Part shown: piece by piece, positions 1-64,000 of the stretch
Layout: every line of letters begins with the position of its first letter
Numbering within the stretch: position 1 is the first letter of the stretch
NCBI RefSeq assembly: GCF_001854225.1
Contig: NZ_CP015208.1
Coordinates: 1,054,001 to 1,118,000 of the forward strand
From: Candidatus Rhodoluna planktonica
GTDB taxonomy: Bacteria > Actinomycetota > Actinomycetes > Actinomycetales > Microbacteriaceae
Direction: 5' to 3'
DNA: 64,000 nt
The notes under the pieces: generated by a model
Told to the model about the DNA's origin: nothing
The model's database searches: none
Seen by the model: only the letters and a program-made list of their open reading frames with translations
Translations under genes and position numbers: made by a program

Positions 1-614
1 GTTTCAACTACCTGCTGGCGCACAGACTTGCCAAGCACAGATTCGCGTACCCGATTCACCACCAAATGAGTTTGCTCGGGCAGAACCAACCGCAATTGCG
101 GCCAATTAGCTACCAGTCGATAGATAGCCGTTGGCTCGGTGCTAGAAATTACAACCACAGATTCTGAATGCGAGAAAAACTCGATAAGAGAGTTAGACAT
201 AGTGTTTTGGTCGACCAGAAAGCATCCAACTGCAGCATCTATGACAACCCAGTCAAATTCGGTTTCGCAAAACTGGAAGAGCTCAGCGAGAGATTCAGCA
301 TTGATCTCGCTTGCTCGGGTTCGGTTAGGCAACCCCGGAATGAGCACCAACTTGCCGTTAGGGCTAGACAGGCTGATAGTTAGACGCTCAAATTCTTCGG
401 AGCTTAGTCTTTTCTGACTGGCTAAGCGCAGCAGTGCGGCGATGCCTGCCGGCGGGGTGGCGAGCGCCAAATTTAGGTGTAGCCCTGGGTTTTCAAAATC
501 TAGGTCAACTAAAAGCACCCGTAAACCTCGGCTGGCCAGTTGAACGGCACCAGCAAGCGCAAGGCTACTTTTACCAACAGAGCCGCCAGCAGACCAAAAT
601 ACCGCTTTGCGCAT
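1..614 (-). CDS. ParA/MinD-like P-loop ATPase (3' part beyond window)
   Basis: The reading frame runs off the left edge, so the C-terminus is missing; about 204 codons are visible. The ATG at 614-612 shares one base with the TGA of the SAF-domain gene upstream. Seen: a deviant Walker A, GGSVGKSS, at residues 10-17; a LLVDLDFENPG strand at about residues 34-44; and a Walker B-like FDWVVIDAA strand. These are hallmarks of the ParA/MinD/CpaE (SIMIBI) ATPases that place cargo or pili on membranes or DNA. The signature lysine that normally opens the deviant Walker A (KGG) is not present, as in some CpaE/TadZ-like members. Together with the SAF gene this could be the start of a pilus or secretion locus, but no pilin or secretion ATPase is visible, so its role is unknown. 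Confidence 0.8.
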   Translation of the reverse strand, partial: MRKAVFWSAGGSVGKSSLALAGAVQLASRGLRVLLVDLDFENPGLHLNLALATPPAGIAALLRLASQKRLSSEEFERLTISLSSPNGKLVLIPGLPNRTRASEINAESLAELFQFCETEFDWVVIDAAVGCFLVDQNTMSNSLIEFFSHSESVVVISSTEPTAIYRLVANWPQLRLVLPEQTHLVVNRVRESVLGKSVRQQVVE

Positions 615-1225
615 CAGTCGATCAAAGTTGGTCTGAGCACGATTGATATTTTTGCTTCGGCGCCTACGGCTTTCAAAACCTCACCGACAGCCACCTGCGG
701 CACCCATAATTCGACACTGGTTTGCGAATTTGCGAAGACCCCATCGTTTTCAGAGACATTAGCCACCTCTGCGGCATCGACAAGCTTGACCGGCTCTTGA
801 AACTTTTCTTCGAGTTCACCAAACCACGCCCAGATATCAACGGTCGAACCGGGAACAACGCCCCGGGCAAGTGGCATGTTGGACCAGACCACAACCGGTG
901 CTCTGTCATCTAAAACTGCCGTTGCCAGATTAGCTTTGGAAATAAATTCGCCAGATCTAACCGGCCCCAAAACATAGGCCTGGGCGGGAAGCTCATCTTT
1001 GGTTAGGTACAACCCTGATGCTGAGCCTATGTCGATCTCAACCAAGCGAAAACTATTGGAACTAATGGAAGCACCCGCGGGCAAGTTTTGAGCAGCCACC
1101 CAAATCTCAGTTTTCTTGGAGTCGTCGGAGAGCATCAGCCATGCCGTAGCACTGCTGGATACTGCAATAACCAACCCAGCAACAATGCGAAAGACTGATC
1201 TTTGTTTGAGAGAGAAATTCTTCAT
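614..1225 (-). CDS. SAF-domain membrane-anchored protein (CpaB/FlgA-like)
   Basis: The protein has 203 residues: a short basic N-terminus, one membrane segment (about residues 11-31) and an SAF-like domain beginning near WVAAQNLPAGASI, a pattern shared with CpaB/RcpC and FlgA. An in-frame TTG at 1234 is possible, but the GGAGAG at about 1244-1239 lies 10 nt before the ATG at 1225 and only one base before that TTG, so ATG is chosen. It follows the upstream gene by 5 bp and overlaps the ParA-like gene by one base, so the three are probably one transcript. CpaB-type proteins are periplasmic or outer-wall parts of Flp pili. Here only the domain and the partner ATPase support such a role. Confidence 0.72.
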   Translation of the reverse strand: MKNFSLKQRSVFRIVAGLVIAVSSSATAWLMLSDDSKKTEIWVAAQNLPAGASISSNSFRLVEIDIGSASGLYLTKDELPAQAYVLGPVRSGEFISKANLATAVLDDRAPVVVWSNMPLARGVVPGSTVDIWAWFGELEEKFQEPVKLVDAAEVANVSENDGVFANSQTSVELWVPQVAVGEVLKAVGAEAKISIVLRPTLID

Positions 1226-1230
1226 AGTAA

Positions 1231-1743
1231 TCAATCTCTCCGATTAGCCAAGAATGCTCCGGAGTTATCCACAGCAAGAATTTGAACCTCATCTATGCTG
1301 GCGCTGGGTATGAAGGCAGTTGCCTGCGCCTGGTAATCGCGAATCATCACCAACGAACCCTCGCAAACCATAAGTGCCCCACGACACCAGCTTTGACCCT
1401 GAACCTGGATGCGCACCTCAGCCAATTTAGGCAGTTGCGCTAAGTAGCCGGCAAGATTCGTCTGAATCAGCATTGCCTGAGGTATTTTTGCGCTCGCCGG
1501 CACCAAGTTGACCAGCCTGGAAATTCGGCAGGTGGGCAGCACAATCCAGTAGCCCTGCATTAGCTCAAGACCTGCGACAAAATCACTACCGACCACGATA
1601 TTTGCCAATTGACGCGGCGGATTTGTAGCAGAGTTGAGCAACCCAATCCCAATCTGAGCAAGATGTTCGGCCATCAGCATTTCGGGTTGGGCCAGAAAAT
1701 CTAGTTCAGCATCCAAATCATCGAACCATGCATTTTCATCCAT
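1231..1743 (-). CDS. Conserved actinobacterial protein of unknown function
   Basis: The product has 170 residues, an acidic N-terminus (DENAWFDDLDAELDF) and then a mixed alpha/beta body with several short hydrophobic strands. There is no signal peptide or clear membrane segment. The opening resembles a small Microbacteriaceae protein often labelled Fis family regulator in automatic annotation, but no helix-turn-helix is apparent and I do not assign a function. The start ATG at 1743 is preceded by GGTGA at about 9 nt. It is the first gene of the short minus-strand unit that includes the SAF and ParA-like genes. A perfect DnaA-box sequence lies inside it near the 3' end. Confidence 0.6.
   Translation of the reverse strand: MDENAWFDDLDAELDFLAQPEMLMAEHLAQIGIGLLNSATNPPRQLANIVVGSDFVAGLELMQGYWIVLPTCRISRLVNLVPASAKIPQAMLIQTNLAGYLAQLPKLAEVRIQVQGQSWCRGALMVCEGSLVMIRDYQAQATAFIPSASIDEVQILAVDNSGAFLANRRD
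1265..1273 (+). other. Perfect DnaA-box 9-mer (TTATCCACA)
   Basis: TTATCCACA on the plus strand lies within the 3' part of the unknown gene at 1231-1743. A second identical copy is at 1782-1790. One copy alone could be chance. Confidence 0.4.
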
Positions 1744-1781
1744 TTTGATATTTCACCGAGTGGGCGAGAAATATTTCAGAG

Positions 1782-1790
1782 TTATCCACA
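1782..1790 (+). other. Perfect DnaA-box 9-mer (TTATCCACA), intergenic
   Basis: TTATCCACA lies in the intergenic space between the divergent genes at 1743 and 1895, about 25 bp upstream of the predicted -10 of the Rv3235-like gene. It could be a DnaA-responsive regulatory site. Confidence 0.45.
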
Positions 1791-1806
1791 GGTTTAGAAA
1801 ATCACT

Positions 1807-1835
1807 TGACCTTCGGATATACGAAGGTCTATCTT
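1807..1835 (+). promoter_or_regulatory. Predicted promoter with a palindrome filling its spacer
   Basis: TTGACC (1807-1812), a 17-nt spacer and TATCTT (1830-1835) give a sigma70-type promoter for the Rv3235-like gene. A perfect 8-bp inverted repeat, GACCTTCG-N6-CGAAGGTC (1808-1829), occupies the whole spacer, the geometry of an operator bound by a dimeric regulator. A second inverted repeat, CCTTGG-N5-CCAAGG, follows at 1843-1859 in the predicted leader. Confidence 0.5.
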
Positions 1836-1894
1836 CTTAATTCCTTGGTACGCCCAAGGCAGGCACATCTTCAAGAGCACAGTAGGGGGCAGTG

Positions 1895-2437
1895 ATGGCC
1901 GCAAATAAAAATGAAAAGAATGAGCAAGATCCAGACATAGCCAAAGCCAATAGCAACGAAGCTGAAGCGAAGCCGGCAAAAAAGAAAAGCCAGCCGAATA
2001 AGAAACGACCGTCTAGCAAAAAACCAGAACCGCGCAATGTCTCAAACCCAATCGAAGAAGCAGAGTTCTTCGGCAAAAAATACAACAAAACTTCCGAATT
2101 ACCTGACCCAGAGCTAATTTTGCGAGCTTTGGCTATTGGGGTTATCGAAGTTATCTCAGGCACCAGAAGTGCTTTCCAACTTGCTCGACTACTCAGTGAC
2201 GGGGTTCTCGAGCGACTCGTCCAGCGAGCTATCGATGCTCAGCAACAGCGCGATGCGCTAGGAATCAAAGCCAAGCATCAGCACTTCACGGTCGGTTCAA
2301 TCAAAACCACCTACCCTCGCGAAGGGGTAGTTGAATCGGCGGTAATCATGACATCACCGACTCGAAATCGAGCCGTTGCGATTCGCCTCGAAGGATTCAA
2401 CGATCGGTGGCGTGCTGTTGCACTTTCGGTGCTGTAA
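1895..2437 (+). CDS. Rv3235-like family protein
   Basis: The protein has 180 residues in two parts. The first 50-60 residues are a disordered, lysine- and glutamate-rich tail (AKPAKKKSQPNKKRPSSKK). The rest is a compact alpha/beta domain with LRALAIGVIEVISGTRSAFQLARLLSDGVLERL followed by a C-terminal part ending GFNDRWRAVALSVL. The signature matches the actinobacterial Rv3235 family, whose function is not known; these genes commonly sit beside secA, as here. AGGGGG at 1884-1889 lies 5 nt before the ATG, which favours ATG 1895 over the adjacent GTG 1892. It is a single gene closed by a strong terminator shared with the convergent secA. Confidence 0.72.
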   Translation: MAANKNEKNEQDPDIAKANSNEAEAKPAKKKSQPNKKRPSSKKPEPRNVSNPIEEAEFFGKKYNKTSELPDPELILRALAIGVIEVISGTRSAFQLARLLSDGVLERLVQRAIDAQQQRDALGIKAKHQHFTVGSIKTTYPREGVVESAVIMTSPTRNRAVAIRLEGFNDRWRAVALSVL

Positions 2438-2441
2438 GTAA

Positions 2442-2470
2442 AAAAGGGAGGCCTATGGCCTCCCTTTTCT
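2442..2470. terminator. Bidirectional intrinsic terminator between Rv3235-like gene and secA
   Basis: A perfect 12-bp stem, AAAAGGGAGGCC (2442-2453) with GGCCTCCCTTTT (2457-2468), encloses a TAT loop. A-rich and T-rich flanks on both sides let it serve both convergent genes. Confidence 0.9.
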
Positions 2471-5158
2471 TTATGACCTAAAGAAACTACTTCCTGCGCC
2501 ACTATCGGGTTTGGCTTCATTAGCAGCATTGCTGTTTGGAGCCGCTCTTCGAGGAGTGGCCGGCTTGGCAGCCTCGTTGCCTTGGTGAACCTCGGCGTTG
2601 CCATCCTCGTTAGGTGAAATGTAGGTCAAGGCAGACTGATCAACTTCTGTAACTGCTGGCTGGACCGAAACTTCAATGTTGAACAGGTAACCGACTACCT
2701 CTTCTTTGATGGCACCCATCATCTGCTGGAACATTCCGTAACCCTCGCGCTGGTATTCAACCAGCGGGTCGCGTTGCGCCATAGCTCGAAGGCCAATACC
2801 TTCTTTGAGGTAATCCATCTCGTAGAGGTGGTCACGCCATCTGCGGTCAACAACCGAAAGCACAACTCGACGCTCAAGTTCACGCATTGCTTCTTCGCCG
2901 ATTGACTCGGCGCGCTTTAGATAGGCAAGCTTGGCATCGCTGACGATTTCTCGGGTTAGCCAGGCACGGGTTAGTTTCGAGCGGTTTCCTGCTTCAGCCA
3001 AAACCTCTTGGATTTCTAGACCGATTTGGTAAATGGTCTTCAACTCTGCCCACAGAGCATCTAGGTTCCAGTCGCTGCCCGCACTGTCTGAGATGTGGCT
3101 CTCAACAATGTTGGCGATTGCATCTTCAAGGAAGCCTTCAACGCGATCGGCGATGTCATCACCCTCAAGAATGTGGCGACGGTCATTGTAAATTGCTTCA
3201 CGCTGACGGTTGAGCACATCGTCATACTTCAAAACGTTTTTGCGAATTTCAGCGTTGCGGCCCTCAACCTGAGATTGCGCAGACGCGATTGCCCGACTGA
3301 CCACCTTTGATTCGATAGCCATTTCGTCTGGAACACCCGAGCGGTTCATTAGAGCGCTGGCGGCACCAGAATTGAACAAACGCATCAGGTCGTCGGTTAG
3401 GGATAGATAGAAACGAGATTCACCCTGATCGCCCTGGCGACCCGCACGACCGCGAAGCTGGTTGTCGATGCGGCGTGATTCGTGACGCTCAGTACCCAAC
3501 ACGTACAAGCCACCGACACTTAGAACTTTCTCAGCCTCAATCGCAACTTCTTCTTTGATCTTGGCAAATTCTTGTTCCCAGGCTGCCTGGTACTCGGCTG
3601 GGTTTTCATCGGCGTCGAGGTTGCGTTTCTGCAGTGCTTCGACAGTGAGGAATTCAGCATTACCACCGAGCATGATGTCGGTACCGCGACCGGCCATATT
3701 GGTTGCCACCGTGACCGCACCTAGTCGACCTGCCTGGGCAACAATTGCCGCCTCACGGGCATGGTTTTTAGCGTTCAAAACTTCGTGGCGAACCCCGGCT
3801 TTAGCCAACAATTTCGAAAGATACTCGCTCTTTTCGACGCTGGTGGTACCAACCAAAACCGGCTGTCCGGTTTTGTGGCGCTCAACGATATCGGCAACAA
3901 CCATGTTGAATTTGACTTCTTCATTCTTGTAAATCAAATCTGGCTGGTCGATGCGAATCATCGGCTTGTTGGTTGGAATTGGGACAACCCCAAGCTTGTA
4001 AGTACTCATGAACTCAGCCGCTTCAGTTTCAGCGGTACCGGTCATGCCGGAGAGTTTTTTGTAAAGGCGGAAATAGTTCTGCAGCGTGATGGTAGCCAAA
4101 GTCTGGTTCTCGGCCTTTACCTCGACACCCTCTTTAGCTTCAATCGCTTGGTGAATACCCTCGTTGTAGCGTCGACCGGCCAAGATGCGTCCGGTGTGTT
4201 CATCAACGATTAGAACTTCACCATCCATGACCACGTAGTCTTTGTCGCGCTTGAACAAGGCCTTCGCACGAATCGAATTATTCAAAAACGAGATGAGCGG
4301 TGTGTTTGCCGACTCATAGAGGTTTTCAATACCTAGGTAATCTTCTACTTTTTCAATACCGGGCTCGAGAATGCCGATGGTGCGCTTCTTTTCATCTACT
4401 TCATAGTCGATGACCGGCTGCAGTTTTTCAGCAATCTTGGCAAATTCGGCGAACCAACGGTTAGCGTCACCCGAGGCTGGACCAGAAATAATCAGCGGAG
4501 TTCTGGCCTCATCGATAAGGATTGAGTCAACCTCGTCGACAATCGCGTAAAAGTGGCCGCGCTGAACCATGTCTGACTGCTGCCAGGCCATGTTGTCGCG
4601 AAGATAGTCGAAACCAAACTCGTTGTTGGTTCCGTAAGTGATGTCAGCCAAGTACTGCTCGCGGCGTTCTTGAGGATCTTGCCCCGACAGGATGCAGCCC
4701 GTGGTCATGCCTAGGGCACGAAATACGCGACCCATCAATTCACTCTGGTAGCCAGCCAAGAAGTCGTTAACAGTCACGATGTGGACGCCACGACCTGCAA
4801 TTGCATTTAGGTAGGCAGGCAAGGTAGCGACCAAAGTCTTACCTTCACCGGTACGCATTTCAGCAATGTTGCCCAGGTGCAGAGCCGCACCACCCATGAG
4901 CTGCACATCGAAGTGACGCAAGCCAAGCGTGCGCTTTGAAGCTTCGCGAACCGCTGCGAATGCCTCTGGTAGCAAATCATCGAGAGACTCGCCGGACGCG
5001 TAGCGGTCGCGCAGCGTTGTTGTTTCATTGCGCAACTCTTCGTCGCTGAGCGCGGTGAAATTTTCCTCGAGGGCATTAATTGCTTCGGCATAGTTGCGCA
5101 GACGTGCTAGGACACGGCCTTCGCCAGCGCGCAAGAGCTTGTCGATAATGTTTGCCAA
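2471..5158 (-). CDS. secA: Preprotein translocase ATPase SecA
   Basis: SecA is the cytosolic ATPase that drives unfolded preproteins through SecYEG. All family parts are present in 895 residues: N-terminal motor with Walker [10 protein letters not shown] (residues 101-109), [13 protein letters not shown] Walker B region (about 207-219), preprotein cross-linking domain, second motor domain ([33 protein letters not shown]) and helical scaffold. The C-terminus ends in a proline/alanine-rich tail without the CxC-x8-CH zinc motif, as in many actinobacterial SecA1 proteins. The start is TTG at 5158: GGAG lies 6 nt upstream and the sequence [13 protein letters not shown] is the normal SecA beginning. 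A large hairpin lies between hpf and this gene. Confidence 0.98.
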
Positions 5159-5200
5159 GATTTACTCCAAACCTGATTTTGGTTGTTCTTCAATCTTAGA

Positions 5201-5236
5201 CTGCAGGCCCCTTCCCAACCGGGGAGGGGCCTGCAG
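5201..5236. repeat. Long inverted repeat between hpf and secA
   Basis: A 16-bp arm starting CTGCAGGCCCC pairs with its near-perfect complement across a 4-nt loop (one G/T mismatch). It may end hpf transcripts or shape the secA leader. There is no clear T-run after it on the minus strand, so a classical terminator is not certain. Confidence 0.6.
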
Positions 5237-5258
5237 GTTGCTAAGGTTCGCGACTGGC

Positions 5259-5885
5259 TTAATCGAGGCTGATTACTCCGTAATTCCAGCCTTTGCGTCG
5301 ATAAACCACGCTTGGTTTATTGGTTTCAATATCTAGGAATAGGTAGAAATCGTGCCCGACCAACTCCATGTGGTACAAAGCGTCGTCAACGGTCATTGGA
5401 ACTGACTCAAAGCTTTTGCGACGAATAACCACCGGACTTTCGCCAAAATCTGGCGCCTCAGACACCGATTCGACATCGTTGGTCTTGCCAAGCAAAACAT
5501 CAGAATCAACCGGACGAACGTCGAGCTCAGCAAAGTCGTGCGCGGTTAGCTCACTGGTTCCGATTGAACCGTGGCGACCGTGGTGAACTTTTCGCTTGTC
5601 ATTTGCCCGACGCAAGCGCTCAGAAAGCTTGCCCAGCGCTATGTCGAAGGCGGCAAATTTGTCGCTCGCGTGCGCCTCAGCGCGAATTACATGACCTGGT
5701 TCAAACACAGTAAGTTCTACCTGGTCTTCAGGGCCCGAGGTTCGGCTGTGATCATGTCGAGTTACTTTGATGGTGAGATTTTGAACTCGATGCGCCAGCT
5801 GCTCTACCTTGTGGGCTCGATCGGCGACATAGTCGCGAAAACGATCGGAAACCGTAAGGTTTTTGGCGGTGATGATAACTTCCAT
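5259..5885 (-). CDS. hpf: Ribosome hibernation promotion factor, long form
   Basis: This 208-residue protein is the long HPF type, which binds the 30S decoding site and pairs two ribosomes into inactive 100S dimers. The N-terminal S30AE/YfiA domain covers about residues 1-110 (IITAKNLTVSDRFRDYVADRAHKVEQL, then DIALGKLSERLRRANDKRKVHHG). The C-terminal dimerisation domain is at about 150-208 (DALYHMELVGHDFYLFLDIET, YRRKGWNYGVI). ATG 5885 is chosen because GGAGG lies 5 nt before it; the in-frame TTG at 5897 overlaps that site. It lies between comF-like and secA as in mycobacteria. A short palindrome just upstream of the ribosome-binding site may regulate translation. Confidence 0.95.
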   Translation of the reverse strand: MEVIITAKNLTVSDRFRDYVADRAHKVEQLAHRVQNLTIKVTRHDHSRTSGPEDQVELTVFEPGHVIRAEAHASDKFAAFDIALGKLSERLRRANDKRKVHHGRHGSIGTSELTAHDFAELDVRPVDSDVLLGKTNDVESVSEAPDFGESPVVIRRKSFESVPMTVDDALYHMELVGHDFYLFLDIETNKPSVVYRRKGWNYGVISLD

Positions 5886-5900
5886 GATGACCTCCAATTG

Positions 5901-5931
5901 CGGGCAACATTGCCCGTGATTGAAAGTTATA
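5901..5931 (-). promoter_or_regulatory. hpf promoter and leader hairpin
   Basis: On the minus strand a TATAAC -10 (5931-5926) overlaps the comF-like stop codon. About 10 nt later comes a 7-bp stem, CGGGCAA/TTGCCCG with a 2-nt loop (5916-5901), which ends 4 nt before the GGAGG of hpf. The hairpin would sit at the very 5' end of the message. Confidence 0.4.
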
Positions 5932-6670
5932 CCTTTTTTTCGTTGCGTGTTACCAATTTCAAACTTGTTTCAGCAAACGTCAAGAATGTGAAATTGACTA
6001 GGCTCAAAAGCTCGGCAGACAAAGTATGCGAAATGGCCCGCCTGGCTTCGAAAATGGATGCCCCGGTGGTAATTAGGTCGTCGATCAATAGCACCAATGA
6101 AGCCTGGCTGATGCTGCCATAAAACTTCATGCTGTTTCGACTAACTTCGAAACGACTGCCTCGGTCAAGTTTGGCCTGGTCGGCTCGGTCGCTAACCACT
6201 AGCCCTGCGGCAACCGAGATTCTGGCCGACTTGAACGCATCATGTTTGCGAAGCAGCTGGGCGCAGGCCTGAGCCAGCAGTTGCGCTGGCACGAATCCGC
6301 GTTTGAGTTTGGAAGTGCTGGTGCTTGGAATCGGTACCAAAACTATAGGCACTGAATTATTGTCTTGCCATTCTGCAACAAAATTTGATTTGAGCAAAGC
6401 GGCAACCATAAGTTCGGCCATCGGCTTTGCTAACGAAAAAAGCTGCTGTTCTTTGAAGGCAGAGATCAGTTTGGCAGCCTGCGGTGAATAGTCAACCACG
6501 GCTGTGCCGCAGATTTGGTGAAGCCCAAGTTGTGGTTGAGCGCGAGTTACATCCAGCGGATCGGTGAGCAGCGAAGAAAGGCAATTGCGGCAGATTACCG
6601 AGGGCTCGCTGTCACAGGAAAGACACTTTGCCGGTAGGAAAAAATCGAGCAACTTTTGGGTCAACGCCAT
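5927..6670 (-). CDS. ComF-family phosphoribosyltransferase-like protein
   Basis: The 247-residue protein has the ComF layout: an N-terminal zinc ribbon-like segment with two cysteine pairs (LPAKCLSCDSEPSVICRNCL) and a C-terminal type I phosphoribosyltransferase fold with the PRPP loop LLIDDLITTGAS. A central VLVPIPSTSTSKLKRGF matches the usual PVPxxxxRxxxRGFNQ region. In naturally competent bacteria ComF helps single-stranded DNA uptake; in Actinobacteria its role is mostly untested. ATG 6670 starts the usual ALTQKLLDFFLPAKC sequence; an in-frame TTG at 6733 lacks a ribosome-binding site. It follows lpqB as in mycobacteria (Rv3242c position). Confidence 0.85.
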   Translation of the reverse strand: MALTQKLLDFFLPAKCLSCDSEPSVICRNCLSSLLTDPLDVTRAQPQLGLHQICGTAVVDYSPQAAKLISAFKEQQLFSLAKPMAELMVAALLKSNFVAEWQDNNSVPIVLVPIPSTSTSKLKRGFVPAQLLAQACAQLLRKHDAFKSARISVAAGLVVSDRADQAKLDRGSRFEVSRNSMKFYGSISQASLVLLIDDLITTGASIFEARRAISHTLSAELLSLVNFTFLTFAETSLKLVTRNEKKV

Positions 6671-6773
6671 TGTTTCATTCTGGAGCTGGCCGTTTCGAAA
6701 TGGCACCGCAGAACTTAATTTGTGGATAGCCAAGCGGGACTAAGGGCCGATAACCAAAGCCAAAATATTGTGT

Positions 6774-8468
6774 TTAGTTGCCGGGGTAGGCAAATACGCT
6801 CACGTTGCTGGCAACGATAAGCCAACCAAAACCTCGGTACTGATACAAATTTCCGTTGGCTGAGAGGCCAAAGAAATTGCCTATTGCATTGACACCAGCC
6901 GCGGTGACAGGTTCGCTGAGTGGTGAAATGCTTCGGCTGAAACCACCCACTTTTAGAACAACCGAGACAGCTTGGTCCGAAGAGTTGGTGCCTGAGACAA
7001 TCAGATTTGATTCATCTAGCCATGATGCTGAAATCGGGCTTAGACCGACCGGGGTAATGTCGTGCGGGGTTCCAAACCTAACCGGAGAGCCGTCGCCGTC
7101 GCGCACCACAGGCACCAAGAAAACTCGCAATCCATTGGCTGAGTTCAACGTGAAAACTGCTCTGGCGCCATCAGCGCTTAGCGAGAATCCAGTTCGTTCA
7201 AACGCAATCAGTTGGCCAAGTTCGATTGGCTTGGCGACACCATTTTTGTCGATGGCTAAAATCGACGATCCGGCTGCCCTTCCAGCACTGATTACATAGC
7301 CACGCTGGTCTATCTTGGGTTGCAGCAAATTAGCCCGGGCATCGACCAGCGAAACCGCACTTGGTACCAGCTTCAATTGAGTTCGGTAAGCACCCGCCGG
7401 TGTGGTGAAAACCAACTCGTTGAAGCCTGAATCAATTGCGAAATCTTTGACTTCATAGTTTGAGATGATCTGGTTGAGCCGATCAAGTTTCGGACCGGCA
7501 GCACCGGTTGGATAACTGAGCTGACCTTCACGCAAGATAATCGGATACGACGCTGGAGCTACCGGTCGACGAATATTTCCGGTGGCAATATCTTGCGGTG
7601 CACGCTCGATCAAAATTTGTACATCGTAAATGTTCTCAAGCTGCACAAGGGTCTCTCGAAGCTGCTGCTTCATCAAAGACCGCTGCAGCGTGTTGGCGAC
7701 TAGGGCACGGTTAGTTAGGTCTACCGAGGCCACTCCGGCAACGACCGTAACTGCGTTCAGCGACAATTTCGTGCCCGAAGGTAAGGCGCTTCGCACCGCC
7801 TCTTTAAGCCAAGGATTAGGGCCTTTGAGAAGCGCATTGGTAAGACGAGTTGGGGTTGAGGCCCGGGAAGGGAACCACCGGGTATCAGGCACCAGATATT
7901 CGAATAGCGAATCGAAAAAATACAGGGAAACACTTTGGAAAATGTTTTCAAAAACCGGCTTGAGCACAACGGTTAGATTTGGAGCTTTAGATATTCGCCA
8001 CTCGCCGTTTTCTCGAACCAACTCAAGTTCCAGCAGTTCTGTCGACCCAGCTGATCGCTCCAGATAAATTCCATCCTGATCTACCTCAGCGACCACCGAA
8101 ACCGCAACGCTGGCAGTGTTGTTTGGATAGATGGTGACTGCAGGCCGGACGTTTTGAATCAGGGTTCGCTCTGCGGGATTCCATGTCGCACGAAAGTCGT
8201 TGGACAGGTACTCTCGAGCCACCGCATAGTCGTTCTGTGGACCGGTGCCTGCGTTGATAAATCCGTTCACAATCGCTTCGATGCTGTCGCCGACGCTGGG
8301 CCCCACCGGAGAGTAATACAAAAATTCGGAATCAGGATTGGCGTCAACCGCTTGACCGGTTCGAACATTTGAATTTGTTGGAATCATGGCGCAGCCGGTG
8401 AGTGCGATCGCCGCGGCAAACCCGACCGTAGCCGATATCAGTTTTTGCAAAGCTTTTAGGTTAGGCAT
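6774..8468 (-). CDS. lpqB: Lipoprotein LpqB (MtrAB accessory)
   Basis: LpqB is an exported lipoprotein that modulates the MtrB sensor kinase at the cell surface. The signal peptide ends in the lipobox LTGC with Cys26 as lipid site. A GerMN-type domain follows (about residues 190-300) and then a C-terminal beta-propeller-like LpqB domain to residue 564. The length is normal for the family. The gene overlaps the end of mtrB by 8 bp, so translation is probably coupled, and the mtrA-mtrB-lpqB order is the standard actinobacterial one. Confidence 0.95.
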   Translation of the reverse strand: MPNLKALQKLISATVGFAAAIALTGCAMIPTNSNVRTGQAVDANPDSEFLYYSPVGPSVGDSIEAIVNGFINAGTGPQNDYAVAREYLSNDFRATWNPAERTLIQNVRPAVTIYPNNTASVAVSVVAEVDQDGIYLERSAGSTELLELELVRENGEWRISKAPNLTVVLKPVFENIFQSVSLYFFDSLFEYLVPDTRWFPSRASTPTRLTNALLKGPNPWLKEAVRSALPSGTKLSLNAVTVVAGVASVDLTNRALVANTLQRSLMKQQLRETLVQLENIYDVQILIERAPQDIATGNIRRPVAPASYPIILREGQLSYPTGAAGPKLDRLNQIISNYEVKDFAIDSGFNELVFTTPAGAYRTQLKLVPSAVSLVDARANLLQPKIDQRGYVISAGRAAGSSILAIDKNGVAKPIELGQLIAFERTGFSLSADGARAVFTLNSANGLRVFLVPVVRDGDGSPVRFGTPHDITPVGLSPISASWLDESNLIVSGTNSSDQAVSVVLKVGGFSRSISPLSEPVTAAGVNAIGNFFGLSANGNLYQYRGFGWLIVASNVSVFAYPGN

Positions 8469-10047
8469 TGTTCACCCGCTTGGCTGTCTTATTCTTGGGC
8501 GGCAGTGGCAGCGGCGACTGAGTGAAAACCATTCCATGGCGACGAGGTAGCGTAAGCCGGAAAGAGGCACCCTCCCCCGGCTTGGCCCAGACCTGCAACC
8601 ATCCGCCGTGCAGGTTTGTGTCCTCCATTGAGATTGCCAAACCTAGACCGGTGCCGCCGGTAGTGCGTTTGCGAGCTGGATCGGCACGCCAAAATCGATC
8701 AAAAACTCGGTCTACTTCAGCGCGAGACATGCCAACGCCTGAGTCGGTCACCGTGACTGCCACCGCCGATTCGTCAGCGCCAACCGCAATCCGGATGGGT
8801 TTGCCTTCTCCGTGCTCTACTGCATTGGCTATTAGGTTGCGCAACAGGCGCTCGATTCGAGCCGAGTCAATTTCAACATCGACCGAACCGCTAGGAATGT
8901 CGACCAGAATTTGAGAACCCTTACTTGCAGCTAATGGTTCTAGCCCAGAAATCGCCATGCCGACGACTCCGTTGAGGTCTTGGATCTCTAGATCGGCATT
9001 GATCGCACCGGCATCGTATCGCGATATTTCAAGCAGATCATTGAGTAACACTTCAAAGCGTTCGATTTGATCGTGCATAAGCTCGGCCGAGCGTTTGGCA
9101 GCTGGTTCAAGCTTGCCTCGGTTAGCAAAAATTACATCGCCGGCCAATTTGATTGTGGTTAGCGGTGTTCTCAGTTCATGGGACACGTCAGAAACAAATC
9201 GTTGCTGCATTTTAGAGACCGAAGCCAATTTCACAATCTGCTTTTGCAGCGACTCAGTCATTCGGTTGAATGAGCGCCCAAGTACTGCAATTACATCTTC
9301 GCCTACCTCTGGCAGACGTCGATCCAAAGCACCTTCGGAAATTTCCTCGGCAACCTTAGCCGCCTCGTGCACCGGCTTAACCAACCAATTGGTTACGAAA
9401 AAGCTCACCGCTCCGATGGCGAAAATCAAAAAGATTCCGCCAACTGCCATGGTTCGCTGAACGAAATCAAGCGTTTGCTGTTCAGAACTTAGATCAAACA
9501 TCAGATAGAGCTCATAGGTGCCGGCAAGCGGTATTTCAATCGGCGCACCAACCACTATGCCGGGTGAATTCTGTCCGTTGACCGGGATGCCGATTGACTG
9601 GTACTTCAAGTCGCCATTGGATGAACGAACCTCATTGCGCAGTTCTTGAGAAATAAGCAGAGTGTCGAGATCGGCAGAAATTGGGCTCTGCAAGATCAAG
9701 TTCATGTCTTGGTTCGGGGATCTAAGCAAGGCAACTCGGCGCGTCGAAGAGGTTCCCGAAGATTCGAGGGATGGCACCACTGAATTCATTAAGGTCTGCA
9801 AACCAATTTCATCGGTTACCGTGGTGGCCGAAAACGTGTTCTGCACTTCGATTACAGCTCGCTCCGACTCAGCCAAAATTTGGTCAACGCGCGTGTTGAA
9901 CAAACCATTACCGATTGAATACGAGAGGAATCCTCCGGTGATGAAAAGCATCACCGTGGCCAGAGCAACAGTGGAAAAAACTGCTCGAGCCTGAAGGTAT
10001 TTCTTGAATAGACCGAGCCCCCAGTTTAGGAAGCCGCGTAGCCGCAA
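8461..10047 (-). CDS. mtrB: Sensor histidine kinase MtrB
   Basis: MtrB is the membrane kinase that phosphorylates MtrA and links envelope state to cell division, osmotic response and wall hydrolase expression. Seen in order in 528 residues: membrane helix about 22-45, extracytoplasmic sensor region, second helix about 199-222, HAMP domain (PVHEAAKVAEEISEG), HisKA with VSDVSHELRTPLT (His290) and HATPase_c with N, G1 and G2 boxes (NLIANAVEHG, VTDSGVGM, GTGLGLAI). The start is a TTG 3 nt after the mtrA stop. No ATG gives the complete first membrane helix, so TTG is accepted. An AAGG about 14 nt upstream is the best available ribosome-binding site. Confidence 0.96.
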   Translation of the reverse strand: MRLRGFLNWGLGLFKKYLQARAVFSTVALATVMLFITGGFLSYSIGNGLFNTRVDQILAESERAVIEVQNTFSATTVTDEIGLQTLMNSVVPSLESSGTSSTRRVALLRSPNQDMNLILQSPISADLDTLLISQELRNEVRSSNGDLKYQSIGIPVNGQNSPGIVVGAPIEIPLAGTYELYLMFDLSSEQQTLDFVQRTMAVGGIFLIFAIGAVSFFVTNWLVKPVHEAAKVAEEISEGALDRRLPEVGEDVIAVLGRSFNRMTESLQKQIVKLASVSKMQQRFVSDVSHELRTPLTTIKLAGDVIFANRGKLEPAAKRSAELMHDQIERFEVLLNDLLEISRYDAGAINADLEIQDLNGVVGMAISGLEPLAASKGSQILVDIPSGSVDVEIDSARIERLLRNLIANAVEHGEGKPIRIAVGADESAVAVTVTDSGVGMSRAEVDRVFDRFWRADPARKRTTGGTGLGLAISMEDTNLHGGWLQVWAKPGEGASFRLTLPRRHGMVFTQSPLPLPPKNKTAKRVNNA

Positions 10048-10050
10048 TTA

Positions 10051-10728
10051 CTACAAACCAGCCTTGTATCCGATGCCGCGAACCGTAGTGACAATCTTTG
10101 GATTGTCTGGGTCTTCCTCGATTTTTGAACGCAACCGCTGCACGTGCACGTTGACCAATCGGGTGTCGGCTTTGTAGTGATAACCCCAAACCAACTCAAG
10201 CAGCATCTCTCTGGTGAAAACCTGTTTAGGCTTTTGGGCCAGGGTAAGCAGCAGTGAAAATTCAAGTGGAGTTAGTGAAATCAGCTCGTCGCCGCGTTTC
10301 ACCTCGTGACCGACTACGTCGAGAGTGAGCGGGCCAATGCGATAGGTTTCAGTGTCGACCACTGGTGCACCAGCGCGAAGTCGGGCTCGAATTCGAGCAG
10401 TGAGTACACCCGGATCAAACGGCTTAACCACATAGTCGTCGGCGCCAGCTTCAAGACCCCGAACCACATCGTCAGATTCGGTTTTGGCGGTAAGCATAAT
10501 GATTGGAGTGCCGCTGATATTGCGAATTTCGCGACAGACTTCAATTCCGTCTTTGCCCGGCAACATCACATCGAGTAAAACCAAGTCGGGCTCAATCGCA
10601 GCAAAAACATCAGCAGCGCCGGCTCCGGCGTCGTGAAAACTAACCGAGAAACCCTCAGACTCGAGCACGATACCGACCATCTCGCGCAGTGCGTTGTCGT
10701 CGTCGATGACCAAGATCTTATGGGTCAT
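10051..10728 (-). CDS. mtrA: Response regulator MtrA (OmpR family)
   Basis: MtrA is the OmpR/PhoB-type DNA-binding partner of MtrB; in Actinobacteria it controls cell-division and wall genes. The receiver domain (residues 1-120) has the acidic pocket DDD (10-12), phospho-acceptor Asp53 in LLDVMLPG and the conserved Lys in YVVKPFDPG. The winged helix follows (LTPLEFSLLLTLAQKPKQVFTREMLLELVWG, then RLVNVHVQRLRSKIEEDP). GGGGAGA is about 6 nt before the ATG. It is 15 bp downstream of ahcY; the thymidylate kinase gene that sits between them in mycobacteria is absent. Confidence 0.97.
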   Translation of the reverse strand: MTHKILVIDDDNALREMVGIVLESEGFSVSFHDAGAGAADVFAAIEPDLVLLDVMLPGKDGIEVCREIRNISGTPIIMLTAKTESDDVVRGLEAGADDYVVKPFDPGVLTARIRARLRAGAPVVDTETYRIGPLTLDVVGHEVKRGDELISLTPLEFSLLLTLAQKPKQVFTREMLLELVWGYHYKADTRLVNVHVQRLRSKIEEDPDNPKIVTTVRGIGYKAGL

Positions 10729-10743
10729 TGTTGTCTCCCCGGT

Positions 10744-12204
10744 TTAGTAACGGTAGTGATCGACCTTAAACGGGCCCGCCACATCTACACCAATGTACCG
10801 TGCCTGTTCGCCAGTCAATTGTGTTAATTCAACACCAAGTGCGTCAAGGTGCAAACGAGCAACTTTTTCATCCAGGTTTTTCGGCAAAATATGCACACCC
10901 AGTTCATAGTTTGCAGACTTGCTGAACAGTTCAATTTGCGCCAAAACCTGGTTGCTAAATGAATTGCTCATCACGAAACTAGGATGCCCGGTAGCGTTGC
11001 CCAGGTTCATCAAACGACCCTCGCTGAGAATCAAGACAGACTTGCCGTTTGGCAAGCGCCACTCGTGAACCTGCGGTTTGATTTCGATTTTTTCGATTCC
11101 CGGGATCTTGGCAATACCGGCCATGTCGATTTCGTTATCGAAGTGTCCGACGTTGGCAACAATGGCCAAGTGCTTCATCTGCAAGACGTGTTCAGGCTTG
11201 ATGATTCCAGCGTTACCGGTGGCTGTAATAAAGATATCGACCTGGTCGATGACCGACTCGAGTCGAGCAACCTGAAAACCATCCATGGCAGCCTGCAGTG
11301 CACAGATCGGGTCAATTTCGCTGACAATCACACGAGCACCCTGTGCGCGCATGGCCTCGGCCGAACCCTTGCCGACATCACCGTAACCGGCGACGAAGGC
11401 GGTCTTGCCTCCGATCAAAACATCGGTAGCGCGGTTCAGGCCATCAGGTAGTGAGTGGCGGATTCCGTATTTGTTGTCAAACTTTGACTTGGTGACCGAG
11501 TCGTTGACGTTGATGGCCGGGAACAGCAGTTCACCGTTGCGGAAAAATTCATAGAGTCGGTGCACACCGGTTGTGGTCTCTTCAGTGACACCCTTGATTT
11601 CGGCGGCAATTTGGGTGAAACGATTTGGGCTAGTAGCAATTGACGAGCGCAAGAGTTCGAGGACAACGGCATACTCTTCGCTGTCGCTTTCGCCGGTTGC
11701 TGGAACCTGACCGGCTAGTTCAAATTCGCGCCCCTTGTGAACCAAGAGCGTGGCGTCACCACCGTCGTCGAGAATCATGTTTGGGCCGATGTAGGTGGCA
11801 CCCTCGGTCTTGGCTTCGGCAGACCAATCAAAAATCTGATCGGTGCACCACCAGTACTCTTCTAAGGTTTCCCCTTTCCAGGCAAACACCGGAGTACCCT
11901 GAGGGTTTTCCGCGGTTCCTTTGCCAACCACAACAGCCGCCGCGGCTTCATCCTGGGTCGAAAAAATGTTGCAGGAAGCCCAGCGAACCGAAGCGCCCAG
12001 AGCAACCAAAGTTTCAATCAAAACCGCCGTCTGAACCGTCATGTGCAGCGAGCCGGCAATGCGGGCACCCTTGAGCGGTTGGCTGGCAGAAAACTCGGTG
12101 CGCAGAGCCATCAAGCCTGGCATTTCATGCTCGGCTAAGCGAATTTGGTGACGTCCAATTTCGGCGAGGTTTAGGTCAGCTACTTTGAAGTCGATGGTGC
12201 TCAT
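10744..12204 (-). CDS. ahcY: Adenosylhomocysteinase
   Basis: This NAD-dependent enzyme splits S-adenosylhomocysteine into homocysteine and adenosine and so keeps methylation going. The 486-residue sequence shows the substrate domain ([34 protein letters not shown]), the NAD-binding Rossmann segment [20 protein letters not shown] and the C-terminal tail ending KVDHYRY, typical of the family. The length fits the long actinobacterial form with its extra internal insertion. AGAAAGACC before the ATG is the ribosome-binding site. It lies 14 bp after manB and 15 bp before mtrA, so it could be cotranscribed with either. The adenosine released could be used by the add gene elsewhere in the window. Confidence 0.97.
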
Positions 12205-12218
12205 TTTGGTCTTTCTGG

Positions 12219-13631
12219 CTAGGCGCGGATGAGGCTAAGAACCTCATCGCGAACTCGGATCATGTCGGCCTCGTTTGAAGCCTCGACATTGAGGCGAAGC
12301 AGTGGTTCGGTGTTCGAGGTGCGAACGTTGAACCACCACCACGTGCCAGCGTCGGCAGACTTGCCTTGAGCTGTGATGCCGTCAAACTCTTCAAAATCGG
12401 CTCGGTCGGCGAATGCTTCCCGAATTCGATCTTTAGCAGCTTGCGCATCGGCAACGGTGGAATTGATTTCACCGCTAAGAAAGTAAGGGTTGTAACTTGC
12501 GGCAAACTCGGACATGGATTTGTCTTGGTTGCCAAACTCAGCCAACACGTGCATGGCAGCCAACATTCCGTTGTCGGCACCCCAAAAGTCTCGGAAGTAA
12601 TAGTGCGCACTGTGTTCGCCACCAAAAACAGCATTGGTTTCAGCCATTTTGTCTTTGATTAGCGAGTGGCCAACCTTGGTTCTAACCGCCCGAGCACCAT
12701 CGGCTTCAACCACCTCGCGCACCACATTTGAGGTGAGTAGGTTGTGCAGCACCGTGATTGGTGCACCTGGGTTCTGAATCTTTTCGCGCGCGATTTCGCG
12801 TCGAGCCACAATGGCAGCCACAGCAGACGGAGTTACCGGCTGACCTTTTTCATCGACCACAAAAACGCGGTCGGCATCGCCATCAAAGGCCAGCCCCAAG
12901 TCGGCTTGGTAGTCAACAACCGCACGCTGCAGGTCAACTAGGTTTTTGGGGTCGAGCGGATTGGCCTCGTGATTTGGGAAAGTACCGTCTAGTTCAAAGT
13001 ACATCGGAACAATTTCGAGCGGTAAGCGCTCGAGATCGTTGGCGTGTCCGAGAACGGCCGGCACCGTGAGCCCGCCCATGCCGTTTCCGGCATCGACAAC
13101 AACCTTGAGTGGTCGAATTGTGTTCAACGAAACCAATTCGCGCAGGTATGACGCATAGCGAACCAAGATGTGCTCTTCGCGGAAACTTCCCGGTTCATCA
13201 ACTTCGTTAATGCCATTTTCTAGGTAGACCTTGGCGCGATCACGAATTGCAGCAAGGCCGGTATCTAAACTGATGCCGCGAGCGCCGGCCCGAGAAAATT
13301 TGATGCCGTTGTAGGTTGCCGGATTGTGCGAGGCGGTGAACATGGCTGCAGGCGCATCTAAGGCTCCGGATGCGAAATATGACTCATCGGTTGAGCACAA
13401 GCCAATTGAAACTACGTGTGCTCCTCTAGCCTGGGCACCTTCGGCAAATGCCTCAGCAAATTCGGGCGATGAATCTCGCATGTCATGACCGACGATGACA
13501 TCAGTGCCGGCAGCGTCGAGTTCATCGACGAAGGCAGCAGCCAAAGCGGCGACAACTTCGTTGGTTAGATCTTTGCCGACTAAACCTCGTACATCATAGG
13601 TTTTTACAATGGCGTCCCAGTTGACTGTCAT
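12219..13631 (-). CDS. manB: Phosphomannomutase/phosphoglucomutase
   Basis: ManB converts mannose-6-phosphate to mannose-1-phosphate for GDP-mannose (manA and manC are in the same window). Key sites in 470 residues: active-site serine in [13 protein letters not shown] (Ser101), metal loop [11 protein letters not shown], sugar loop GGEHSAHYY and phosphate loop [12 protein letters not shown]. The frame is open for another 62 codons upstream, but homology begins at [15 protein letters not shown], and AAAGAG 3-4 nt before ATG 13631 fixes the start. It is divergent from the small zincin-like gene, with 83 bp between them. Confidence 0.94.
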
Positions 13632-13702
13632 GAACTCTTTCAGGTTGAGAGCGAGCCGGGCCGCTGCCCAGCTCAAACACCCCTCAAGAATACCAAGCCA
13701 AA

Positions 13703-13708
13703 TAGACT
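13703..13708 (+). promoter_or_regulatory. -10 box TAGACT of a leaderless start
   Basis: TAGACT ends 6 nt before ATG 13715 and no ribosome-binding site is present, so transcription probably begins at or next to the start codon. Confidence 0.6.
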
Positions 13709-13714
13709 GGGCAC

Positions 13715-14125
13715 ATGTCTTCAGCCAATCGTCCCCGAGGTTTTGAGCGGGATCGTCATGGCCGAGGTATGCGACGTTCATTGCTCGGCCACCTGAGAAT
13801 AATTGGGCGAGGTCCATCCAGTTTTGAACAAATTGTCGAGGGTGCCTGCGATTTTCTCAGGCATGCCTACCCGGAAGACTTGGGCAGCATGCGTTGCCTT
13901 ATTACCGATGCACCCGCCGTTAGCGAATCAAGTGAAGGTGTGAAACGCTGGGCGGCTCGCCCGGAAGACCTCACCATTGTGATTTATCGACTGCCTATTG
14001 AACGACTGGGGCATGTTCGCCGGACTGATCCAATGCATGAGCGCATGCACATCGAAGAGTATGTTTTTCAGGCTGCAGCCGCACTCATTGGCAAGGACCC
14101 CTGGGATCTGCTCGGTGGCGACTAG
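13715..14125 (+). CDS. Small metallopeptidase-family (zincin-like, Rv3259-type) protein
   Basis: The 136-residue protein resembles the actinobacterial metallopeptidase-family protein found beside manB and whiB2. It has a basic N-terminus, RDRHGRGMRRSLLG, then the LTIVIYRLPIE strand and a C-terminal helix IEEYVFQAAAALIGKDPWDL. An HExxH zinc motif, HERMH, occurs at residues 108-112, although the family's motif may instead align one turn later, where histidine is not conserved here. No substrate is known. The gene is divergent from manB, appears leaderless, and its 3' end overlaps the DUF5719 gene by 4 bp. Confidence 0.75.
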   Translation: MSSANRPRGFERDRHGRGMRRSLLGHLRIIGRGPSSFEQIVEGACDFLRHAYPEDLGSMRCLITDAPAVSESSEGVKRWAARPEDLTIVIYRLPIERLGHVRRTDPMHERMHIEEYVFQAAAALIGKDPWDLLGGD

Positions 14126-15453
14126 CGCAAACTTACCGCGACTGTGCCACCCGAATTCTTATAGTCCATTACCGGTATTACCGCGAGCGATCCGTCGATA
14201 TCTAAAACCAGGGATGCAAACATCGGTTGATCGGTTTCCGGCAGAGCAAAATTTGCCCCCTTGGGCAGCTCGATTGTTTGCAGAGTTTGGCTGCTTGTCG
14301 AGTAGAGGCTCAATTTTGAAATGCCGTTTTGCGGCACCGGAATAATCTGTTTGGCGGTCAGCGCCGGCAAACTCGGTAGCCAGGCAAAGTCTGTGTTCGG
14401 GTTTTTGGCTTTGAAAGTGCGCGATACTTTGGCGGCGACCTGAATCGGCTGGTCTGATTCGAGGATGATCGCATAGTCACCATCGAGTAGCCCAGCTAGT
14501 TCGAATTCGGCAACAGTTCCGCCGGCAACCTGCTGGCGCAGCACCGTGCCGAAGGTATTTGCCGTTGCACCGACCACCTGGGCCGTAAAGGTTGCCGCCT
14601 GATCTCCCGGGACAAATACGCGCAACACCGGTGCAAGGTCTTGATAGTCGGTGGCGTTTGCCGCCAATTCTGCAGCATCTTTTGAACCCCGGATAAATAG
14701 GCCGGTAATGACCTGCCTCAGCTGAGCTGGCTGGCTAGGCATCACGTAATCCACTCCGCCAGCAATCAGGCCGCGAACCGCTTTCTGTTGAATCCAAGCG
14801 CCTATCGCGCCGCCCTTAGCTAAAACCTGAACCACAAAAGTTTTGGTTTTTGGAGCCACCGCAGAGAGGTTGAAAACTGTGGTTTTGCCAGCCGGCACAG
14901 CGATTCCAGAAAGCGCCGCCGATGCCAGTTCGCCGGCCTCAGAGTAAAGCTTTAGTGAAACAGTTGAATCAACATTTCCCGGATTGCGCAAAACCAGCAG
15001 AGCCTCACGGCCTAGTGCGGTCGATCCGCCAAGCAACCAAACATTTGTTGCCGGCTGCTGACAGCTTGCAGCCGCTAATCCAGCCATGCTCGAACCTGTT
15101 ATCACCTGGGTCTGCAGCACCGACAGCAGTGTCGAACCCTGAACGGCTCTGCCGCTCGGGTCTTGGGCGGTGTAACTGCCGTTGGCAACTTCAAGTGACA
15201 CACCTACTGGATCGGCAAAATAAACCCTGGTGCCAGCCGAACCAACTGGATCAAACACTCCAATCTGGGTGCCACTGCTGCCGCCGCTGCGAAACAGCTC
15301 ACCAGGGCAAACCAGGGTTAGGTCTTTAGCCTTTGCCGTCTTCAGTTCGGCATTGGGCAGACTGCCAGCGACGACATTTAGCTCTGGTAGGGCGAACGTA
15401 GTTGCCACTAAGAGTGCGGTGAGAATCGGAGTAAAGAAACGAGCCAGACTCAT
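14122..15453 (-). CDS. DUF5719 family exported protein
   Basis: The 443-residue protein has an N-terminal signal/anchor segment (FFTPILTALLVATTFA) and then a long beta-rich extracytoplasmic part typical of DUF5719. These proteins are encoded next to a large membrane glycosyltransferase in many Actinobacteria, and that is the arrangement here: the start codon overlaps the glycosyltransferase stop by 4 bp. Two cysteines (CPGEL and SCQQ) could form a disulfide outside the cell. Function is unknown; a role in assembly or secretion of a wall glycan is inferred only from the partner gene. Confidence 0.8.
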   Translation of the reverse strand: MSLARFFTPILTALLVATTFALPELNVVAGSLPNAELKTAKAKDLTLVCPGELFRSGGSSGTQIGVFDPVGSAGTRVYFADPVGVSLEVANGSYTAQDPSGRAVQGSTLLSVLQTQVITGSSMAGLAAASCQQPATNVWLLGGSTALGREALLVLRNPGNVDSTVSLKLYSEAGELASAALSGIAVPAGKTTVFNLSAVAPKTKTFVVQVLAKGGAIGAWIQQKAVRGLIAGGVDYVMPSQPAQLRQVITGLFIRGSKDAAELAANATDYQDLAPVLRVFVPGDQAATFTAQVVGATANTFGTVLRQQVAGGTVAEFELAGLLDGDYAIILESDQPIQVAAKVSRTFKAKNPNTDFAWLPSLPALTAKQIIPVPQNGISKLSLYSTSSQTLQTIELPKGANFALPETDQPMFASLVLDIDGSLAVIPVMDYKNSGGTVAVSLR

Positions 15454-18278
15454 TCTTCAACCCCCTCGACAAAAATTTGAGAATCTCGCTCGCGCCTTGC
15501 CCCCGAACGGCCAGCGGGTAAAGCCAGCAAAATGAAACCGGCAAGGATTCCCAGTTGGCCAGCTTTGGTGAGCGACCAACGCGACTGCGGCTCAGACCCG
15601 GCTAGAAGAACGGGGTTAGGGTCTCGAACTCGCCAGAGCCAACCAAATGGTGTTTCACCCACAGACTCTAGTTCTTTGATCGAATCAAGACTGACCCCAA
15701 GGTTGCGGGCTAGTTCGGTGTCTTGGTCTGGAACCAGAACATAACCAATTTGACCAGAACGCAAAATATCGGCCAGGTCAGAATTATTTGCCGAAACCAG
15801 ATTGGCGACCAGGTTTGCGTGCAGTTCACGCTGCGCTGCAATTTCCAGCCATCTCGGATCATCCGCGGCAAGCCCGAGAGTCGGTGTGGTCAGCGCCATC
15901 CGATAAACCAGCGAAAGTTCTTCGAGCTGTACCCCATCCCCGTCGACCAGAGCCGCAGCATATTGCACGGCGGACTCGATCTGGGTTGGGCTGACCACCA
16001 GCATCTTGAGGTTGCTACCTGAATTTGACTCGGCCAAAACCAAAGCTGGTGATACCTGATCTGAACCAGAAGCGAACTTAGGCACAAGCAGAATCGAAGT
16101 TGCCAGGATTGGCAGAATTGCCAGCGATACCGTGGCGGAGGCCAATGCCGCCTTCTTACTCGACTGCATTGCAACACCGACCAAGAGCGCGACGGCCAGC
16201 GCCAAAACAGCCGTGGCGGGCAAAGTTGAATTGGTGATTTCCTGATCAAACATTGACTGCGAGTCTGTGCCAACCACTGGAACCCTTATTTGTCGGGCCA
16301 ACCAAATTAATCCGACTGCGCCGAGCGACATGCTTGCCGCCAAAACAGTGGCGGCGGTATTGCGCGCAAAAAGTGCCACGGCAGCGATTAGCAAAATTGC
16401 GATGGAAGCGAAGTTGCCGATTGTCCCAAAACCAAAATCTGGCCCAACCTCGGCGCCAAATAGCAGTTGATTTCCCCAAGCCGACTCACTAGCGACCAAG
16501 GGTGTTGAAGGATCGGCCAACAGGGCAACCGGATTGGCTAATCCGAACAGGTAAAAAATTACCGTTGGTGAAAAGATCGCCGCGAGCGGCAGCGGGACCC
16601 AAATCAAAAAACCAAATTTACGAATCTTGACGAGAGCCAAAACTGCAACCGCCGCAATAAGCACTAGTCCAATCGCAAAGTTCGCTGCCGCAATAGCAGC
16701 CAGACTCAGCCCCGAAATTGCGACCCAGGTATAGGTGCGCGCTACGGTGATTGGTTCGGCTCGCCAGCCAGTGATTTTGGCTAAGCCAAGCAAAAACACG
16801 GGGAGCAGTATCCAAACCAGCAATACCGGGATTCGCCCTTCAGCCACAGCAACACCTAAAGCGGGGAACAAAGCGTAAACCAGCGCGGCCAGGTTTTTTT
16901 GCCAGGCTTTGTTTAGCCAGAGCGACAGCCAAAACCAGGCGCTGATAAAAGCCAGGGCCTTAGTGAGAAAGACCAGCAGAACCAATGCGATTGAGGGTTG
17001 CCAAAAAGTGAGAGACCCGATAGCCAATAACACCCAGTTGAACGGATCGCTCGGCGCCCACAAGCCAAATCCCAGGTTTTGAAAACTGGCCCCGGCTGAA
17101 TCGAAAAGGTTGAACCAGTTAGCTGCCAAGGGCCGCACGGCCGCCCCATTGATTGCCACCGCAGCAGGAAAGAATTGCCAGCTTGCTACCAAAATGCCCA
17201 AGGTCAGCCAACCGGCACCGGATGCCAAGAAGGACTTCTGTTCGGCTACCTCACCGTTTTCAAATTTCTCAATGGTTAGTTGCTCTTCAAAAAATTCGCT
17301 CTGTGCCTTTCGGCTAGACCGCACCTGCTGCTCGCTCGCCCGCAGCCCACGCATCCGTTTTAGTGCTATGCCAGTATTTTTGCGCCTAGCCGACAGACGC
17401 AACGGCAAACTGAAAAACCCCCAGATTGCGGCCGAAAGTTCACCCCAGAGCAAATTAGGCGTTTTGTTGAAGACTCTGGCGATGGCCCGAAAGAGCCCGA
17501 TGAAAGGTAGCGACAGCCACACCAAAAGCGCCATCAAAATCGGCTGATGAACCAACTGCAGATGAATCTCAGCTCGCCGACTTGCTGTTTTAGGACTGCC
17601 AGCCAACCAACGCCGTTCACGTTTTTGATTTAGTGAAAGTGTGGCATGGCGAATTTTGGCATCTGGCACCACGATGACGCGATTTCCAGCGCGGCGCAAC
17701 CGAATGGAAAAATCAAGATCTTGCGCTAGTGCCGGCGCGCGGTCATCTAGCCCGCCAAGCTCTTCATAGCTTTCGCGCAGAATTAGAGTGCCTGCGGTAC
17801 CAACCGCTAAAACATCATCGACCTGATCGTGCTGGGCTTGGTCTAGCTCACCACGAACCAGAGAAAACAATCGCCCGGTGCGAGTGAGGGTTAGCCCCTG
17901 CTGAGCGATGATGCGCGGATTGTGCCATTCCAATTGCTTTGGCCCGAGCTGGCGAGCCGATGGAGATTTCTCGGCGGCCAGCAACAGCTGTTCGAGACAG
18001 TCGGGCATCGGCGCACTATCATCGTGCAACAGCCATAGCCACTCGCCGGCCTGACTTGGTGCAGCCTCGAGTGCGGCCGCAATTGAACTGGGTAAATCAG
18101 ATTTTCTAGGCACCGAAATCAGAGCGATGTTTTCAGCCACCGTCGGTTTTTGGCTGGATGAATCGACAACAAAAATTCGGTCGGGCACAACCGTTTGACG
18201 GGCAAGTGCTGCCAGGGTTTGATTAAGGAAGTCAGCGGCATCGTGGCTGACCACGATAGCGGTGACAAACGGCTTCAT
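15450..18278 (-). CDS. Large membrane glycosyltransferase (GT2 + polytopic domain)
   Basis: At 942 residues this joins an N-terminal GT-A glycosyltransferase of family 2 (residues 1-240: VSHDAADFLNQTLAALARQ, catalytic-type WLLHDDSAP, QDLDFSIRLRRAGN) to a C-terminal region of roughly a dozen membrane helices (about 355-935) with an extracytoplasmic loop. The same organisation is found in actinobacterial wall glycan enzymes encoded beside DUF5719. The sugar donor cannot be read from sequence; an activated nucleotide sugar such as GDP-mannose is plausible because manA, manB and manC are close. It is translationally coupled to the DUF5719 gene and lies 23 bp after whiB. Confidence 0.88.
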   Translation of the reverse strand: MKPFVTAIVVSHDAADFLNQTLAALARQTVVPDRIFVVDSSSQKPTVAENIALISVPRKSDLPSSIAAALEAAPSQAGEWLWLLHDDSAPMPDCLEQLLLAAEKSPSARQLGPKQLEWHNPRIIAQQGLTLTRTGRLFSLVRGELDQAQHDQVDDVLAVGTAGTLILRESYEELGGLDDRAPALAQDLDFSIRLRRAGNRVIVVPDAKIRHATLSLNQKRERRWLAGSPKTASRRAEIHLQLVHQPILMALLVWLSLPFIGLFRAIARVFNKTPNLLWGELSAAIWGFFSLPLRLSARRKNTGIALKRMRGLRASEQQVRSSRKAQSEFFEEQLTIEKFENGEVAEQKSFLASGAGWLTLGILVASWQFFPAAVAINGAAVRPLAANWFNLFDSAGASFQNLGFGLWAPSDPFNWVLLAIGSLTFWQPSIALVLLVFLTKALAFISAWFWLSLWLNKAWQKNLAALVYALFPALGVAVAEGRIPVLLVWILLPVFLLGLAKITGWRAEPITVARTYTWVAISGLSLAAIAAANFAIGLVLIAAVAVLALVKIRKFGFLIWVPLPLAAIFSPTVIFYLFGLANPVALLADPSTPLVASESAWGNQLLFGAEVGPDFGFGTIGNFASIAILLIAAVALFARNTAATVLAASMSLGAVGLIWLARQIRVPVVGTDSQSMFDQEITNSTLPATAVLALAVALLVGVAMQSSKKAALASATVSLAILPILATSILLVPKFASGSDQVSPALVLAESNSGSNLKMLVVSPTQIESAVQYAAALVDGDGVQLEELSLVYRMALTTPTLGLAADDPRWLEIAAQRELHANLVANLVSANNSDLADILRSGQIGYVLVPDQDTELARNLGVSLDSIKELESVGETPFGWLWRVRDPNPVLLAGSEPQSRWSLTKAGQLGILAGFILLALPAGRSGARRERDSQIFVEGVEE

Positions 18279-18301
18279 GATTTTGCCCGAAGGCTCTTAG
18301 G

Positions 18302-18607
18302 CTAAGCGCGCTTCTTCAGCTTGCGGCGTTCACGCTCGGATAGGCCACCCCAAATTCCGAATCGTTCATCGTTCGCCAAAGCGTAATCGAGGCACTGAGC
18401 TTTAACTTCGCAGCCACCGCAAATGCGTTTTGCATCTCTGGTAGAACCACCTTTTTCTGGGAAAAAGGCTTCTGGATCAGTCTGGGCGCAAAGCGCATCA
18501 GCCTGCCATGCCAGTGGATCTTCTTCAGGATTTGAGTACGCCCCCGCGACACCTAGTCGAATCGGATCGATAAACCAGTTTTCTGGCACACGATTACGAC
18601 TGTCCAT
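18302..18607 (-). CDS. WhiB-family iron-sulfur transcription factor
   Basis: WhiB proteins bind a 4Fe-4S cluster and regulate transcription together with the principal sigma factor. All signatures are present in 101 residues: cluster cysteines Cys40, Cys63, Cys66 and Cys72 (CxxC-x5-C spacing), the GIWGG turn at 84-88 and a basic C-terminus ERERRKLKKRA for DNA contact. Gene context (manB, zincin, DUF5719 region) matches mycobacterial whiB2/whmD, needed for septation, so WhiB2 is likely but not proven. AAGGAAATAG precedes the ATG. Confidence 0.93.
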   Translation of the reverse strand: MDSRNRVPENWFIDPIRLGVAGAYSNPEEDPLAWQADALCAQTDPEAFFPEKGGSTRDAKRICGGCEVKAQCLDYALANDERFGIWGGLSERERRKLKKRA

Positions 18608-18748
18608 AACTATTTCCTTACTGGGTCACACCGGTTCAGATGCAACCTAACAAATTGCGTTGATGTAATTACACCGGTGTTATTCCCCCAATGTCAAGTT
18701 GAGATTGGTAACAATCGCCAAAGATACGGATAGCCGAACAACCGCAAC

Positions 18749-18754
18749 TATTCT
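18749..18754 (+). promoter_or_regulatory. -10 box TATTCT of leaderless galE
   Basis: TATTCT ends 7 nt before the ATG at 18762; no Shine-Dalgarno site lies between them. Confidence 0.6.
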
Positions 18755-18761
18755 TGATGTC

Positions 18762-19721
18762 ATGAGCATTTTGGTTACCGGCGGAGCCGGCTATATCGGT
18801 TCGCACGTGGTTCGACTCTTACTTGAGCGCGGTGACCAAGTGATTGTCGCGGATGACATTTCCTCGGGCGTCGTTGGACGCATCGGTCAGGCCGAACTTG
18901 TGCAGTTAGACCTTTCATCAACCGACGCTGTCGCCAGTTTGAATGCGGCGTTTGAAAAATACTCGGTTGATGCAGTTATTCACCTGGCCGCTCGCAAGCA
19001 GGTGGGCGAATCGGTGCTGCGTCCCGAATTCTATTTTGAGCAAAACATCGGTGGCATGGTTAATTTGCTAACTGCCATGCAGCAAAGCAAGGTTTCAAAA
19101 ATAGTTTTCTCTTCAAGCGCGGCCACCTACGGAATGCCCGATGTGGTGGCAGTTAGCGAAGACCTAATTTGCCAGCCAATTAATCCTTATGGTCAAACCA
19201 AACTAATTGGTGAGTGGATGGTTGCCAACGCGTCTCGTGCTTGGGGTCTAAAGCATGCTAGCTTGCGTTACTTCAATGTCGCCGGAGCTGGCTGGCCGGA
19301 TCTTGCTGACACTGCGGTGATGAACCTGGTGCCCATCGTCTTTAAGGCACTAGCTGAAAACCGGCAGCCTGCGGTGTTTGGTGACGATTACCCAACCCCA
19401 GATGGCAGCTGCGTTCGTGATTACGTGCATGTTCTCGACTTAGCCGAAGCGCATCTAGCGGCCCTTGACTACCTAGAGCGCGAAGATCGCCAATCCTCGG
19501 TTTTCAACGTTGGCACCGGTGTGGGTTCATCAGTTTTCGAGGTTCTGGCGGAAATTCGCCGAGTCAGCGGAATTGATTTTGAAACTTCAATTGAACCTCG
19601 TCGAGCCGGCGACCCGCCTAGGCTCTGCGCCGATGTCTCACGCATCAAAAAAGAATTAGGTTGGGAAGCCAAGCGCGGACTGGCTGAAATTATTGAAACT
19701 GCCTGGGCTGCCAGAAGCTAA
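18762..19721 (+). CDS. galE: UDP-glucose 4-epimerase (NAD-dependent sugar epimerase)
   Basis: GalE interconverts UDP-glucose and UDP-galactose, supplying galactose for surface polymers. It is a 319-residue extended SDR enzyme: NAD loop TGGAGYIGS at residues 6-14, FSSSAATYG catalytic Ser/Thr region, YxxxK as NPYGQTK, and the substrate loop RYFNVAGAG. An in-frame GTG or ATG farther upstream would add 21 residues unlike the family, whereas ATG 18762 gives the standard SILVTGGAG start and follows a -10 box by 7 nt. It ends 37 bp from the convergent manA. Confidence 0.93.
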   Translation: MSILVTGGAGYIGSHVVRLLLERGDQVIVADDISSGVVGRIGQAELVQLDLSSTDAVASLNAAFEKYSVDAVIHLAARKQVGESVLRPEFYFEQNIGGMVNLLTAMQQSKVSKIVFSSSAATYGMPDVVAVSEDLICQPINPYGQTKLIGEWMVANASRAWGLKHASLRYFNVAGAGWPDLADTAVMNLVPIVFKALAENRQPAVFGDDYPTPDGSCVRDYVHVLDLAEAHLAALDYLEREDRQSSVFNVGTGVGSSVFEVLAEIRRVSGIDFETSIEPRRAGDPPRLCADVSRIKKELGWEAKRGLAEIIETAWAARS

Positions 19722-19758
19722 TCAAAGCATCGATACGCGGTCAGGCCTAATTACAACG

Positions 19759-20898
19759 CTAGTCTTCGCGACCAACGGCCAAAATAACCGTGCCGCTGCC
19801 GGCTAGAGTTACGTACTTTGCTTCGGTCGACAGGTAGGCAGCTTCGCCTCGGGCGAGCACCACGCGTTGCGCCTGACTGTCAGATATGGCTACCTCACCG
19901 GCAACGCAGACTGCAACGGTTTCGGCAGGCAACTGCAAATCAGCAAGCACCACTTGTGAGTCTAGGTTGGCTCGATAAATTGAGAAATCTTGAATCGGCA
20001 ACTCAAATTTCTCGAGGCCGCGCACCAAATTACTGCTCTGTAACTTAGATATTTGGCGGTTGGAAAAATCAAGTACCCGGGTAAGTTCGGCAACATCAAC
20101 GTGCTTTCTGGTCAAACCACCGCGCAGCACATTATCGGATGCTGCCATAACCTCTATACCGAGACCCGAAACGTAAGCGTGAATATTTCCGGCCGGCAAA
20201 AACAATGCCTGACCTGGGGTGAGTAAAACCTGATTCAGCAAAATCGAAACCACGACACCGGGATCTCCCGGATAGAGGCTATTCAGCTCAGCTACCAGTT
20301 CAAATCGAGAGTCAAAATCAGCAAGCGAAGCAAGTTCGTTGGTAACACCCAGCAGGTTATCTGAGCGCGCAAAAATGTCTTCGAAAATAGCCTTCAAGCC
20401 AAAGTTTTTTAGGTCACTTTGCCACTTAGAGACTATTTCGCGTAAACCATCGCTAATTTCGGCGAGGGCCAAAATGTCACTAAACAATTCGGTGATTTGC
20501 TCATCGGTTTTGAAGCCGCAAAGCGCACGAAAATCAGAAACTGCGATTATGACTTCTGGTTTGTGCTGATCATCCCGGTAATTTCGATTGGGGGCATCGA
20601 GCGGTGTGCCAGCCAAGTTTTCGGCGACAAAGCCCGCGGCTGCCTGCTGCAGATTTGGGTGGGCTTGAATTGAAAGCGGTTGATCAGCGGCAAGAATTTT
20701 GGTGAGAAAACTCAACCGGTGACCGATGAGCTCAGAGAGAAATTGGCCGTTAGATGTTTTTGCTTCAGAAATCGGATGGGTGCCCAGCCAAATTTCGGCC
20801 ATCGGTTGGCCGGTTGCCTCTTGTCGCAGAAAGTCTGGGATGAGCGTTGTTGAACCCCAGGCATAACCTTGAGGCTGATTTGAAATCTTTACGATCAC
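19759..20898 (-). CDS. manA: Mannose-6-phosphate isomerase, class I
   Basis: ManA converts fructose-6-phosphate to mannose-6-phosphate, the entry to GDP-mannose. In 379 residues it shows the type I PMI cupin: YAWGSTTLIPDFL near the N-terminus, zinc-site QAHPNLQQAA, DDQHKPEVIIAV, and the catalytic region LTPGQALFLPAGNIHAYVSGLGIEVMAASDNVLRGGLT. The start is GTG at 20898, with ATGGGG five nt upstream as a possible ribosome-binding site. The opposite-strand polymerase gene begins 78 bp away. Confidence 0.94.
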   Translation of the reverse strand: MIVKISNQPQGYAWGSTTLIPDFLRQEATGQPMAEIWLGTHPISEAKTSNGQFLSELIGHRLSFLTKILAADQPLSIQAHPNLQQAAAGFVAENLAGTPLDAPNRNYRDDQHKPEVIIAVSDFRALCGFKTDEQITELFSDILALAEISDGLREIVSKWQSDLKNFGLKAIFEDIFARSDNLLGVTNELASLADFDSRFELVAELNSLYPGDPGVVVSILLNQVLLTPGQALFLPAGNIHAYVSGLGIEVMAASDNVLRGGLTRKHVDVAELTRVLDFSNRQISKLQSSNLVRGLEKFELPIQDFSIYRANLDSQVVLADLQLPAETVAVCVAGEVAISDSQAQRVVLARGEAAYLSTEAKYVTLAGSGTVILAVGRED

Positions 20899-20976
20899 AG
20901 AAACCCCATTCTCTCGACCACTAAGCCTAGCCAGTGCCTCGCCAAATAGACTGAAAGCCTCTGCAGAAAAGGCAAA

Positions 20977-22359
20977 ATGTCAGATCTCACTAGACCAATT
21001 CGAGTAATCGCCAACACGCGCGAAAAGGGCTACCGCGCAAAATGGGCTGTGGCCTATGCGGTTGCCTTCACCATGTTGGCAGGCGACGCCGTGCGTTACA
21101 GCATCGGCTGGATTGGCTGGGGCGCGCTGCTGGTAGTTCTGTTCGGGCTAGCAGTCGCACTGCTGGTTTCAAAACGCCGTGAAATCGATTCCAAGCCGAG
21201 TTGGCCACTAATAAGTTTGCTCACGCTGATGGCGGTTTCCACTCTCTGGTCTGCCTATCCCGGATTCACCGCCCTGGCTACAGTTGCCCAGGTTGGCACC
21301 ACGGTCTTTGCATTTTTTCTCGCAGCACTTTTTAGTTGGCGAGCCCTACTCAACCTTTTTGCCAACACCCTTCGAGTCATACTTGCCTCATCGTTACTGT
21401 TCGAAGTTATTGCCAGATTCATAGTTGCCGCACCAATCGCCCCGATTTTCAAAAACTACTCGGGTGAAACTCCCCCGGCTGCGGCCTACTACTGGACCCA
21501 GGCAAATCTTTTTACCGGTGAGAGAATTCAGGGAATTGTCGGCAACTCGAATCTGCTGGCCTATTTGGCGATGTTCGGTTTGGTGGTCTTCACCGTCGAA
21601 TTTGCCATCCATGAAAAATCGCGTTGGCTTTCTGTGGGATCGCTGCTACTGGCAGCACTGCTGATGCTTGAAGCACGATCGGCTGGCATTGGTTTCGCCA
21701 TGGTTGCGGTCGCTGCGGCCTCTGTTGTGTCAATCGCCGCGGAGGGCAAAGAACGTGACGTACGCCACCGCTACTACCGAATCGCTTGGGCAGTCGCGGG
21801 CACCTTCGCTGCCGTGGTACTTATTTTTCGGGCTACGGTTTTTGAATTCATCGGCAAAAGCCCAGATATGACCGGACGCAGCGGTATCTGGAAGAAAGTG
21901 CTCGAACTTATCGAAGATCGACCAGTGCAGGGCTGGGGCTGGATCAGCCACTGGATCCCAGGTGTGGAGCCGTATGAGGGCTTAGTGGTAATCGGGAAGG
22001 TGCCTTATTACCAGGCCCACAATGCTTACCTCGATATGACTTTGCAACTGGGCGCAATTGGAGCATTGCTGTTTCTGGTTATGCTGTCGATTGCGTTTGT
22101 GAAACTTTGGCGCCTTGCCGTGCGACACACAAGCGCACTTTACCTGTGGCCAATTTTGTTTTTTGTTGGTCTGGCCGTCTGGAGCCTCACCGAGAGTCGA
22201 ATGCTTATCGAAAACGGCTGGATGCTGCTGACACTATTCGCAATAAAGGTGAACGACCCGTTGGAAACACTGGAACCGCGAGGAAACTCGCCTAAAAGAG
22301 TTCGTTTGCTTTCTCGAGGTCTTCGGCAAAATCGACCTCAACTGCATAAAGATCACTGA
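20977..22359 (+). CDS. O-antigen ligase/polymerase-like membrane protein
   Basis: The 460-residue protein has ten or more predicted membrane helices and the Wzy/WaaL-type pattern: GIVGNSNLLAYLAMFGLV in a membrane region, a large loop with TGRSGIWKKVLELIEDRPVQGWGWI and AHNAYLDMTLQLGAIGALLF near the end. Enzymes of this class polymerise or ligate lipid-linked glycans on the outer face of the membrane. A TAGACT -10 (20947-20952) and an AAAAGG site 5 nt before ATG 20977 give a conventional leader. Its last 68 bp overlap the convergent nucleotidyltransferase gene. Confidence 0.86.
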   Translation: MSDLTRPIRVIANTREKGYRAKWAVAYAVAFTMLAGDAVRYSIGWIGWGALLVVLFGLAVALLVSKRREIDSKPSWPLISLLTLMAVSTLWSAYPGFTALATVAQVGTTVFAFFLAALFSWRALLNLFANTLRVILASSLLFEVIARFIVAAPIAPIFKNYSGETPPAAAYYWTQANLFTGERIQGIVGNSNLLAYLAMFGLVVFTVEFAIHEKSRWLSVGSLLLAALLMLEARSAGIGFAMVAVAAASVVSIAAEGKERDVRHRYYRIAWAVAGTFAAVVLIFRATVFEFIGKSPDMTGRSGIWKKVLELIEDRPVQGWGWISHWIPGVEPYEGLVVIGKVPYYQAHNAYLDMTLQLGAIGALLFLVMLSIAFVKLWRLAVRHTSALYLWPILFFVGLAVWSLTESRMLIENGWMLLTLFAIKVNDPLETLEPRGNSPKRVRLLSRGLRQNRPQLHKDH

Positions 22360-22984
22360 TGTCTACTGACTTGAACTGAAGGCCATCGTTTTCGATTGCC
22401 AGTTCAATGCCTCTTTCAAAATAATCTTGATCGCCAACCTCGGCCAGCCGCCGAACTAGCTTGGCTTTGTCTTGCCCGGCAACAAAGTTGATGCCGACAG
22501 CTTCACCCAAACCACCAACCACCTGCTTGGAAAGTTCGCTGATGAAGCCATGCTCGTCTAGCCGATACTTGACCTCTTCGTCGCTGACCTTCGCCGTGTT
22601 GACCACTACAAAAGACTGGCTCGCATCGATTAGTGGTTTCACTCGGCTAAGTACCTCGGGGTCGAAAACCACATCGCCGTTGAGCCAGAGGACGCCACCG
22701 TCACCCGAAGCCTTCAATGCTTTGAGCAAACTTTTTGACGTGTTGGTCTGATCGTAAAGTTCGTTGTAGACAAATGTAGCCTCAGGGAAACGCTCGATAA
22801 TTGCCTCGAGTTTGAAGCCGACCACAATCATTACTCGCTGAGCACCTTCGAAGGCTCGCTGCAGATTGTCCATCTGCTGCTGCATTATTGACCGACCGTC
22901 GCGCAATTCGGTTAGCGGTTTTGGCAGCGGCCGGGCTAACCGTGTTCCCATGCCGGCGGCGAGAATGACAACCTGATAAGACAT
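22292..22984 (-). CDS. LicC-like nucleotidyltransferase (NTP transferase)
   Basis: A single GT-A nucleotidyltransferase domain of 230 residues: pyrophosphorylase signature LAAGMGTRLARPLPKPLTEL (residues 8-27), YNELYDQTNTSKSLLKAL and LWLNGDVVFDP. The YDxTNxxxSL and NGD segments match LicC-type cytidylyltransferases, which activate phosphocholine and similar alcohol phosphates with CTP. The substrate is not proven and could be a sugar phosphate. It starts 9 bp after the LysM gene but also has its own TAAACT box 6 nt before the ATG. The 3' end overlaps the convergent polymerase gene. Confidence 0.8.
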   Translation of the reverse strand: MSYQVVILAAGMGTRLARPLPKPLTELRDGRSIMQQQMDNLQRAFEGAQRVMIVVGFKLEAIIERFPEATFVYNELYDQTNTSKSLLKALKASGDGGVLWLNGDVVFDPEVLSRVKPLIDASQSFVVVNTAKVSDEEVKYRLDEHGFISELSKQVVGGLGEAVGINFVAGQDKAKLVRRLAEVGDQDYFERGIELAIENDGLQFKSVDISDLYAVEVDFAEDLEKANELF

Positions 22985-22990
22985 GCGACC

Positions 22991-22996
22991 AGTTTA
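22991..22996 (-). promoter_or_regulatory. -10 box TAAACT of a leaderless start
   Basis: TAAACT overlaps the stop of the LysM exoprotein gene on the same strand and ends 6 nt before ATG 22984, suggesting an internal leaderless promoter for the nucleotidyltransferase. Confidence 0.5.
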
Positions 22997-25900
22997 GGGA
23001 ATGGTTAGCACATCGCCGACCCACAGCACCGTCGTGGTGCTGAGGTTAATGGTTTGCGTGCCGCGCTTCAAAGTCTTGACGGTCGCCACAAAGTTGCTCA
23101 GCGTCATCGAGTATTTGGCTGCAATCTTGGTCAGAGTATCGCCGGAGACCACCGTGTACACCCGGCTTGGTGTAGGGCTAGCGGTGGTGGGTGATGGTGA
23201 TGCAGTCGGGATCGGTGCTGTTGTTGGGCTCGGTGAAGCACTTGGTGCCGGCGTTGCACTGGCACTCGAGTCGACTGCCACCTGCCCGTTGACTATTTGC
23301 CCGACTAGCGCCTTGGCCGGTATGCGTAATCGTTGTTTCGGGTAAATGTCTAACGAGGATGCCAGATAGTTCGCCGCCATGATATGCCGCAAATAAGTAG
23401 AGGTGCCCACGCTGTAGTAGCGCATGGCGATGTCGTACATCTTTTCGCCACTAACCACGGTGTGCACGACGAATGGGTAGTTTGGGGCAACTGCAGCGGT
23501 GAGCGTTCCAACTAACTCTTTAGCCGGAATTTTCAGACGCTGCCCGGCATAAATGTCTAGCGAAGAAGTTAGATAATTGGCCGCCATGATGTGTCGCAAA
23601 TAAGTTGAGGTACCGATGTTGTAATAGCGCATGGCGATGTCATACATTTTTTCACCACTGACCACAGTATGAACCGCTGCAGCAACGGGACCGGTAGGTG
23701 AACTGGCACTAGGGCTAGGGCTAGCCGTTGGGGTGGCCGATGGCGTTGTCGACGGAGTAGGACTTGGCACCGGCGCAATTACCGCACCACCGTTGACCAA
23801 TGGAACTGGGACTGCAACAAGAGTGGGATCGACATCGACAACCTCGGTGGGCACACCGGTAGCGGTAGGAATTGTCGCCGCGAAACCAGCTGAGACTGCT
23901 ACGGTAGGCAATCGATCACCGCGCAGAGTTCGATAGGCACTTGTCGTTAGTCGGTACTTTTTAGCACCCTGAACTAACCAGATGGCTCGATCAGGTGTTG
24001 TGATAAATCGGCCGAGAGTTGCCGAATTTTTTGCTAAAGCAGCACAGGTCGCGTCGGTGAGTGCAAAGATTTTGCCGGGATAGCTGGCCGCATCCTGGTT
24101 TGAAATCGCCAGCAATTTGCCGCCGCTAGCCATAAAGACCGAAGTGCCGCACGAAATCTTTGGACTGCTCAGTCGAATACGAGTTTGGTAGCCGGACAAT
24201 TCAGCGGCCGAGACAGTGCGGGTGCTGGTTTGACCAAACTCTAGAGCCAACTTAGGAATTAACTGCACCGCACGGTACTTGCCGTCAATCAGATAGGTGG
24301 TGCTTGAAGCAGATGTTTTCACCAACTGATTTATGCCGAGTGCAGGTTTGCCACTGGGAATTTGATTGATGGCGGATTGAGGTAGCACCTGGATTGTGGT
24401 GCTGGAAACCTGCGAGGCCAGACGAGCTCTATCTGCAGCGGTTGGCATGATTCTTTTTTGACCGTCGGCAACCAAATAGGTGGTGGCAGCCGCTGGCGAT
24501 TTAGCAAAAAGCGGGCCGGTTATAGCTGAGCCGGCATCCGGGATTGCGCCGGTAAGAGCATCTGGAACCTGAAGTGCGGTGGCCAGGAACTCCTCGGGCT
24601 TTTCAACAACTCGCTTACCGGCAGCGGTGATGATGTAGGTCGTGCCTGAGTTGTTTTTGACCAGGGCATCGAGCTTGCCTAAATTATCCAGCCCGATTGC
24701 AGCTGCCGACAGGGTTCCGGTTGAGGTGCTAAACCACTTAGAAAAGTCAACCTCTTTGGCCAGTTGATCAGAGAGTTCGTAAAATTTGCCTTCAACGTAA
24801 ACGCCCTTTTTACCGGAGGTTTTATTGGTGAACAAAGCTAGGTTTCTGGCGATGGGTTGACCCCAAGCCATTTTGTCAAACGCTGAAATTGGCACTGTTG
24901 AAAGAGCAGGGATGGCGATTCCGGCGGCAGAGAGCGAGGTCGAATCAAGTACCTGGCGCTTCAGACCATTTTGGATGATGAAGGTCTCACCGTTGTCACC
25001 CGGAATGTATTCGGTGATTGCGCCGCCGTTAGCCAAGGCCGCAATTTGTGAGGCGGTGAAGGTGGCTGCCAAGTTGCAATCTAGGGCAAATTGTTCCACC
25101 TGTGCACAGTTGGTGAAGGTGTACTTTTTGCCATTGTCGAAGAAGTAAAACTGACCGGTTGCCGATTTGAAAAGTCGATTCAAGGTTGTCGAGGTGGTGA
25201 ATGTGTCAAGGTACGACTGCGAAACCGTGCCCACCTTGCCCAATGGTGCCAACTCACTAATCAGCGCATTGTCATAAATTGGGTACTTCAGATTCTCGCT
25301 GACCAGATAGGTGTAGCCGGTGGCCGCTTTGATTAGAAAAGAGCCGGCAACTGGGTCGCCAAACCAGTCGGTGTAGAAACGCCAAAAATTGCGGTTGCCG
25401 TAGGCCGAACAAGCGTCTCCGGTTGAGTAAAGATTATTCAGTGCGGCCTGGTTCGGCGTGTATGGAGTGTAGTAGTAGAGCGCGGCAGTTGCCTGGCTCT
25501 TCAGCGGAAATGAGCGGGCGCCGCAGTCGCGACCAATCGATGCCTCAACATTGGCCGCCTGATAGCGCCGGGTAATTGTGGTGCCAACTTTTAGGTAGGT
25601 AAAAGAACCACGAGCATCGCCGTACCACTGAAGTTGACCGGCACCCTTATAAAGCTGCCAGAAGAAGCCTGCTGAGGATGCAGCACAACCAGATGGCGTA
25701 TCTGGACAGTTCATACCAAGCGCAAAGTTGTACATGCGCGAAGTTGGATTAGAAGCCTGAATTAGACCCTGCTCTTTCTGCAGCGTGACAATCAAGGTTT
25801 TTGGACTAATGTTGCAGGCAATCGATACGTCATAGATTATTTGCGCAGCGGTTTGGGCTGATTTAGCCGGCAATGAAGCGCAGCGACCATCTTCTCCGGT

Positions 25901-26179
25901 TACCGCTGGAGTATCCATGACAAAGTTTTTGATGCATTTGGGGCCACCGTCGTTGTCGTTACAGACCGCTGGTAATTTGCTCTCTAGAAAACGCTGGATT
26001 TGGGCCACGGACATCGAGCCAGAGTCGTAGAAGGCAGCATCCGAAATAATCAACCCCGGATCAAATCTGCTTGCGTCAGCCGCGCTTGCCGATGTCGGAA
26101 TATCGATTGCGGAAACCCCAATAAAGGCCAAAAGCGCAGCGCTGATAGCCCCAATCAGTTTTTTGTAGTTTGCCTTCAT
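22994..26179 (-). CDS. Secreted LysM-repeat cell-wall protein (lysozyme-like N-domain)
   Basis: The 1061-residue exoprotein begins with a signal peptide (about residues 1-33, ending SASA). Residues 36-280 match an actinobacterial secreted domain with FDPGLIISDAAFYDSGSMS and LIVTLQKEQGLIQASNPTS, in which a glutamate of KEQGLI resembles a lysozyme-type catalytic acid. Residues 285-800 are repeats of about 70-80 residues with a YLV...K.Y pattern. Then come a Pro/Ser/Thr-rich linker, two nearly identical LysM-type repeats, a second linker and a third LysM (YTVVSGDTLTKIAAKYSM). LysM binds peptidoglycan. Wall hydrolysis or binding is inferred. The ATG shares a base with the lipoprotein stop. Confidence 0.85.
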   Translation of the reverse strand: MKANYKKLIGAISAALLAFIGVSAIDIPTSASAADASRFDPGLIISDAAFYDSGSMSVAQIQRFLESKLPAVCNDNDGGPKCIKNFVMDTPAVTGEDGRCASLPAKSAQTAAQIIYDVSIACNISPKTLIVTLQKEQGLIQASNPTSRMYNFALGMNCPDTPSGCAASSAGFFWQLYKGAGQLQWYGDARGSFTYLKVGTTITRRYQAANVEASIGRDCGARSFPLKSQATAALYYYTPYTPNQAALNNLYSTGDACSAYGNRNFWRFYTDWFGDPVAGSFLIKAATGYTYLVSENLKYPIYDNALISELAPLGKVGTVSQSYLDTFTTSTTLNRLFKSATGQFYFFDNGKKYTFTNCAQVEQFALDCNLAATFTASQIAALANGGAITEYIPGDNGETFIIQNGLKRQVLDSTSLSAAGIAIPALSTVPISAFDKMAWGQPIARNLALFTNKTSGKKGVYVEGKFYELSDQLAKEVDFSKWFSTSTGTLSAAAIGLDNLGKLDALVKNNSGTTYIITAAGKRVVEKPEEFLATALQVPDALTGAIPDAGSAITGPLFAKSPAAATTYLVADGQKRIMPTAADRARLASQVSSTTIQVLPQSAINQIPSGKPALGINQLVKTSASSTTYLIDGKYRAVQLIPKLALEFGQTSTRTVSAAELSGYQTRIRLSSPKISCGTSVFMASGGKLLAISNQDAASYPGKIFALTDATCAALAKNSATLGRFITTPDRAIWLVQGAKKYRLTTSAYRTLRGDRLPTVAVSAGFAATIPTATGVPTEVVDVDPTLVAVPVPLVNGGAVIAPVPSPTPSTTPSATPTASPSPSASSPTGPVAAAVHTVVSGEKMYDIAMRYYNIGTSTYLRHIMAANYLTSSLDIYAGQRLKIPAKELVGTLTAAVAPNYPFVVHTVVSGEKMYDIAMRYYSVGTSTYLRHIMAANYLASSLDIYPKQRLRIPAKALVGQIVNGQVAVDSSASATPAPSASPSPTTAPIPTASPSPTTASPTPSRVYTVVSGDTLTKIAAKYSMTLSNFVATVKTLKRGTQTINLSTTTVLWVGDVLTIP
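23301..23674 (-). repeat. Tandem, nearly identical LysM-coding repeats
   Basis: Two units of about 167 bp (23508-23674 and 23301-23467) encode copies that differ at only a few residues over 55, both starting VHTVVSGEKMYDIAMRYY. This suggests recent duplication or gene conversion within the LysM gene. Confidence 0.85.
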
Positions 26180-26667
26180 TACGGAATCGTGACTGCAATC
26201 TTGCTACTTGTACCAGACGCGGTGGCTGAGTCGTAGCTCACAAAAATCGAGCCCTTGCCCTTAGGAATTCCGGTGAGCACCAATTCGAGAGGGAAACACT
26301 GAGTAGTGGTGACATTGGATTCTGCCTTGGCTGAGACAGATTTAGTCACACCTTGGCCCTGGTAGGTAAGTGTGCAAGTGCCGGTTGACTCATCGACGTT
26401 GGTGACCTCGGCAATGGCAAAAATCAAACCGTTGTTGGCGTCGACCATTGAATCGATGATGTTGATCTCGGCCTCAATTTTTGGTTCGGTAGGGGTCACC
26501 GAAGCGCTTGGTGAAGGCTCTGCGCTAGCGCTGGTTGTCGGTGTTGCACTTGGGGTTTCAGAATCGCTTGGTTTTTCTTCGGTGCCCCAATTTGGGTAGA
26601 GCAAAGCACAGCCGCTGAGCAGCAAAGCACTGATGGCGGTAGCAGAAATTGAGATTAGGCGCTTCAT
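26179..26667 (-). CDS. Exported lipoprotein of unknown function
   Basis: The protein has 162 residues: a signal peptide KRLISISATAISALLLSGC with the lipid cysteine at residue 20, then a Ser/Pro/Thr-rich tether (SPSASVTP), then a small beta-rich domain with one cysteine pair (TGTCTLTY and TTQCFPLEL) and an end SKIAVTIP. Although the frame is open for 65 codons farther upstream, GGGAGG 6 nt before ATG 26667 and the lipobox fix the start. It directly precedes and overlaps the LysM exoprotein gene by one base, so the two products probably work together at the wall. Confidence 0.75.
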   Translation of the reverse strand: MKRLISISATAISALLLSGCALLYPNWGTEEKPSDSETPSATPTTSASAEPSPSASVTPTEPKIEAEINIIDSMVDANNGLIFAIAEVTNVDESTGTCTLTYQGQGVTKSVSAKAESNVTTTQCFPLELVLTGIPKGKGSIFVSYDSATASGTSSKIAVTIP

Positions 26668-26752
26668 CACAGACCTCCCGGGATGCCGTTTAAGCCTAAC
26701 TTTGGCTACCTCAAAAAGGCCTGACAAATGCCTGTAAGTCGCGAATTGGCGC

Positions 26753-27865
26753 CTAGCCCTCGGCAAGAATTTGCAGGGTCTGATCACGAGACCCGTGCAG
26801 CGCCGCCCACACCGCTTTACGATATTTGCCGGTTGCGTTAGCCCAAACACTCTCGGGTGCATCCATCAAGACCGTGCCTGCGCGAGCCTTCAAGGTGTCA
26901 AAAAATTGACTGTCGGTTCGATTGATTTCAGCCACAAAAAGCTGCAAATCCATCGATATAATGCGGGTTTGCCAACTTTCGCGAACTTGGGTCTCGACCA
27001 ATCCTTTTCCAATTGCCCGAAGCAAGATTCGATTGATTTGCTCAATCGAAAGCAATCGGTCAGACAAACTCTTCAGTTCAGTGGTGCGTTTTGAAAGCGA
27101 TTCACCCTCAGCTCGAACGCGCCAAAAATAAACCGGCCTAGCTAAAACATCAAACTGCTTAGCGGCAAGGTAAGCCGTTGCCACCAGGGTCATATCTTCG
27201 TAGGCAACCCCGGTTGGAAATACAAATTTGTGCTGCTGCCAAAACTGCCAGTTGTAAAGCTTGTTCCAGCTGGTGGCATCGCCCAACAATTCCGGGTTTT
27301 TATTCAAATTGGTAGCGACTCGGTTTTTAGCGAAAAATGCTGAGGTAGAGGTACGGTCAAAATAACGCGCGCCGTAAAAACAAACAGTTTTGCCGACTAC
27401 CAGCGGGCTACCACTGCGTTCAGCAGACTTCACCAGCCGACTAACTGCTCCCACAGGCAGCAAATCATCGCTGTCTAAGAACATTACGTAGTCGGTGTCC
27501 TCAATTGCAGCCAGACCAGCGTTGCGAGCAGCGCCGAGACCTTGATTTTCCTGATTGATAATTCGCAATTCGGATGTGGTTTCGGCCAGAGCAGCAATTA
27601 GCTCGGGCGAAATGTCGGTGGAACCATCGTTAACCGCGATGATTTCAAGATTTGGCCAGCGCTGAGCACGAGCTGATCTGAGGCAATCAAGCACATAACT
27701 CTCGACGTTGTAGACCGGAACCACAATGGTCACTTTAGGTTTGGCCGCGTTGAAGCGCTTCGTGCGCCAGGAGGCCCACCAAATTAGCCGCATGAGCTCA
27801 TATTTCAAGGCGGGAATAGGACCAACAGCCAGCAATCGCTGAGCCAACTTTTTAAGCAACTTCAC
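26753..27865 (-). CDS. Glycosyltransferase family 2 (wall polymer synthesis)
   Basis: This is a 370-residue GT2 protein. The GT-A fold starts at about residue 43 (KVTIVVPVYNVESYVLDCLRSA) and shows VNDGSTD, NQGLGAARNAGL and DXD-type MFLDSDDLLP. The C-terminal half resembles proteins of teichoic-acid and capsule loci that add glycosyl branches. There is no membrane helix, so it is cytosolic or peripheral. The start lies 2 bp after the stop of the TagF-like gene. It ends the tight operon led by the ABC permease gene at 31688. Confidence 0.88.
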   Translation of the reverse strand: MKLLKKLAQRLLAVGPIPALKYELMRLIWWASWRTKRFNAAKPKVTIVVPVYNVESYVLDCLRSARAQRWPNLEIIAVNDGSTDISPELIAALAETTSELRIINQENQGLGAARNAGLAAIEDTDYVMFLDSDDLLPVGAVSRLVKSAERSGSPLVVGKTVCFYGARYFDRTSTSAFFAKNRVATNLNKNPELLGDATSWNKLYNWQFWQQHKFVFPTGVAYEDMTLVATAYLAAKQFDVLARPVYFWRVRAEGESLSKRTTELKSLSDRLLSIEQINRILLRAIGKGLVETQVRESWQTRIISMDLQLFVAEINRTDSQFFDTLKARAGTVLMDAPESVWANATGKYRKAVWAALHGSRDQTLQILAEG

Positions 27866-27867
27866 GT

Positions 27868-29049
27868 CTAAGAGAATACGATGTCGGCAACTCGAGCAGC
27901 TGCCTTGCCGTCTTCGAGAGAGTTAAATTTTTGCTGCCAAGCTCGGTATTTGACCGAATACTCGGCCGAGATTTCGTCGATTCGAGCAAGAGCAGCGACA
28001 ACCTCGGAATCGGTTTTCAAAATTGGACCGGGAGCAGTTGCTTCGAAGTCGAAGTAGAAACCGCGTTCGGCACGATAGCGCTCGAGGTCGGGAGCTAGGA
28101 AAAGAACCGGCTTTCCGGTGACCGTGAAGTCAAACATCACCGAGGAAAAATCAGTGATCAAAATGTCGGCGGCCAAATACAGTTCGGTAACATCCGGATA
28201 TTTAGTGACATCTATTGCCCCTCCTGCCACTTTAGTTTTGTGAGCAGCATGGGTATTGGTGTGTCCACGGTAAAGCATTTGAAACCCTGGCGGCAGTTCG
28301 ATGTCTTCATCCATGAAGGTAACCGATTCCCAATTACCGGTAGCACTTCGCTTGTAGTCACGCCAGGTAGGGGCGTAAAGCACTACTCGGGTGTTTGGGT
28401 TGTTGATACCCAAGCGCTGCCTGATTAGGGCTCGATCAAGAGCAGAGGCCGAACTTAGTCGATCATTACGTGGATAACCAGTTTCGATTATTCGCCCACG
28501 ATAGCCAAATGCACCCGGGAAAATTTCAGTGCAAAACGGATTCGGCGAAATCAGGTAGTCCCAATAGCTGGCCTCCCGATCCATGGTGTCTAGGTAACTT
28601 TTGGTGAGGTTGTTGTTCGGAATTTCCCGGCCGAGGCGCTTTAGCGGAGTGCCGTGCCAGGTTTGCAGGTAAACCTGGCCAGGTACCTTTCGGAAGTACC
28701 AGGGCCAGTTGGTGTTATTGACCAAGTACTTGCTAGTGGCTAGCGCCACCAACCACTCTTTAGAGGCAAAGCGCACACCTCGGGCACCCTCGGGCGCCTG
28801 AGTTTCTGGGCCAATTGTCCAGATGTATTCGAGGTCTGGGCGTCGACGGCGCAACTCGTTGTAGATATCGAGCGGATTATCGCCGATTACTTTTCCTTGA
28901 AACGATTCGAAGAAGACTGCTTCGCGCAACTGCTTGGTCTGCTGTGGTCGGTACTGCCACTTGCGCAAATAGCCCGCGGCCCGACGGCGCAATGCACCGG
29001 CAATTCGAGTTGGTGAATAGGTTTTGGCAAGTCGAACAAGTCGGTTCAT
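27868..29049 (-). CDS. CDP-glycerol glycerophosphotransferase (TagB/TagF-like)
   Basis: The 393-residue protein belongs to the CDP-glycerol:glycerophosphotransferase family, which polymerises or primes poly(glycerol- or ribitol-phosphate) chains. Seen: VYLQTWHGTPLKRLGREIP (the conserved WHGTPLK segment), SPNPFCTEIFPGAFGY, TGYPRNDRL, VLYAPTWRDYK and ILITDFSSVMFDF near the end, all typical of this family. It lacks the N-terminal membrane region of long TagF proteins, so it is the short form, closer in size to TagB. Its ATG overlaps the stop of the upstream GT2 gene by 4 bp. The actual polyol cannot be read from sequence. Confidence 0.93.
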   Translation of the reverse strand: MNRLVRLAKTYSPTRIAGALRRRAAGYLRKWQYRPQQTKQLREAVFFESFQGKVIGDNPLDIYNELRRRRPDLEYIWTIGPETQAPEGARGVRFASKEWLVALATSKYLVNNTNWPWYFRKVPGQVYLQTWHGTPLKRLGREIPNNNLTKSYLDTMDREASYWDYLISPNPFCTEIFPGAFGYRGRIIETGYPRNDRLSSASALDRALIRQRLGINNPNTRVVLYAPTWRDYKRSATGNWESVTFMDEDIELPPGFQMLYRGHTNTHAAHKTKVAGGAIDVTKYPDVTELYLAADILITDFSSVMFDFTVTGKPVLFLAPDLERYRAERGFYFDFEATAPGPILKTDSEVVAALARIDEISAEYSVKYRAWQQKFNSLEDGKAAARVADIVFS

Positions 29050-30062
29050 TTGAGTTGATCTTTCGACATTCGAGACCGATCGACAGTTTTTGCAGCGCCT
29101 CTAACGAAACCCAACCAAAAACCAAAACCCCAGGCTAGGTGCATAATCGGCAACACTCGAAGCAAGGCCAACCGACCGGCAACCGACAACCCGGATGCGG
29201 TGGTCGCCAGCGCCGCAACGGCTGACAAATAGCCGGCCAGCGGCAGAATGCCAAGATTATTGCCGAGCAGCAACTGGACTAGACCAGCCGCTATGACTGC
29301 CACCAGTAGAGGCGGCAAAAAATAGCGTTTGGACGCAGTCGCGGTGTTTCGCCGGGTCAAATCCCCGCGCCACACTCCGGTTGAAAAAAACTGCTTAGCC
29401 AGCGTTTGAGCTTTGGCGCGCGGCCAATAGGTGACCGAAAGTTCTGGCGAGAACCATACCAATCCGGAAGTTGCTTTGATCCGCTGGGCCAGATCCCAGT
29501 CCTCACCGCGAATGATGGTTTCGTCATAACCGCCAACGCGCTCAAGTGCGCTTTTTCGAAAAATACCTAGGTAAGCGCTCTCTGCTTCACCGGCCTGACC
29601 GCCGACGTGATAGCTGGCACCGCCAATACCGAATCGACTGGTGTAGGCCCAGGCAACCGCCTGTTGAAAAGCCGTTTTACCCTTGGCCGCCATAATGCCG
29701 CCAACTAAATCTGCGTTCTGCTGCTGCAAAATGCGGATGCCATTTTCGAGGTAACCCGGGGCCGGCTCGCTGTGGGCATCGATGCGAACAACAAAGTCAT
29801 GCTTCGCTTTAGCAATCGCAGCGTTGAGGCCTACCGTGGTCAAGCCCTTAGGGTTCGGCATTAAAACAATTCGCGAATCTTGCGCAGCAAGCTGTTGAGC
29901 AATTCTGTCGGTGTTGTCTTTCGATGGCCCAAGCGCCAAGATCAACTCGAGGTTGCCTGAGTATTCCTGACGCAGGATGCTGTCCACCGCATCGGCTAAA
30001 TGAGCTTCTTCATTCAACACCGGCATGATCACCGAGACAGCGGGATGCTTTTTGGCAGCCAT
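29046..30062 (-). CDS. Membrane-anchored glycosyltransferase family 2 (ExoA-like)
   Basis: The 338-residue protein has a GT2 domain (SVIMPVLNEEAHLADAVDSIL, ALGPSKDNT, VRIDAHSEPAPGYL with a DXH-type motif, and IIRGEDWDLAQRI) followed by three to four membrane helices from about residue 240 to 320 and a basic tail. ExoA-type enzymes add an early sugar to a lipid-linked repeat, and an equivalent step in wall polymer assembly is inferred. Its ATG shares one base with the ATPase stop, so translation is coupled. Confidence 0.87.
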   Translation of the reverse strand: MAAKKHPAVSVIMPVLNEEAHLADAVDSILRQEYSGNLELILALGPSKDNTDRIAQQLAAQDSRIVLMPNPKGLTTVGLNAAIAKAKHDFVVRIDAHSEPAPGYLENGIRILQQQNADLVGGIMAAKGKTAFQQAVAWAYTSRFGIGGASYHVGGQAGEAESAYLGIFRKSALERVGGYDETIIRGEDWDLAQRIKATSGLVWFSPELSVTYWPRAKAQTLAKQFFSTGVWRGDLTRRNTATASKRYFLPPLLVAVIAAGLVQLLLGNNLGILPLAGYLSAVAALATTASGLSVAGRLALLRVLPIMHLAWGFGFWLGFVRGAAKTVDRSRMSKDQLK

Positions 30063-30856
30063 CAGTCGATCGTGTCCGAACCAACAAATTCGTTGTAAGC
30101 GTCTACCACCGCTTTGGGTTTGCCATCCATTTTCAGCTCACCCTTTTCAATCCAGATGACTCGGGTGCAAGTATCAAGGATTGATTTCATGCTGTGGCTT
30201 ACCAAGAAAACTGTTCCGGCGTTGTCACGCATTTCACGCATGCGTGCTTCGGAACGATTTCTAAATTCTTGATCTCCGACGGCAAGTGCCTCGTCAATGA
30301 TCAAAATGTCATGATCGCGGGATGCTGCAATAGCAAAACGAAGACGCGCTGACATTCCAGAAGAATAGGTGCGCATCGGCAGATCAATGAACTCTTCCAG
30401 GCCAGCAAATTTTGTAATTTCTTCAGCACTAGCAGCAATGTCTTTGCGGTTGAAGCCCATGGCCAAACCACCGAGCATGATGTTTTTTTCGCCACTCAGA
30501 TTTGGCATCAAGACCGCGCCAACACCCAACAGGGTTGGACGAGCCGATGAGTAGACCGCACCCTGGGTGACCGGAGTCAAACCGGCGATTGCCCGCATTA
30601 GTGATGATTTGCCAGAACCGTTGGTGCCGATAATGCCAACCGATTCGCCCTCAAAAATCGTGAAGCTCACACCTTTTACGGCGTGCACCTCACGCAGGTT
30701 CATCTTCTTCGAGAAGAGACCACCGCCGGCTGAACCGCGGGTCGCTCGACGGCCCGAGGCAAAAACTTTGTAGGTGATGTGCACATCATCAACCACCACG
30801 ACTGGTTTTTGCTTCGGTGCCGGCTTTGGGCGCGTTTGCTTAGTCTTCGCGGCCAT
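30062..30856 (-). CDS. Polysaccharide/teichoic acid ABC exporter ATPase (TagH/Wzt-like)
   Basis: The 264-residue ABC ATPase has Walker A GTNGSGKSS, a YSSGMSARL signature, Walker B ILIIDEALAVGD and H-loop VSHSM. It lacks the C-terminal substrate-binding domain of long Wzt proteins. The N-terminus carries about 15 extra Lys/Pro residues and an insert of glycine- and arginine-rich sequence (GRRATRGSAGGG). This pattern is typical of the polysaccharide/polyol phosphate exporter family (TagH, RfbE). It pairs with the permease just upstream, whose 3' end it overlaps by 17 bp. Confidence 0.93.
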   Translation of the reverse strand: MAAKTKQTRPKPAPKQKPVVVVDDVHITYKVFASGRRATRGSAGGGLFSKKMNLREVHAVKGVSFTIFEGESVGIIGTNGSGKSSLMRAIAGLTPVTQGAVYSSARPTLLGVGAVLMPNLSGEKNIMLGGLAMGFNRKDIAASAEEITKFAGLEEFIDLPMRTYSSGMSARLRFAIAASRDHDILIIDEALAVGDQEFRNRSEARMREMRDNAGTVFLVSHSMKSILDTCTRVIWIEKGELKMDGKPKAVVDAYNEFVGSDTID

Positions 30857-31688
30857 AGCGTTCCTCAGCTTTCCAGAAGAAAATTACGCCCAGAATCAAA
30901 AGACCAAAGGCCCAGGCTGTGCAGGCCAACCACAAAAATGCCGACATCTGATAGCCCTCAACCAGGGCGCCGCGCGCCAATTCAATGAAGTCGTAGAACG
31001 GATTGAACTGCATTATCTGCAGCACTACGGGATAATTTCCCAGCACTTTTTCGAGACTGTAGAAAATTCCTGAGGTGTAAAAAATCACGCGAGTAACAAA
31101 CGGAATCACCTTGCTCAAATCACGGATTTGAACCGTCAACCGAGCTGCAATAAGAGCCAATCCGGTAGCAAAGAGCGTCATCAAAATCAGGATCGGAATC
31201 AGGGCGAGCCAGGCTAATGTGACATCTTGCTGAAAAACCAAAAGGGTTACTAGCAGCAAACCGATTTGAGGCAAAAGGTTGAAAAACTGGCGCAGCACAG
31301 CTGAAAACGGCAGCAACATTCGAGGAAAAGAAAGTGACCGAACCAAACCCACGTTGCCCGTTACCGCGCTCGCTCCCGACTGAAATGAACCGGCAAAGAA
31401 AGAGAACAGGAAAACCCCGGTAAACAAAAATGGGATGAAGTTGTCGGGACGACTGCTGCCCAAGATAACGCCAAAAATCAAACCGTAGACCATCGCCTGG
31501 ATGGTTGGTAGCAACACCACCCACCAACGACCGAGACGGTTTCTAGCATTTGCTGCCTGATTGGCGTAAAGCGAAAGAGTGAAGGCAAAGTCTCGGCGTT
31601 GCCAAGCTTGAGACAAATAGTCGAACAAAGCCGGCCGTGCACCAACACGTTTTAGACCGTGCTGCCGCGCGTAATCTGCGAGGCTCAT
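30840..31688 (-). CDS. Polysaccharide/teichoic acid ABC exporter permease (TagG-like)
   Basis: The 282-residue ABC-2 type permease has about six membrane helices (for example WWVVLLPTIQAMVYGLIFG and the later FLWLACTAWAFGLLILGVIFF). Together with the next gene it forms a half-transporter pair that exports undecaprenyl-linked wall polymers such as teichoic acid or O-antigen. AGGAGAG upstream of the ATG is a good ribosome-binding site, and this gene opens the tight five-gene operon of 31688-26753. Confidence 0.92.
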   Translation of the reverse strand: MSLADYARQHGLKRVGARPALFDYLSQAWQRRDFAFTLSLYANQAANARNRLGRWWVVLLPTIQAMVYGLIFGVILGSSRPDNFIPFLFTGVFLFSFFAGSFQSGASAVTGNVGLVRSLSFPRMLLPFSAVLRQFFNLLPQIGLLLVTLLVFQQDVTLAWLALIPILILMTLFATGLALIAARLTVQIRDLSKVIPFVTRVIFYTSGIFYSLEKVLGNYPVVLQIMQFNPFYDFIELARGALVEGYQMSAFLWLACTAWAFGLLILGVIFFWKAEERYGRED

Positions 31689-31727
31689 TGCTCTCCTAAC
31701 TTGCTGTTCTTGAAGTCTAGTCAGCCA

Positions 31728-33026
31728 CTAGCCGGCTGAGGGGCTAGGGCTTGATTCGAGGATAAAAGCATCCTGAATCATTTTTCGAATGCCGGGGAAA
31801 TCTGGGTTGACAACGTCAATGGTTGGGGGCACCAACTCAATCTTGGTGATTCCCAAAGTTCGGGCTTGGGTAGCAAGCTCAACGTATCGCGAAAGCATTG
31901 GCGAAGGAATGTCGGTTTTCACCAGTTTCTCTCCGGCTGATGCGATCTGCTGGAAACGGGTGAGCACATTTACCGGCTCCACCTGATTCAAAATAGCCTC
32001 TTCAACCTCGCGTTGACGACGCATGCGGTCGTAATCGCTGGTGGTGTGCCGAGACCGGGCGTACCAGAGCGCTGTGTAGCCATCCATGTGCTGCTTGCCA
32101 ACTTCAATCCAGCCCTTGACATCAGACAGGTCTTCATTCTGACCACCAATCGGCAGTCGTTCTTTGACATCGATTGTTACGCCGCCAAGCGCATCCACCA
32201 GTGAAGTGAAGGCAGCCATGTCGACCATTGCATAAGACTGAATCTCAAGACCGGTAACCCACTCAACCGCATCGCGAGTGGCTTCAAGTCCAGGGGTTGA
32301 GCCTTTGGCAATTGCATCTGGATAAAGCTCGGCGTGGTTGTCTTCGACATCCTTGTAAATTGCATTGATCAAACAGTCGATGCCGCAGGACCAGCCATCG
32401 GGATAGACCGCTAACATCGGCGAGCCATCCGAAAAACTAACCCGCTGTAAGTTGCGAGGGATGCCGATGTTCACCGCGTGTCCGGTTACCGCGTCGATGC
32501 TAACCACCGAGAGAGAATCTGGACGAATACCAAAACGGTCTTTGCCTGAGTCGGCACCAACCAACATTATGTTGTAACGACCGTTGACCGGTGATGTAAA
32601 ACCACCCTGGTTGAAAATGGTGCCAACAAAATTTGCCTGAACTCCAGCCAAATTTGCGGCGTAACTAATTCCAGAGATACCCAAGACTCCGGCCAGGACA
32701 AATGCAGCCAAGGTAATTAGGCGCTGTTTTGGATAAAGCCGGCCAAGTTTTGCCAAGCGCAGCGAATCGAGTGTGACGACGGCAAATATTGCCGCGTAGA
32801 CAAAAAGGACCAGGGAAAGAATCCAAAGCAGTGCCGGCACAGTCGCCAACCACAGCACCCAACTGCGATTGATTAGCCCCAAAACGACCAGTATCAAGAC
32901 AATTGCCCAAAGGCTCAATGTGGCGGTCAAGCCGATGCGCGCCAGCCGTTTGTTGCCAGCAACCAATTGAACTGAGCCAGGAATGACCAAATTGAGTACG
33001 ACCAACCACCATGCGCGGCGATGCAT
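31728..33026 (-). CDS. LCP-family (LytR-CpsA-Psr) wall polymer ligase
   Basis: The 432-residue protein has about four N-terminal membrane helices (residues 6-135), then an extracellular LytR_cpsA_psr domain: MLVGADSGKDRFGIRPDSLSVV with the conserved Asp/Arg, NIGIPRNLQRV and WYARSRHTTSDYDRMRRQREV. LCP proteins transfer polymers from lipid carriers to peptidoglycan. The C-terminus ends in a short Ser/Pro tail. The gene lies just upstream of the ABC exporter operon in the same direction (39 bp gap), consistent with attaching the exported polymer. A stem-loop separates it from purE. Confidence 0.94.
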   Translation of the reverse strand: MHRRAWWLVVLNLVIPGSVQLVAGNKRLARIGLTATLSLWAIVLILVVLGLINRSWVLWLATVPALLWILSLVLFVYAAIFAVVTLDSLRLAKLGRLYPKQRLITLAAFVLAGVLGISGISYAANLAGVQANFVGTIFNQGGFTSPVNGRYNIMLVGADSGKDRFGIRPDSLSVVSIDAVTGHAVNIGIPRNLQRVSFSDGSPMLAVYPDGWSCGIDCLINAIYKDVEDNHAELYPDAIAKGSTPGLEATRDAVEWVTGLEIQSYAMVDMAAFTSLVDALGGVTIDVKERLPIGGQNEDLSDVKGWIEVGKQHMDGYTALWYARSRHTTSDYDRMRRQREVEEAILNQVEPVNVLTRFQQIASAGEKLVKTDIPSPMLSRYVELATQARTLGITKIELVPPTIDVVNPDFPGIRKMIQDAFILESSPSPSAG

Positions 33027-33060
33027 TTGTTCGGCACTTGCGCGATCGGTAGCACGAAAT

Positions 33061-33094
33061 GGCCCGGTAGCGCGAACAGCTGCTTGACCGGGCC
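33061..33094. terminator. Stem-loop between purE and the LCP gene
   Basis: Perfect 8-bp arms GGCCCGGT/ACCGGGCC enclose an 18-nt loop. The position after the purE stop fits a terminator or attenuator, but a T-run is lacking. Confidence 0.4.
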
Positions 33095-33109
33095 TAATAG
33101 AACCGCGGT

Positions 33110-33604
33110 TTAAATTTGTGATTTCAGTTTCTCGTTCTTGCTGGCAACTTGATCTTTCAAGTCTTGTGAATAACCTTCAAGTGCGGCAGCGAGTTTTGCA
33201 TCAAAAGCACCCAAGATTCGCGCTGCCAAAATGGCTGCATTTTTTGCGCCACCGATTGAAACAGTGGCAACTGGGATACCGGCAGGCATCTGCACAATGG
33301 AAAGCAGCGAATCCATACCGTCGAGCTTTGATAACGGCACCGGAACACCAACCACCGGCAAAGTAGTTACCGAGGCGAGCATGCCTGGAAGGTGAGCCGC
33401 ACCGCCAGCGCCGGCAATGATTACCTTGATGCCGCGCCCGGCAGCAGCCTTGCCCCACTCAATCATTCGCTCTGGGGTTCGGTGTGCTGAAAGCACCTCG
33501 ACCTCAAATTCAATGCCGAATTCTTTGAGAAAGTTAGCTGCCTCACTCATGACTACCCAGTCAGAATCAGAGCCCATGACTACTGCAACAACTGGGTTCG
33601 ACAT
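33110..33604 (-). CDS. purE: N5-carboxyaminoimidazole ribonucleotide mutase
   Basis: PurE converts N5-CAIR to CAIR in purine synthesis. The 164-residue protein shows [19 protein letters not shown] (nucleotide loop), [32 protein letters not shown] and [30 protein letters not shown], all conserved. AGGAGC precedes the ATG. It lies after purK in the same direction, as in mycobacteria, so the two steps (ATP-dependent carboxylation and mutase) are made together. Confidence 0.97.
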
Positions 33605-33652
33605 GGATGCTCCTAAATTCGGCGACCCGAAAATTTTATCGAAAGCGGTGAG

Positions 33653-34789
33653 TTATCCCTGTAGCAAAACAGTGGCGGCACCCTCGGCGATTTTCAGGGC
33701 TTCAACTTCGCTTTGGTGAGTGACTGTTACGTGGCCCATCTTTCGACCGGCACGCGGACTCTTGCCGTAGGTGTGCACCTTAGCCTGCGGAAATTGGGCA
33801 AGCGCCCTCGGATACGCCGAGACAAAATCATTTTGATCGTCGGTGCCGAGCAAATTCACCATCACGGCATGTGCCGCAGTGGCCTTGGTTTCACCCAGCG
33901 GTAAATCTAGAACAGCTCTCAGGTGCTGTTCGAACTGACTGGTAACCGAGCCTTCAATGCTGAAATGTCCAGAATTATGCGGGCGCATGGCTAACTCGTT
34001 GATGACCACGCCACCATCTCGAGTTTGAAAAAGCTCGACCGCCAAAACGCCAGTCACTCCCAAACCCTCAGAAACAGTTTGGGCGATTTTTGTCGTGGCC
34101 TCGATTAGGGCCGCATCCGCATTTGGTGCAGGTGACTTCACCACCGAGCAGACACCATTAGCCTGGATGGTTTCGACCAGTGGCCAAGCAGCGAATTCTC
34201 CGGAGGGAGTTCTGGCGCTGAGCTGGGCGAGCTCACGAACAAAATCAACTTTTTCTTCAGCCAGCAGGCTGCCGCCAAATTTGTCTAGCTGGGCAAACCA
34301 GTCGTTGGCTTCGGCAGCTTCGCGAACCACACGCACGCCTTTGCCGTCGTAGCCACCGATAGGAGTCTTGAGGATTGCGACACCGTTATTTTGATTGATG
34401 AAATCGGCCAGTTGGGATGCGGTCTTAATCTCTGCCCAAACCGGCATCGGCAGGCCTAGTTGCTGCAGACGCTGCCGCATGTGCAATTTGTTTTGAGCAA
34501 ACTTTAGAGCCCGGCTAGGTGGTTGAACTGATTTGCCCTGCTGCTCAAGAGCTTCTAGAACTGCAATTGGAACATGCTCGTGATCGAAGGTTATGACATC
34601 CACGGTTTCGGCAAATTTTTGAAGTTGCTCGAGCTGGCTGTAATCACCAACAACTGTGGCGGCTAAGGCAGCTGAAGAATTTTCATTTTCGGCAAAGACT
34701 TTCAACTGCAACCCCAGATTAATTGCAGGAACCGTCATCATTCGGGCCAACTGGCCTGCGCCGATTACCCCAACTCGAAGGTTTGTCAT
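33653..34789 (-). CDS. purK: N5-carboxyaminoimidazole ribonucleotide synthetase
   Basis: This 378-residue ATP-grasp enzyme converts AIR, bicarbonate and ATP to N5-CAIR, the substrate of PurE. Features: N-terminal GVIGAGQLARMM (residues 6-17), TFDHEHVP, KTPIGGYDGKGVRVV phosphate loop and NELAMRPHNSGHFSIEGSVTSQFEQHLRA metal-binding part near 270. GAAAGG about 7 nt before the ATG is the ribosome-binding site. The gap to the PH-domain gene upstream is 21 bp, so birA, the PH gene, purK and purE may be a single message. Confidence 0.97.
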   Translation of the reverse strand: MTNLRVGVIGAGQLARMMTVPAINLGLQLKVFAENENSSAALAATVVGDYSQLEQLQKFAETVDVITFDHEHVPIAVLEALEQQGKSVQPPSRALKFAQNKLHMRQRLQQLGLPMPVWAEIKTASQLADFINQNNGVAILKTPIGGYDGKGVRVVREAAEANDWFAQLDKFGGSLLAEEKVDFVRELAQLSARTPSGEFAAWPLVETIQANGVCSVVKSPAPNADAALIEATTKIAQTVSEGLGVTGVLAVELFQTRDGGVVINELAMRPHNSGHFSIEGSVTSQFEQHLRAVLDLPLGETKATAAHAVMVNLLGTDDQNDFVSAYPRALAQFPQAKVHTYGKSPRAGRKMGHVTVTHQSEVEALKIAEGAATVLLQG

Positions 34790-34810
34790 GATTTGCCTTT
34801 CGCTGAAGTA

Positions 34811-35236
34811 CTAAATATTTTTTGCCAGGTAGTCAATGTCTGCCACGAGTGCTTTCAGTTTGCCAAAACCCTCTGCGGTAATGGTTTCACCATTTTTTAG
34901 ACCGATCAGCAAACTGCCTTTACTGGTGGTAACCGTGGCTACCTCTAAAAACGATGCCTGTTTAGTTTTGGTGCCAAACCAACCGCGACGAATAACGACC
35001 CGTTGATTGGTTAGTTCAATCCAGCTGGTCAACCAGGTAACTACCGGAAGCAGCCAGAATATCAAGACCAGGCCGCCGGCAATGCCCCAGAGCAAATTGA
35101 TTTGCCAAGTTTCAGTAAGGCGATCAATTGAAATACCGATGGCAGCCGAGGCCGCAAACAACACGATGAAAGGCAGCAGCAGGCGGCTTACTTTCGGGTA
35201 TTGGCGCAGCAGCACCTCTTCGGCAACAAAACTCAT
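34811..35236 (-). CDS. PH-domain (bPH2-like) membrane protein
   Basis: The 141-residue protein has two membrane helices (about 18-38 and 48-68) followed by a small bacterial PH-like domain (ELTNQRVVIRRGWFGTKTKQASFLEVATVTTSKGSLLIGL). The layout is that of Rv3278c-type proteins found beside birA in Actinobacteria, whose role is unknown. It starts 4 bp downstream of birA. Confidence 0.8.
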   Translation of the reverse strand: MSFVAEEVLLRQYPKVSRLLLPFIVLFAASAAIGISIDRLTETWQINLLWGIAGGLVLIFWLLPVVTWLTSWIELTNQRVVIRRGWFGTKTKQASFLEVATVTTSKGSLLIGLKNGETITAEGFGKLKALVADIDYLAKNI

Positions 35237-35240
35237 CTGT

Positions 35241-36011
35241 CTAATTGTGCCTCAAGTGGACAACATCGCCCGCGGCGACCGGCATGATTTGACTTGACTC
35301 ATCCGGCAGCAAAATCAACCGTCCGGTGTCGTCGATTCCCAGCGAGTCACCAAAAACTTCTTTATCGCCGGGCAAAACAACCTTGACTCTCCTACCGACC
35401 GAACTGCAATTTTGCAGCAGCTCAAAGCGCAGTCTTGACTGATTGGCATCGCCGGCGGCGACGTCAAAAGCGTTATAAAGTCGCTGTAGTTCGCCCAAGT
35501 ATGCGGCCAGCACATCATCTCGGCTAGCGGATACGCCCTGAAGTCTCAGCGAAGTAGCCGTTGGTACCGGCAACTCGGCCTCAGTTTGTTGCAGATTTAG
35601 GCCCGCCCCAATCACAACTCCAGACAAATCAGGAATTAATTCGCTGAGGATTCCGGAAATCTTTTTTTCGCCAACCAGAACATCATTGGGCCATTTCACC
35701 GTGGCCTGCTGCTCGGTAAGAAAAGAATTAACCGTGCGACTCATTGCCAGCCCGGCAAGCAGTGGCAGCCATGAAAAACGCTGGGGTGAAGTATTGGCCG
35801 GTTTTAGTAAAACTGAAACGAAGAGGGATGATCCGGCGGGCGCTTGCCAACTTCGGCCCGATCGACCTCGACCGGCGCTTTGGTAATCGGCGGTTAGGAC
35901 GCTGAAATCACCGAGCTCTTGAGCGTTGGCAATCAGATCAGTATTGGTTGAACCGGTTTCGGCTACCCACTGAAAGCTGCCCGCCACTGTCGAGCTCTTT
36001 GGAAATTCCAT
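35241..36011 (-). CDS. birA: Biotin-[acetyl-CoA-carboxylase] ligase
   Basis: BirA attaches biotin to the BCCP lysine of acyl-CoA carboxylase (AccA3, encoded 7 kb away). The 256-residue protein holds only the ligase: SAGRGRSGRSWQAPAGSSLFVSVLL biotin-binding loop, TVKWPNDVLVGEKKISGILSE with the conserved KWPND, and a small C-terminal SH3-like part. There is no N-terminal helix-turn-helix, so it is not a repressor. TAGGTT seven nt before ATG 36011 suggests a leaderless message. The divergent accD gene begins 124 bp away. Confidence 0.94.
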   Translation of the reverse strand: MEFPKSSTVAGSFQWVAETGSTNTDLIANAQELGDFSVLTADYQSAGRGRSGRSWQAPAGSSLFVSVLLKPANTSPQRFSWLPLLAGLAMSRTVNSFLTEQQATVKWPNDVLVGEKKISGILSELIPDLSGVVIGAGLNLQQTEAELPVPTATSLRLQGVSASRDDVLAAYLGELQRLYNAFDVAAGDANQSRLRFELLQNCSSVGRRVKVVLPGDKEVFGDSLGIDDTGRLILLPDESSQIMPVAAGDVVHLRHN

Positions 36012-36018
36012 AGCTTCA

Positions 36019-36024
36019 AACCTA
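36019..36024 (-). promoter_or_regulatory. -10 box TAGGTT of leaderless birA
   Basis: TAGGTT (minus strand) ends 7 nt before the birA ATG; no Shine-Dalgarno site is seen. Overlapping TATAGG is an alternative. Confidence 0.5.
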
Positions 36025-36122
36025 TAGGCGGGGTAGGAAAATTTTCGGATTAGTAGGTTTCATCCATCATTTTTTGTAATTCGCAGTAGTAAACCTTCAA
36101 ACAATCGACTGCTTAGCGTCGG

Positions 36123-36128
36123 TAGAGT
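36123..36128 (+). promoter_or_regulatory. -10 box TAGAGT of leaderless accD
   Basis: TAGAGT ends 7 nt before ATG 36136. The same hexamer precedes the accA3 start. Confidence 0.62.
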
Positions 36129-36135
36129 GAAGTCC

Positions 36136-37755
36136 ATGACCTTTGAGAACACCTTCACTCAGGCAATTCGCCTCAACCCAGATATCGCCACCACCGCGGG
36201 CAAACTGGCTGATTTCCACGAACGCTTTGAAGAGGCTGTTACCTCGGCCAGCGAGAAGGCGAAAGCGAAACAGCACGCAAAAGGAAAAAACACCGCTCGC
36301 GAGCGAATCGAAATGTTGCTAGATGCCGGCTCTTTTGTCGAAATTGATGAGTTTGTGCGACACCGCTCGACAGCGTTCGGGATGGATAAACATCGCCCCT
36401 ACGGAGATGCGGTGGTTACCGGAGTCGGAACGGTACAGGGGCGTCAGGTAGCCGTTTTCTCTCAGGACTTCACAGTTTTTGGTGGCTCACTCGGTGAAAC
36501 CGCTGGAAACAAGATCATCAAGATTATGGATTTGGCTTTGGCGACCGGAGTACCAATTATTGGAATCCTCGATTCCGGCGGCGCCCGCATCCAAGAGGGC
36601 GTTATTGCCCTTGGTAAATACGGCGAAATTTTTAAGCGCAACACAATGGCTTCGGGCGTTATCCCCCAAATTTCAATCATCATGGGCCCGGCTGCAGGCG
36701 GGGCCGTTTATTCGCCCGCGCTAACCGATTTTGTGATCATGGTGGATAAAACCTCAAACATGTTTGTCACCGGCCCAGATGTAATCAAGACCGTCACCGG
36801 CGAAGACGTTGGCATGGAAGAGCTGGGCGGGGCTCGGGCGCACAATGAGCGTTCGGGTGTTGCCCACTACCTAGCAGATGATGAGGCTGATGCAATCGAT
36901 TATGCGCGCGCGCTGTTGAGCTATCTTCCAGAGAACAACCTGTCTGAGACCGTGGTCTATGCGCCCGAGGGTGAACTTGAAATCACCGATGCCGATCAAA
37001 AATTGAACAGCATCATCCCAGATTCACCGAACCAGCCTTACGACATGCACGCGATTATCGAATCGCTAGTTGACTCGGGTGAGTTCCTTGAAGTGCAGCC
37101 GTTGTATGCCCCCAACATTTTGATCGGGTTTGCCCGAATTGATGGCCGCAGCGTAGGAATTATCGCGAATCAGCCACAGCAAATGGCTGGCACACTGAAC
37201 ATTGACGCCGGCGAAAAAGCCGCTCGTTTTGTTCGATTCTGCGATGCCTTCTCGATTCCAATTTTGACCTTGGTCGATGTTCCAGGCTACCTGCCGGGCA
37301 CTGATCAAGAGTGGGCCGGCGTGATTCGACGCGGTGCCAAACTTCTTTACGCTTACGCCGAAGCCACTGTGCCGCTGGTCACAGTAATCACCCGTAAGGC
37401 TTACGGTGGCGCCTACATCGTCATGGGTTCGAAGCAGCTTGGCGCAGACATCAACTTGGCATGGCCCACCGCAGAAATTGCAGTCATGGGCGGTCAAGGT
37501 GCAGTCAACATTCTGTTCCGCGACCAAATTAAGAAAGCCGAAGAAACCGGCATGGATGTAAACCAGGTTCGAGCCAAACTAGCCGCCGAGTACACCTACA
37601 ACGTTGCCTCTCCTTTCTTGGCAGCCGAGCGTGGCGAGCTCGACGGCATTATCGAACCGGCTGCCACTCGCATCCAGGTAATCAAAGCCCTTCGTGCCTT
37701 GCGCACGAAACGCTCAAACTTGCCACCCAAGAAACACGGGAACATTCCGCTGTAA
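36136..37755 (+). CDS. Acyl-CoA carboxylase beta subunit (AccD5-like)
   Basis: The 539-residue carboxyltransferase transfers carboxyl from biotin on AccA3 to acetyl- or propionyl-CoA. The sequence shows [61 protein letters not shown] (first acyl-CoA/biotin site), [21 protein letters not shown] and [17 protein letters not shown] at 36127 is in frame but overlaps the -10 box, so ATG 36136 is chosen. The stop overlaps accE by one base (TAATG). The neighbourhood (birA, AccE, Maf, AccA3) is the mycobacterial AccD5 block. Substrate preference (propionyl-CoA for AccD5) is inferred from that context. Confidence 0.93.
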
Positions 37756-37997
37756 TGGACAAGTCAGAATCTTCGCTTCGCGATAGCCTTCAAGTTGTTG
37801 CCGGGAATCCAACTCCGGAAGAACTGGCTGCAGCTATTGCCGTACTCGAGGCGGTAAAGGCCGAAGACGAAGCAAATGCCCTGGGTTATGAACGCCCGCT
37901 GAAATCAACTTGGTCTCGAAATAGCGGCATGTTTCGTGCCGAACTTGCCCTCGGTCCTGGCCAGTGGCGGGCAGCATCCAGGCGGGGTCTTAACTAA
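37755..37997 (+). CDS. Acyl-CoA carboxylase epsilon subunit
   Basis: This 80-residue protein is the small epsilon subunit (AccE5 type) that helps assemble AccA3 and AccD5. It shows the usual acidic start, NPTPEELAAAIAVLEAVKAEDE helix and a C-terminal WSRNSGMFRAELALGPGQWRAASRRG. The ATG shares a base with the accD stop codon. Confidence 0.88.
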   Translation: MDKSESSLRDSLQVVAGNPTPEELAAAIAVLEAVKAEDEANALGYERPLKSTWSRNSGMFRAELALGPGQWRAASRRGLN

Positions 37998-38006
37998 ATC
38001 TTTATC

Positions 38007-38032
38007 TTGTGTCCCCCGAAGAGGGGACACAA
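38007..38032. repeat. 10-bp inverted repeat after accE
   Basis: TTGTGTCCCC (38007-38016) pairs perfectly with GGGGACACAA (38023-38032) over a 6-nt loop. Lying 10 nt after the accE stop, it may end that transcript, although no T-run follows on either strand. Confidence 0.5.
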
Positions 38033-38061
38033 AACCGCTATCTAACAACCCCACTTCACGA

Positions 38062-38067
38062 GATACT
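38062..38067 (+). promoter_or_regulatory. Possible -10 box GATACT upstream of a structured region
   Basis: GATACT lies about 7 nt before the first paired base of the candidate small RNA. No convincing -35 is seen at 17 nt. Confidence 0.3.
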
Positions 38068-38073
38068 AAGAGG

Positions 38074-38171
38074 GAAGTTGAAGCGACAATCTAGGGGGAT
38101 TGCTTCAGCTAGGGGGAAAGTTGGGAAACCAACTTTAGGAAAACCGCTCGCAAGAGCGGTTTTCCTCATTT
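38074..38171 (+). ncRNA. Candidate small RNA with three stem-loops (unidentified)
   Basis: The region forms three successive helices. Helix 1: 38076-38083 with 38103-38110 (8 bp, one G-U), then a CGA bulge and 38087-38091 with 38098-38102, loop UAGGGG. Helix 2: AAAGTTGG/CCAACTTT (38117-38136), loop GAAA. Helix 3: GGAAAACCGCTC/GAGCGGTTTTCC (38138-38165), loop GCAA, followed by a T-rich tail. Two loops are GNRA tetraloops only on the plus strand, which favours that orientation. UAGGGGG occurs twice, once across the helix 1 loop and once between helices. I do not recognise an Rfam family. Not excluded: pure terminator structure for the flanking convergent genes. Confidence 0.45.
38138..38171. 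terminator. Intrinsic terminator (12-bp stem) before the sensor operon 3' end
   Basis: Perfect stem GGAAAACCGCTC/GAGCGGTTTTCC with a GCAA loop and TCATTT after it on the plus strand. On the minus strand it would also end transcripts of the operon whose last gene stops at 38200. It doubles as helix 3 of the candidate RNA. Confidence 0.75.
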
Positions 38172-38199
38172 AACGGCTGTTTCAATTCAGATTCGGCCG

Positions 38200-39192
38200 C
38201 TATTGGGCAGGCTCTCGGGTGCCAAGTTTGAGCCAAATGTCGGGCTCTGGTTCACCAGATCTTGTGGCCATTAGGGTCAGGCGCCACGCTTCGCCAGCCG
38301 GCGCGCGCAAAGTGATTCGCCCCTGTGAAACGGTGTCAATCTTTGCGGCTACTTGGGAAAGCAGGGCCACCCGTTCGCTATCTGTCAAATCTTCTAGGCC
38401 GCCCTCATCTAAAAGGGTCACCTCTACCCCACGCGTACGAGCGTCATTTACGGAGCGTCTGATCTCATCGGTGATTAGTGCCTCGCCGCGAATTTCATCA
38501 CGAAGGGCAGCCTCTAAGCGAACCGCCTGCTGTTTCAAACCATCATCGAGAAGGCCGCGGCTACTCACGATTCGGCTGAGTACCGGGCTTGCAGTTTCAA
38601 GGGCATGGTTGATTCTGCGCTCTCGCTCAGCTCTAGTGGCCGTAGTCTTTGCCGACTCAATCGCCAAGTTGACTGCGCGCTGATTGTATTCTTCGGTTTC
38701 GGCATTTAGGCGAGAAAGCCCGACATACATCAGCCAGCCTGCAGCCAAAAAAATCACAGCTCCAAAAATTCCGGTGCTGGCAATCGAGGCCAGCCCACCC
38801 CAGGCCACAACTTGGATAACCACCGAAGCGTTTCCGATCGCGGCAATCCACGGATGGCCACGCATCGCGGTAGCGCCGAGCATCGTAGCCATGGCACCAA
38901 CAAACCAGGTTCCATAGGTTCCAATTGAATCCTTCGGAAGGTTCGGCAACAGCAGCATCGGAATCAGCAATGCCGGGATGAGATTGAACAGTGCCTGGCT
39001 GACCGGTATTTGCCAGCTTCGGTACCCGGCAATAGTGGGCACCATCGTGGTTAGGTATAGAGCCAGGGATACCCAAAGATAATCACCGGTTTCCGGATGC
39101 TCATAAAAACTAAAAATAGCGAGAGCGACCGGGTAAAGCGCAAACAGCATGGCCCCCAGAGTGAGCAGCCAGCGAGGAAACCTAGTCTGCAT
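38200..39192 (-). CDS. Membrane protein resembling a degenerate histidine kinase
   Basis: The 330-residue protein begins with about five membrane helices (residues 7-155), then a charged coiled-coil (EYNQRAVNLAIESAKTTATRAERERRINHAL) leading into LETASPVLSRI, where a HisKA_3 kinase would have LHDxVxxxL; the phospho-acceptor His is replaced by Leu. The C-terminal part (ALRDEIRGEALITDEIRRSVNDARTRGVEVTLLDEGGL) has no clear N, G1 or G2 ATP-binding boxes. The start overlaps the kinase gene upstream by 11 bp, so it is made with it. It is probably a signal-receiving or modulating partner that cannot itself phosphorylate. Confidence 0.65.
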   Translation of the reverse strand: MQTRFPRWLLTLGAMLFALYPVALAIFSFYEHPETGDYLWVSLALYLTTMVPTIAGYRSWQIPVSQALFNLIPALLIPMLLLPNLPKDSIGTYGTWFVGAMATMLGATAMRGHPWIAAIGNASVVIQVVAWGGLASIASTGIFGAVIFLAAGWLMYVGLSRLNAETEEYNQRAVNLAIESAKTTATRAERERRINHALETASPVLSRIVSSRGLLDDGLKQQAVRLEAALRDEIRGEALITDEIRRSVNDARTRGVEVTLLDEGGLEDLTDSERVALLSQVAAKIDTVSQGRITLRAPAGEAWRLTLMATRSGEPEPDIWLKLGTREPAQ

Positions 39193-40378
39193 CTGAGCTC
39201 CAAGTCAAAACCAGTGTGGTTCCCTTGCCCGGCAACGAATCGATAAAGACCTTGCCACCGACATCTTCGACTCGACCAATAATTGACATTCGCAAGCCAA
39301 GGCGAGTCTTCGGGACTCGGCCTGCTCTAAAACCCGGTCCGTCGTCACGCACTACAACCTTGAACCCGGTTCGATTGCCGCGCAGAAACAAATCTCGCTC
39401 GGTTGCCGACTTGGCATGCTGCTGCGTATTAGTTGCCGCCTGCAGTGTGGCTTCAGTGAAAGCATCGGCCACCTCGACCGGAATTAGGAAGTCGTTGGTT
39501 TCGGCGACACTGATTTTGAATTCGGGTGCTGCCTGACGCACCAATTCTTCGACCGAGGCAAAAAAACTAACCAGCGATATTTCTTTTGCCGACTGTCCGC
39601 CCAATTTTGTTTGACCCAGTGATGTAAGCGCAGCACCAGCCAGTTTCTTGGCCTGCGTAATCTCTTCTTTGGTGTTGGCTTTAGAGGCCACGATTAGAGC
39701 GGTTAGAACTCGATCGTGGATTAGGGCCCCAACTCGAGAACGCTCTTTTTCAGCCGCATCGGTGGCTGCCTGCTTTGCCAAAGCTGTCGCCAAATTTTGA
39801 TTTGCCTCGTCGGCTTGCTGTGCGGTGTAGCGCAGCAGCCAAAGGATTAGCGCGAAGGCCGTGCTGATCAAAAAAATGTAGAACGAATCTTGAATTGATC
39901 TCAGCGCAGTGGCGTTTCCGCCCTCTGGCGTTTGGTGGAGAAAAAACCAAACAATTGGATAGGCAAACAGCAGCGGGACCGAAATAAACCAACGCAGCGA
40001 TAGTGCGCCGGCGATAGCCGCACCACCAATCACCCACCAGATCCAGGGCTGAAAAAATTCGGGCAGCGATGCGCTGTCACTTACCTGAAGTGGCCAAGTA
40101 ACTAGAAGACCCAGAGATGTCAGCGCGTGCACCCGCTGGCCAATCTCGGGTCGGTCGGTTGAAAAAGCTGTCCAAGTCAAGGCCACGTGCGCAATGACAG
40201 AGATAGCAATTGCACCGTACCCAAAAATTGGGTCGAGCAATGGCAACTGGCCGAAGATGTTGATGGCAACTTCAACGGCGGCAATCAGCATCGCAATTGC
40301 ATAAATTCGGGCCATCAAAATAACGACTCGATTGACCGAAAAAGTTCGGGCGTTCGACTCGCGGTTGCGGTTAGACAT
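39182..40378 (-). CDS. Sensor histidine kinase, NarL/DesK-type
   Basis: This 398-residue membrane kinase has about six helices (residues 20-185), a coiled-coil and a HisKA_3 dimerisation domain with the phospho-acceptor in GALIHDRVLTALI (His221). A HATPase_c domain follows with N box EATLQAATNTQQHA, G1 DDGPGF and G2 LGLRMSI. It pairs with the LuxR-type regulator whose gene ends 2 bp upstream. The signal is unknown; no periplasmic sensor domain is evident, so the membrane helices themselves probably sense (lipid or envelope state). Confidence 0.88.
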   Translation of the reverse strand: MSNRNRESNARTFSVNRVVILMARIYAIAMLIAAVEVAINIFGQLPLLDPIFGYGAIAISVIAHVALTWTAFSTDRPEIGQRVHALTSLGLLVTWPLQVSDSASLPEFFQPWIWWVIGGAAIAGALSLRWFISVPLLFAYPIVWFFLHQTPEGGNATALRSIQDSFYIFLISTAFALILWLLRYTAQQADEANQNLATALAKQAATDAAEKERSRVGALIHDRVLTALIVASKANTKEEITQAKKLAGAALTSLGQTKLGGQSAKEISLVSFFASVEELVRQAAPEFKISVAETNDFLIPVEVADAFTEATLQAATNTQQHAKSATERDLFLRGNRTGFKVVVRDDGPGFRAGRVPKTRLGLRMSIIGRVEDVGGKVFIDSLPGKGTTLVLTWSSDAD

Positions 40379-40380
40379 GG

Positions 40381-41058
40381 CTAGAGCTCACGCGCACTGT
40401 CATCAAGAATGCCATCTTCGATGGCACGCATCAGCAGCTCAGTTTTGGTGGAAGCAGGACGGCCGATTCCAGAATATTTGTGGCGCACTCGATCGATGTG
40501 CTCCTTGGCGGTACTCGGCGAAATCTTGAGGGCGTGAGCAACCTGCTTGAGAGCAAAACCTGAAGCATAGAGCGACAAAACTTCACGCTCTCGAACGGTC
40601 AGATTCGCGTCGCGCTTGAAATCAGAGTCGGCGTCGATGACGGCTGTGGTTTCGGTGTTGTTGACCACCAGCCCGTCAGCAACCAATGTTATGGCATTGA
40701 GCAATTCATCCATGCTTTGCGATTTGCGCACCAAAGCGGCCGCGCCAGCTTTCAGAGCAGCCTGCACTTGGAATTTTTTATCGGCAATACTAAAAACCAA
40801 TACTTGGGCACCGTGCTTCAAAAGTTTGCGCACATTTTCATCAACCTGCGAGCCATCGGCTAACGAAAGATCTAAAACTGCAACGTCAATTTGCCCAGCC
40901 GGCACCTGCTCAATTAGTTGGCTAACCGTTTCGGTGGCCGCCAAAACTTCAAAACCACGTTGCTCACAGGCACCGCGGAAACCAAAACGAATAGCATCGT
41001 GGTCATCGACGATTGCAGTTCTAATTGGGTTGCCGAGAATGTGCATTTTGTTAGTCAC
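40381..41058 (-). CDS. LuxR/NarL-family response regulator
   Basis: The 225-residue regulator has a receiver domain with AIVDDHDAIRFG (residues 15-26), phospho-acceptor Asp63 in VLDLSLADGS and VRKSQSMDEL around the conserved Lys, then a LuxR helix-turn-helix (about 150-205; LTVREREVLSLYASGFALKQVAHALKISPSTAKEHID). GTG 41058 overlaps the methyltransferase stop by 8 bp; an ATG four codons later is possible. The target genes are unknown. As first gene of the RR-kinase-degenerate kinase set, it may be read through from the upstream methyltransferase gene. Confidence 0.9.
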   Translation of the reverse strand: MTNKMHILGNPIRTAIVDDHDAIRFGFRGACEQRGFEVLAATETVSQLIEQVPAGQIDVAVLDLSLADGSQVDENVRKLLKHGAQVLVFSIADKKFQVQAALKAGAAALVRKSQSMDELLNAITLVADGLVVNNTETTAVIDADSDFKRDANLTVREREVLSLYASGFALKQVAHALKISPSTAKEHIDRVRHKYSGIGRPASTKTELLMRAIEDGILDDSAREL

Positions 41059-42274
41059 GCACCAAACTTGCTACGCATTCAACGTGATGGGTGTGCGGAA
41101 AAAGATCGAAAGCACGCAACTGGGCCAAGCGATAACCGCCGGCGATAAACGACTTAAGGTCGCGGGCTAGAGCAATTGGGTCGCAGGCCACATAAATGAT
41201 GTGCTTTGGAGCCAACTCGACTAGTCGCCCAACAACCTTTGCACCGGCACCAGAGCGAGGCGGGTCAAGAACGATGGTTGCCGAAGAATTGCGAGCCGTT
41301 GACTTTTCACTTAGGTGTTTGTCTAAAAATCGCTCGACCGGTGCACAAACTACCTTGGCTTTGCTCAGGTCATTCAGGTTTAGTGTGGCGTCATCGGTTG
41401 CCTGACGGAAGGATTCAACCGAGGTAATTTCAAGGTCTTTGCCGAACTTGGCCGCCAAAGCTCCGCTAAACAGACCTACTCCCCCGTAAAGATCGAGATT
41501 CTGCGCTGCCTTGTCGAAACCGACGGTCGCCGCCATCGAAGTAACAGTGTTTGCCAAAAGGTCAGCGGCTCCCCGGTGGACCTGCCAAAAACCACCACCT
41601 GAAATTCGGAAGGTGCGTCCGGCTGCGCGCTCGATCAGTCGCTCATCACCTTTGACCTTGCCGTCAATTCGCCATTGCGTGCCACCGGTGTTAGACGCGG
41701 CGATTTCGACCTTTTTGACGTTTTGAAAATTCTTGTGATGAAACTCTAGGTCTCTGATGTCTTCGGTTGCCAGTGGCAAATCTTTGACCCGGATGACTTC
41801 ATGGCTACGCTCACGGTATGGGCCAACATTGCCCGCTTCATCTACATGCAACTGAACTCTTGAACGATAGCCAAGGCCGTTATTCTCATCGTCACCGGGA
41901 ACAGGCTCAACAACAGGTCGCAGTTTGATGCCGGACATGCGGTCGAGTGCTTCTTCAATTACATCGGCCTTTAACTCGCGCTGTCGGTCCAACTTGATAT
42001 GACCAAACTCGGCTCCACCGGCTCCGCCCGGGCCGGCCTGCTTCCAGACCTGAGCGACTCTATCTGGTGACGGTTCAATAATTTCGGTCGGTTCGGCTCG
42101 ACAAAAAGAGCCGCCGCGATCTTCAAAGACCTGCGCCTTAACTTTTTCTCCTGGTAGAACGTGCGAAACAAAAACTACCCGCCCATCGTGGCGCGCAACG
42201 AAGATACCTCCGTGGGCGACTTTTTCAATATTGAGCACGAGATTCTGGCCAACCCAGTTTGTAATTTTGTTCAC
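41051..42274 (-). CDS. Class I SAM-dependent uracil-C5 RNA methyltransferase (RumA/TrmA-like)
   Basis: The 407-residue enzyme methylates a uracil in rRNA or tRNA. It has an N-terminal TRAM domain (residues about 1-65, VAHGGIFVARHDGRVVFVSHVLPGEKVKA), a SAM fold with LDLYGGVGLFSGALAAKFG, VLDPPRSGAG and the catalytic-cysteine segment YVACDPIALARDL. The cysteine ligands of the RlmD-type 4Fe-4S cluster are not visible, so it is closer to the cluster-free actinobacterial form. The start is GTG at 42274, 6 nt after TAACCT, hence probably leaderless. Confidence 0.9.
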   Translation of the reverse strand: MNKITNWVGQNLVLNIEKVAHGGIFVARHDGRVVFVSHVLPGEKVKAQVFEDRGGSFCRAEPTEIIEPSPDRVAQVWKQAGPGGAGGAEFGHIKLDRQRELKADVIEEALDRMSGIKLRPVVEPVPGDDENNGLGYRSRVQLHVDEAGNVGPYRERSHEVIRVKDLPLATEDIRDLEFHHKNFQNVKKVEIAASNTGGTQWRIDGKVKGDERLIERAAGRTFRISGGGFWQVHRGAADLLANTVTSMAATVGFDKAAQNLDLYGGVGLFSGALAAKFGKDLEITSVESFRQATDDATLNLNDLSKAKVVCAPVERFLDKHLSEKSTARNSSATIVLDPPRSGAGAKVVGRLVELAPKHIIYVACDPIALARDLKSFIAGGYRLAQLRAFDLFPHTHHVECVASLVRD

Positions 42275-42280
42275 CCTAAG

Positions 42281-42286
42281 AGGTTA
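42281..42286 (-). promoter_or_regulatory. -10 box TAACCT of leaderless RNA methyltransferase gene
   Basis: TAACCT (minus) ends 6 nt before GTG 42274. It lies back to back with the maf -10 box within the 35-bp gap. Confidence 0.5.
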
Positions 42287-42297
42287 CCTGTGTCTGG

Positions 42298-42303
42298 CAG
42301 ACT
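42298..42303 (+). promoter_or_regulatory. -10-like box CAGACT of leaderless maf
   Basis: CAGACT ends 6 nt before GTG 42310; the first base departs from TANNNT. Confidence 0.45.
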
Positions 42304-42309
42304 TGGTCT

Positions 42310-42951
42310 GTGACGAAACTAATCTTGGCCTCTACCTCCCCGGCACGACTCACCCTGTTGCGTAACGCCGGAATCGAACCGGTGACCATGGCTCCCGAAG
42401 TCGACGAGGATGCCGTTGTAGCCGAATTAGTGGCTGCCGGAAAAATTACAAACACTGAGGAAATGGTGATGGCTTTAGCCAGAGCTAAAGCGGAGGCGGT
42501 GGCTAGCCGGCCGGAGTCGGCGGGTGCTTTAGTTTTAGGTTGCGATTCATCACTTGAGCTAGATGGTCAGTGGCTGGGCAAACCACACACCGCCGAAGTA
42601 GCCACCGCTCGCTGGCAGCAGATGCGCGGTCGCTCGGGCACCTTATTCAGCGGACACTGGCTGATTGACAACCGCACTGGGCTCGCGCTACCGAATTCAA
42701 ATGGCGCGGTAGGAAAAGCTAGCGGAACAGTGGTTAATTTTGCCAACCTCAGCGATGCGGAAATTGCCGCCTATGTCGCCACCGGCGAACCGCTTAAGGT
42801 TGCCGGCGCCTTCACCATCGACGGACTCGGCGGAGCATTTTTGAATGGCATCGAGGGCGATGCTCACACTGTGATTGGGCTTTCTTTGCCGGTCTTGCGC
42901 CAGCTGACCGGAGAACTTGCCGTTGACTACACATCGCTGTGGAATAGATAG
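42310..42951 (+). CDS. maf: Maf-family nucleoside triphosphate pyrophosphatase
   Basis: Maf enzymes hydrolyse non-canonical or excess nucleotides (dTTP/UTP or modified pyrimidines). The 213-residue protein shows the start LILASTSPARLTLLRNAGIEP, the active-site segment LGCDSSLELDGQWLGKP, and VAGAFTIDGLGGAFLNGIEGD near the end. The start is GTG with only a -10-like box upstream. The placement between accD and accA3 is that of mycobacterial Rv3282. Confidence 0.9.
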   Translation: MTKLILASTSPARLTLLRNAGIEPVTMAPEVDEDAVVAELVAAGKITNTEEMVMALARAKAEAVASRPESAGALVLGCDSSLELDGQWLGKPHTAEVATARWQQMRGRSGTLFSGHWLIDNRTGLALPNSNGAVGKASGTVVNFANLSDAEIAAYVATGEPLKVAGAFTIDGLGGAFLNGIEGDAHTVIGLSLPVLRQLTGELAVDYTSLWNR

Positions 42952-43032
42952 CAGAATCCTGGTTATAGGCAGCCACAGCACTTTCAAGAATTTTTTGTAG
43001 TTCTACGCCAATAAATTGAACCTCCTTGCCAA

Positions 43033-43038
43033 TAGAGT
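43033..43038 (+). promoter_or_regulatory. -10 box TAGAGT of leaderless accA3
   Basis: TAGAGT ends 8 nt before ATG 43047 and is identical to the box upstream of accD, so the partner subunits may share promoter strength. Confidence 0.5.
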
Positions 43039-43046
43039 TGTGGATT

Positions 43047-44828
43047 ATGACAGTGCTGCCACGCAAAATCACAAAAGTTCTGGTTGCTAACCGAGGCGAA
43101 ATCGCGGTTCGAATTATTCGCGCCGCCAAAGATGCCGGTATCGCATCGGTTGCCGTTTACGCCGATCAAGACCGCGATGCTATGCATGTGAAACTGGCGG
43201 ATGAGGCCTATGCGCTGCACGGCACCACCGGACCCGAAACCTACCTGGTTATTGACAAGATTCTTGCGGCTGCTCGAAAGTCAAACGCCGACGCTATTCA
43301 CCCCGGTTACGGCTTCCTGGCTGAGAATGCTGACTTCGCGCGTGCGGTTATCGCAGCCGGCATCATCTGGATTGGGCCATCACCAGAAGCCATCGAGCGC
43401 CTAGGCGACAAGGTATCGGCGAGACACGTCGCCGAGAAAGTTGGGGCACCGCTAGCTGCAGGAACCTTGAACCCGGTTTCTGGCGCCCAAGAGGTGCTTG
43501 ACTTTGTTGCCATGCACGGTATGCCGATTGCCATCAAAGCTGCCTACGGTGGCGGTGGTCGCGGTATCAAAGTTGTCTACAACGAGGATGAAATTACCGA
43601 AGCCTTCGAATCAGCGACGCGAGAGGCAATTGCCGCTTTTGGTCGCGGTGAGTGTTTCGTAGAAAAATACCTCGAAAAGCCAAGGCACGTTGAGACCCAG
43701 TGCCTAGCCGATGCTTACGGCAACGTTGTGGTGGTTTCGACCCGCGACTGCTCATTGCAGCGCCGGCACCAAAAACTGGTAGAAGAAGCACCCGCACCAT
43801 TCTTGACCGAAGATCAGGTTCGCCGACTTTACGAATCTTCGAAGGCCATTTTGAAAGAGGTCGGATACCAAGGTGCCGGAACCTGCGAATTCTTGGTTGC
43901 CCAAGATGGAACCATCTCTTTCCTAGAGGTAAACACTCGACTTCAGGTAGAGCACCCGGTCTCTGAAGAGGTAACCGGGCTAGACCTAGTGCGCGAGCAA
44001 TTCAGGTTGGCCGAAGGCGGCGTCCTCGACTATGCCGACCCAGAGATTAAGGGCCACTCGTTCGAATTCCGTATCAACGGCGAAGATGCTGGCAGAAACT
44101 TCATGCCCGCCCCCGGGCCGGTTCACGTTTTCAAAGCACCATCGGGCCCCGGTGTTCGCGTTGACACCGGCGTTGGTGCCGGTGATGAGATTTCTGGCTC
44201 ATTTGACTCGATGATCGCAAAGCTTATTGTCACCGGTTCCACCCGTGAAGAGGCATTGGCTCGCTCGCGTCGCGCTCTGGCCGAAATGGAAGTAGCGGGT
44301 CTACCGACCGTGCTTCCATTCCACCGCAAAATTGTCAACGAACCTGCTTTTATTGGCGACCTTGCTTCTAACAAATTTGGTATTTACACCCGTTGGATTG
44401 AAACCGAATGGCACAATGACATTCCTGCCTGGAGCGGCATGGCCGAAGCCGGTGCCGAACCGGCCGAGCGAAACAACGTGGTAGTTGAGGTTGATGGCAA
44501 GCGAATCGAAGTTTCACTGCCAAAACGATTGCTAGCCGGAGGCGGCAACGGGGTAACCGCTCACGCGCCACGACGAAAGTCACACTCGCATGCCTCGGCC
44601 ACAACTGGAGCATCGGGAAATGCCATCAAAGCCCCGATGCAATCTACCGTGGTCAAATTTGCGGTCTCAGTTGGCGATTCGGTTACCGAAGGTGATCTTG
44701 TGGTTGTGCTTGAAGCCATGAAAATGGAGCAACCGATGACCGCTCACAAATCGGGAGTGATTAAGAGCATCGGCGCTGAGGTGGGAGCCACAGTTTCGGC
44801 CGGTACCTTGCTGGTTGAAATCGATTAG
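43047..44828 (+). CDS. Biotin-dependent acyl-CoA carboxylase alpha subunit (AccA3-like)
   Basis: AccA3 joins biotin carboxylase and BCCP in 593 residues. Biotin carboxylase: [22 protein letters not shown] (residue 9 on), [15 protein letters not shown] loop, [35 protein letters not shown]. The BCCP at the C-terminus carries the biotinyl lysine in EAMKMEQ (Lys559). The enzyme makes carboxybiotin for AccD subunits. An in-frame start 7 codons upstream overlaps the -10 region; ATG 43047 is preferred. The 3' end abuts the convergent lpdA without a gap. Confidence 0.95.
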
Positions 44829-46238
44829 CTAATCGACCGGCTGGTGAAGCGCCCTGGCGGCATCAGAGATTGAGCCGGAAAGCGACGGATAAACCGTAAA
44901 GGTGTTGGCTAGCTCATCTACCGTGAGTCGGTTTTCAATGGCGACCGCAATTGGATAAATCAGATCAGATGCCCTAGGTGCAACCACGACACCGCCGATT
45001 ACGGTTCCGCCGGTGGAACAAATCAGTTTTATGAAACCCTCTTCAACACCCTGCATTTTCGCCCGCGGGTTGGTAGCCAAGTCAATTTTCTCGACATAGC
45101 CGGAAACTTTTTTGTCTTTGATGTCTTGCTCTGACCAACCCACCGAGGCAATTTCGGGGGCTGTGAAAACGTTGGATGCCACGTTGCGAATCTGGGTTGG
45201 TGCAGCAACGTCACCCATGGTATGAAACACTGCGGTTCGACCTTGCATTGCCGACACTGACGCCAGCGGAAGCGAGGTGGAGCAGTCGCCAACGGCATAG
45301 ACGTTGGCACGCGAAGTCCGGGCAACCTTGTTCACGATGATGTGGCCGGTCTCATTTAGTGCTACGCCAGCTTCTTCGAGCCCAAGTCCGGCGGTGTTTG
45401 GAATACCACCGACGGCCATCAAACAGTGGCTACCCTTGACGATTTTGCCGTCTGCCAAGGTGACCTCTACACCGTCGCCGGTGTTAACAACCTTGGCTGC
45501 GCGACTCTCAGAATAGATGTTGATTCCGTTCGCACGGAAGACGTGTTCAATAACTGCAGCAGCATCCGCATCATTACCCGGTAAAACAGTGGAACGGCTT
45601 GAAATCAAACTAACTTCAGCACCGAGGTGGCTATAGGCCGAGGCAAACTCAGCACCGGTGACACCTGACCCAACCACAATCATGTGCTCGGGCAATTCTT
45701 GTAATTTATAAAGTTGCGTCCAGTTGAAAATTCGCTCGCCGTCAGGGGCTGCGTCAGGCAGCGTACGAGGATGAGCGCCAACTGCGACAATCACAGTTTT
45801 GGCCTCTAGCCGCTCGGGTTTCTGGCCTTCAACTTCGACGATGACGTGGTGGTTACCGTCTAGTCGCCCAGAACCGTGAATGATTCGCACACCAGCTTCC
45901 ATCAGGGTCTCAAGCATGTCTGAAGACTGCTCTTCGGCTAGGTCGAGCAATCTTTGGTTAACCGCACCAAGATCGACCTCGATCTTAGGCTTGATTTGCT
46001 GGCCGGCAAAAGAAAAACGCACACCCAGGCTGCTCGCATGGGTTACTCGACGCGCTGCCTCTGCGGTGGCAATCAAAGTTTTTGAGGGCACCACATCGGT
46101 GAGCACCGCGTTGCCGCCGATGCCCTGACGCTCAATTAGGGTCACTTCGGCGCCAAGTTGGCGACCGGCAAGTGCCGCTTCATAGCCACCCGGGCCGCCG
46201 CCGATAATTACGATGTGGTGTTTTTGCAATTCAATCAC
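44829..46238 (-). CDS. lpdA: LpdA-type NAD(P)H-quinone/flavoprotein disulfide reductase homolog
   Basis: This 469-residue FAD enzyme belongs to the pyridine nucleotide-disulfide reductase family: IIGGGPGGYEAALAGRQLGAEVTLIE (residues 10-35), second nucleotide loop VVGSGVTGAEFASAYSHLG, FAD segment NVYAVGDCSTSLPLASVSAMQGR and C-terminal dimerisation domain. The CxxxxC redox pair of lipoamide dehydrogenase is absent: the segment reads GIGGNAVLTDVVPSKTLI. Mycobacterial LpdA (Rv3303c) has the same loss and reduces quinones instead of disulfides. The start is GTG 46238, probably leaderless. It is divergent from pnp, as in mycobacteria. Confidence 0.9.
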   Translation of the reverse strand: MIELQKHHIVIIGGGPGGYEAALAGRQLGAEVTLIERQGIGGNAVLTDVVPSKTLIATAEAARRVTHASSLGVRFSFAGQQIKPKIEVDLGAVNQRLLDLAEEQSSDMLETLMEAGVRIIHGSGRLDGNHHVIVEVEGQKPERLEAKTVIVAVGAHPRTLPDAAPDGERIFNWTQLYKLQELPEHMIVVGSGVTGAEFASAYSHLGAEVSLISSRSTVLPGNDADAAAVIEHVFRANGINIYSESRAAKVVNTGDGVEVTLADGKIVKGSHCLMAVGGIPNTAGLGLEEAGVALNETGHIIVNKVARTSRANVYAVGDCSTSLPLASVSAMQGRTAVFHTMGDVAAPTQIRNVASNVFTAPEIASVGWSEQDIKDKKVSGYVEKIDLATNPRAKMQGVEEGFIKLICSTGGTVIGGVVVAPRASDLIYPIAVAIENRLTVDELANTFTVYPSLSGSISDAARALHQPVD

Positions 46239-46244
46239 CCTCTC

Positions 46245-46250
46245 ATTCTG
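46245..46250 (-). promoter_or_regulatory. -10-like box CAGAAT of leaderless lpdA
   Basis: CAGAAT (minus) ends 6 nt before GTG 46238; the first base is not T. Confidence 0.4.
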
Positions 46251-46302
46251 CCAGCCGAAGGGTTTTACTCGGCCTAGGCGAGCAAGAAACTTACCGGCAC
46301 CA

Positions 46303-46308
46303 TAGACT
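46303..46308 (+). promoter_or_regulatory. -10 box TAGACT of leaderless pnp gene
   Basis: TAGACT ends 6 nt before ATG 46315, and no Shine-Dalgarno site lies between them. Confidence 0.62.
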
Positions 46309-46314
46309 CAAATT

Positions 46315-47136
46315 ATGAATAATCCACTAGATGATTTGAGCGTCAATCCGTTTGAAATCGCCAGCCAAGCAGCTGAGGTTATCAGACAAAAAACTTCAGT
46401 CGAAAGTCACGAAATTGCTCTCACTCTAGGTTCTGGTTGGGCCAAGGCCGCAGATCTAATTGGTGAAACAGTTGCCACTATTCCGGCAACCGAAATTCCG
46501 GGTTTTTCTAAACCTGCTTTAGCCGGCCACATCGGAAACATCCGCTCAATCAAGTTGCCTAACGGCAAGCACGCGTTGGTGCTTGGCGCGCGTACCCACT
46601 TCTATGAGGGTCACGGTGTGCGTCGAGTTGTACACGGCGTGCGCACCGCAGCCGCTGCCGGCGCAAAAACCATGATTTTGACCAATGGCGCTGGCGGCAT
46701 CAAAGATACCTGGAAACCAGGCACCCCGGTGTTGATAAGCGACCACATCAACCTGACTTCGGCAAGCCCGCTCGAAGGTGCAACTTTTATTGACCTCACC
46801 GATCTCTACTCGGCAAAACTTCGCGAAATTGCAAAAACCGTTGATGCCACGCTGGACGAAGGCGTTTACTGCCAGTTTCGCGGCCCACAGTATGAGACGC
46901 CCGCCGAAGTGCAAATGGCAAAGATAATTGGCGGTCACATTGTCGGAATGTCTACCGCACTTGAAGCCATTGCGGCACGTCAATCGGGTCTGGAAATCTT
47001 GGGTTTGTCACTGATTACCAACCTTGCTGCCGGCATTCAAAAAACCCCCCTGAGCCACCAAGAGGTAATTGAAGCTGGCGTTGCAGCCGAAGCTCGAATT
47101 AGCAAACTGCTGGCCGAAATAGTGAGCAAACTTTAG
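46315..47136 (+). CDS. punA: Purine-nucleoside phosphorylase (trimeric type)
   Basis: The enzyme splits inosine and guanosine with phosphate into base and ribose-1-phosphate. The 273-residue protein shows ALTLGSGWAKAADL, phosphate-site HFYEGHGV, LTNGAGGI, QFRGPQYETPAEVQM with the conserved Tyr/Glu, VGMSTALEAIAARQSGLEILG and SLITNLAAGI with the 6-oxopurine-binding Asn. It is the trimeric (mammalian-like) PNP type. pmmB follows 2 bp later, so ribose-1-phosphate can be passed to the mutase. Confidence 0.94.
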   Translation: MNNPLDDLSVNPFEIASQAAEVIRQKTSVESHEIALTLGSGWAKAADLIGETVATIPATEIPGFSKPALAGHIGNIRSIKLPNGKHALVLGARTHFYEGHGVRRVVHGVRTAAAAGAKTMILTNGAGGIKDTWKPGTPVLISDHINLTSASPLEGATFIDLTDLYSAKLREIAKTVDATLDEGVYCQFRGPQYETPAEVQMAKIIGGHIVGMSTALEAIAARQSGLEILGLSLITNLAAGIQKTPLSHQEVIEAGVAAEARISKLLAEIVSKL

Positions 47137-47138
47137 AA

Positions 47139-48782
47139 ATGAACCAAAAATATCTAGCGGCCGCCGAAGCATGGTTAGCGCAAGACCCCGATGCGCAAAC
47201 TCGCGAAGAGCTGCAAAAACTGATTGAGGCCAAAGACTATGCCGCTTTGGCAGAGCGATTTGAAACCCGCCTAAGTTTTGGAACGGCTGGGCTTCGCGGC
47301 GAATTAGGCGCTGGTCCAAATCGAATGAACCGGGTTTTGGTGGCTCAAGCAGCCGCCGGGATTGGAAACTACCTAAAGGGTCAGGGTGAAGCCCATCCGA
47401 GTATTGTGATCGGCTATGACGGTCGCCTAAACTCGGATGTTTTTGCCAGCGATTCGGCGGAAATACTGGCCGGACTTGGGCTCAAGGTTTTTCTTTTTGA
47501 CTCGGTGGTACCAACGCCGGTTTTGGCATTCGCCGGAAAACATTTGAACACTTCGGCTGCAATCATGGTCACGGCTTCACACAACCCACCGCGAGACAAC
47601 GGCTACAAGGTCTACCTGGGCGGCAACAACGGTGGCTCGCAAATTGTCTCGCCCACCGATAAACACATCGCCCAAGAAATCGAGAAGGTCGCTCAAACAC
47701 TTACCTTTGGCGAACTAAAAAAGAGTCGCGCTTTCGAGATTGTCGGCGACGAGATTCGCGATGCTTATATCTCGCAAACGACCAAGCTGATTGACCGTAT
47801 CGACAACCCTGATGCCCTTAGCATCGTCTACACGGCTATGCACGGTGTCGGTTGGCATGTTCTCAGCGCGCTGTTCCAGCGAGTCGGTTTGAACTTGCCG
47901 ATTACCGTAGCCGAACAGCTGTATCCGGATGGGCATTTCCCGACCGTTGATTTTCCAAACCCAGAAGAACCCGGCGCGATGGATTTGTCTTTCGCAAAGG
48001 CCCGCTCTTACGATGCCGATTTGATTATTGCCAACGACCCGGACGCTGATCGACTAGCGGTGGCGATTCCGGCACCCGAGCAGGCTGCTGGGTGGCGCCG
48101 CCTAACCGGCGATGAACTGGGGCTGCTACTTGCAGATTTGATGGCCAGCAAAGCTGTTGAGTCGGGCCGCACCGGAACTTTGGCCAGTTCGATTGTGTCT
48201 TCGTCGGCACTCGGCGAGGTAGCAAAATTTTACGGACTTGGTTTCAAAACCACGCTCACCGGATTTAAGTGGATTTCCAAAGTTCCAAATTTGATCTTCG
48301 GCTACGAGGAAGCTTTGGGTTACTGTGCTGACATAAACCACACCCCAGATAAAGATGGCATTTCGGCGGCACTGCTAATTACCGAGCTGGCCCACAAATT
48401 AGCCGGCGACGGAAAAACTATTGCCGATAAATTGGCTGAGTTGGGATCTCGTTACGGCTACTACGAAACCGGCCAAATCAGCATCCGAGTCAAAGATTTG
48501 AGTCTGATTGCTCAGCTTATGCAGCGCTTCAGGGAATTGCCACCAAGCCGACTTGATGGTTCAAATGCTACGTTTACCGATCTGGCAATTGGTTCTGAGC
48601 AGCTGCCACCAACCGACGGACTACTTTTTGAATTGGCCGACAACCGAAGAGTGATAATTCGACCATCGGGAACTGAGCCAAAACTCAAGTGCTACCTTCA
48701 GGCGGTTGGCGACTCTAAGGCACACGCGAAAACCAAATTGAGTTCGTTGGAGAACGAAATGCGAGAGTTGCTAAAAATCTAG
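47139..48782 (+). CDS. pmmB: Phospho-sugar mutase (PmmB/phosphopentomutase-like)
   Basis: The 547-residue enzyme belongs to the alpha-D-phosphohexomutase superfamily. Active-site serine: MVTASHNPPRDNGYKVYLGG; metal loop NDPDADRLAV; sugar loop GYEEALGYC; phosphate loop RPSGTEPKLKCY. Its size and the RLSFGTAGLRGELGAGPNRMN start match the long Rv3308-type mutases. Because it follows PNP directly, conversion of ribose-1-phosphate to ribose-5-phosphate is a likely main role. The last 4 bp overlap the convergent PTS IIB gene. Confidence 0.92.
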   Translation: MNQKYLAAAEAWLAQDPDAQTREELQKLIEAKDYAALAERFETRLSFGTAGLRGELGAGPNRMNRVLVAQAAAGIGNYLKGQGEAHPSIVIGYDGRLNSDVFASDSAEILAGLGLKVFLFDSVVPTPVLAFAGKHLNTSAAIMVTASHNPPRDNGYKVYLGGNNGGSQIVSPTDKHIAQEIEKVAQTLTFGELKKSRAFEIVGDEIRDAYISQTTKLIDRIDNPDALSIVYTAMHGVGWHVLSALFQRVGLNLPITVAEQLYPDGHFPTVDFPNPEEPGAMDLSFAKARSYDADLIIANDPDADRLAVAIPAPEQAAGWRRLTGDELGLLLADLMASKAVESGRTGTLASSIVSSSALGEVAKFYGLGFKTTLTGFKWISKVPNLIFGYEEALGYCADINHTPDKDGISAALLITELAHKLAGDGKTIADKLAELGSRYGYYETGQISIRVKDLSLIAQLMQRFRELPPSRLDGSNATFTDLAIGSEQLPPTDGLLFELADNRRVIIRPSGTEPKLKCYLQAVGDSKAHAKTKLSSLENEMRELLKI

Positions 48783-49048
48783 AGCAGGGCCTTACTAAGT
48801 TTTGCTGTGATTTCTTCAAGATCGAAAAAATGATCAATTGAAATAACCTCGGACTTAATTCCGGCTAGCAGCGGCAGCAAATCGGGTGTTGTCAAAACTA
48901 TCTGAGCATCAACATTATTGCGGGCAGTCTCGACGCTGGCAGCCTCAACGGTGGCATCGATCTCTAGTTGACGCAGCACTTTTTCGGCATTCATTTTTAG
49001 CAAAACCGAGGTGCCAATGCCCATGCCGCACACCGCAATAATTTTCAT
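48779..49048 (-). CDS. PTS sugar transporter subunit IIB (ascorbate/lactose-type)
   Basis: The 89-residue domain has the phosphocysteine in IIAVCGMGIGTS (Cys7), followed by an alpha/beta fold ending LEEITAKLSKAL. The phosphate loop is like UlaB/SgaB or GatB. No IIC membrane permease lies nearby, and it is the last gene of the nucleoside salvage operon, after a IIA gene. Either a distant IIC uses it or the pair has a regulatory role. Confidence 0.85.
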   Translation of the reverse strand: MKIIAVCGMGIGTSVLLKMNAEKVLRQLEIDATVEAASVETARNNVDAQIVLTTPDLLPLLAGIKSEVISIDHFFDLEEITAKLSKALL

Positions 49049-49058
49049 AGGACAATTC

Positions 49059-49517
49059 TCACAAAGCGGAATTCAGGTAAGCGATGATTTCGTCGGTTGA
49101 ACGAGCATTTAACAAGAAGTTCACATTTGAGTCGGCACTGAGAAAATCTGAAAGTTCGGCCAGCAGCCCCAGGTGTGAACTGTGATCAATTGCCGCCAGA
49201 GCAAAAACTAATCGCACCGGGTCGTTGCTGCTGTGACCGAACTCGATCGGCTCTGCGAGAGTAACTAGGCAAAGTCCGGTTTCGTAAACCAACTCAGTCG
49301 GCTTGGCGTGAGCCAGGGCCAAACCAGGAGCAATCACGATGTAGGGGCCCAACTCGCTAACGGCATCAATCATCGCCGTTGCGTAATCCGGTGCAGCATA
49401 ACCGCTTGCCTGAAGGAGTTCGCCGGCCATGGCAATTGCATGCTGCCAGTCAAGCGCTATGGCACCAACCCTGATTGAGTTTTCACTCAGAGTTTTTGCC
49501 AGGACTGGGTAGCTCAC
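49059..49517 (-). CDS. PTS sugar transporter subunit IIA (fructose/mannitol/ascorbate-type)
   Basis: The 152-residue EIIA of the PTS_2 type carries the phosphohistidine in APGLALAHAKPTE (His70), in the position of UlaC His68. LVTLAEPIEFGHSSNDPVRLVFALAAID is the conserved second half. It starts with GTG at 49517, 3 bp after add, and leads the IIB gene by 10 bp. See IIB for the missing IIC. Confidence 0.86.
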   Translation of the reverse strand: MSYPVLAKTLSENSIRVGAIALDWQHAIAMAGELLQASGYAAPDYATAMIDAVSELGPYIVIAPGLALAHAKPTELVYETGLCLVTLAEPIEFGHSSNDPVRLVFALAAIDHSSHLGLLAELSDFLSADSNVNFLLNARSTDEIIAYLNSAL

Positions 49518-49520
49518 TAG

Positions 49521-50618
49521 CTATTTACGTCGAGCGGCGTCGAAGCCCTCGCCAATCATGTCAATTAGCTCAAGGCGCTCATCCAGCGCCTGAAAACTAG
49601 CCTCGGCGGCGTTGATCTGGAACTGCTCAAGGTCATCGAGGTCGTAACCGAAAGTGGCAACCAAGAGCTCGAGTTCACGAGTGAGTGTGGTGGCACTCAT
49701 CAAGCGGTTGTCGGTATTCACCGTAACCTTGAAACCCAAGTCATAGAGCACATCAATTGGGTGATCTTCAAGATTCTCCCCCAGCATCTCGATAGCGCCG
49801 GTTTGTAGGTTTGAAGATGGTGACAGCTCTAGGGCGATGCCGCGATCGTGAACCCACTCGGCTACCGGGCCAAGCACCACCAAATCGGTGTCTCGATCAG
49901 TCCGAGAGACCATGATGTCTTCGACGATTCTTACACCGTGACCGAGGCGAAGTGCTCGTCCAGAAACAATGGCATCCTTGATGCTTTCAATGCCGTCGGC
50001 TTCACCGGCGTGCACGGTTACCGGGAACAGTTCGCTGGCTAGGTAGTCAAAAGCAATTTTGTGACGGCTTGGTAAAAAGCCCTTTTCGGCACCAGCAATG
50101 TCAAAGCCGACCACTCCGTTGTTGCGGTGACGCACGGCTAGTTCTGCGATTTCAAGACCGCGATCCGCGTGGCGCATTGCAGTAACAAGCTGGCCAGTGC
50201 GAATGAACCCGCCGCGCTCTTCAATAAGCTGCATGCCCTCTTCGAGGCCGTCCTGCACCGCTTCGACAACCTCATCGAGGCTGAGCCCAGCGCGCAGGTG
50301 CTGCTCAGGAGCCCAGCGCACCTCACCGTAGATAACGCCATCGTCGGCCAAATCTAGAACAAATTCGCGGGCGATTCTGGTTAGGCCAGCCTTGGTCTGC
50401 ATCACCGCGGTAGTGACATCAAAAGTCTCTAAGTACTTGACTAGCGAGCCGGAATCGGCTGATTCGGCAAACCAACGACGCAGTGACTTAGCATCCGAAG
50501 CTGGCAACTGATAACCGATTTCATCAGCCAATTCGATGATGGTCTGTGGTCGCAAGCCCCCATCAAGGTGATCGTGCAGTGAGATTTTCGGCAGTGCCTG
50601 GATGTCGAAGTTAGCCAA
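49521..50618 (-). CDS. add: Adenosine deaminase
   Basis: Add deaminates adenosine and deoxyadenosine to inosine or deoxyinosine. In 365 residues: zinc-site PKISLHDHLDGGLRP, GEVRWAPEQHL, TVHAGEADG with the catalytic Glu region, LGHGVRI and NTDNRLMS. The frame is open well into deoA, but the TTG at 50618 is preceded by AGGAA 4-5 nt away and gives the normal N-terminus LANFDIQALPKISLHDHLDG, so TTG is taken. It lies 7 bp after deoA and before the PTS genes. Confidence 0.94.
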   Translation of the reverse strand: MANFDIQALPKISLHDHLDGGLRPQTIIELADEIGYQLPASDAKSLRRWFAESADSGSLVKYLETFDVTTAVMQTKAGLTRIAREFVLDLADDGVIYGEVRWAPEQHLRAGLSLDEVVEAVQDGLEEGMQLIEERGGFIRTGQLVTAMRHADRGLEIAELAVRHRNNGVVGFDIAGAEKGFLPSRHKIAFDYLASELFPVTVHAGEADGIESIKDAIVSGRALRLGHGVRIVEDIMVSRTDRDTDLVVLGPVAEWVHDRGIALELSPSSNLQTGAIEMLGENLEDHPIDVLYDLGFKVTVNTDNRLMSATTLTRELELLVATFGYDLDDLEQFQINAAEASFQALDERLELIDMIGEGFDAARRK

Positions 50619-50625
50619 TTTATTC

Positions 50626-51909
50626 CTATTCGTAGATTCGCTCAAGAACGATTTTGCGAGCTTGGGGCTGCTCGGCAGAGATGCTGATTTTGCCTTCAAT
50701 TGCTTCAAGCGCCCGATCAAAGCGATTCGGCTCATCGGTAAGCAAAGTAAGCAGAGGCTGACCCTTGCTAACGCGGTCACCTTTTTGAGCGTGAAGTTCA
50801 ATTCCCGCACCCAAGAGTACGTCATCTTCCTTGCGCTCGCGGCCGGCACCTAGTCGCCAAGATGCAATTCCTAAACCTAGGGCGTCTAGTTCAGTCAACC
50901 AACCATCGGCGTCAGCCAAAATCGTGTGCGATTCTTTGGCCTTCGGAAGGGCGGCATCTGGGTCACCTCCCTGAGCGGAGACCATGGCACGCCATTTATC
51001 CATCGCTCGACCATCTTTTAGGGCCGCAGCGACATCGACATTTTCAATGCCGACCAGTCGCAGCATTTCAGTTGCCAAAGCCACTGTGAGTTCAACCACA
51101 TCTGCTGGGCCACCACCGGCAAGAACCTCAAGTGACTCTTCAACCTCGAGAGCGTTACCGATTTTTTTACCCAGTGGAGTGGACATGTCGGTGAGCATCG
51201 CCGAAGTCTTGACACCGGCATCTATGCCGAGTCGAACCATACCCTGAGCCAACTCGCGGGCCTTATCAAAATCTTTCATAAAGGCGCCCGAACCAACCTT
51301 GACATCGAGCACTAGAGCCGATGTTCCTTCGGCAATTTTCTTCGACATGATTGACGAGGTAATCAGCGGGATAGCCTCGACCGTGCCGGTGACATCGCGC
51401 AGGGCATAAAGCTTTTTATCTGCGGGGGCGATGTTTTCGCTGGCGCCGCAAACCGCGCCACCGACGCTTTGCAACTGGTCGAAAAACTGCTGATTGGTCA
51501 AACTCGGATTCCAGCCGGCAATCGCCTCAAATTTATCGAGCGTGCCACCGGTGTGCCCCAAACCGCGGCCACCGAGTTGTGGGACCGCAGCGCCAAAAAC
51601 AGCAACCAACGGAACCAGCGGCAAAGTGATTTTGTCGCCCACTCCGCCGGTTGAGTGCTTATCTACGGTTGGCTTGCTCAAGCCGGTCCAGTCAAGGCGC
51701 TCACCGCTGGCAATCATGGCCATGGTTAGGTCTTTGATTTCGCGACGATTCATGCCGTTCAGCAAAATGGCCATCGCCATCGAGGACATTTGCTCATCGG
51801 CAACCACACCACTGGTGTAATTGCCAATCAACCAATTGATTTCCTCAGTGGAAAGCTCAAATTTGCTGCGTTTTTTGATGATTAGATCTACAGCTGAAAA
51901 CTCAGCCAT
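50626..51909 (-). CDS. deoA: Thymidine phosphorylase (pyrimidine-nucleoside type)
   Basis: DeoA converts thymidine (and deoxyuridine) with phosphate to thymine or uracil and deoxyribose-1-phosphate. The 427-residue protein has LIIKKRSKFELSTEEINWLI, KHSTGGVGDKITLPLVPLVAVFGA phosphate-binding, AGWNPSLTNQQFFDQLQSVGGAVCGAS, and a C-terminal domain with GIELHAQKGDRVSKGQPLLTLL. ATG 51909 overlaps the cdd stop (TAATG) and has GAGGAG 5 nt upstream. An in-frame extension into cdd is not used. Confidence 0.95.
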   Translation of the reverse strand: MAEFSAVDLIIKKRSKFELSTEEINWLIGNYTSGVVADEQMSSMAMAILLNGMNRREIKDLTMAMIASGERLDWTGLSKPTVDKHSTGGVGDKITLPLVPLVAVFGAAVPQLGGRGLGHTGGTLDKFEAIAGWNPSLTNQQFFDQLQSVGGAVCGASENIAPADKKLYALRDVTGTVEAIPLITSSIMSKKIAEGTSALVLDVKVGSGAFMKDFDKARELAQGMVRLGIDAGVKTSAMLTDMSTPLGKKIGNALEVEESLEVLAGGGPADVVELTVALATEMLRLVGIENVDVAAALKDGRAMDKWRAMVSAQGGDPDAALPKAKESHTILADADGWLTELDALGLGIASWRLGAGRERKEDDVLLGAGIELHAQKGDRVSKGQPLLTLLTDEPNRFDRALEAIEGKISISAEQPQARKIVLERIYE

Positions 51910-52301
51910 TAGCGCTCCTCTAAATCTCTCGGACCAAACGAATCCGGAATAACCTCGTCGATGGTTTTGAATCCGCTGACAGTTTCTAAAACCATGCCGG
52001 GGGCGGAGTGTTCGAACAAGAGCTGGCGGCAGCGGCCACAAGGCATCAAAATGTTTCCTGATCGGTCCACGCAGGTGAAGGCCACCAGGCGGCTAATTCC
52101 CCCCATAACCAAATCGCTAACCAGCGAACATTCGGCGCACAGGGTTAGACCGTAGGAGGCATTTTCTACGTTGCATCCTGAGACAACACGACCGTCTTCA
52201 GTGAGCGCGGCAGCACCTACCGGAAACTTTGAATAAGGAACATAGGCACGCTGCATTGCCGAATTGGCTACCGCGCGAAGTTCATCCCAGTTGACAGTCA
52301 T
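51909..52301 (-). CDS. cdd: Cytidine deaminase (homotetrameric)
   Basis: Cdd turns cytidine and deoxycytidine into uridine and deoxyuridine. The 130-residue protein contains VSGCNVENASYGLTLCAECSLVSDL (catalytic Glu and first zinc Cys) and MPCGRCRQLL (other zinc Cys). The CAEC in place of CAER is the actinobacterial variant. It starts 1 bp after the permease gene, in the same operon as deoA and add. Confidence 0.94.
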   Translation of the reverse strand: MTVNWDELRAVANSAMQRAYVPYSKFPVGAAALTEDGRVVSGCNVENASYGLTLCAECSLVSDLVMGGISRLVAFTCVDRSGNILMPCGRCRQLLFEHSAPGMVLETVSGFKTIDEVIPDSFGPRDLEER

Positions 52302-52302
52302 G

Positions 52303-53532
52303 CTAGGCCTTCACATACGCTTTACCGGCAGCTGCGGGGCCGGTGACTTTACCGACAAGTCCGGCAACGGCAACAACGGTTAGCGCGTAAGGCAACATCA
52401 GCAAGAATTCAGATGGAACCGGCGAACCGATGATTGCCAAGCCGTATTGCAGGTTCTGAGCAAAGCCGAACAGCAAGGCTGCCATGGCTGCGTAAATCGG
52501 ATTCCAGCGACCAAAGATAAGCGCGGCCAAGGCAATGTAACCGGCACCGTTGGTCATCTCTTTGCCGAAAGCACCGACCTGGCCGAGAGTGAAGAATGAA
52601 CCACCCAAACCGGCAAGTGCGCCACCGATAATCACGCTGATATAGCGGGTGCGGAAAACCTTGATGCCAACGGTATCGGCAGCCTTTGGATATTCACCTA
52701 CGGCTCGAACTCGAAGGCCCCAGCGAGTCTTGAACAGCGCAACATAAACACCAATCACCGCTAGATACATCAAGTAGACGATCAGTGTTTGGTTGAACAG
52801 GACCGGTCCAATCACCGGAATCTGACCGAGAACCGGGATCAGAATTTTGTCGAAACGCGGCGGCGCATTGAACAACTGAATGTCAGTGGTCAAAAGCGAT
52901 GAGTAAAGGAAGTTGGTCAAACCAACCACCAGCACATTCAGCACCACACCGACGATGATTTGGTCAACTACGTAGCGAACGCTGAATACCGCCAAAACCC
53001 AAGAAACCAGGGCTCCACCAATGATTGCGGCGACGAGACCAAGGTAAAGATTGTCGGAAAGCGAGGCGATCAACGCCGATGAAAACGCACCAATTAGCAA
53101 CTGGCTATCGATTGCGATGTTCACGACACCAACTCGTTCGCTAAGCACACCGGCCAGCGATCCAAAGATTAGCGGCACGGCCAGTGCCAGCGAACCCTGA
53201 AGCAGAGACGTGATCGGCATTGATTTGCCGGCAAAAAGCAGCACGAGAACCTGGATGACAAACGCCAAGCCGAACAGGACAATGGCCCAGCGACCCAATT
53301 TGCCATTTTTAACATTGCGCATGAACCAGCCGTAGCCAGCCAAAGCCAATTGAACTATTGCGGCAACTAGGCCAAGCAACTTGGTTGGAACTGAGATTTC
53401 AGGTAGCGCGACCAAGTCGGTTGCCGTGGTGCTGGCAATCATGGTTACGGCATCCGGAGTAATTAGGTAGATCCAAATCGACAGGGCGGCCACCACAGTC
53501 ATGATGATCGGACTCTTAATTGACTGTTTCAC
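52303..53532 (-). CDS. Nucleoside ABC transporter permease (NupQ-like)
   Basis: The 409-residue permease has an extra N-terminal helix, then about ten helices of the BPD_transp_2 family, with the conserved GALAGLGGSFFTLGQVGAFGKEMTNGAGYIALAALIFGRWNP near the C-terminus. It works with the NupP-like permease, the double ATPase and BmpA to import nucleosides. GTG 53532 overlaps the upstream permease stop by 4 bp. Confidence 0.9.
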   Translation of the reverse strand: MKQSIKSPIIMTVVAALSIWIYLITPDAVTMIASTTATDLVALPEISVPTKLLGLVAAIVQLALAGYGWFMRNVKNGKLGRWAIVLFGLAFVIQVLVLLFAGKSMPITSLLQGSLALAVPLIFGSLAGVLSERVGVVNIAIDSQLLIGAFSSALIASLSDNLYLGLVAAIIGGALVSWVLAVFSVRYVVDQIIVGVVLNVLVVGLTNFLYSSLLTTDIQLFNAPPRFDKILIPVLGQIPVIGPVLFNQTLIVYLMYLAVIGVYVALFKTRWGLRVRAVGEYPKAADTVGIKVFRTRYISVIIGGALAGLGGSFFTLGQVGAFGKEMTNGAGYIALAALIFGRWNPIYAAMAALLFGFAQNLQYGLAIIGSPVPSEFLLMLPYALTVVAVAGLVGKVTGPAAAGKAYVKA

Positions 53533-54683
53533 TTGACACCACCTTTCTCGGCTTTGAGTCTGAACATGGAACGCACCAGTGGCGGAGCTGCGATGAACAG
53601 CACAATCATGGACTGAACAACCAAAACAATGTCGATTGGTACCCCCTGGTTGGCCTGCATGGTTACGGCACCAGCCCTTAGCCCACCGAACAAAATACCG
53701 GCGGCTAAAACCCCGTAGGGGTTGTTGCGACCAAGAAGTGCCACGGTGATGGCATCAAAACCAAAGCTGGCGGCAACGCCGGTAGTCAAAAACTTTTCAG
53801 TGCCCAAAATCTGGGTGGTGCCGGCCAAACCGGAAAGCGCACCCGACACTGCCATTACCAAAACGTAGGTGAGACCAATGTTGATGCCCGCGGTGCGAGA
53901 AGCATTTGGATTGTGCCCGAGAGCGCGGAACTGGAAACCGATTGAAGAGCGGTTTAACAACCACCAAACTGCCACCACTGCCAGAAGCATGACAAAAACA
54001 CCGGCATGTAGACGGAACTGCTCACCGAACAACAGCGGATAACGTGCCCCTTCAGGCACCGGAGCGGAAATTGGGTTTACCGAACCGGGAGCTTGCAGCA
54101 CCGGGGTTTTCAGCAAAAAGCCCAGCAGCAACAGCGCGATGTAGTTGAGCATGATGGTGACGATTACTTCGTTGGCGCCGGTAGTGGCTTTTAGTAAACC
54201 AACCAGAGCACCAAACAGAGCACCACCGATGATTCCGGCAATAAACGCAACGAAGAAAGCGATGCCGGCAGGAAGTGGAACATTGATTGCGACGAAACCG
54301 GCAAACATAGCGCCGAAAACAATTTGCCCGGTTGCACCAATGTTGAACAATCCGGAACGGAATGAAACAGCTAAACCTAGGCCAGCAAGCGTGATTGGCG
54401 TTGCGTAAGCCAAGGTTTCGGTGATCGGCCGAAGCATCTGCCCAATTTCATCGGCACGATAGTTGAAAACTGAACCGCGGAACATGGCGTCATAAGCACC
54501 GAAAACCGAGTTCCACAGTGCCGACAGGAAATCAGTGGGACGGGCGGTCACATAGCTGACAGTGGTCTGAACTGCCTCATTAGAAAAGGCGATCAGGACT
54601 CCGCCAAAGATAAACGAAGCGACAATTGCCAGTACGGTAACCAGCGCGCTCGGCGAGAAAATCTCTTTTACGATACGGTTCAT
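53529..54683 (-). CDS. Nucleoside ABC transporter permease (NupP-like)
   Basis: The 384-residue second permease has about nine helices and the ABC loop RTAGINIGLTYVLVMAVSGALSGLAGTTQILG (EAA-like region). A periplasmic stretch at about 30-90 includes FRGSVFNYRADEIGQMLRPIT. It overlaps the ATPase stop by 4 bp and the NupQ-like gene by 4 bp, so these three membrane and ATPase genes are tightly coupled. Confidence 0.9.
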   Translation of the reverse strand: MNRIVKEIFSPSALVTVLAIVASFIFGGVLIAFSNEAVQTTVSYVTARPTDFLSALWNSVFGAYDAMFRGSVFNYRADEIGQMLRPITETLAYATPITLAGLGLAVSFRSGLFNIGATGQIVFGAMFAGFVAINVPLPAGIAFFVAFIAGIIGGALFGALVGLLKATTGANEVIVTIMLNYIALLLLGFLLKTPVLQAPGSVNPISAPVPEGARYPLLFGEQFRLHAGVFVMLLAVVAVWWLLNRSSIGFQFRALGHNPNASRTAGINIGLTYVLVMAVSGALSGLAGTTQILGTEKFLTTGVAASFGFDAITVALLGRNNPYGVLAAGILFGGLRAGAVTMQANQGVPIDIVLVVQSMIVLFIAAPPLVRSMFRLKAEKGGVK

Positions 54684-56179
54684 GCGCTTACTCCTGCCAT
54701 CATGGCACCCAACTTTTCGCGAGGCGTATCGGCCGGAACAACGCCGACCACTTTGCCTCGATACATAACGGCAATTCGGTCGCCAAGCTGTGTAGCTTCA
54801 TCGAGTTCGGTGGCAACAATCATCACCGGGATGCCGCTATCGCGGGCGGCCACAATTTGCTCGTGAACAAACTCAATCGAGCCAACATCGAGGCCGCGGG
54901 TTGGCTGCGATGCAACTAGCAATCGGAGCTCGCGGCTTAGTTCTCGAGCCAGCACAACTTTCTGCTGGTTACCTCCGGATAGTTGCGAAGCCTTTGAGTC
55001 AATGCCTTGGGCACGAACGTCGAATTGCTGCATTTTTTCGGCGGCGAATTTCTTCAGAAAGTCGAGTTGCAGCGAAATACCTTTTGCAAAAGGTTTACGG
55101 TCGCTGCGATCAAGCATTAGGTTTTCGGCAATTGTGAATTCGGCAACCAGGCCGTTTTCAGTGCGGTCTTCAGGCACGAATCCGACTCCTAGGTCAAGAA
55201 CCTGCTTCACATTCTTGCCAATCAATTCTTTGCCATCGAGCGAGATCGAGCCGGAAGTCTTTCCGTGCATTCCGATAATCGCTTCGGTCAACTCGGTTTG
55301 GCCATTGCCCTGCACCCCGGCAATTACCAGAATTTCACCTTCGGCGATTTCTAGGTTGACGTCATCGAGGACTTTGGTGCCTTTGTGGTCCCAAGCGTTT
55401 AGATTCGAAATTTTGAAAGTCGTAGCGCCAAGTTTTGGAGCGCTCTTGTCGACATCTAGATCGACCGCGCGACCAACCATCATTGAGGCCATCTCGTTGG
55501 CCGACGACTTCGGGTCTGCCTCGCCGACAACCTTGCCGAGTCGAATGACGGTGATTTTGTCAGCCACCTCGCGAACCTCGCGAAGTTTGTGGGTGATGAA
55601 AACTATGGCTTTGCCGGCATCACGAAGTTGCTTCATGATTGCCATCAATTCATCGGTCTCTTGCGGGGTGAGCACCGCGGTAGGTTCGTCAAAAACCAAA
55701 ACTTGAGCATCACCCATCAGAGCCTTGATAATTTCGACGCGCTGCTGCACACCGACCGGCAATTCGCCGACGATTGCATCAGGGTCGATTTCAAAACCGA
55801 ATCGGTCAGAAATTTCACGAACCCGGCGGCGGGCTTCAGCCATGTCGAGAAGGCCAGCCTGCTTGGTTGGCTCGTGGCCCAAAATTACATTTTCGGCAAC
55901 CGTGAAAACTGGGATGAGCATGAAGTGCTGATGGACCATTCCAATACCGGCGGCTTGCGCGTCACCTGGGCCAGCAAATTTAGAGACTTTGCCATCAAGC
56001 AAAATTTCGCCGCCATCGGGCTGGTAAAGCCCGTAGAGCACATTCATGAGAGTGGATTTTCCGGCACCGTTTTCACCCAAAAGACAGTGAATTTGGCCGG
56101 GCTCAACAACTAGATTGACGTTGTCGTTAGCCACCAAAGAGCCAAATTTCTTGGTGATGCCGCGGAGTTCGAGCTTCAT
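54680..56179 (-). CDS. Nucleoside ABC transporter ATPase with two nucleotide-binding domains (NupO-like)
   Basis: The 499-residue protein has a tandem pair of ABC domains like RbsA. First domain: LLGENGAGKSTLMNVLYG (Walker A), VGVQQRVEIIKAL, VLVFDEPTAVLTP. Second: IAGVQGNGQTELTEAII, LSGGNQQKVVLARELSR, LVASQPTRGLDVGSIE. The second Walker A lacks the standard GKS and probably binds ATP without hydrolysing it, a known asymmetry in this family. ATG 56179 gives KLELRGITKKFGS; an in-frame TTG 15 nt upstream is less likely. Confidence 0.93.
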   Translation of the reverse strand: MKLELRGITKKFGSLVANDNVNLVVEPGQIHCLLGENGAGKSTLMNVLYGLYQPDGGEILLDGKVSKFAGPGDAQAAGIGMVHQHFMLIPVFTVAENVILGHEPTKQAGLLDMAEARRRVREISDRFGFEIDPDAIVGELPVGVQQRVEIIKALMGDAQVLVFDEPTAVLTPQETDELMAIMKQLRDAGKAIVFITHKLREVREVADKITVIRLGKVVGEADPKSSANEMASMMVGRAVDLDVDKSAPKLGATTFKISNLNAWDHKGTKVLDDVNLEIAEGEILVIAGVQGNGQTELTEAIIGMHGKTSGSISLDGKELIGKNVKQVLDLGVGFVPEDRTENGLVAEFTIAENLMLDRSDRKPFAKGISLQLDFLKKFAAEKMQQFDVRAQGIDSKASQLSGGNQQKVVLARELSRELRLLVASQPTRGLDVGSIEFVHEQIVAARDSGIPVMIVATELDEATQLGDRIAVMYRGKVVGVVPADTPREKLGAMMAGVSA

Positions 56180-56254
56180 CGCTTGTCCGATCAATTCTTT
56201 ATTTTTGCCGACTTTGCCAGTCTAACCCTGCCCTCGGCAAAGGCTTGACCAACA

Positions 56255-56285
56255 AAATCGGGGGCCGCTAAGCGACCCCCGATTT
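56255..56285 (-). terminator. Intrinsic terminator inside the nucleoside operon, after bmpA
   Basis: AAATCGGGGG/CCCCCGATTT with an inner CGC/GCG forms a stem with a TAA loop and one C/A mismatch. On the minus strand the stem is followed by TTTTG. It lies between bmpA and the ATPase gene and should reduce transporter transcripts relative to the binding protein. Confidence 0.75.
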
Positions 56286-56298
56286 ATTGTTTGTAGAA

Positions 56299-57396
56299 CT
56301 ACTTCTTGTAGATCGAGTTGACTACTAGTGAGCCGTCGATAATCTTGGCAGCTAGGTCGTCTAGCTCAGCCTGTAGGTCACCGTAAGCAATGTCGTGTGC
56401 ATCAGAGATGCGGACACCGCCGTTTGCTAGGTTGCCAACGTACTGGTTCTCGTCGCCACCGGTGAATGCACCGTCAACGCCCGACTTGATAACCTCAAGC
56501 ACCGCAGCAGCCATCTTCTTCTCAACCGAGGTTAGAAGGTTGGCCTTGTATTCTGCGTGGGCTGGAAGGTTGTACCAGTCTGAGTCAACACCGATAACCT
56601 TGACGCCATCGTTCTCTAGCGAAGCTTGACCGGCACCGATACCTACTGGACCAGCTACAGGAAGGATGATGTCAGCGCCCTGGGCGATAAAGCCCTCGGT
56701 TAGGGTCTTACCCTTTGCGATGTCGCTGAAGTCACCGGTTGCGGCCCACTTCGAGTTGTCGTCACCCTCGGCACCGAGAACTACAACGTCAGTTCCCTTT
56801 GCTTCGTTGTAAGCGGCAACACCCTGCTTGAAGCCATCCATGAAGATGGTTACTGAAGGCAACAACATTCCACCGAAGGTGGCAACCTTGCCAGTCTTGG
56901 TGGTGCCTGCTGCTAGGTAACCGGCAAGGAAGGCAGCTTCAGCGGTGTCGTACTGAATTGGCTTTACGTTTGGCAAGCTCAATGGCGACCAGTCGTCGTT
57001 GCTCAAAGCAGAGTCGATTAGTGCGAAATTAACTTCCGGGTTTGCCTGAGCAGCATCACGGATTGCAGTGGCTAGCAAGAAGCCAACACCGATGATAAGG
57101 TCGCAGCCCTCTTGGACCATTGAGTCAACACCAGAGGTGAAGTCGGTCTGAGTTGCGGTGCTTGGTGATTCAACTTCTTTAATAGCGATGCCTAGCTCAG
57201 CTTCAGCCTGCTTTAGACCCGCGTATGCCTCTTCGTTGAATGATGCGTCGTTGAAGCCTCCAGAGTCAGAGACCATACAAGCTTTGTAGTCAACTGGAGT
57301 AACGGTTGGCTCTGCAGGTGCAGCGGCACAACCAGCAAGGGCAAGGCTGGCAACGGTTGCTAGCGCTAGACCCTTAAGTGCAGTTTTGCTCTTCAA
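56299..57396 (-). CDS. Nucleoside-binding lipoprotein, BmpA family
   Basis: The 365-residue lipoprotein has a signal peptide ending ASLALAGC (lipid cysteine Cys23), then the BMP/PnrA fold: CMVSDSGGFNDASFNEEAYAG, CDLIIGVGFLLATA, AFLAGYLAAGTTKTGKVATFGG, GIGAGQASLENDGVKVIGVDSDW. PnrA-type proteins bind purine nucleosides. The start is TTG at 57396: AGGAGGA lies 8 nt before it and the N-terminus that follows (K-S-K-T-A-L-K) is a normal lipoprotein signal. It is the first gene of the operon. Confidence 0.93.
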   Translation of the reverse strand: MKSKTALKGLALATVASLALAGCAAAPAEPTVTPVDYKACMVSDSGGFNDASFNEEAYAGLKQAEAELGIAIKEVESPSTATQTDFTSGVDSMVQEGCDLIIGVGFLLATAIRDAAQANPEVNFALIDSALSNDDWSPLSLPNVKPIQYDTAEAAFLAGYLAAGTTKTGKVATFGGMLLPSVTIFMDGFKQGVAAYNEAKGTDVVVLGAEGDDNSKWAATGDFSDIAKGKTLTEGFIAQGADIILPVAGPVGIGAGQASLENDGVKVIGVDSDWYNLPAHAEYKANLLTSVEKKMAAAVLEVIKSGVDGAFTGGDENQYVGNLANGGVRISDAHDIAYGDLQAELDDLAAKIIDGSLVVNSIYKK

Positions 57397-57549
57397 TTGG
57401 GATTCCTCCTGAAAACGCCCGATGACTCTCATCGAGCGAACACATCTAGCCTACTTCGCCGAGAGGCCCTAAATCGCGGGAGGCGGGGCCCGACATCAGA
57501 AAATTAATGCGAATGCAACATTTACCTTGACCGTGCCGATAACGGGTGT

Positions 57550-58662
57550 TTATAAAACGTCTTCGTGCCCGGTTGCCTTCAGTGCATCAACCAGCGACTT
57601 CACCCGCTGAGCGTGCTCTTTGGTAGTTACCAGGAGGGCATCCGGGGTGTCGACGACAATCACATCTTCGAGTCCGATTAGGGCAATAAGTCGATCGGTG
57701 TCGCTGACCAAAATGCCGCTGGATGAATCTGCCAAAACTTTGGCGTTACCCAGCACCGCCAGATTGCCGCGACGGCCCTGCGACTGCAGCTCCGCGATAG
57801 CGGCAAAATCACCGACATCGTGCCAGGTAAATGAAGCTGGAACCACTGCCACCAAACCGGCGAGCGCCGCAGGTTCAGCCACGGCATAGTCGATAGCCAC
57901 TTTTTTCAACTTTGGCCAGGTTTTCTCCATCACAACCTTGCGCTCATCGGTATCCCAGGCCGCAGCTATCTCCATCAGCGACGCGTAAAGTGCGGGCTCA
58001 GATTTTTGCACCTGCTCTAGAAGCAATGCTGCCGGGGCGATAAACATGCCGGCATTCCAGAGGTACTCGCCTGACTCTACATATCTGCGCGCTTTGTCGA
58101 TATTTGGTTTTTCGACAAATTTGATTACCTGATGCGCGTTAGGCGCCTGTTCAAGTTCAAGATTTTCACCACGCTTGATGTAGCCAAAGCCGACAGATGG
58201 TTCGGTGGGCTCAATTCCAATGGTGACAATTCGACCCGTAGCGGCAACCTCGACGGCCTCTCGCACAGTCTGGGCAAATTGTTCACTGTCGCCAATGACG
58301 TGATCGGCGGCGAATGAACCAATAATTACGTCGGGCTCGCGCCGCATCAAAATTGCTGCCGCCAAGGCAATTGCAGCTGTACTGTCTTTGGGCGATAGTT
58401 CGAGTACCAAGTTATCGGTAGATAAATCTTCGATCTGATCAAGCACCGCGCTCTTGTGAACCTTACCGGTCACGACCAAAATTCGATCGCGTCCGGCCAG
58501 CGGGGTAAGCCTGTCCCAGGTATCTTGTAGCAGGGTTTGTCCAGAGCCGGTGAGGTCGTGCAAAAACTTTGGCGCCGAGGCTCGAGAGAGTGGCCAAAGT
58601 CGACTGCCGATGCCGCCTGCTGGGATGATGCTAAAAAAGCGGTCTATTGGATTTCGCTGCAT
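57550..58662 (-). CDS. manC: Mannose-1-phosphate guanylyltransferase
   Basis: ManC makes GDP-mannose from mannose-1-phosphate and GTP. In 370 residues: IIPAGGIGSRLWPLSRASAPKFL (pyrophosphorylase loop, residues about 12-34), ELSPKDSTAAIALAAAIL, FVEKPN and WHDVGDF. It has no C-terminal PMI domain, so isomerase is separate (manA). The open frame continues far upstream, but the ATG at 58662 lies 7 nt after TAGGGT and starts the normal N-terminus. The divergent sdhC begins 110 bp away. Confidence 0.92.
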   Translation of the reverse strand: MQRNPIDRFFSIIPAGGIGSRLWPLSRASAPKFLHDLTGSGQTLLQDTWDRLTPLAGRDRILVVTGKVHKSAVLDQIEDLSTDNLVLELSPKDSTAAIALAAAILMRREPDVIIGSFAADHVIGDSEQFAQTVREAVEVAATGRIVTIGIEPTEPSVGFGYIKRGENLELEQAPNAHQVIKFVEKPNIDKARRYVESGEYLWNAGMFIAPAALLLEQVQKSEPALYASLMEIAAAWDTDERKVVMEKTWPKLKKVAIDYAVAEPAALAGLVAVVPASFTWHDVGDFAAIAELQSQGRRGNLAVLGNAKVLADSSSGILVSDTDRLIALIGLEDVIVVDTPDALLVTTKEHAQRVKSLVDALKATGHEDVL

Positions 58663-58669
58663 GTCAAAA

Positions 58670-58675
58670 ACCCTA
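58670..58675 (-). promoter_or_regulatory. -10 box TAGGGT of leaderless manC
   Basis: TAGGGT (minus) ends 7 nt before ATG 58662; the 7 nt TTTTGAC contain no Shine-Dalgarno site. Confidence 0.55.
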
Positions 58676-58771
58676 GACGAATAAGCGGATTTGAGCGAGG
58701 TTGGGCAAAAATCAGGTTTAGACTTAGACAGGTTTCCATATCTTGGAAGACACCAATCAAGGAGGATTTTC

Positions 58772-59146
58772 GTGCCTACCATACCTGCCGGCACTCTGTA
58801 CCGTGGCAAAGTTGGAATGTGGTCCTGGGTGCTACACCGCATCACCGGAGTCGCAATCTTTTTCTTCCTGCTAGTCCACGTGCTTGACACCGCACTTGTG
58901 CGAGTAAGCCCAGAGGCCTACAACGCAGTGATCTCCACCTACAAAACTCCGCTAATCGGAATTGCCGAGCTGGGTCTGGTTGCTGCCATTCTTTTCCACG
59001 CGCTCAACGGATTGCGCGTTATCCTCATCGACTTCTGGCGCAAAGGTGCCAAGTATCAGAACAAAATGTTCTGGGCTGTGGTCATCATCGCCTTCGCTGT
59101 GTTTGCGGCATTTGCGCCTCGACACCTGATGCACGTATTCGGATAA
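58772..59146 (+). CDS. sdhC: Succinate dehydrogenase cytochrome b subunit SdhC
   Basis: SdhC is one of two membrane anchors of complex II that pass electrons to the quinone. The 124-residue protein has three helices (about 29-50, 68-90, 103-120), the conserved LYRGKVGMWSWVLHRITGV start and FHALNGLRVILID near the heme/quinone site. GGAGGATTTTC before GTG 58772 (6-nt spacing) fixes the start; an upstream frame extension is not used. The order sdhC-sdhD-sdhA-sdhB is the standard operon. Confidence 0.93.
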   Translation: MPTIPAGTLYRGKVGMWSWVLHRITGVAIFFFLLVHVLDTALVRVSPEAYNAVISTYKTPLIGIAELGLVAAILFHALNGLRVILIDFWRKGAKYQNKMFWAVVIIAFAVFAAFAPRHLMHVFG

Positions 59147-59159
59147 GTAGGTAGCGAAC

Positions 59160-59600
59160 ATGTCTGTAGTAATCGAACAACCTCGATCACCAAGAACCAA
59201 GAAGCAAGCCAACCTTGAAAAGTACGGCTGGCTGTACATGCGCGCCTCGGGCGTCATCCTTGTTGTTCTAATTTTTGGCCACCTGTTCGCAAACCTTTGG
59301 GTTGGCGAGGGCATCAAGGCAATTGACTTCGCCTTCGTCGGCGGCAAGTGGTCAGACCCGTTCTGGCAGGTCTGGGATTTGGCCATGCTTTGGTTAGCGC
59401 TAATTCACGGAACCAACGGTATGCGCACCATCGTGAACGACTACACCACCAAAGAAAAAGTTCGTAAAACCTTGGTAGTTACCCTCTGGGGAACCTGTGC
59501 AGCGCTAATTTTGCTGGGCACCCTGGTGGTATTTACCTTCGACCCATGCCCAGCAGGAGCCGCAGCAGAGTTGCTGCCGTCTTTCTGTCCAGCTAACTAA
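59160..59600 (+). CDS. sdhD: Succinate dehydrogenase membrane anchor SdhD
   Basis: The 146-residue subunit shows a positively charged N-terminus, then three membrane helices (about 38-56, 77-96, 116-135). LIHGTNGMRTIVNDY near helix 2 has the heme-ligand type His. TAGGTAGCG before the ATG is a weak ribosome-binding site, spaced about 5 nt. It couples to sdhC with a 13-bp gap. Confidence 0.92.
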   Translation: MSVVIEQPRSPRTKKQANLEKYGWLYMRASGVILVVLIFGHLFANLWVGEGIKAIDFAFVGGKWSDPFWQVWDLAMLWLALIHGTNGMRTIVNDYTTKEKVRKTLVVTLWGTCAALILLGTLVVFTFDPCPAGAAAELLPSFCPAN

Positions 59601-59615
59601 ACAAGGAACTTACAA

Positions 59616-61397
59616 GTGACCAACGCTAAACCAAAAGTTCACCACTATCAGTACGACGTGGTCATCGTGGGTGCCGGTGGTGCCGGCATGCGAGCAGCAA
59701 TTGAAGCTGGCCCAAACGCCAAGACCGCAGTTATCTCAAAACTGTTCCCAACTCGCTCGCACACCGGTGCTGCGCAGGGTGGAATGGCTGCGGCTTTGGC
59801 CAACGTTGAAGAAGACAGCTGGGAGTGGCACACTTTCGACACCGTCAAGGGTGGCGACTACCTAGTCGACCAGGATGCCGCTGAGATTTTGGCAAAAGAG
59901 TCGGTTCAGGCAGTTATCGATCTAGAAAACATGGGTTTGCCGTTCAACCGAACTCCAGACGGCAAAATTGACCAGCGACGTTTTGGTGGTCACACCCGCG
60001 ACCACGGTAAGGCTCCGGTTCGTCGCTCCTGCTACGCCGCAGACCGCACCGGTCACATGATTTTGCAGACCCTGTACCAAAACTGTGTCAAGTTGGGTAT
60101 CGAGTTCTACAACGAGTTCTATGTTCTCGACCTAGTAATGACCAAGGTTGATGGCGAAGAGCGCCCTTCAGCGGTCGTTGCTTACGAATTGGCTACCGGT
60201 GAACTTCACGTTTTCCAAGGTAAGTCGATTGTTTTTGCTACCGGTGGCTTCGGCAAGATTTTCAAAACCACCTCGAACGCGCACACCCTTACCGGTGATG
60301 GTGTTGGCATCATCTACCGCAAAGGTTTGCCGCTCGAAGACATGGAGTTCTACCAATTCCACCCAACCGGTCTTGCCGGCCTAGGCATTTTGCTTTCGGA
60401 AGCTGCACGTGGTGAAGGTGGAATCCTTCGTAACGCCTCGGGTGAGCGCTTCATGGAACGCTATGCCCCAACCATCAAAGACCTTGCCCCTCGTGACATG
60501 GTTGCTCGCGCTATGGCAAACGAAGTTCGCGAAGGCCGCGGTGCCGGCCCGAACAAAGACTACGTTTTGCTCGACTTAACCCACCTGCCACCAGAGGTTA
60601 TCGACGCAAAACTGCCAGACATTACCGAGTTTGCCCGCACCTACCTGGGTGTCGAGCCTTACACCGAACCAGTTCCGGTTTTCCCAACTGCGCACTATGC
60701 AATGGGCGGAATCCCGACCAACATCAAAGCTGAGGTTCTGCGCGACAACAAGAAAGTTGTTCCGGGTCTTTACGCCGCTGGTGAGTGTGCTTGCGTTTCG
60801 GTACACGGTGCCAACCGTCTAGGCACTAACTCTCTACTCGACATCAACGTTTTTGGTAAGCGTGCCGGTATCTACGCGGTTGAGTACGCGAAGAAAGCCA
60901 AGCACGTTCCAGTGCCGGCCGATGCCGCTGAAGCGACCATCGCGCTGATCGAAAAGGCCAGAAACTCAAACGGAACCGAGAAGGTCGCCGTGCTTCGCAA
61001 AGAGTTGCAAGACACCATGGACAAAAATGCCCAGGTGTACCGCACCGAAGAGTCGCTCAACGAAGCTCTCGAGAAGATTGCCGAACTTCGTGCCCGTTAC
61101 GAAAACATCTCGGTTCAAGACAAAGGCCAGCGCTTCAACACCGATCTGCTAGAGGCCATCGAGCTTGGCTTCCTGCTAGATCTTGCCGAGGTGCTTGCCT
61201 TCACAGCTCGTGAGCGTCGCGAAAGCCGTGGCGGTCACTTCCGCGAAGACTACGAAACCCGTGATGACAAAAAGTTCATGGTGCACTCGATGGCTTACCT
61301 AACCGACAAGAAGCCAAAGAAACCAGGCGACAACATCAAAATTGATTGGAAACCTGTAACCATTACCAACTACCAGCCAATGGAGCGTAAGTACTAA
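59616..61397 (+). CDS. sdhA: Succinate dehydrogenase flavoprotein subunit SdhA
   Basis: SdhA oxidises succinate to fumarate with covalently bound FAD. In 593 residues: FAD loop [39 protein letters not shown] with the FAD-linking His, [47 protein letters not shown] (catalytic Arg region) and [22 protein letters not shown]. The start is GTG 59616 with AAGGAAC about 9 nt upstream. The stop is followed directly by the sdhB ATG. Confidence 0.97.
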
Positions 61398-62144
61398 ATG
61401 GCAACTTCAACCACCGAAAAAGAATTTGGCGCGGTAGAAGCTTTCACCGTCACCTTATTTGTTCGCCGCTTCAACCCAGAGGATGGCCTTGAGGCACGCT
61501 GGGAAGACTTCGATGTTGAAGTTTTCTCAACCGACCGTGTGCTTGATGCGCTACACAAAATCAAATGGGAAATGGATGGCTCGCTAACCTTCCGTCGCTC
61601 ATGCGCGCACGGTGTCTGTGGCTCGGATGCAATGCGCATCAACGGTCGCAACCGCCTAGCCTGCAAGACCCTGATCAAAGACCTAGACATTACTCAGCCA
61701 ATCTACGTTGAGCCGATTAAGGGTCTTGAGGTTGAAAAAGACCTAGTCGTCGACATGAACCCGTTCTACCAGGCATACCGCGACATCAACCCATTCTTGA
61801 TTGCCAGCGACAAGCCAGAAAAAGAACGCTTGCAGAGCCCAGAAGACCGCGCACGTTTCGATGACACCACAAAGTGCATCCTTTGCGCAGCCTGCACAAC
61901 TTCTTGCCCTGTTTTCTGGACTGACGGCCAGTACTTCGGCCCCGCAGCAATCGTGAACGCGCACCGTTTCATCTTTGATTCTCGCGATGAAGGTGCTGAA
62001 GTTCGCCTTGACATCTTGAACGACAAAGAAGGTGTCTGGCGCTGCCGCACCACCTTCAACTGCACCGAGGCTTGCCCTCGAGGCATTGAGGTAACCAAGG
62101 CCATCGCCGAGGTAAAGCAGGCTATTTTGCGAGGCAAGGCCTAA
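61398..62144 (+). CDS. sdhB: Succinate dehydrogenase iron-sulfur subunit SdhB
   Basis: SdhB carries electrons from FAD to the quinone through three clusters. Cysteine patterns in 248 residues: 2Fe-2S SCAHGVCGSDAMRINGRNRLAC, 4Fe-4S CILCAACTTSCP, 3Fe-4S CRTTFNCTEACP. The extended N-terminus (ATSTTEKEFGAVEAF) is typical for Actinobacteria. Adjacent to sdhA without a gap; a strong terminator follows. Confidence 0.97.
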   Translation: MATSTTEKEFGAVEAFTVTLFVRRFNPEDGLEARWEDFDVEVFSTDRVLDALHKIKWEMDGSLTFRRSCAHGVCGSDAMRINGRNRLACKTLIKDLDITQPIYVEPIKGLEVEKDLVVDMNPFYQAYRDINPFLIASDKPEKERLQSPEDRARFDDTTKCILCAACTTSCPVFWTDGQYFGPAAIVNAHRFIFDSRDEGAEVRLDILNDKEGVWRCRTTFNCTEACPRGIEVTKAIAEVKQAILRGKA

Positions 62145-62167
62145 GCCCTCGCTGTTTTCGGGAACAG

Positions 62168-62200
62168 AAGCGACAATCGAAAGGTTGTCGCTTTTGTCTT
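62168..62200 (+). terminator. Intrinsic terminator of the sdhCDAB operon
   Basis: AAGCGACAATC/GGTTGTCGCTT (62168-62193, one T/G pair) encloses a GAAA loop, and TTTTGTCTTTT follows. Confidence 0.88.
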
Positions 62201-62224
62201 TTCAAAAAATCGGGAAGAGTAAAA

Positions 62225-62635
62225 ATGGACAGACGTCAATTACTGACTTCAGCCACTTTGGTTGTCGCCGCCGGCGCCCTATCCGGCTGCAGCGCCGATG
62301 CCACTGAGGCGGTCGACAAAACCGTGACCGGCCAGAAGCCGACTGCACTTGCCAAAACAAGCGACATCCCGGTTCGCGGCGGAAAAACTTACAAACTTGG
62401 TGACACCAACATATTGATCACCCAGCCCAAAGATGGTGAATTCCGGGCTTTTGTCGCCCAGTGCACTCACGCTGGTGCCAAGTTGGATGGTGCCGAGAAT
62501 AATGAAATCAAGTGCCTAAACCACGGTGCCAAATTCAATGCCGAAAACGGAATGGTGACCACTGGCCCAGCCCAGCGGGCACTTGCCAAAGTTACCGTCA
62601 GCGTCGAGGGTGACGACATCCTGGTCAGTTTCTAG
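62225..62635 (+). CDS. Rieske 2Fe-2S lipoprotein (QcrA-like small domain)
   Basis: The 136-residue protein starts with RRQLLTSATLVVAAGALSGC, a Tat-like double arginine and a lipobox giving Cys22 as lipid site. A Rieske domain follows: VAQCTHAGAKLDG and IKCLNHGAKFNAENG give the C-x-H...C-x2-H ligands. It is too short to be the Rieske subunit of a bc complex. Such stand-alone proteins are common next to respiratory operons in Actinobacteria, so an electron-transfer role on the outer membrane face is inferred. GGAAGAG precedes the ATG. Confidence 0.82.
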   Translation: MDRRQLLTSATLVVAAGALSGCSADATEAVDKTVTGQKPTALAKTSDIPVRGGKTYKLGDTNILITQPKDGEFRAFVAQCTHAGAKLDGAENNEIKCLNHGAKFNAENGMVTTGPAQRALAKVTVSVEGDDILVSF

Positions 62636-62640
62636 ACCCT

Positions 62641-62646
62641 TAAGAT
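62641..62646 (+). promoter_or_regulatory. -10 box TAAGAT of leaderless xthA
   Basis: TAAGAT ends 6 nt before ATG 62653. Confidence 0.5.
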
Positions 62647-62652
62647 TCAGTT

Positions 62653-63477
62653 ATGCCAATTCAAATTGCCACCATCAACGTCAATGGCGTTCGCGCCGCC
62701 TTCAGAAAAGGCATGGTCGATTGGCTAAACGCCAATTCTGGAATCGAAATTCTGGCGCTGCAGGAAGTGCGCGCTAGCGACGCTGATCTAGACGATCTTT
62801 TTGCCCAGCACGGCGGTCTGGCAAAAGACGGTGGCCAATGGCATGTGCTGCACGACGTGGCCAGCGCCAAAGGTCGAGCCGGGGTTGCGATTGTCAGCAA
62901 AATACCGGCGATTGCGGTTCGCACCGAACTTGGCGCGCCAGACTTTGACTCAGCCGGTCGCTGGTTAGAGGCCGATTTTGAAATTGCCGGAAAAACGCTC
63001 ACTGTCATCAGCACCTATGTGCACTCCGGCGAGGCCGATACGCCAAAACAGGTTGAGAAATACAAATTTTTAGAAGCCATGCGTGAGCGGATGGCGCAAC
63101 TGATCTCGACCACAGACTATGTCTTAGTCACCGGTGACCTCAACGTAGGTCACACTGAACTAGACATAAAAAATTGGAAGGGCAACCTCAAGAACGCCGG
63201 TTTCTTACCCGAAGAGCGAGCCTACTTTGATGACTTCATGCACAAGCAGGGTTGGGTTGACATTGGCCGTGCCAGCCACCCGGGCGAACCTGGCCCCTAC
63301 ACCTGGTGGTCTTTTAGAGGTCAGGCCTTCGATACCGATGCGGGCTGGAGAATTGACTATCACCTAGCCACTCCAAAGTTAGCCGCTGTAGCTAGCAACT
63401 ACCGGGTTCATCGAGCAGCGAGCTATGACACTCGCTTTACCGACCACTCGCCCGTGAGCGTTTCCTACGCCCTCTAA
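62653..63477 (+). CDS. xthA: Exodeoxyribonuclease III (AP endonuclease family)
   Basis: The enzyme cuts DNA at abasic sites during base-excision repair. The 274-residue EEP-fold protein has IATINVNGVRAAFRKGMVDWL, LALQEVR, VTGDLNVGHTELD (catalytic Asp/Asn), RIDYHLATP and DHSPVSV (catalytic Asp-His) at the end. It stands alone on the plus strand after the Rieske gene. Confidence 0.94.
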   Translation: MPIQIATINVNGVRAAFRKGMVDWLNANSGIEILALQEVRASDADLDDLFAQHGGLAKDGGQWHVLHDVASAKGRAGVAIVSKIPAIAVRTELGAPDFDSAGRWLEADFEIAGKTLTVISTYVHSGEADTPKQVEKYKFLEAMRERMAQLISTTDYVLVTGDLNVGHTELDIKNWKGNLKNAGFLPEERAYFDDFMHKQGWVDIGRASHPGEPGPYTWWSFRGQAFDTDAGWRIDYHLATPKLAAVASNYRVHRAASYDTRFTDHSPVSVSYAL

Positions 63478-63485
63478 ATTTTCAG

Positions 63486-64000
63486 CTAACTAAATCTGGG
63501 CGTTACTTCCGCCCAAAGAATCTTGATTTCTCCCGTGTGTGTATCACCGGTAGTGTTCCATCGCCCTACGATCAGACCAAGAGATTTTGCTGTACTTACG
63601 CTTCCTGTATAGAGCGGAAGGTTCACGGAGGAAATTTGAAGTTCGCCAAGGTCTTGATTCGGAGTTTGCAGAAAATTATTTGAATTAGCCGCCCTTACGA
63701 CGTCACCCGGAGCCAACCCGTTTAGACCTACTTCAAAGGCCCAGGGATTAGTTTCGGTAGTAGATGAGGTCCAACCGATTCGCACATCGAAAGAGGTGGC
63801 AGTTGACCAGCCAGCGGGAAAAGCGAATTCGACAACATCGTACTTAGTTAAATCAGCGGGTAGGGCCAGGTAACTCATGTAGTAACCATTCAGCAAGTCT
63901 CTGGTCGAAGTTGCAAAATCGGACGCCGTGAATGAAACACTATTCAATCCACCCGAACCTGCTGGCCCCTGCGGCCCTTGGGGGCCTTGGGGTCCAGCTG
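63486..64000 (-). CDS. Collagen-like (Gly-X-Y) repeat protein, C-terminal part
   Basis: The frame enters from the right edge, so the N-terminus is missing. The last visible residues before the C-terminal domain are GPQGPQGPQGPAGS (Gly-X-Y repeats), followed by a 153-residue beta-rich domain ending EIKILWAEVTPRFS. Gly-X-Y repeats fold as triple helices, and such proteins are surface fibres or phage tail fibres. The C-terminal domain has no recognisable motif. Codon use in this part looks the same as in neighbours. Confidence 0.7.
   Translation of the reverse strand, partial: AGPQGPQGPQGPAGSGGLNSVSFTASDFATSTRDLLNGYYMSYLALPADLTKYDVVEFAFPAGWSTATSFDVRIGWTSSTTETNPWAFEVGLNGLAPGDVVRAANSNNFLQTPNQDLGELQISSVNLPLYTGSVSTAKSLGLIVGRWNTTGDTHTGEIKILWAEVTPRFS

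Follow-up and report, generated by a model that had tools for sequence, protein, structure and literature searches.

Introduction

The sRNA 6C is widely conserved in Actinobacteria. According to a study of B11/6C, either of its C-rich loops represses an mRNA through a six-G tract, and such G-tracts are located at ribosome-binding sites (PMC10470900). A review reports a screen in which no chaperone for 6C was found, and the legend of one of its figures states that B11/6C raises its targets, which counts against the sponge reading below (PMC8628891). RosA of Bacillus subtilis is an sRNA with three G-rich regions, complementary to C-rich regions of sRNAs, that was shown to act as a sponge for the C-rich RoxS and FsrA (PMC8216469). 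In the open-licence literature that we searched, we found no account of how 6C gets switched off and no paper on a 6C sponge or on the RNA described below, which is a weak negative.

We analyzed 64,000 nt of Candidatus Rhodoluna planktonica (GCF_001854225.1, NZ_CP015208.1:1,054,001-1,118,000, forward strand), hereafter the window; its genome is labelled G000, and other G and L numbers denote genomes and loci of relatives. The stretch 3' of accE in the window is very likely a small regulatory RNA gene. Like RosA and RsaI of Staphylococcus, which are sRNAs with G-rich regions, the window RNA is predicted to be stand-alone and G-rich; its G-rich regions are exposed as far as the computed fold goes, and the likeness is one of the way of working, with binding by the window RNA predicted, and not one of sequence comparison. 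It differs from RosA in its length (∼95 versus ∼229 nt), its phylum and its proposed partner (6C versus RoxS and FsrA). It resembles 6C (B11, RF01066) in size, in its two hairpins with single-base runs in the loops and in its actinobacterial host. However, 6C displays C-runs in two hairpin loops and lies at acs and a cpaF/tadA-type gene, whereas the plus strand of the window RNA displays G-runs in loop 1 and the linker and lies at accE. The papers on B11/6C and RosA make a sponge a plausible reading of this locus.

Results

A structured RNA absent from Rfam lies 3' of accE

The predicted sRNA has accB (PF01039) and accE (PF13822) as upstream neighbours and follows accE directly on the same strand (Table 1). 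The convergent gene on its other side adjoins genes for a histidine-kinase-like protein and a LuxR-type response regulator.

Table 1. Features of the predicted sRNA locus (positions within the window)
Feature	Position	Strand	Basis or remark
accE, acyl-CoA carboxylase epsilon subunit, neighbour	37755-37997	+	PF13822, E 1.6e-14
Inverted repeat TTGTGTCCCC/GGGGACACAA	38007-38032		possible promoter element of predicted sRNA
-10 box GATACT	38062-38067	+	NATACT recurs in genus RNAs
Predicted sRNA, ~95 nt	38073-38167	+	model R1 match and fold; start inferred from -10 box
Hairpin 1, with G-motif 1 UAGGGGG (38092-38098) in loop	38076-38110	+	fold and model R1
Linker = G-motif 2 UAGGGGG	38110-38116	+	five G single-stranded in fold; unpaired probability 1.00
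Hairpin 2, 8 bp, GAAA loop	38117-38136	+	fold and model R1
Terminator hairpin, 13 bp, GCAA loop	38137-38166	+	fold, both strands examined
Convergent gene, 330 aa	38200-39192	-	Pfam: nothing at E 0.001

The original prediction had proposed an unrecognised small structured RNA, other than 6C or Ms1, and had suggested an Rfam search; this search (Rfam 15) supports it, as nothing in the whole 64 kb window reached a gathering score. When 37800-38400 was searched permissively, six weak scores were obtained, the best being RNAI (RF00106, 23.9 bits); this score and that of RAGATH-32 (RF02922, 17.3 bits) are based on the terminator and the adjoining hairpin and are far under the gathering scores of 47 and 41.8, respectively. 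The 6C model (RF01066) was not among the families listed for this region with E allowed up to 5. Neither Ms1 nor 6S was among the Rfam matches to the window or to this region, which bears on Ms1 only if Rfam holds a model of it. Permissive searches of loci of the wider family described below gave zero matches in 14 loci and, in 10 further loci, six matches, none of them at the RNA or near gathering score. As only sub-gathering scores were obtained in the window locus and in those of relatives, Rfam families were rejected as the identity of this RNA: the predicted sRNA and the accE-linked family are absent from Rfam.

Folding of the plus strand (38073-38172) yielded three consecutive helices after the GATACT box, as originally described, with a free energy of -47.5 kcal/mol compared to -24.4 (sd 2.95) for shuffled sequences (z -7.8, 0/200 as low), and the body without the terminator (38073-38136) folded with -23.8 kcal/mol (z -5.2, 0/200 shuffles). 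The inverted repeat, the GATACT box and both UAGGGGG copies lie where they had been reported, and hairpin 2 is as it had been drawn. Hairpin 1 exists, but the CGA bulge (8+5 bp) drawn in it is a CAA bulge in the RNAfold minimum, the two being alternative foldings; the GCAA loop of the terminator hairpin was recovered, on a stem longer than the 12 bp first given. Both G-runs had been called unpaired, which holds for the second and, with a computed unpaired probability of 0.62, in part only for the first. The minus strand folds as well (-38.6 kcal/mol, z -7.3), so that the strand is not set by folding alone; it was assigned from the promoter box and the motif order in relatives. Helix 3 is missing from the output of a terminator scan, presumably since the stem is followed by fewer than five T; the RNAs of relatives terminate in UCUUUUC or similar. 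The terminator stem is nearly self-complementary (87% identity to its own other strand), and the hairpin may therefore also terminate the convergent minus-strand genes.

RNAs of the same architecture occur in the genus

A plain DNA similarity search of 59 genomes, including the window's own, returned chance-level pieces besides the self-match (best E 0.0065, apparently coding), and the letters of helices 1 and 2 were unrecognisable in relatives by this search. We located the AccE protein in 43 of the 59 genomes (own included) and read the sequence 3' of accE. Part of the genus genomes carry there NATACT, a hairpin with an AGGGGA loop, UUGGGG, a second hairpin, UUGGGGA and a terminator, in letters that otherwise differ, and in many others another gene is found directly 3' of accE. 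In single-sequence folds, several members do not have the shared architecture as their minimum.

A covariance model (R1) was built from six genus RNAs excluding the window, in each of which 24-27 of the 27 pairs are formed. R1 matched 16 of 67 genus genomes, 14 of them within ∼2.2 kb of accB or accE; the exceptions are G068, without accB within 1.5 kb, and G002, with accE at a contig end. Under the strict filters of the genome search G000 was not matched; with the filters off, R1 aligned to the window at 38062-38165 of the plus strand (25.6 bits, E 2.6e-6), the top match in 16 kb (runner-up 0.032). Eight further members were added by place and architecture (G000, G013, G018, G003, G061, G066, G083 and G063; G003 and G063 are the least certain), giving 24 members seen in 67 same-genus genomes, a count that is no proof of absence elsewhere, many of the remaining genomes being incomplete drafts.

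Most of the genus RNAs that we read have G-runs in loop 1, in the linker and also 3' of hairpin 2 (G-motif 3); the last is absent in G000. Apart from the G-runs, the loop letters vary widely. The GNRA loops emphasised in the original prediction are no conserved feature among relatives; the G-runs are conserved instead. Conservation of helices 1 and 2, on which the prediction had been made to depend, is supported for the architecture (the R1 match and the family covariation below).

The RNA belongs to an accE-linked family of Microbacteriaceae

When R1 was run on 299 genomes at E up to 0.1, nine genomes gave weak matches, three of them in the genus and two in the terminator only; those outside the genus include L132 and L135, again 3' of accE. 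With AccB of L135 as the query in a scan of contigs, the best 80 of 533 loci were kept. In these 80, R1 gave 13 matches at E up to 1 (best 3.3e-4), and a UUCGGGU-hairpin pattern marked 62, which is no count of RNAs since L157, L169 and L220 are chance matches in coding DNA. Upstream of the pattern, CTAGGGTA was present in 40 of the 62 and GGGGG in 48.

Of 44 family RNAs that were prepared, 33 were aligned; eight were dropped for lack of a clear 5' anchor, and so were three further Agromyces RNAs, which have a shorter hairpin. In the 33 RNAs, loop 1 CUAGGGUA and loop 2 AUUCGGGUU are invariant, partly by selection because the RNAs were picked by such motifs. Loop 1 variants are UCGGGUAA in Agromyces and CAGGGUAGAC in Microbacterium types. 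RNAalifold predicted 31 pairs, 21 of them changed on both sides; 98.0% of the alignment cells were paired (88.3 in shuffled alignments) and the covariation was 0.379 (0.186 shuffled), with 0/500 shuffles as high for each. Structures slid along the alignment had 32-45% of cells paired, a comparison that favours the original structure as it was derived from the same alignment. All four body helices contain compensatory changes, and the linker UUGG of the family pairs in hairpin 1, with some compensation.

A covariance model of the 33-sequence family alignment (R3) did not find the window (a 4.0-bit overlap at 38116-38205 only), so that the window is connected to the family through its place, the order of the parts and intermediate genus members. 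We equated hairpin 1 of the window with the CUAGGGUA loop of the family-wide RNA by order only. Among 396 genomes of the order, R3 found 15, all but one (L280 of G759, see below) in the same family; as it scored only nine candidates per genome, absence elsewhere means little. Judged by these comparisons, the window RNA is a local, fast-evolving relative of an accE-linked sRNA of many Microbacteriaceae, and the predicted gene and its family are well supported. Genus and family RNAs have G-runs in common, which for the most part fall in loops or linkers.

A -10 box and an upstream element accompany the RNA

NATACT stands at the -10 position in 19/19 genus RNAs compared (the 16 R1 matches, G000, G013 and G018), a count that is partly due to selection since the box belongs to R1 and to the search pattern; in G003 the box deviates (CATAGAT). 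No -35 element was recognised, and a sigma-70 scan listed nothing at the window locus. In 7 of 9 genus loci examined, a TGTCCCC-type motif begins 52 nt (51 in G017) ahead of the -10 box; G013 and G018 have the variant TATCCCC, spotted by eye. In 21 of 33 loci of the wider family, a simple pattern locates GTCCCCC-like motifs that begin 54-56 nt ahead of the aligned RNA start; in eight others it apparently caught a distal repeat (65-66 nt), in one it gave 33 nt, and in three it missed the motif. In L153-L232 the GTCCCCC motifs (also TGTACCCC) upstream of the RNA are often in tandem, ∼11 nt apart, and look like regulator sites. Repeats with a spacing of ∼11 nt are reminiscent of OmpR-type response regulators. 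The 38007-38032 repeat possibly belongs to the sRNA promoter instead of being an accE terminator only; its near-fixed spacing to the -10 box weakens the latter assignment.

Exposed G-runs and 6C as a candidate partner

In 20 genus RNAs the mean unpaired probability was 0.66 for bases in runs of at least four G and 0.24 for other G; for the family (33 RNAs) the values were 0.98 for the GGG of the two loops and 0.19 for other G. Mostly paired G-motifs are motif 2 of G017 (0.09) and G068 (0.10) and motif 3 of G013 (0.18).

The genus 6C, which sits between acs and a cpaF/tadA-type ATPase gene, is detected weakly by RF01066 and never above the cut-off there. In G000 it was reached through the acs locus (G000:C1:267674-267734, L152). 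A genus 6C model (R2) found 6C in 15 of 20 chosen genomes; when it was applied to 36 named family genomes, 33 gave a 6C, and all 33 were read. In the genus the search took in 20 genomes carrying the window-type RNA (G061, G063, G066 and G083 are outside it), and 6C was read in 16 of them. It was not found in the drafts G007, G028, G031 and G062 (73-85% completeness); acs is missing too in G007 and G031 and is cut by a contig end in G028. In the 6C of G000 the loop 1 C-run has been lost and CUUCCCCCAG is retained in loop 2; in G019 the loop 1 run is lost as well, and in G003 it reads CCACCC. The 6C of G000 scored 39 bits with R2 compared to 58-90 for the other listed genus members; of 11 Rfam 6C matches, that of G019 scores lowest. 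In two genomes R1 weakly matched the antisense strand of 6C, which shows complementarity and no membership.

The RNA is co-adapted with 6C in the genus

We computed RNAduplex energies of the G-run RNAs with 6C for 16 genus genomes and centred them by row and column, ignoring the cost of opening the RNAs. The cognate residual was -4.47 kcal/mol, with p 0.0001 in 20000 label permutations, which ignore relatedness; with 11 representatives p was 0.0001 for the full-length RNAs, and 0.0034 when only loops were paired with G-windows. In controls that permute the 6C columns alike in all genomes and thereby keep the phylogeny, 0/87 reached -4.47 (mean -0.25, sd 0.85, lowest -3.07), and reversed 6C gave -0.04. 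The mean cognate energy was -62.9, compared to -46.0 (sd 2.0, lowest -53.6) in the controls and -50.1 with reversed 6C. The residuals of G000 were -6.2 and -4.9; positive residuals occurred in G068 at full length and in G006, G009, G013 and G067 for loops. Raw cognate ranks are unimpressive (the own 6C of G000 is 18th of 19 partners), as some 6C variants are better partners for all RNAs, an effect that centring removed. The computation shows sequence co-adaptation with 6C in the genus, where the RNA has apparently become adapted to pairing with 6C and possibly to sequestering it.

Compared to its own shuffles, none of 200 was as good in G006, G010, G029, G009, G017, G059, G068 and G067; G013 (4/200), G002 (4/200) and G005 (7/200) were intermediate; and G000, G019, G003, G018 and G069 were not distinct (14-28/200). 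Specific complementarity to the own 6C is therefore found for the genus as a set, while the window RNA taken alone is only slightly above chance (z -1.3, 19/200 as good) and G019, G003, G018 and G069 have z -1.0 to -1.6. The G019 RNA pairs better with reversed 6C (-44.9) than with 6C (-41.2). Perfect complements to the own 6C extend over 15 nt in G010, 14 nt in G017 and 13 nt in G059; in 13 of 16 genus genomes the longest plain complementarity is 6-9 nt, which alone is no proof of pairing (mean 8.6 versus 6.6 for reversed 6C). In G000, GGGAAGUU at the inferred 5' end perfectly complements AACUUCCC at the remaining C-loop of 6C.

In G000, G019 and G003 the C-run of 6C loop 1 is broken or missing and G-motif 3 is lacking as well (3/3), and both elements are present in 13/13 others. 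This count is biased because most of the 13 were found by or used for R1, which was built from motif-bearing RNAs (all but G013 and G018 are R1 matches and five built R1); G019, without G-motif 3, was nonetheless matched by R1. In a phylogeny based on AccB and Acs (with AccB unavailable for two genomes and partial for several) G019 groups with the G006 group (support 86), G000 adjoins (47) and G003 is basal, which gives two or three co-loss events. The unadjusted exact test gives 1 in 560, and given the biased sampling, the two node supports and the basal G003 we regard the co-loss count as weak.

In the wider family, the first 16 of 19 pairs showed no excess pairing (cognate mean -53.3, residual +0.75; 61 controls -55.8, sd 2.6), nor was there any in G195 (185/200 shuffles as good), G174 and G144.

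Discussion

A proposed sponge for 6C and its alternatives

We propose that the locus is a stand-alone sRNA gene with a -10 box, an upstream element and an intrinsic terminator, and that in this genus its product is most likely a 6C sponge, a reading that we hold with about even confidence. The RNA, two hairpins followed by a terminator hairpin, would be transcribed from its own -10 box; in the cell, pairing would begin between its G-runs and the C-run loops of 6C and could then extend as a duplex into the stems, and 6C would thereby be kept from the G-rich ribosome-binding sites under its control. We infer this mechanism by analogy with RosA, with 6C as the C-rich partner. More tentatively, the RNA may be the first candidate natural 6C sponge, as far as the literature searched goes; the two RNAs may co-evolve, a change or loss of a 6C C-loop being matched by a change or loss of a G-motif; and the sponge may descend from an older sRNA of the whole family that displayed GGG at three sites and had a dedicated regulator at tandem GTCCCCC motifs about one helical turn apart.

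Alternatively, the RNA could be a trans-acting sRNA whose G-runs bind C-rich sites in mRNAs, with 6C pairing as a side effect of G-runs meeting C-runs. The family keeps its G-runs despite the lack of excess 6C pairing, its two loops are letter-perfect beyond what C-run pairing needs (in RNAs picked by motif), and CTAGGGTA recurs upstream of the pattern. However, part of the genus pairs far past the runs (the perfect complements in three genomes) in a way that tracks the own 6C, and we consider this explanation possible but unlikely. Somewhat less probable still is a protein-binding decoy, in which GGG-displaying loops titrate an RNA-binding regulator: letters past the G-run are kept in the loops of the aligned family and there are up to three display sites, as in regulator-titrating RNAs, but in the genus these letters change widely and the fit to 6C follows the genome.

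It is improbable that the region is a structured 3' end of the accE transcript or a terminator stack with no RNA function of its own. The location between convergent genes would suit it, as would a last hairpin able to terminate in both directions; on the other hand, the -10 box and the upstream element recur at a near-fixed distance, all body helices of the family have changed in a compensatory manner, and five genomes (G005, G007, G028, G062 and G069) carry the RNA, with its own box, ∼1.8-2.1 kb beyond accE or accB. A small protein gene was rejected as most improbable, since the 54-codon GTG frame that overlaps the stretch (38009-38173) begins upstream of the promoter box, and relatives keep the helices by compensatory changes while their lengths vary.

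A 6C sponge in this genus, with an sRNA visibly adapted to its own 6C, would offer a direct test case for 6C control.

The RNA outside the genus

Outside the genus the RNA may serve another purpose, and the conserved loop letters hint at another partner. A covarying sRNA that is not in Rfam, 3' of accE in many Microbacteriaceae genera, is a useful annotation, which covers cultured strains (such as Leifsonia, Labedella or Cryobacterium) where a knock-out is possible.

Six Microbacterium-type loci (L208, L210, L218, L219, L223 and L228) keep the UUUUCGGGUA hairpin and have no GGGGG linker. In L208, L210, L218 and L228 at least one 6C loop is without AA behind the C-run, and no 6C was found for L219 and L223. 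A link between the loss of the linker and the change in the 6C loop is only suggestive, given four counterexamples: L154 kept the linker although one 6C loop changed, and in L160, L189 and L195 both 6C C-loops are intact and the linker G-run is broken or missing, which speaks against a simple 6C-pairing role of the linker. Two further loci resemble the RNA. L304 (G101), from a small genome of another genus, has, ∼350 nt 3' of accB, what may be a reduced form of the RNA, comprising two GGGG runs and a terminator. L280 (G759), from another family and with no accE seen beside it, carries a similar CGACUAGGGUGGGCAGGCG hairpin followed by a G-run linker (E 1.5e-4).
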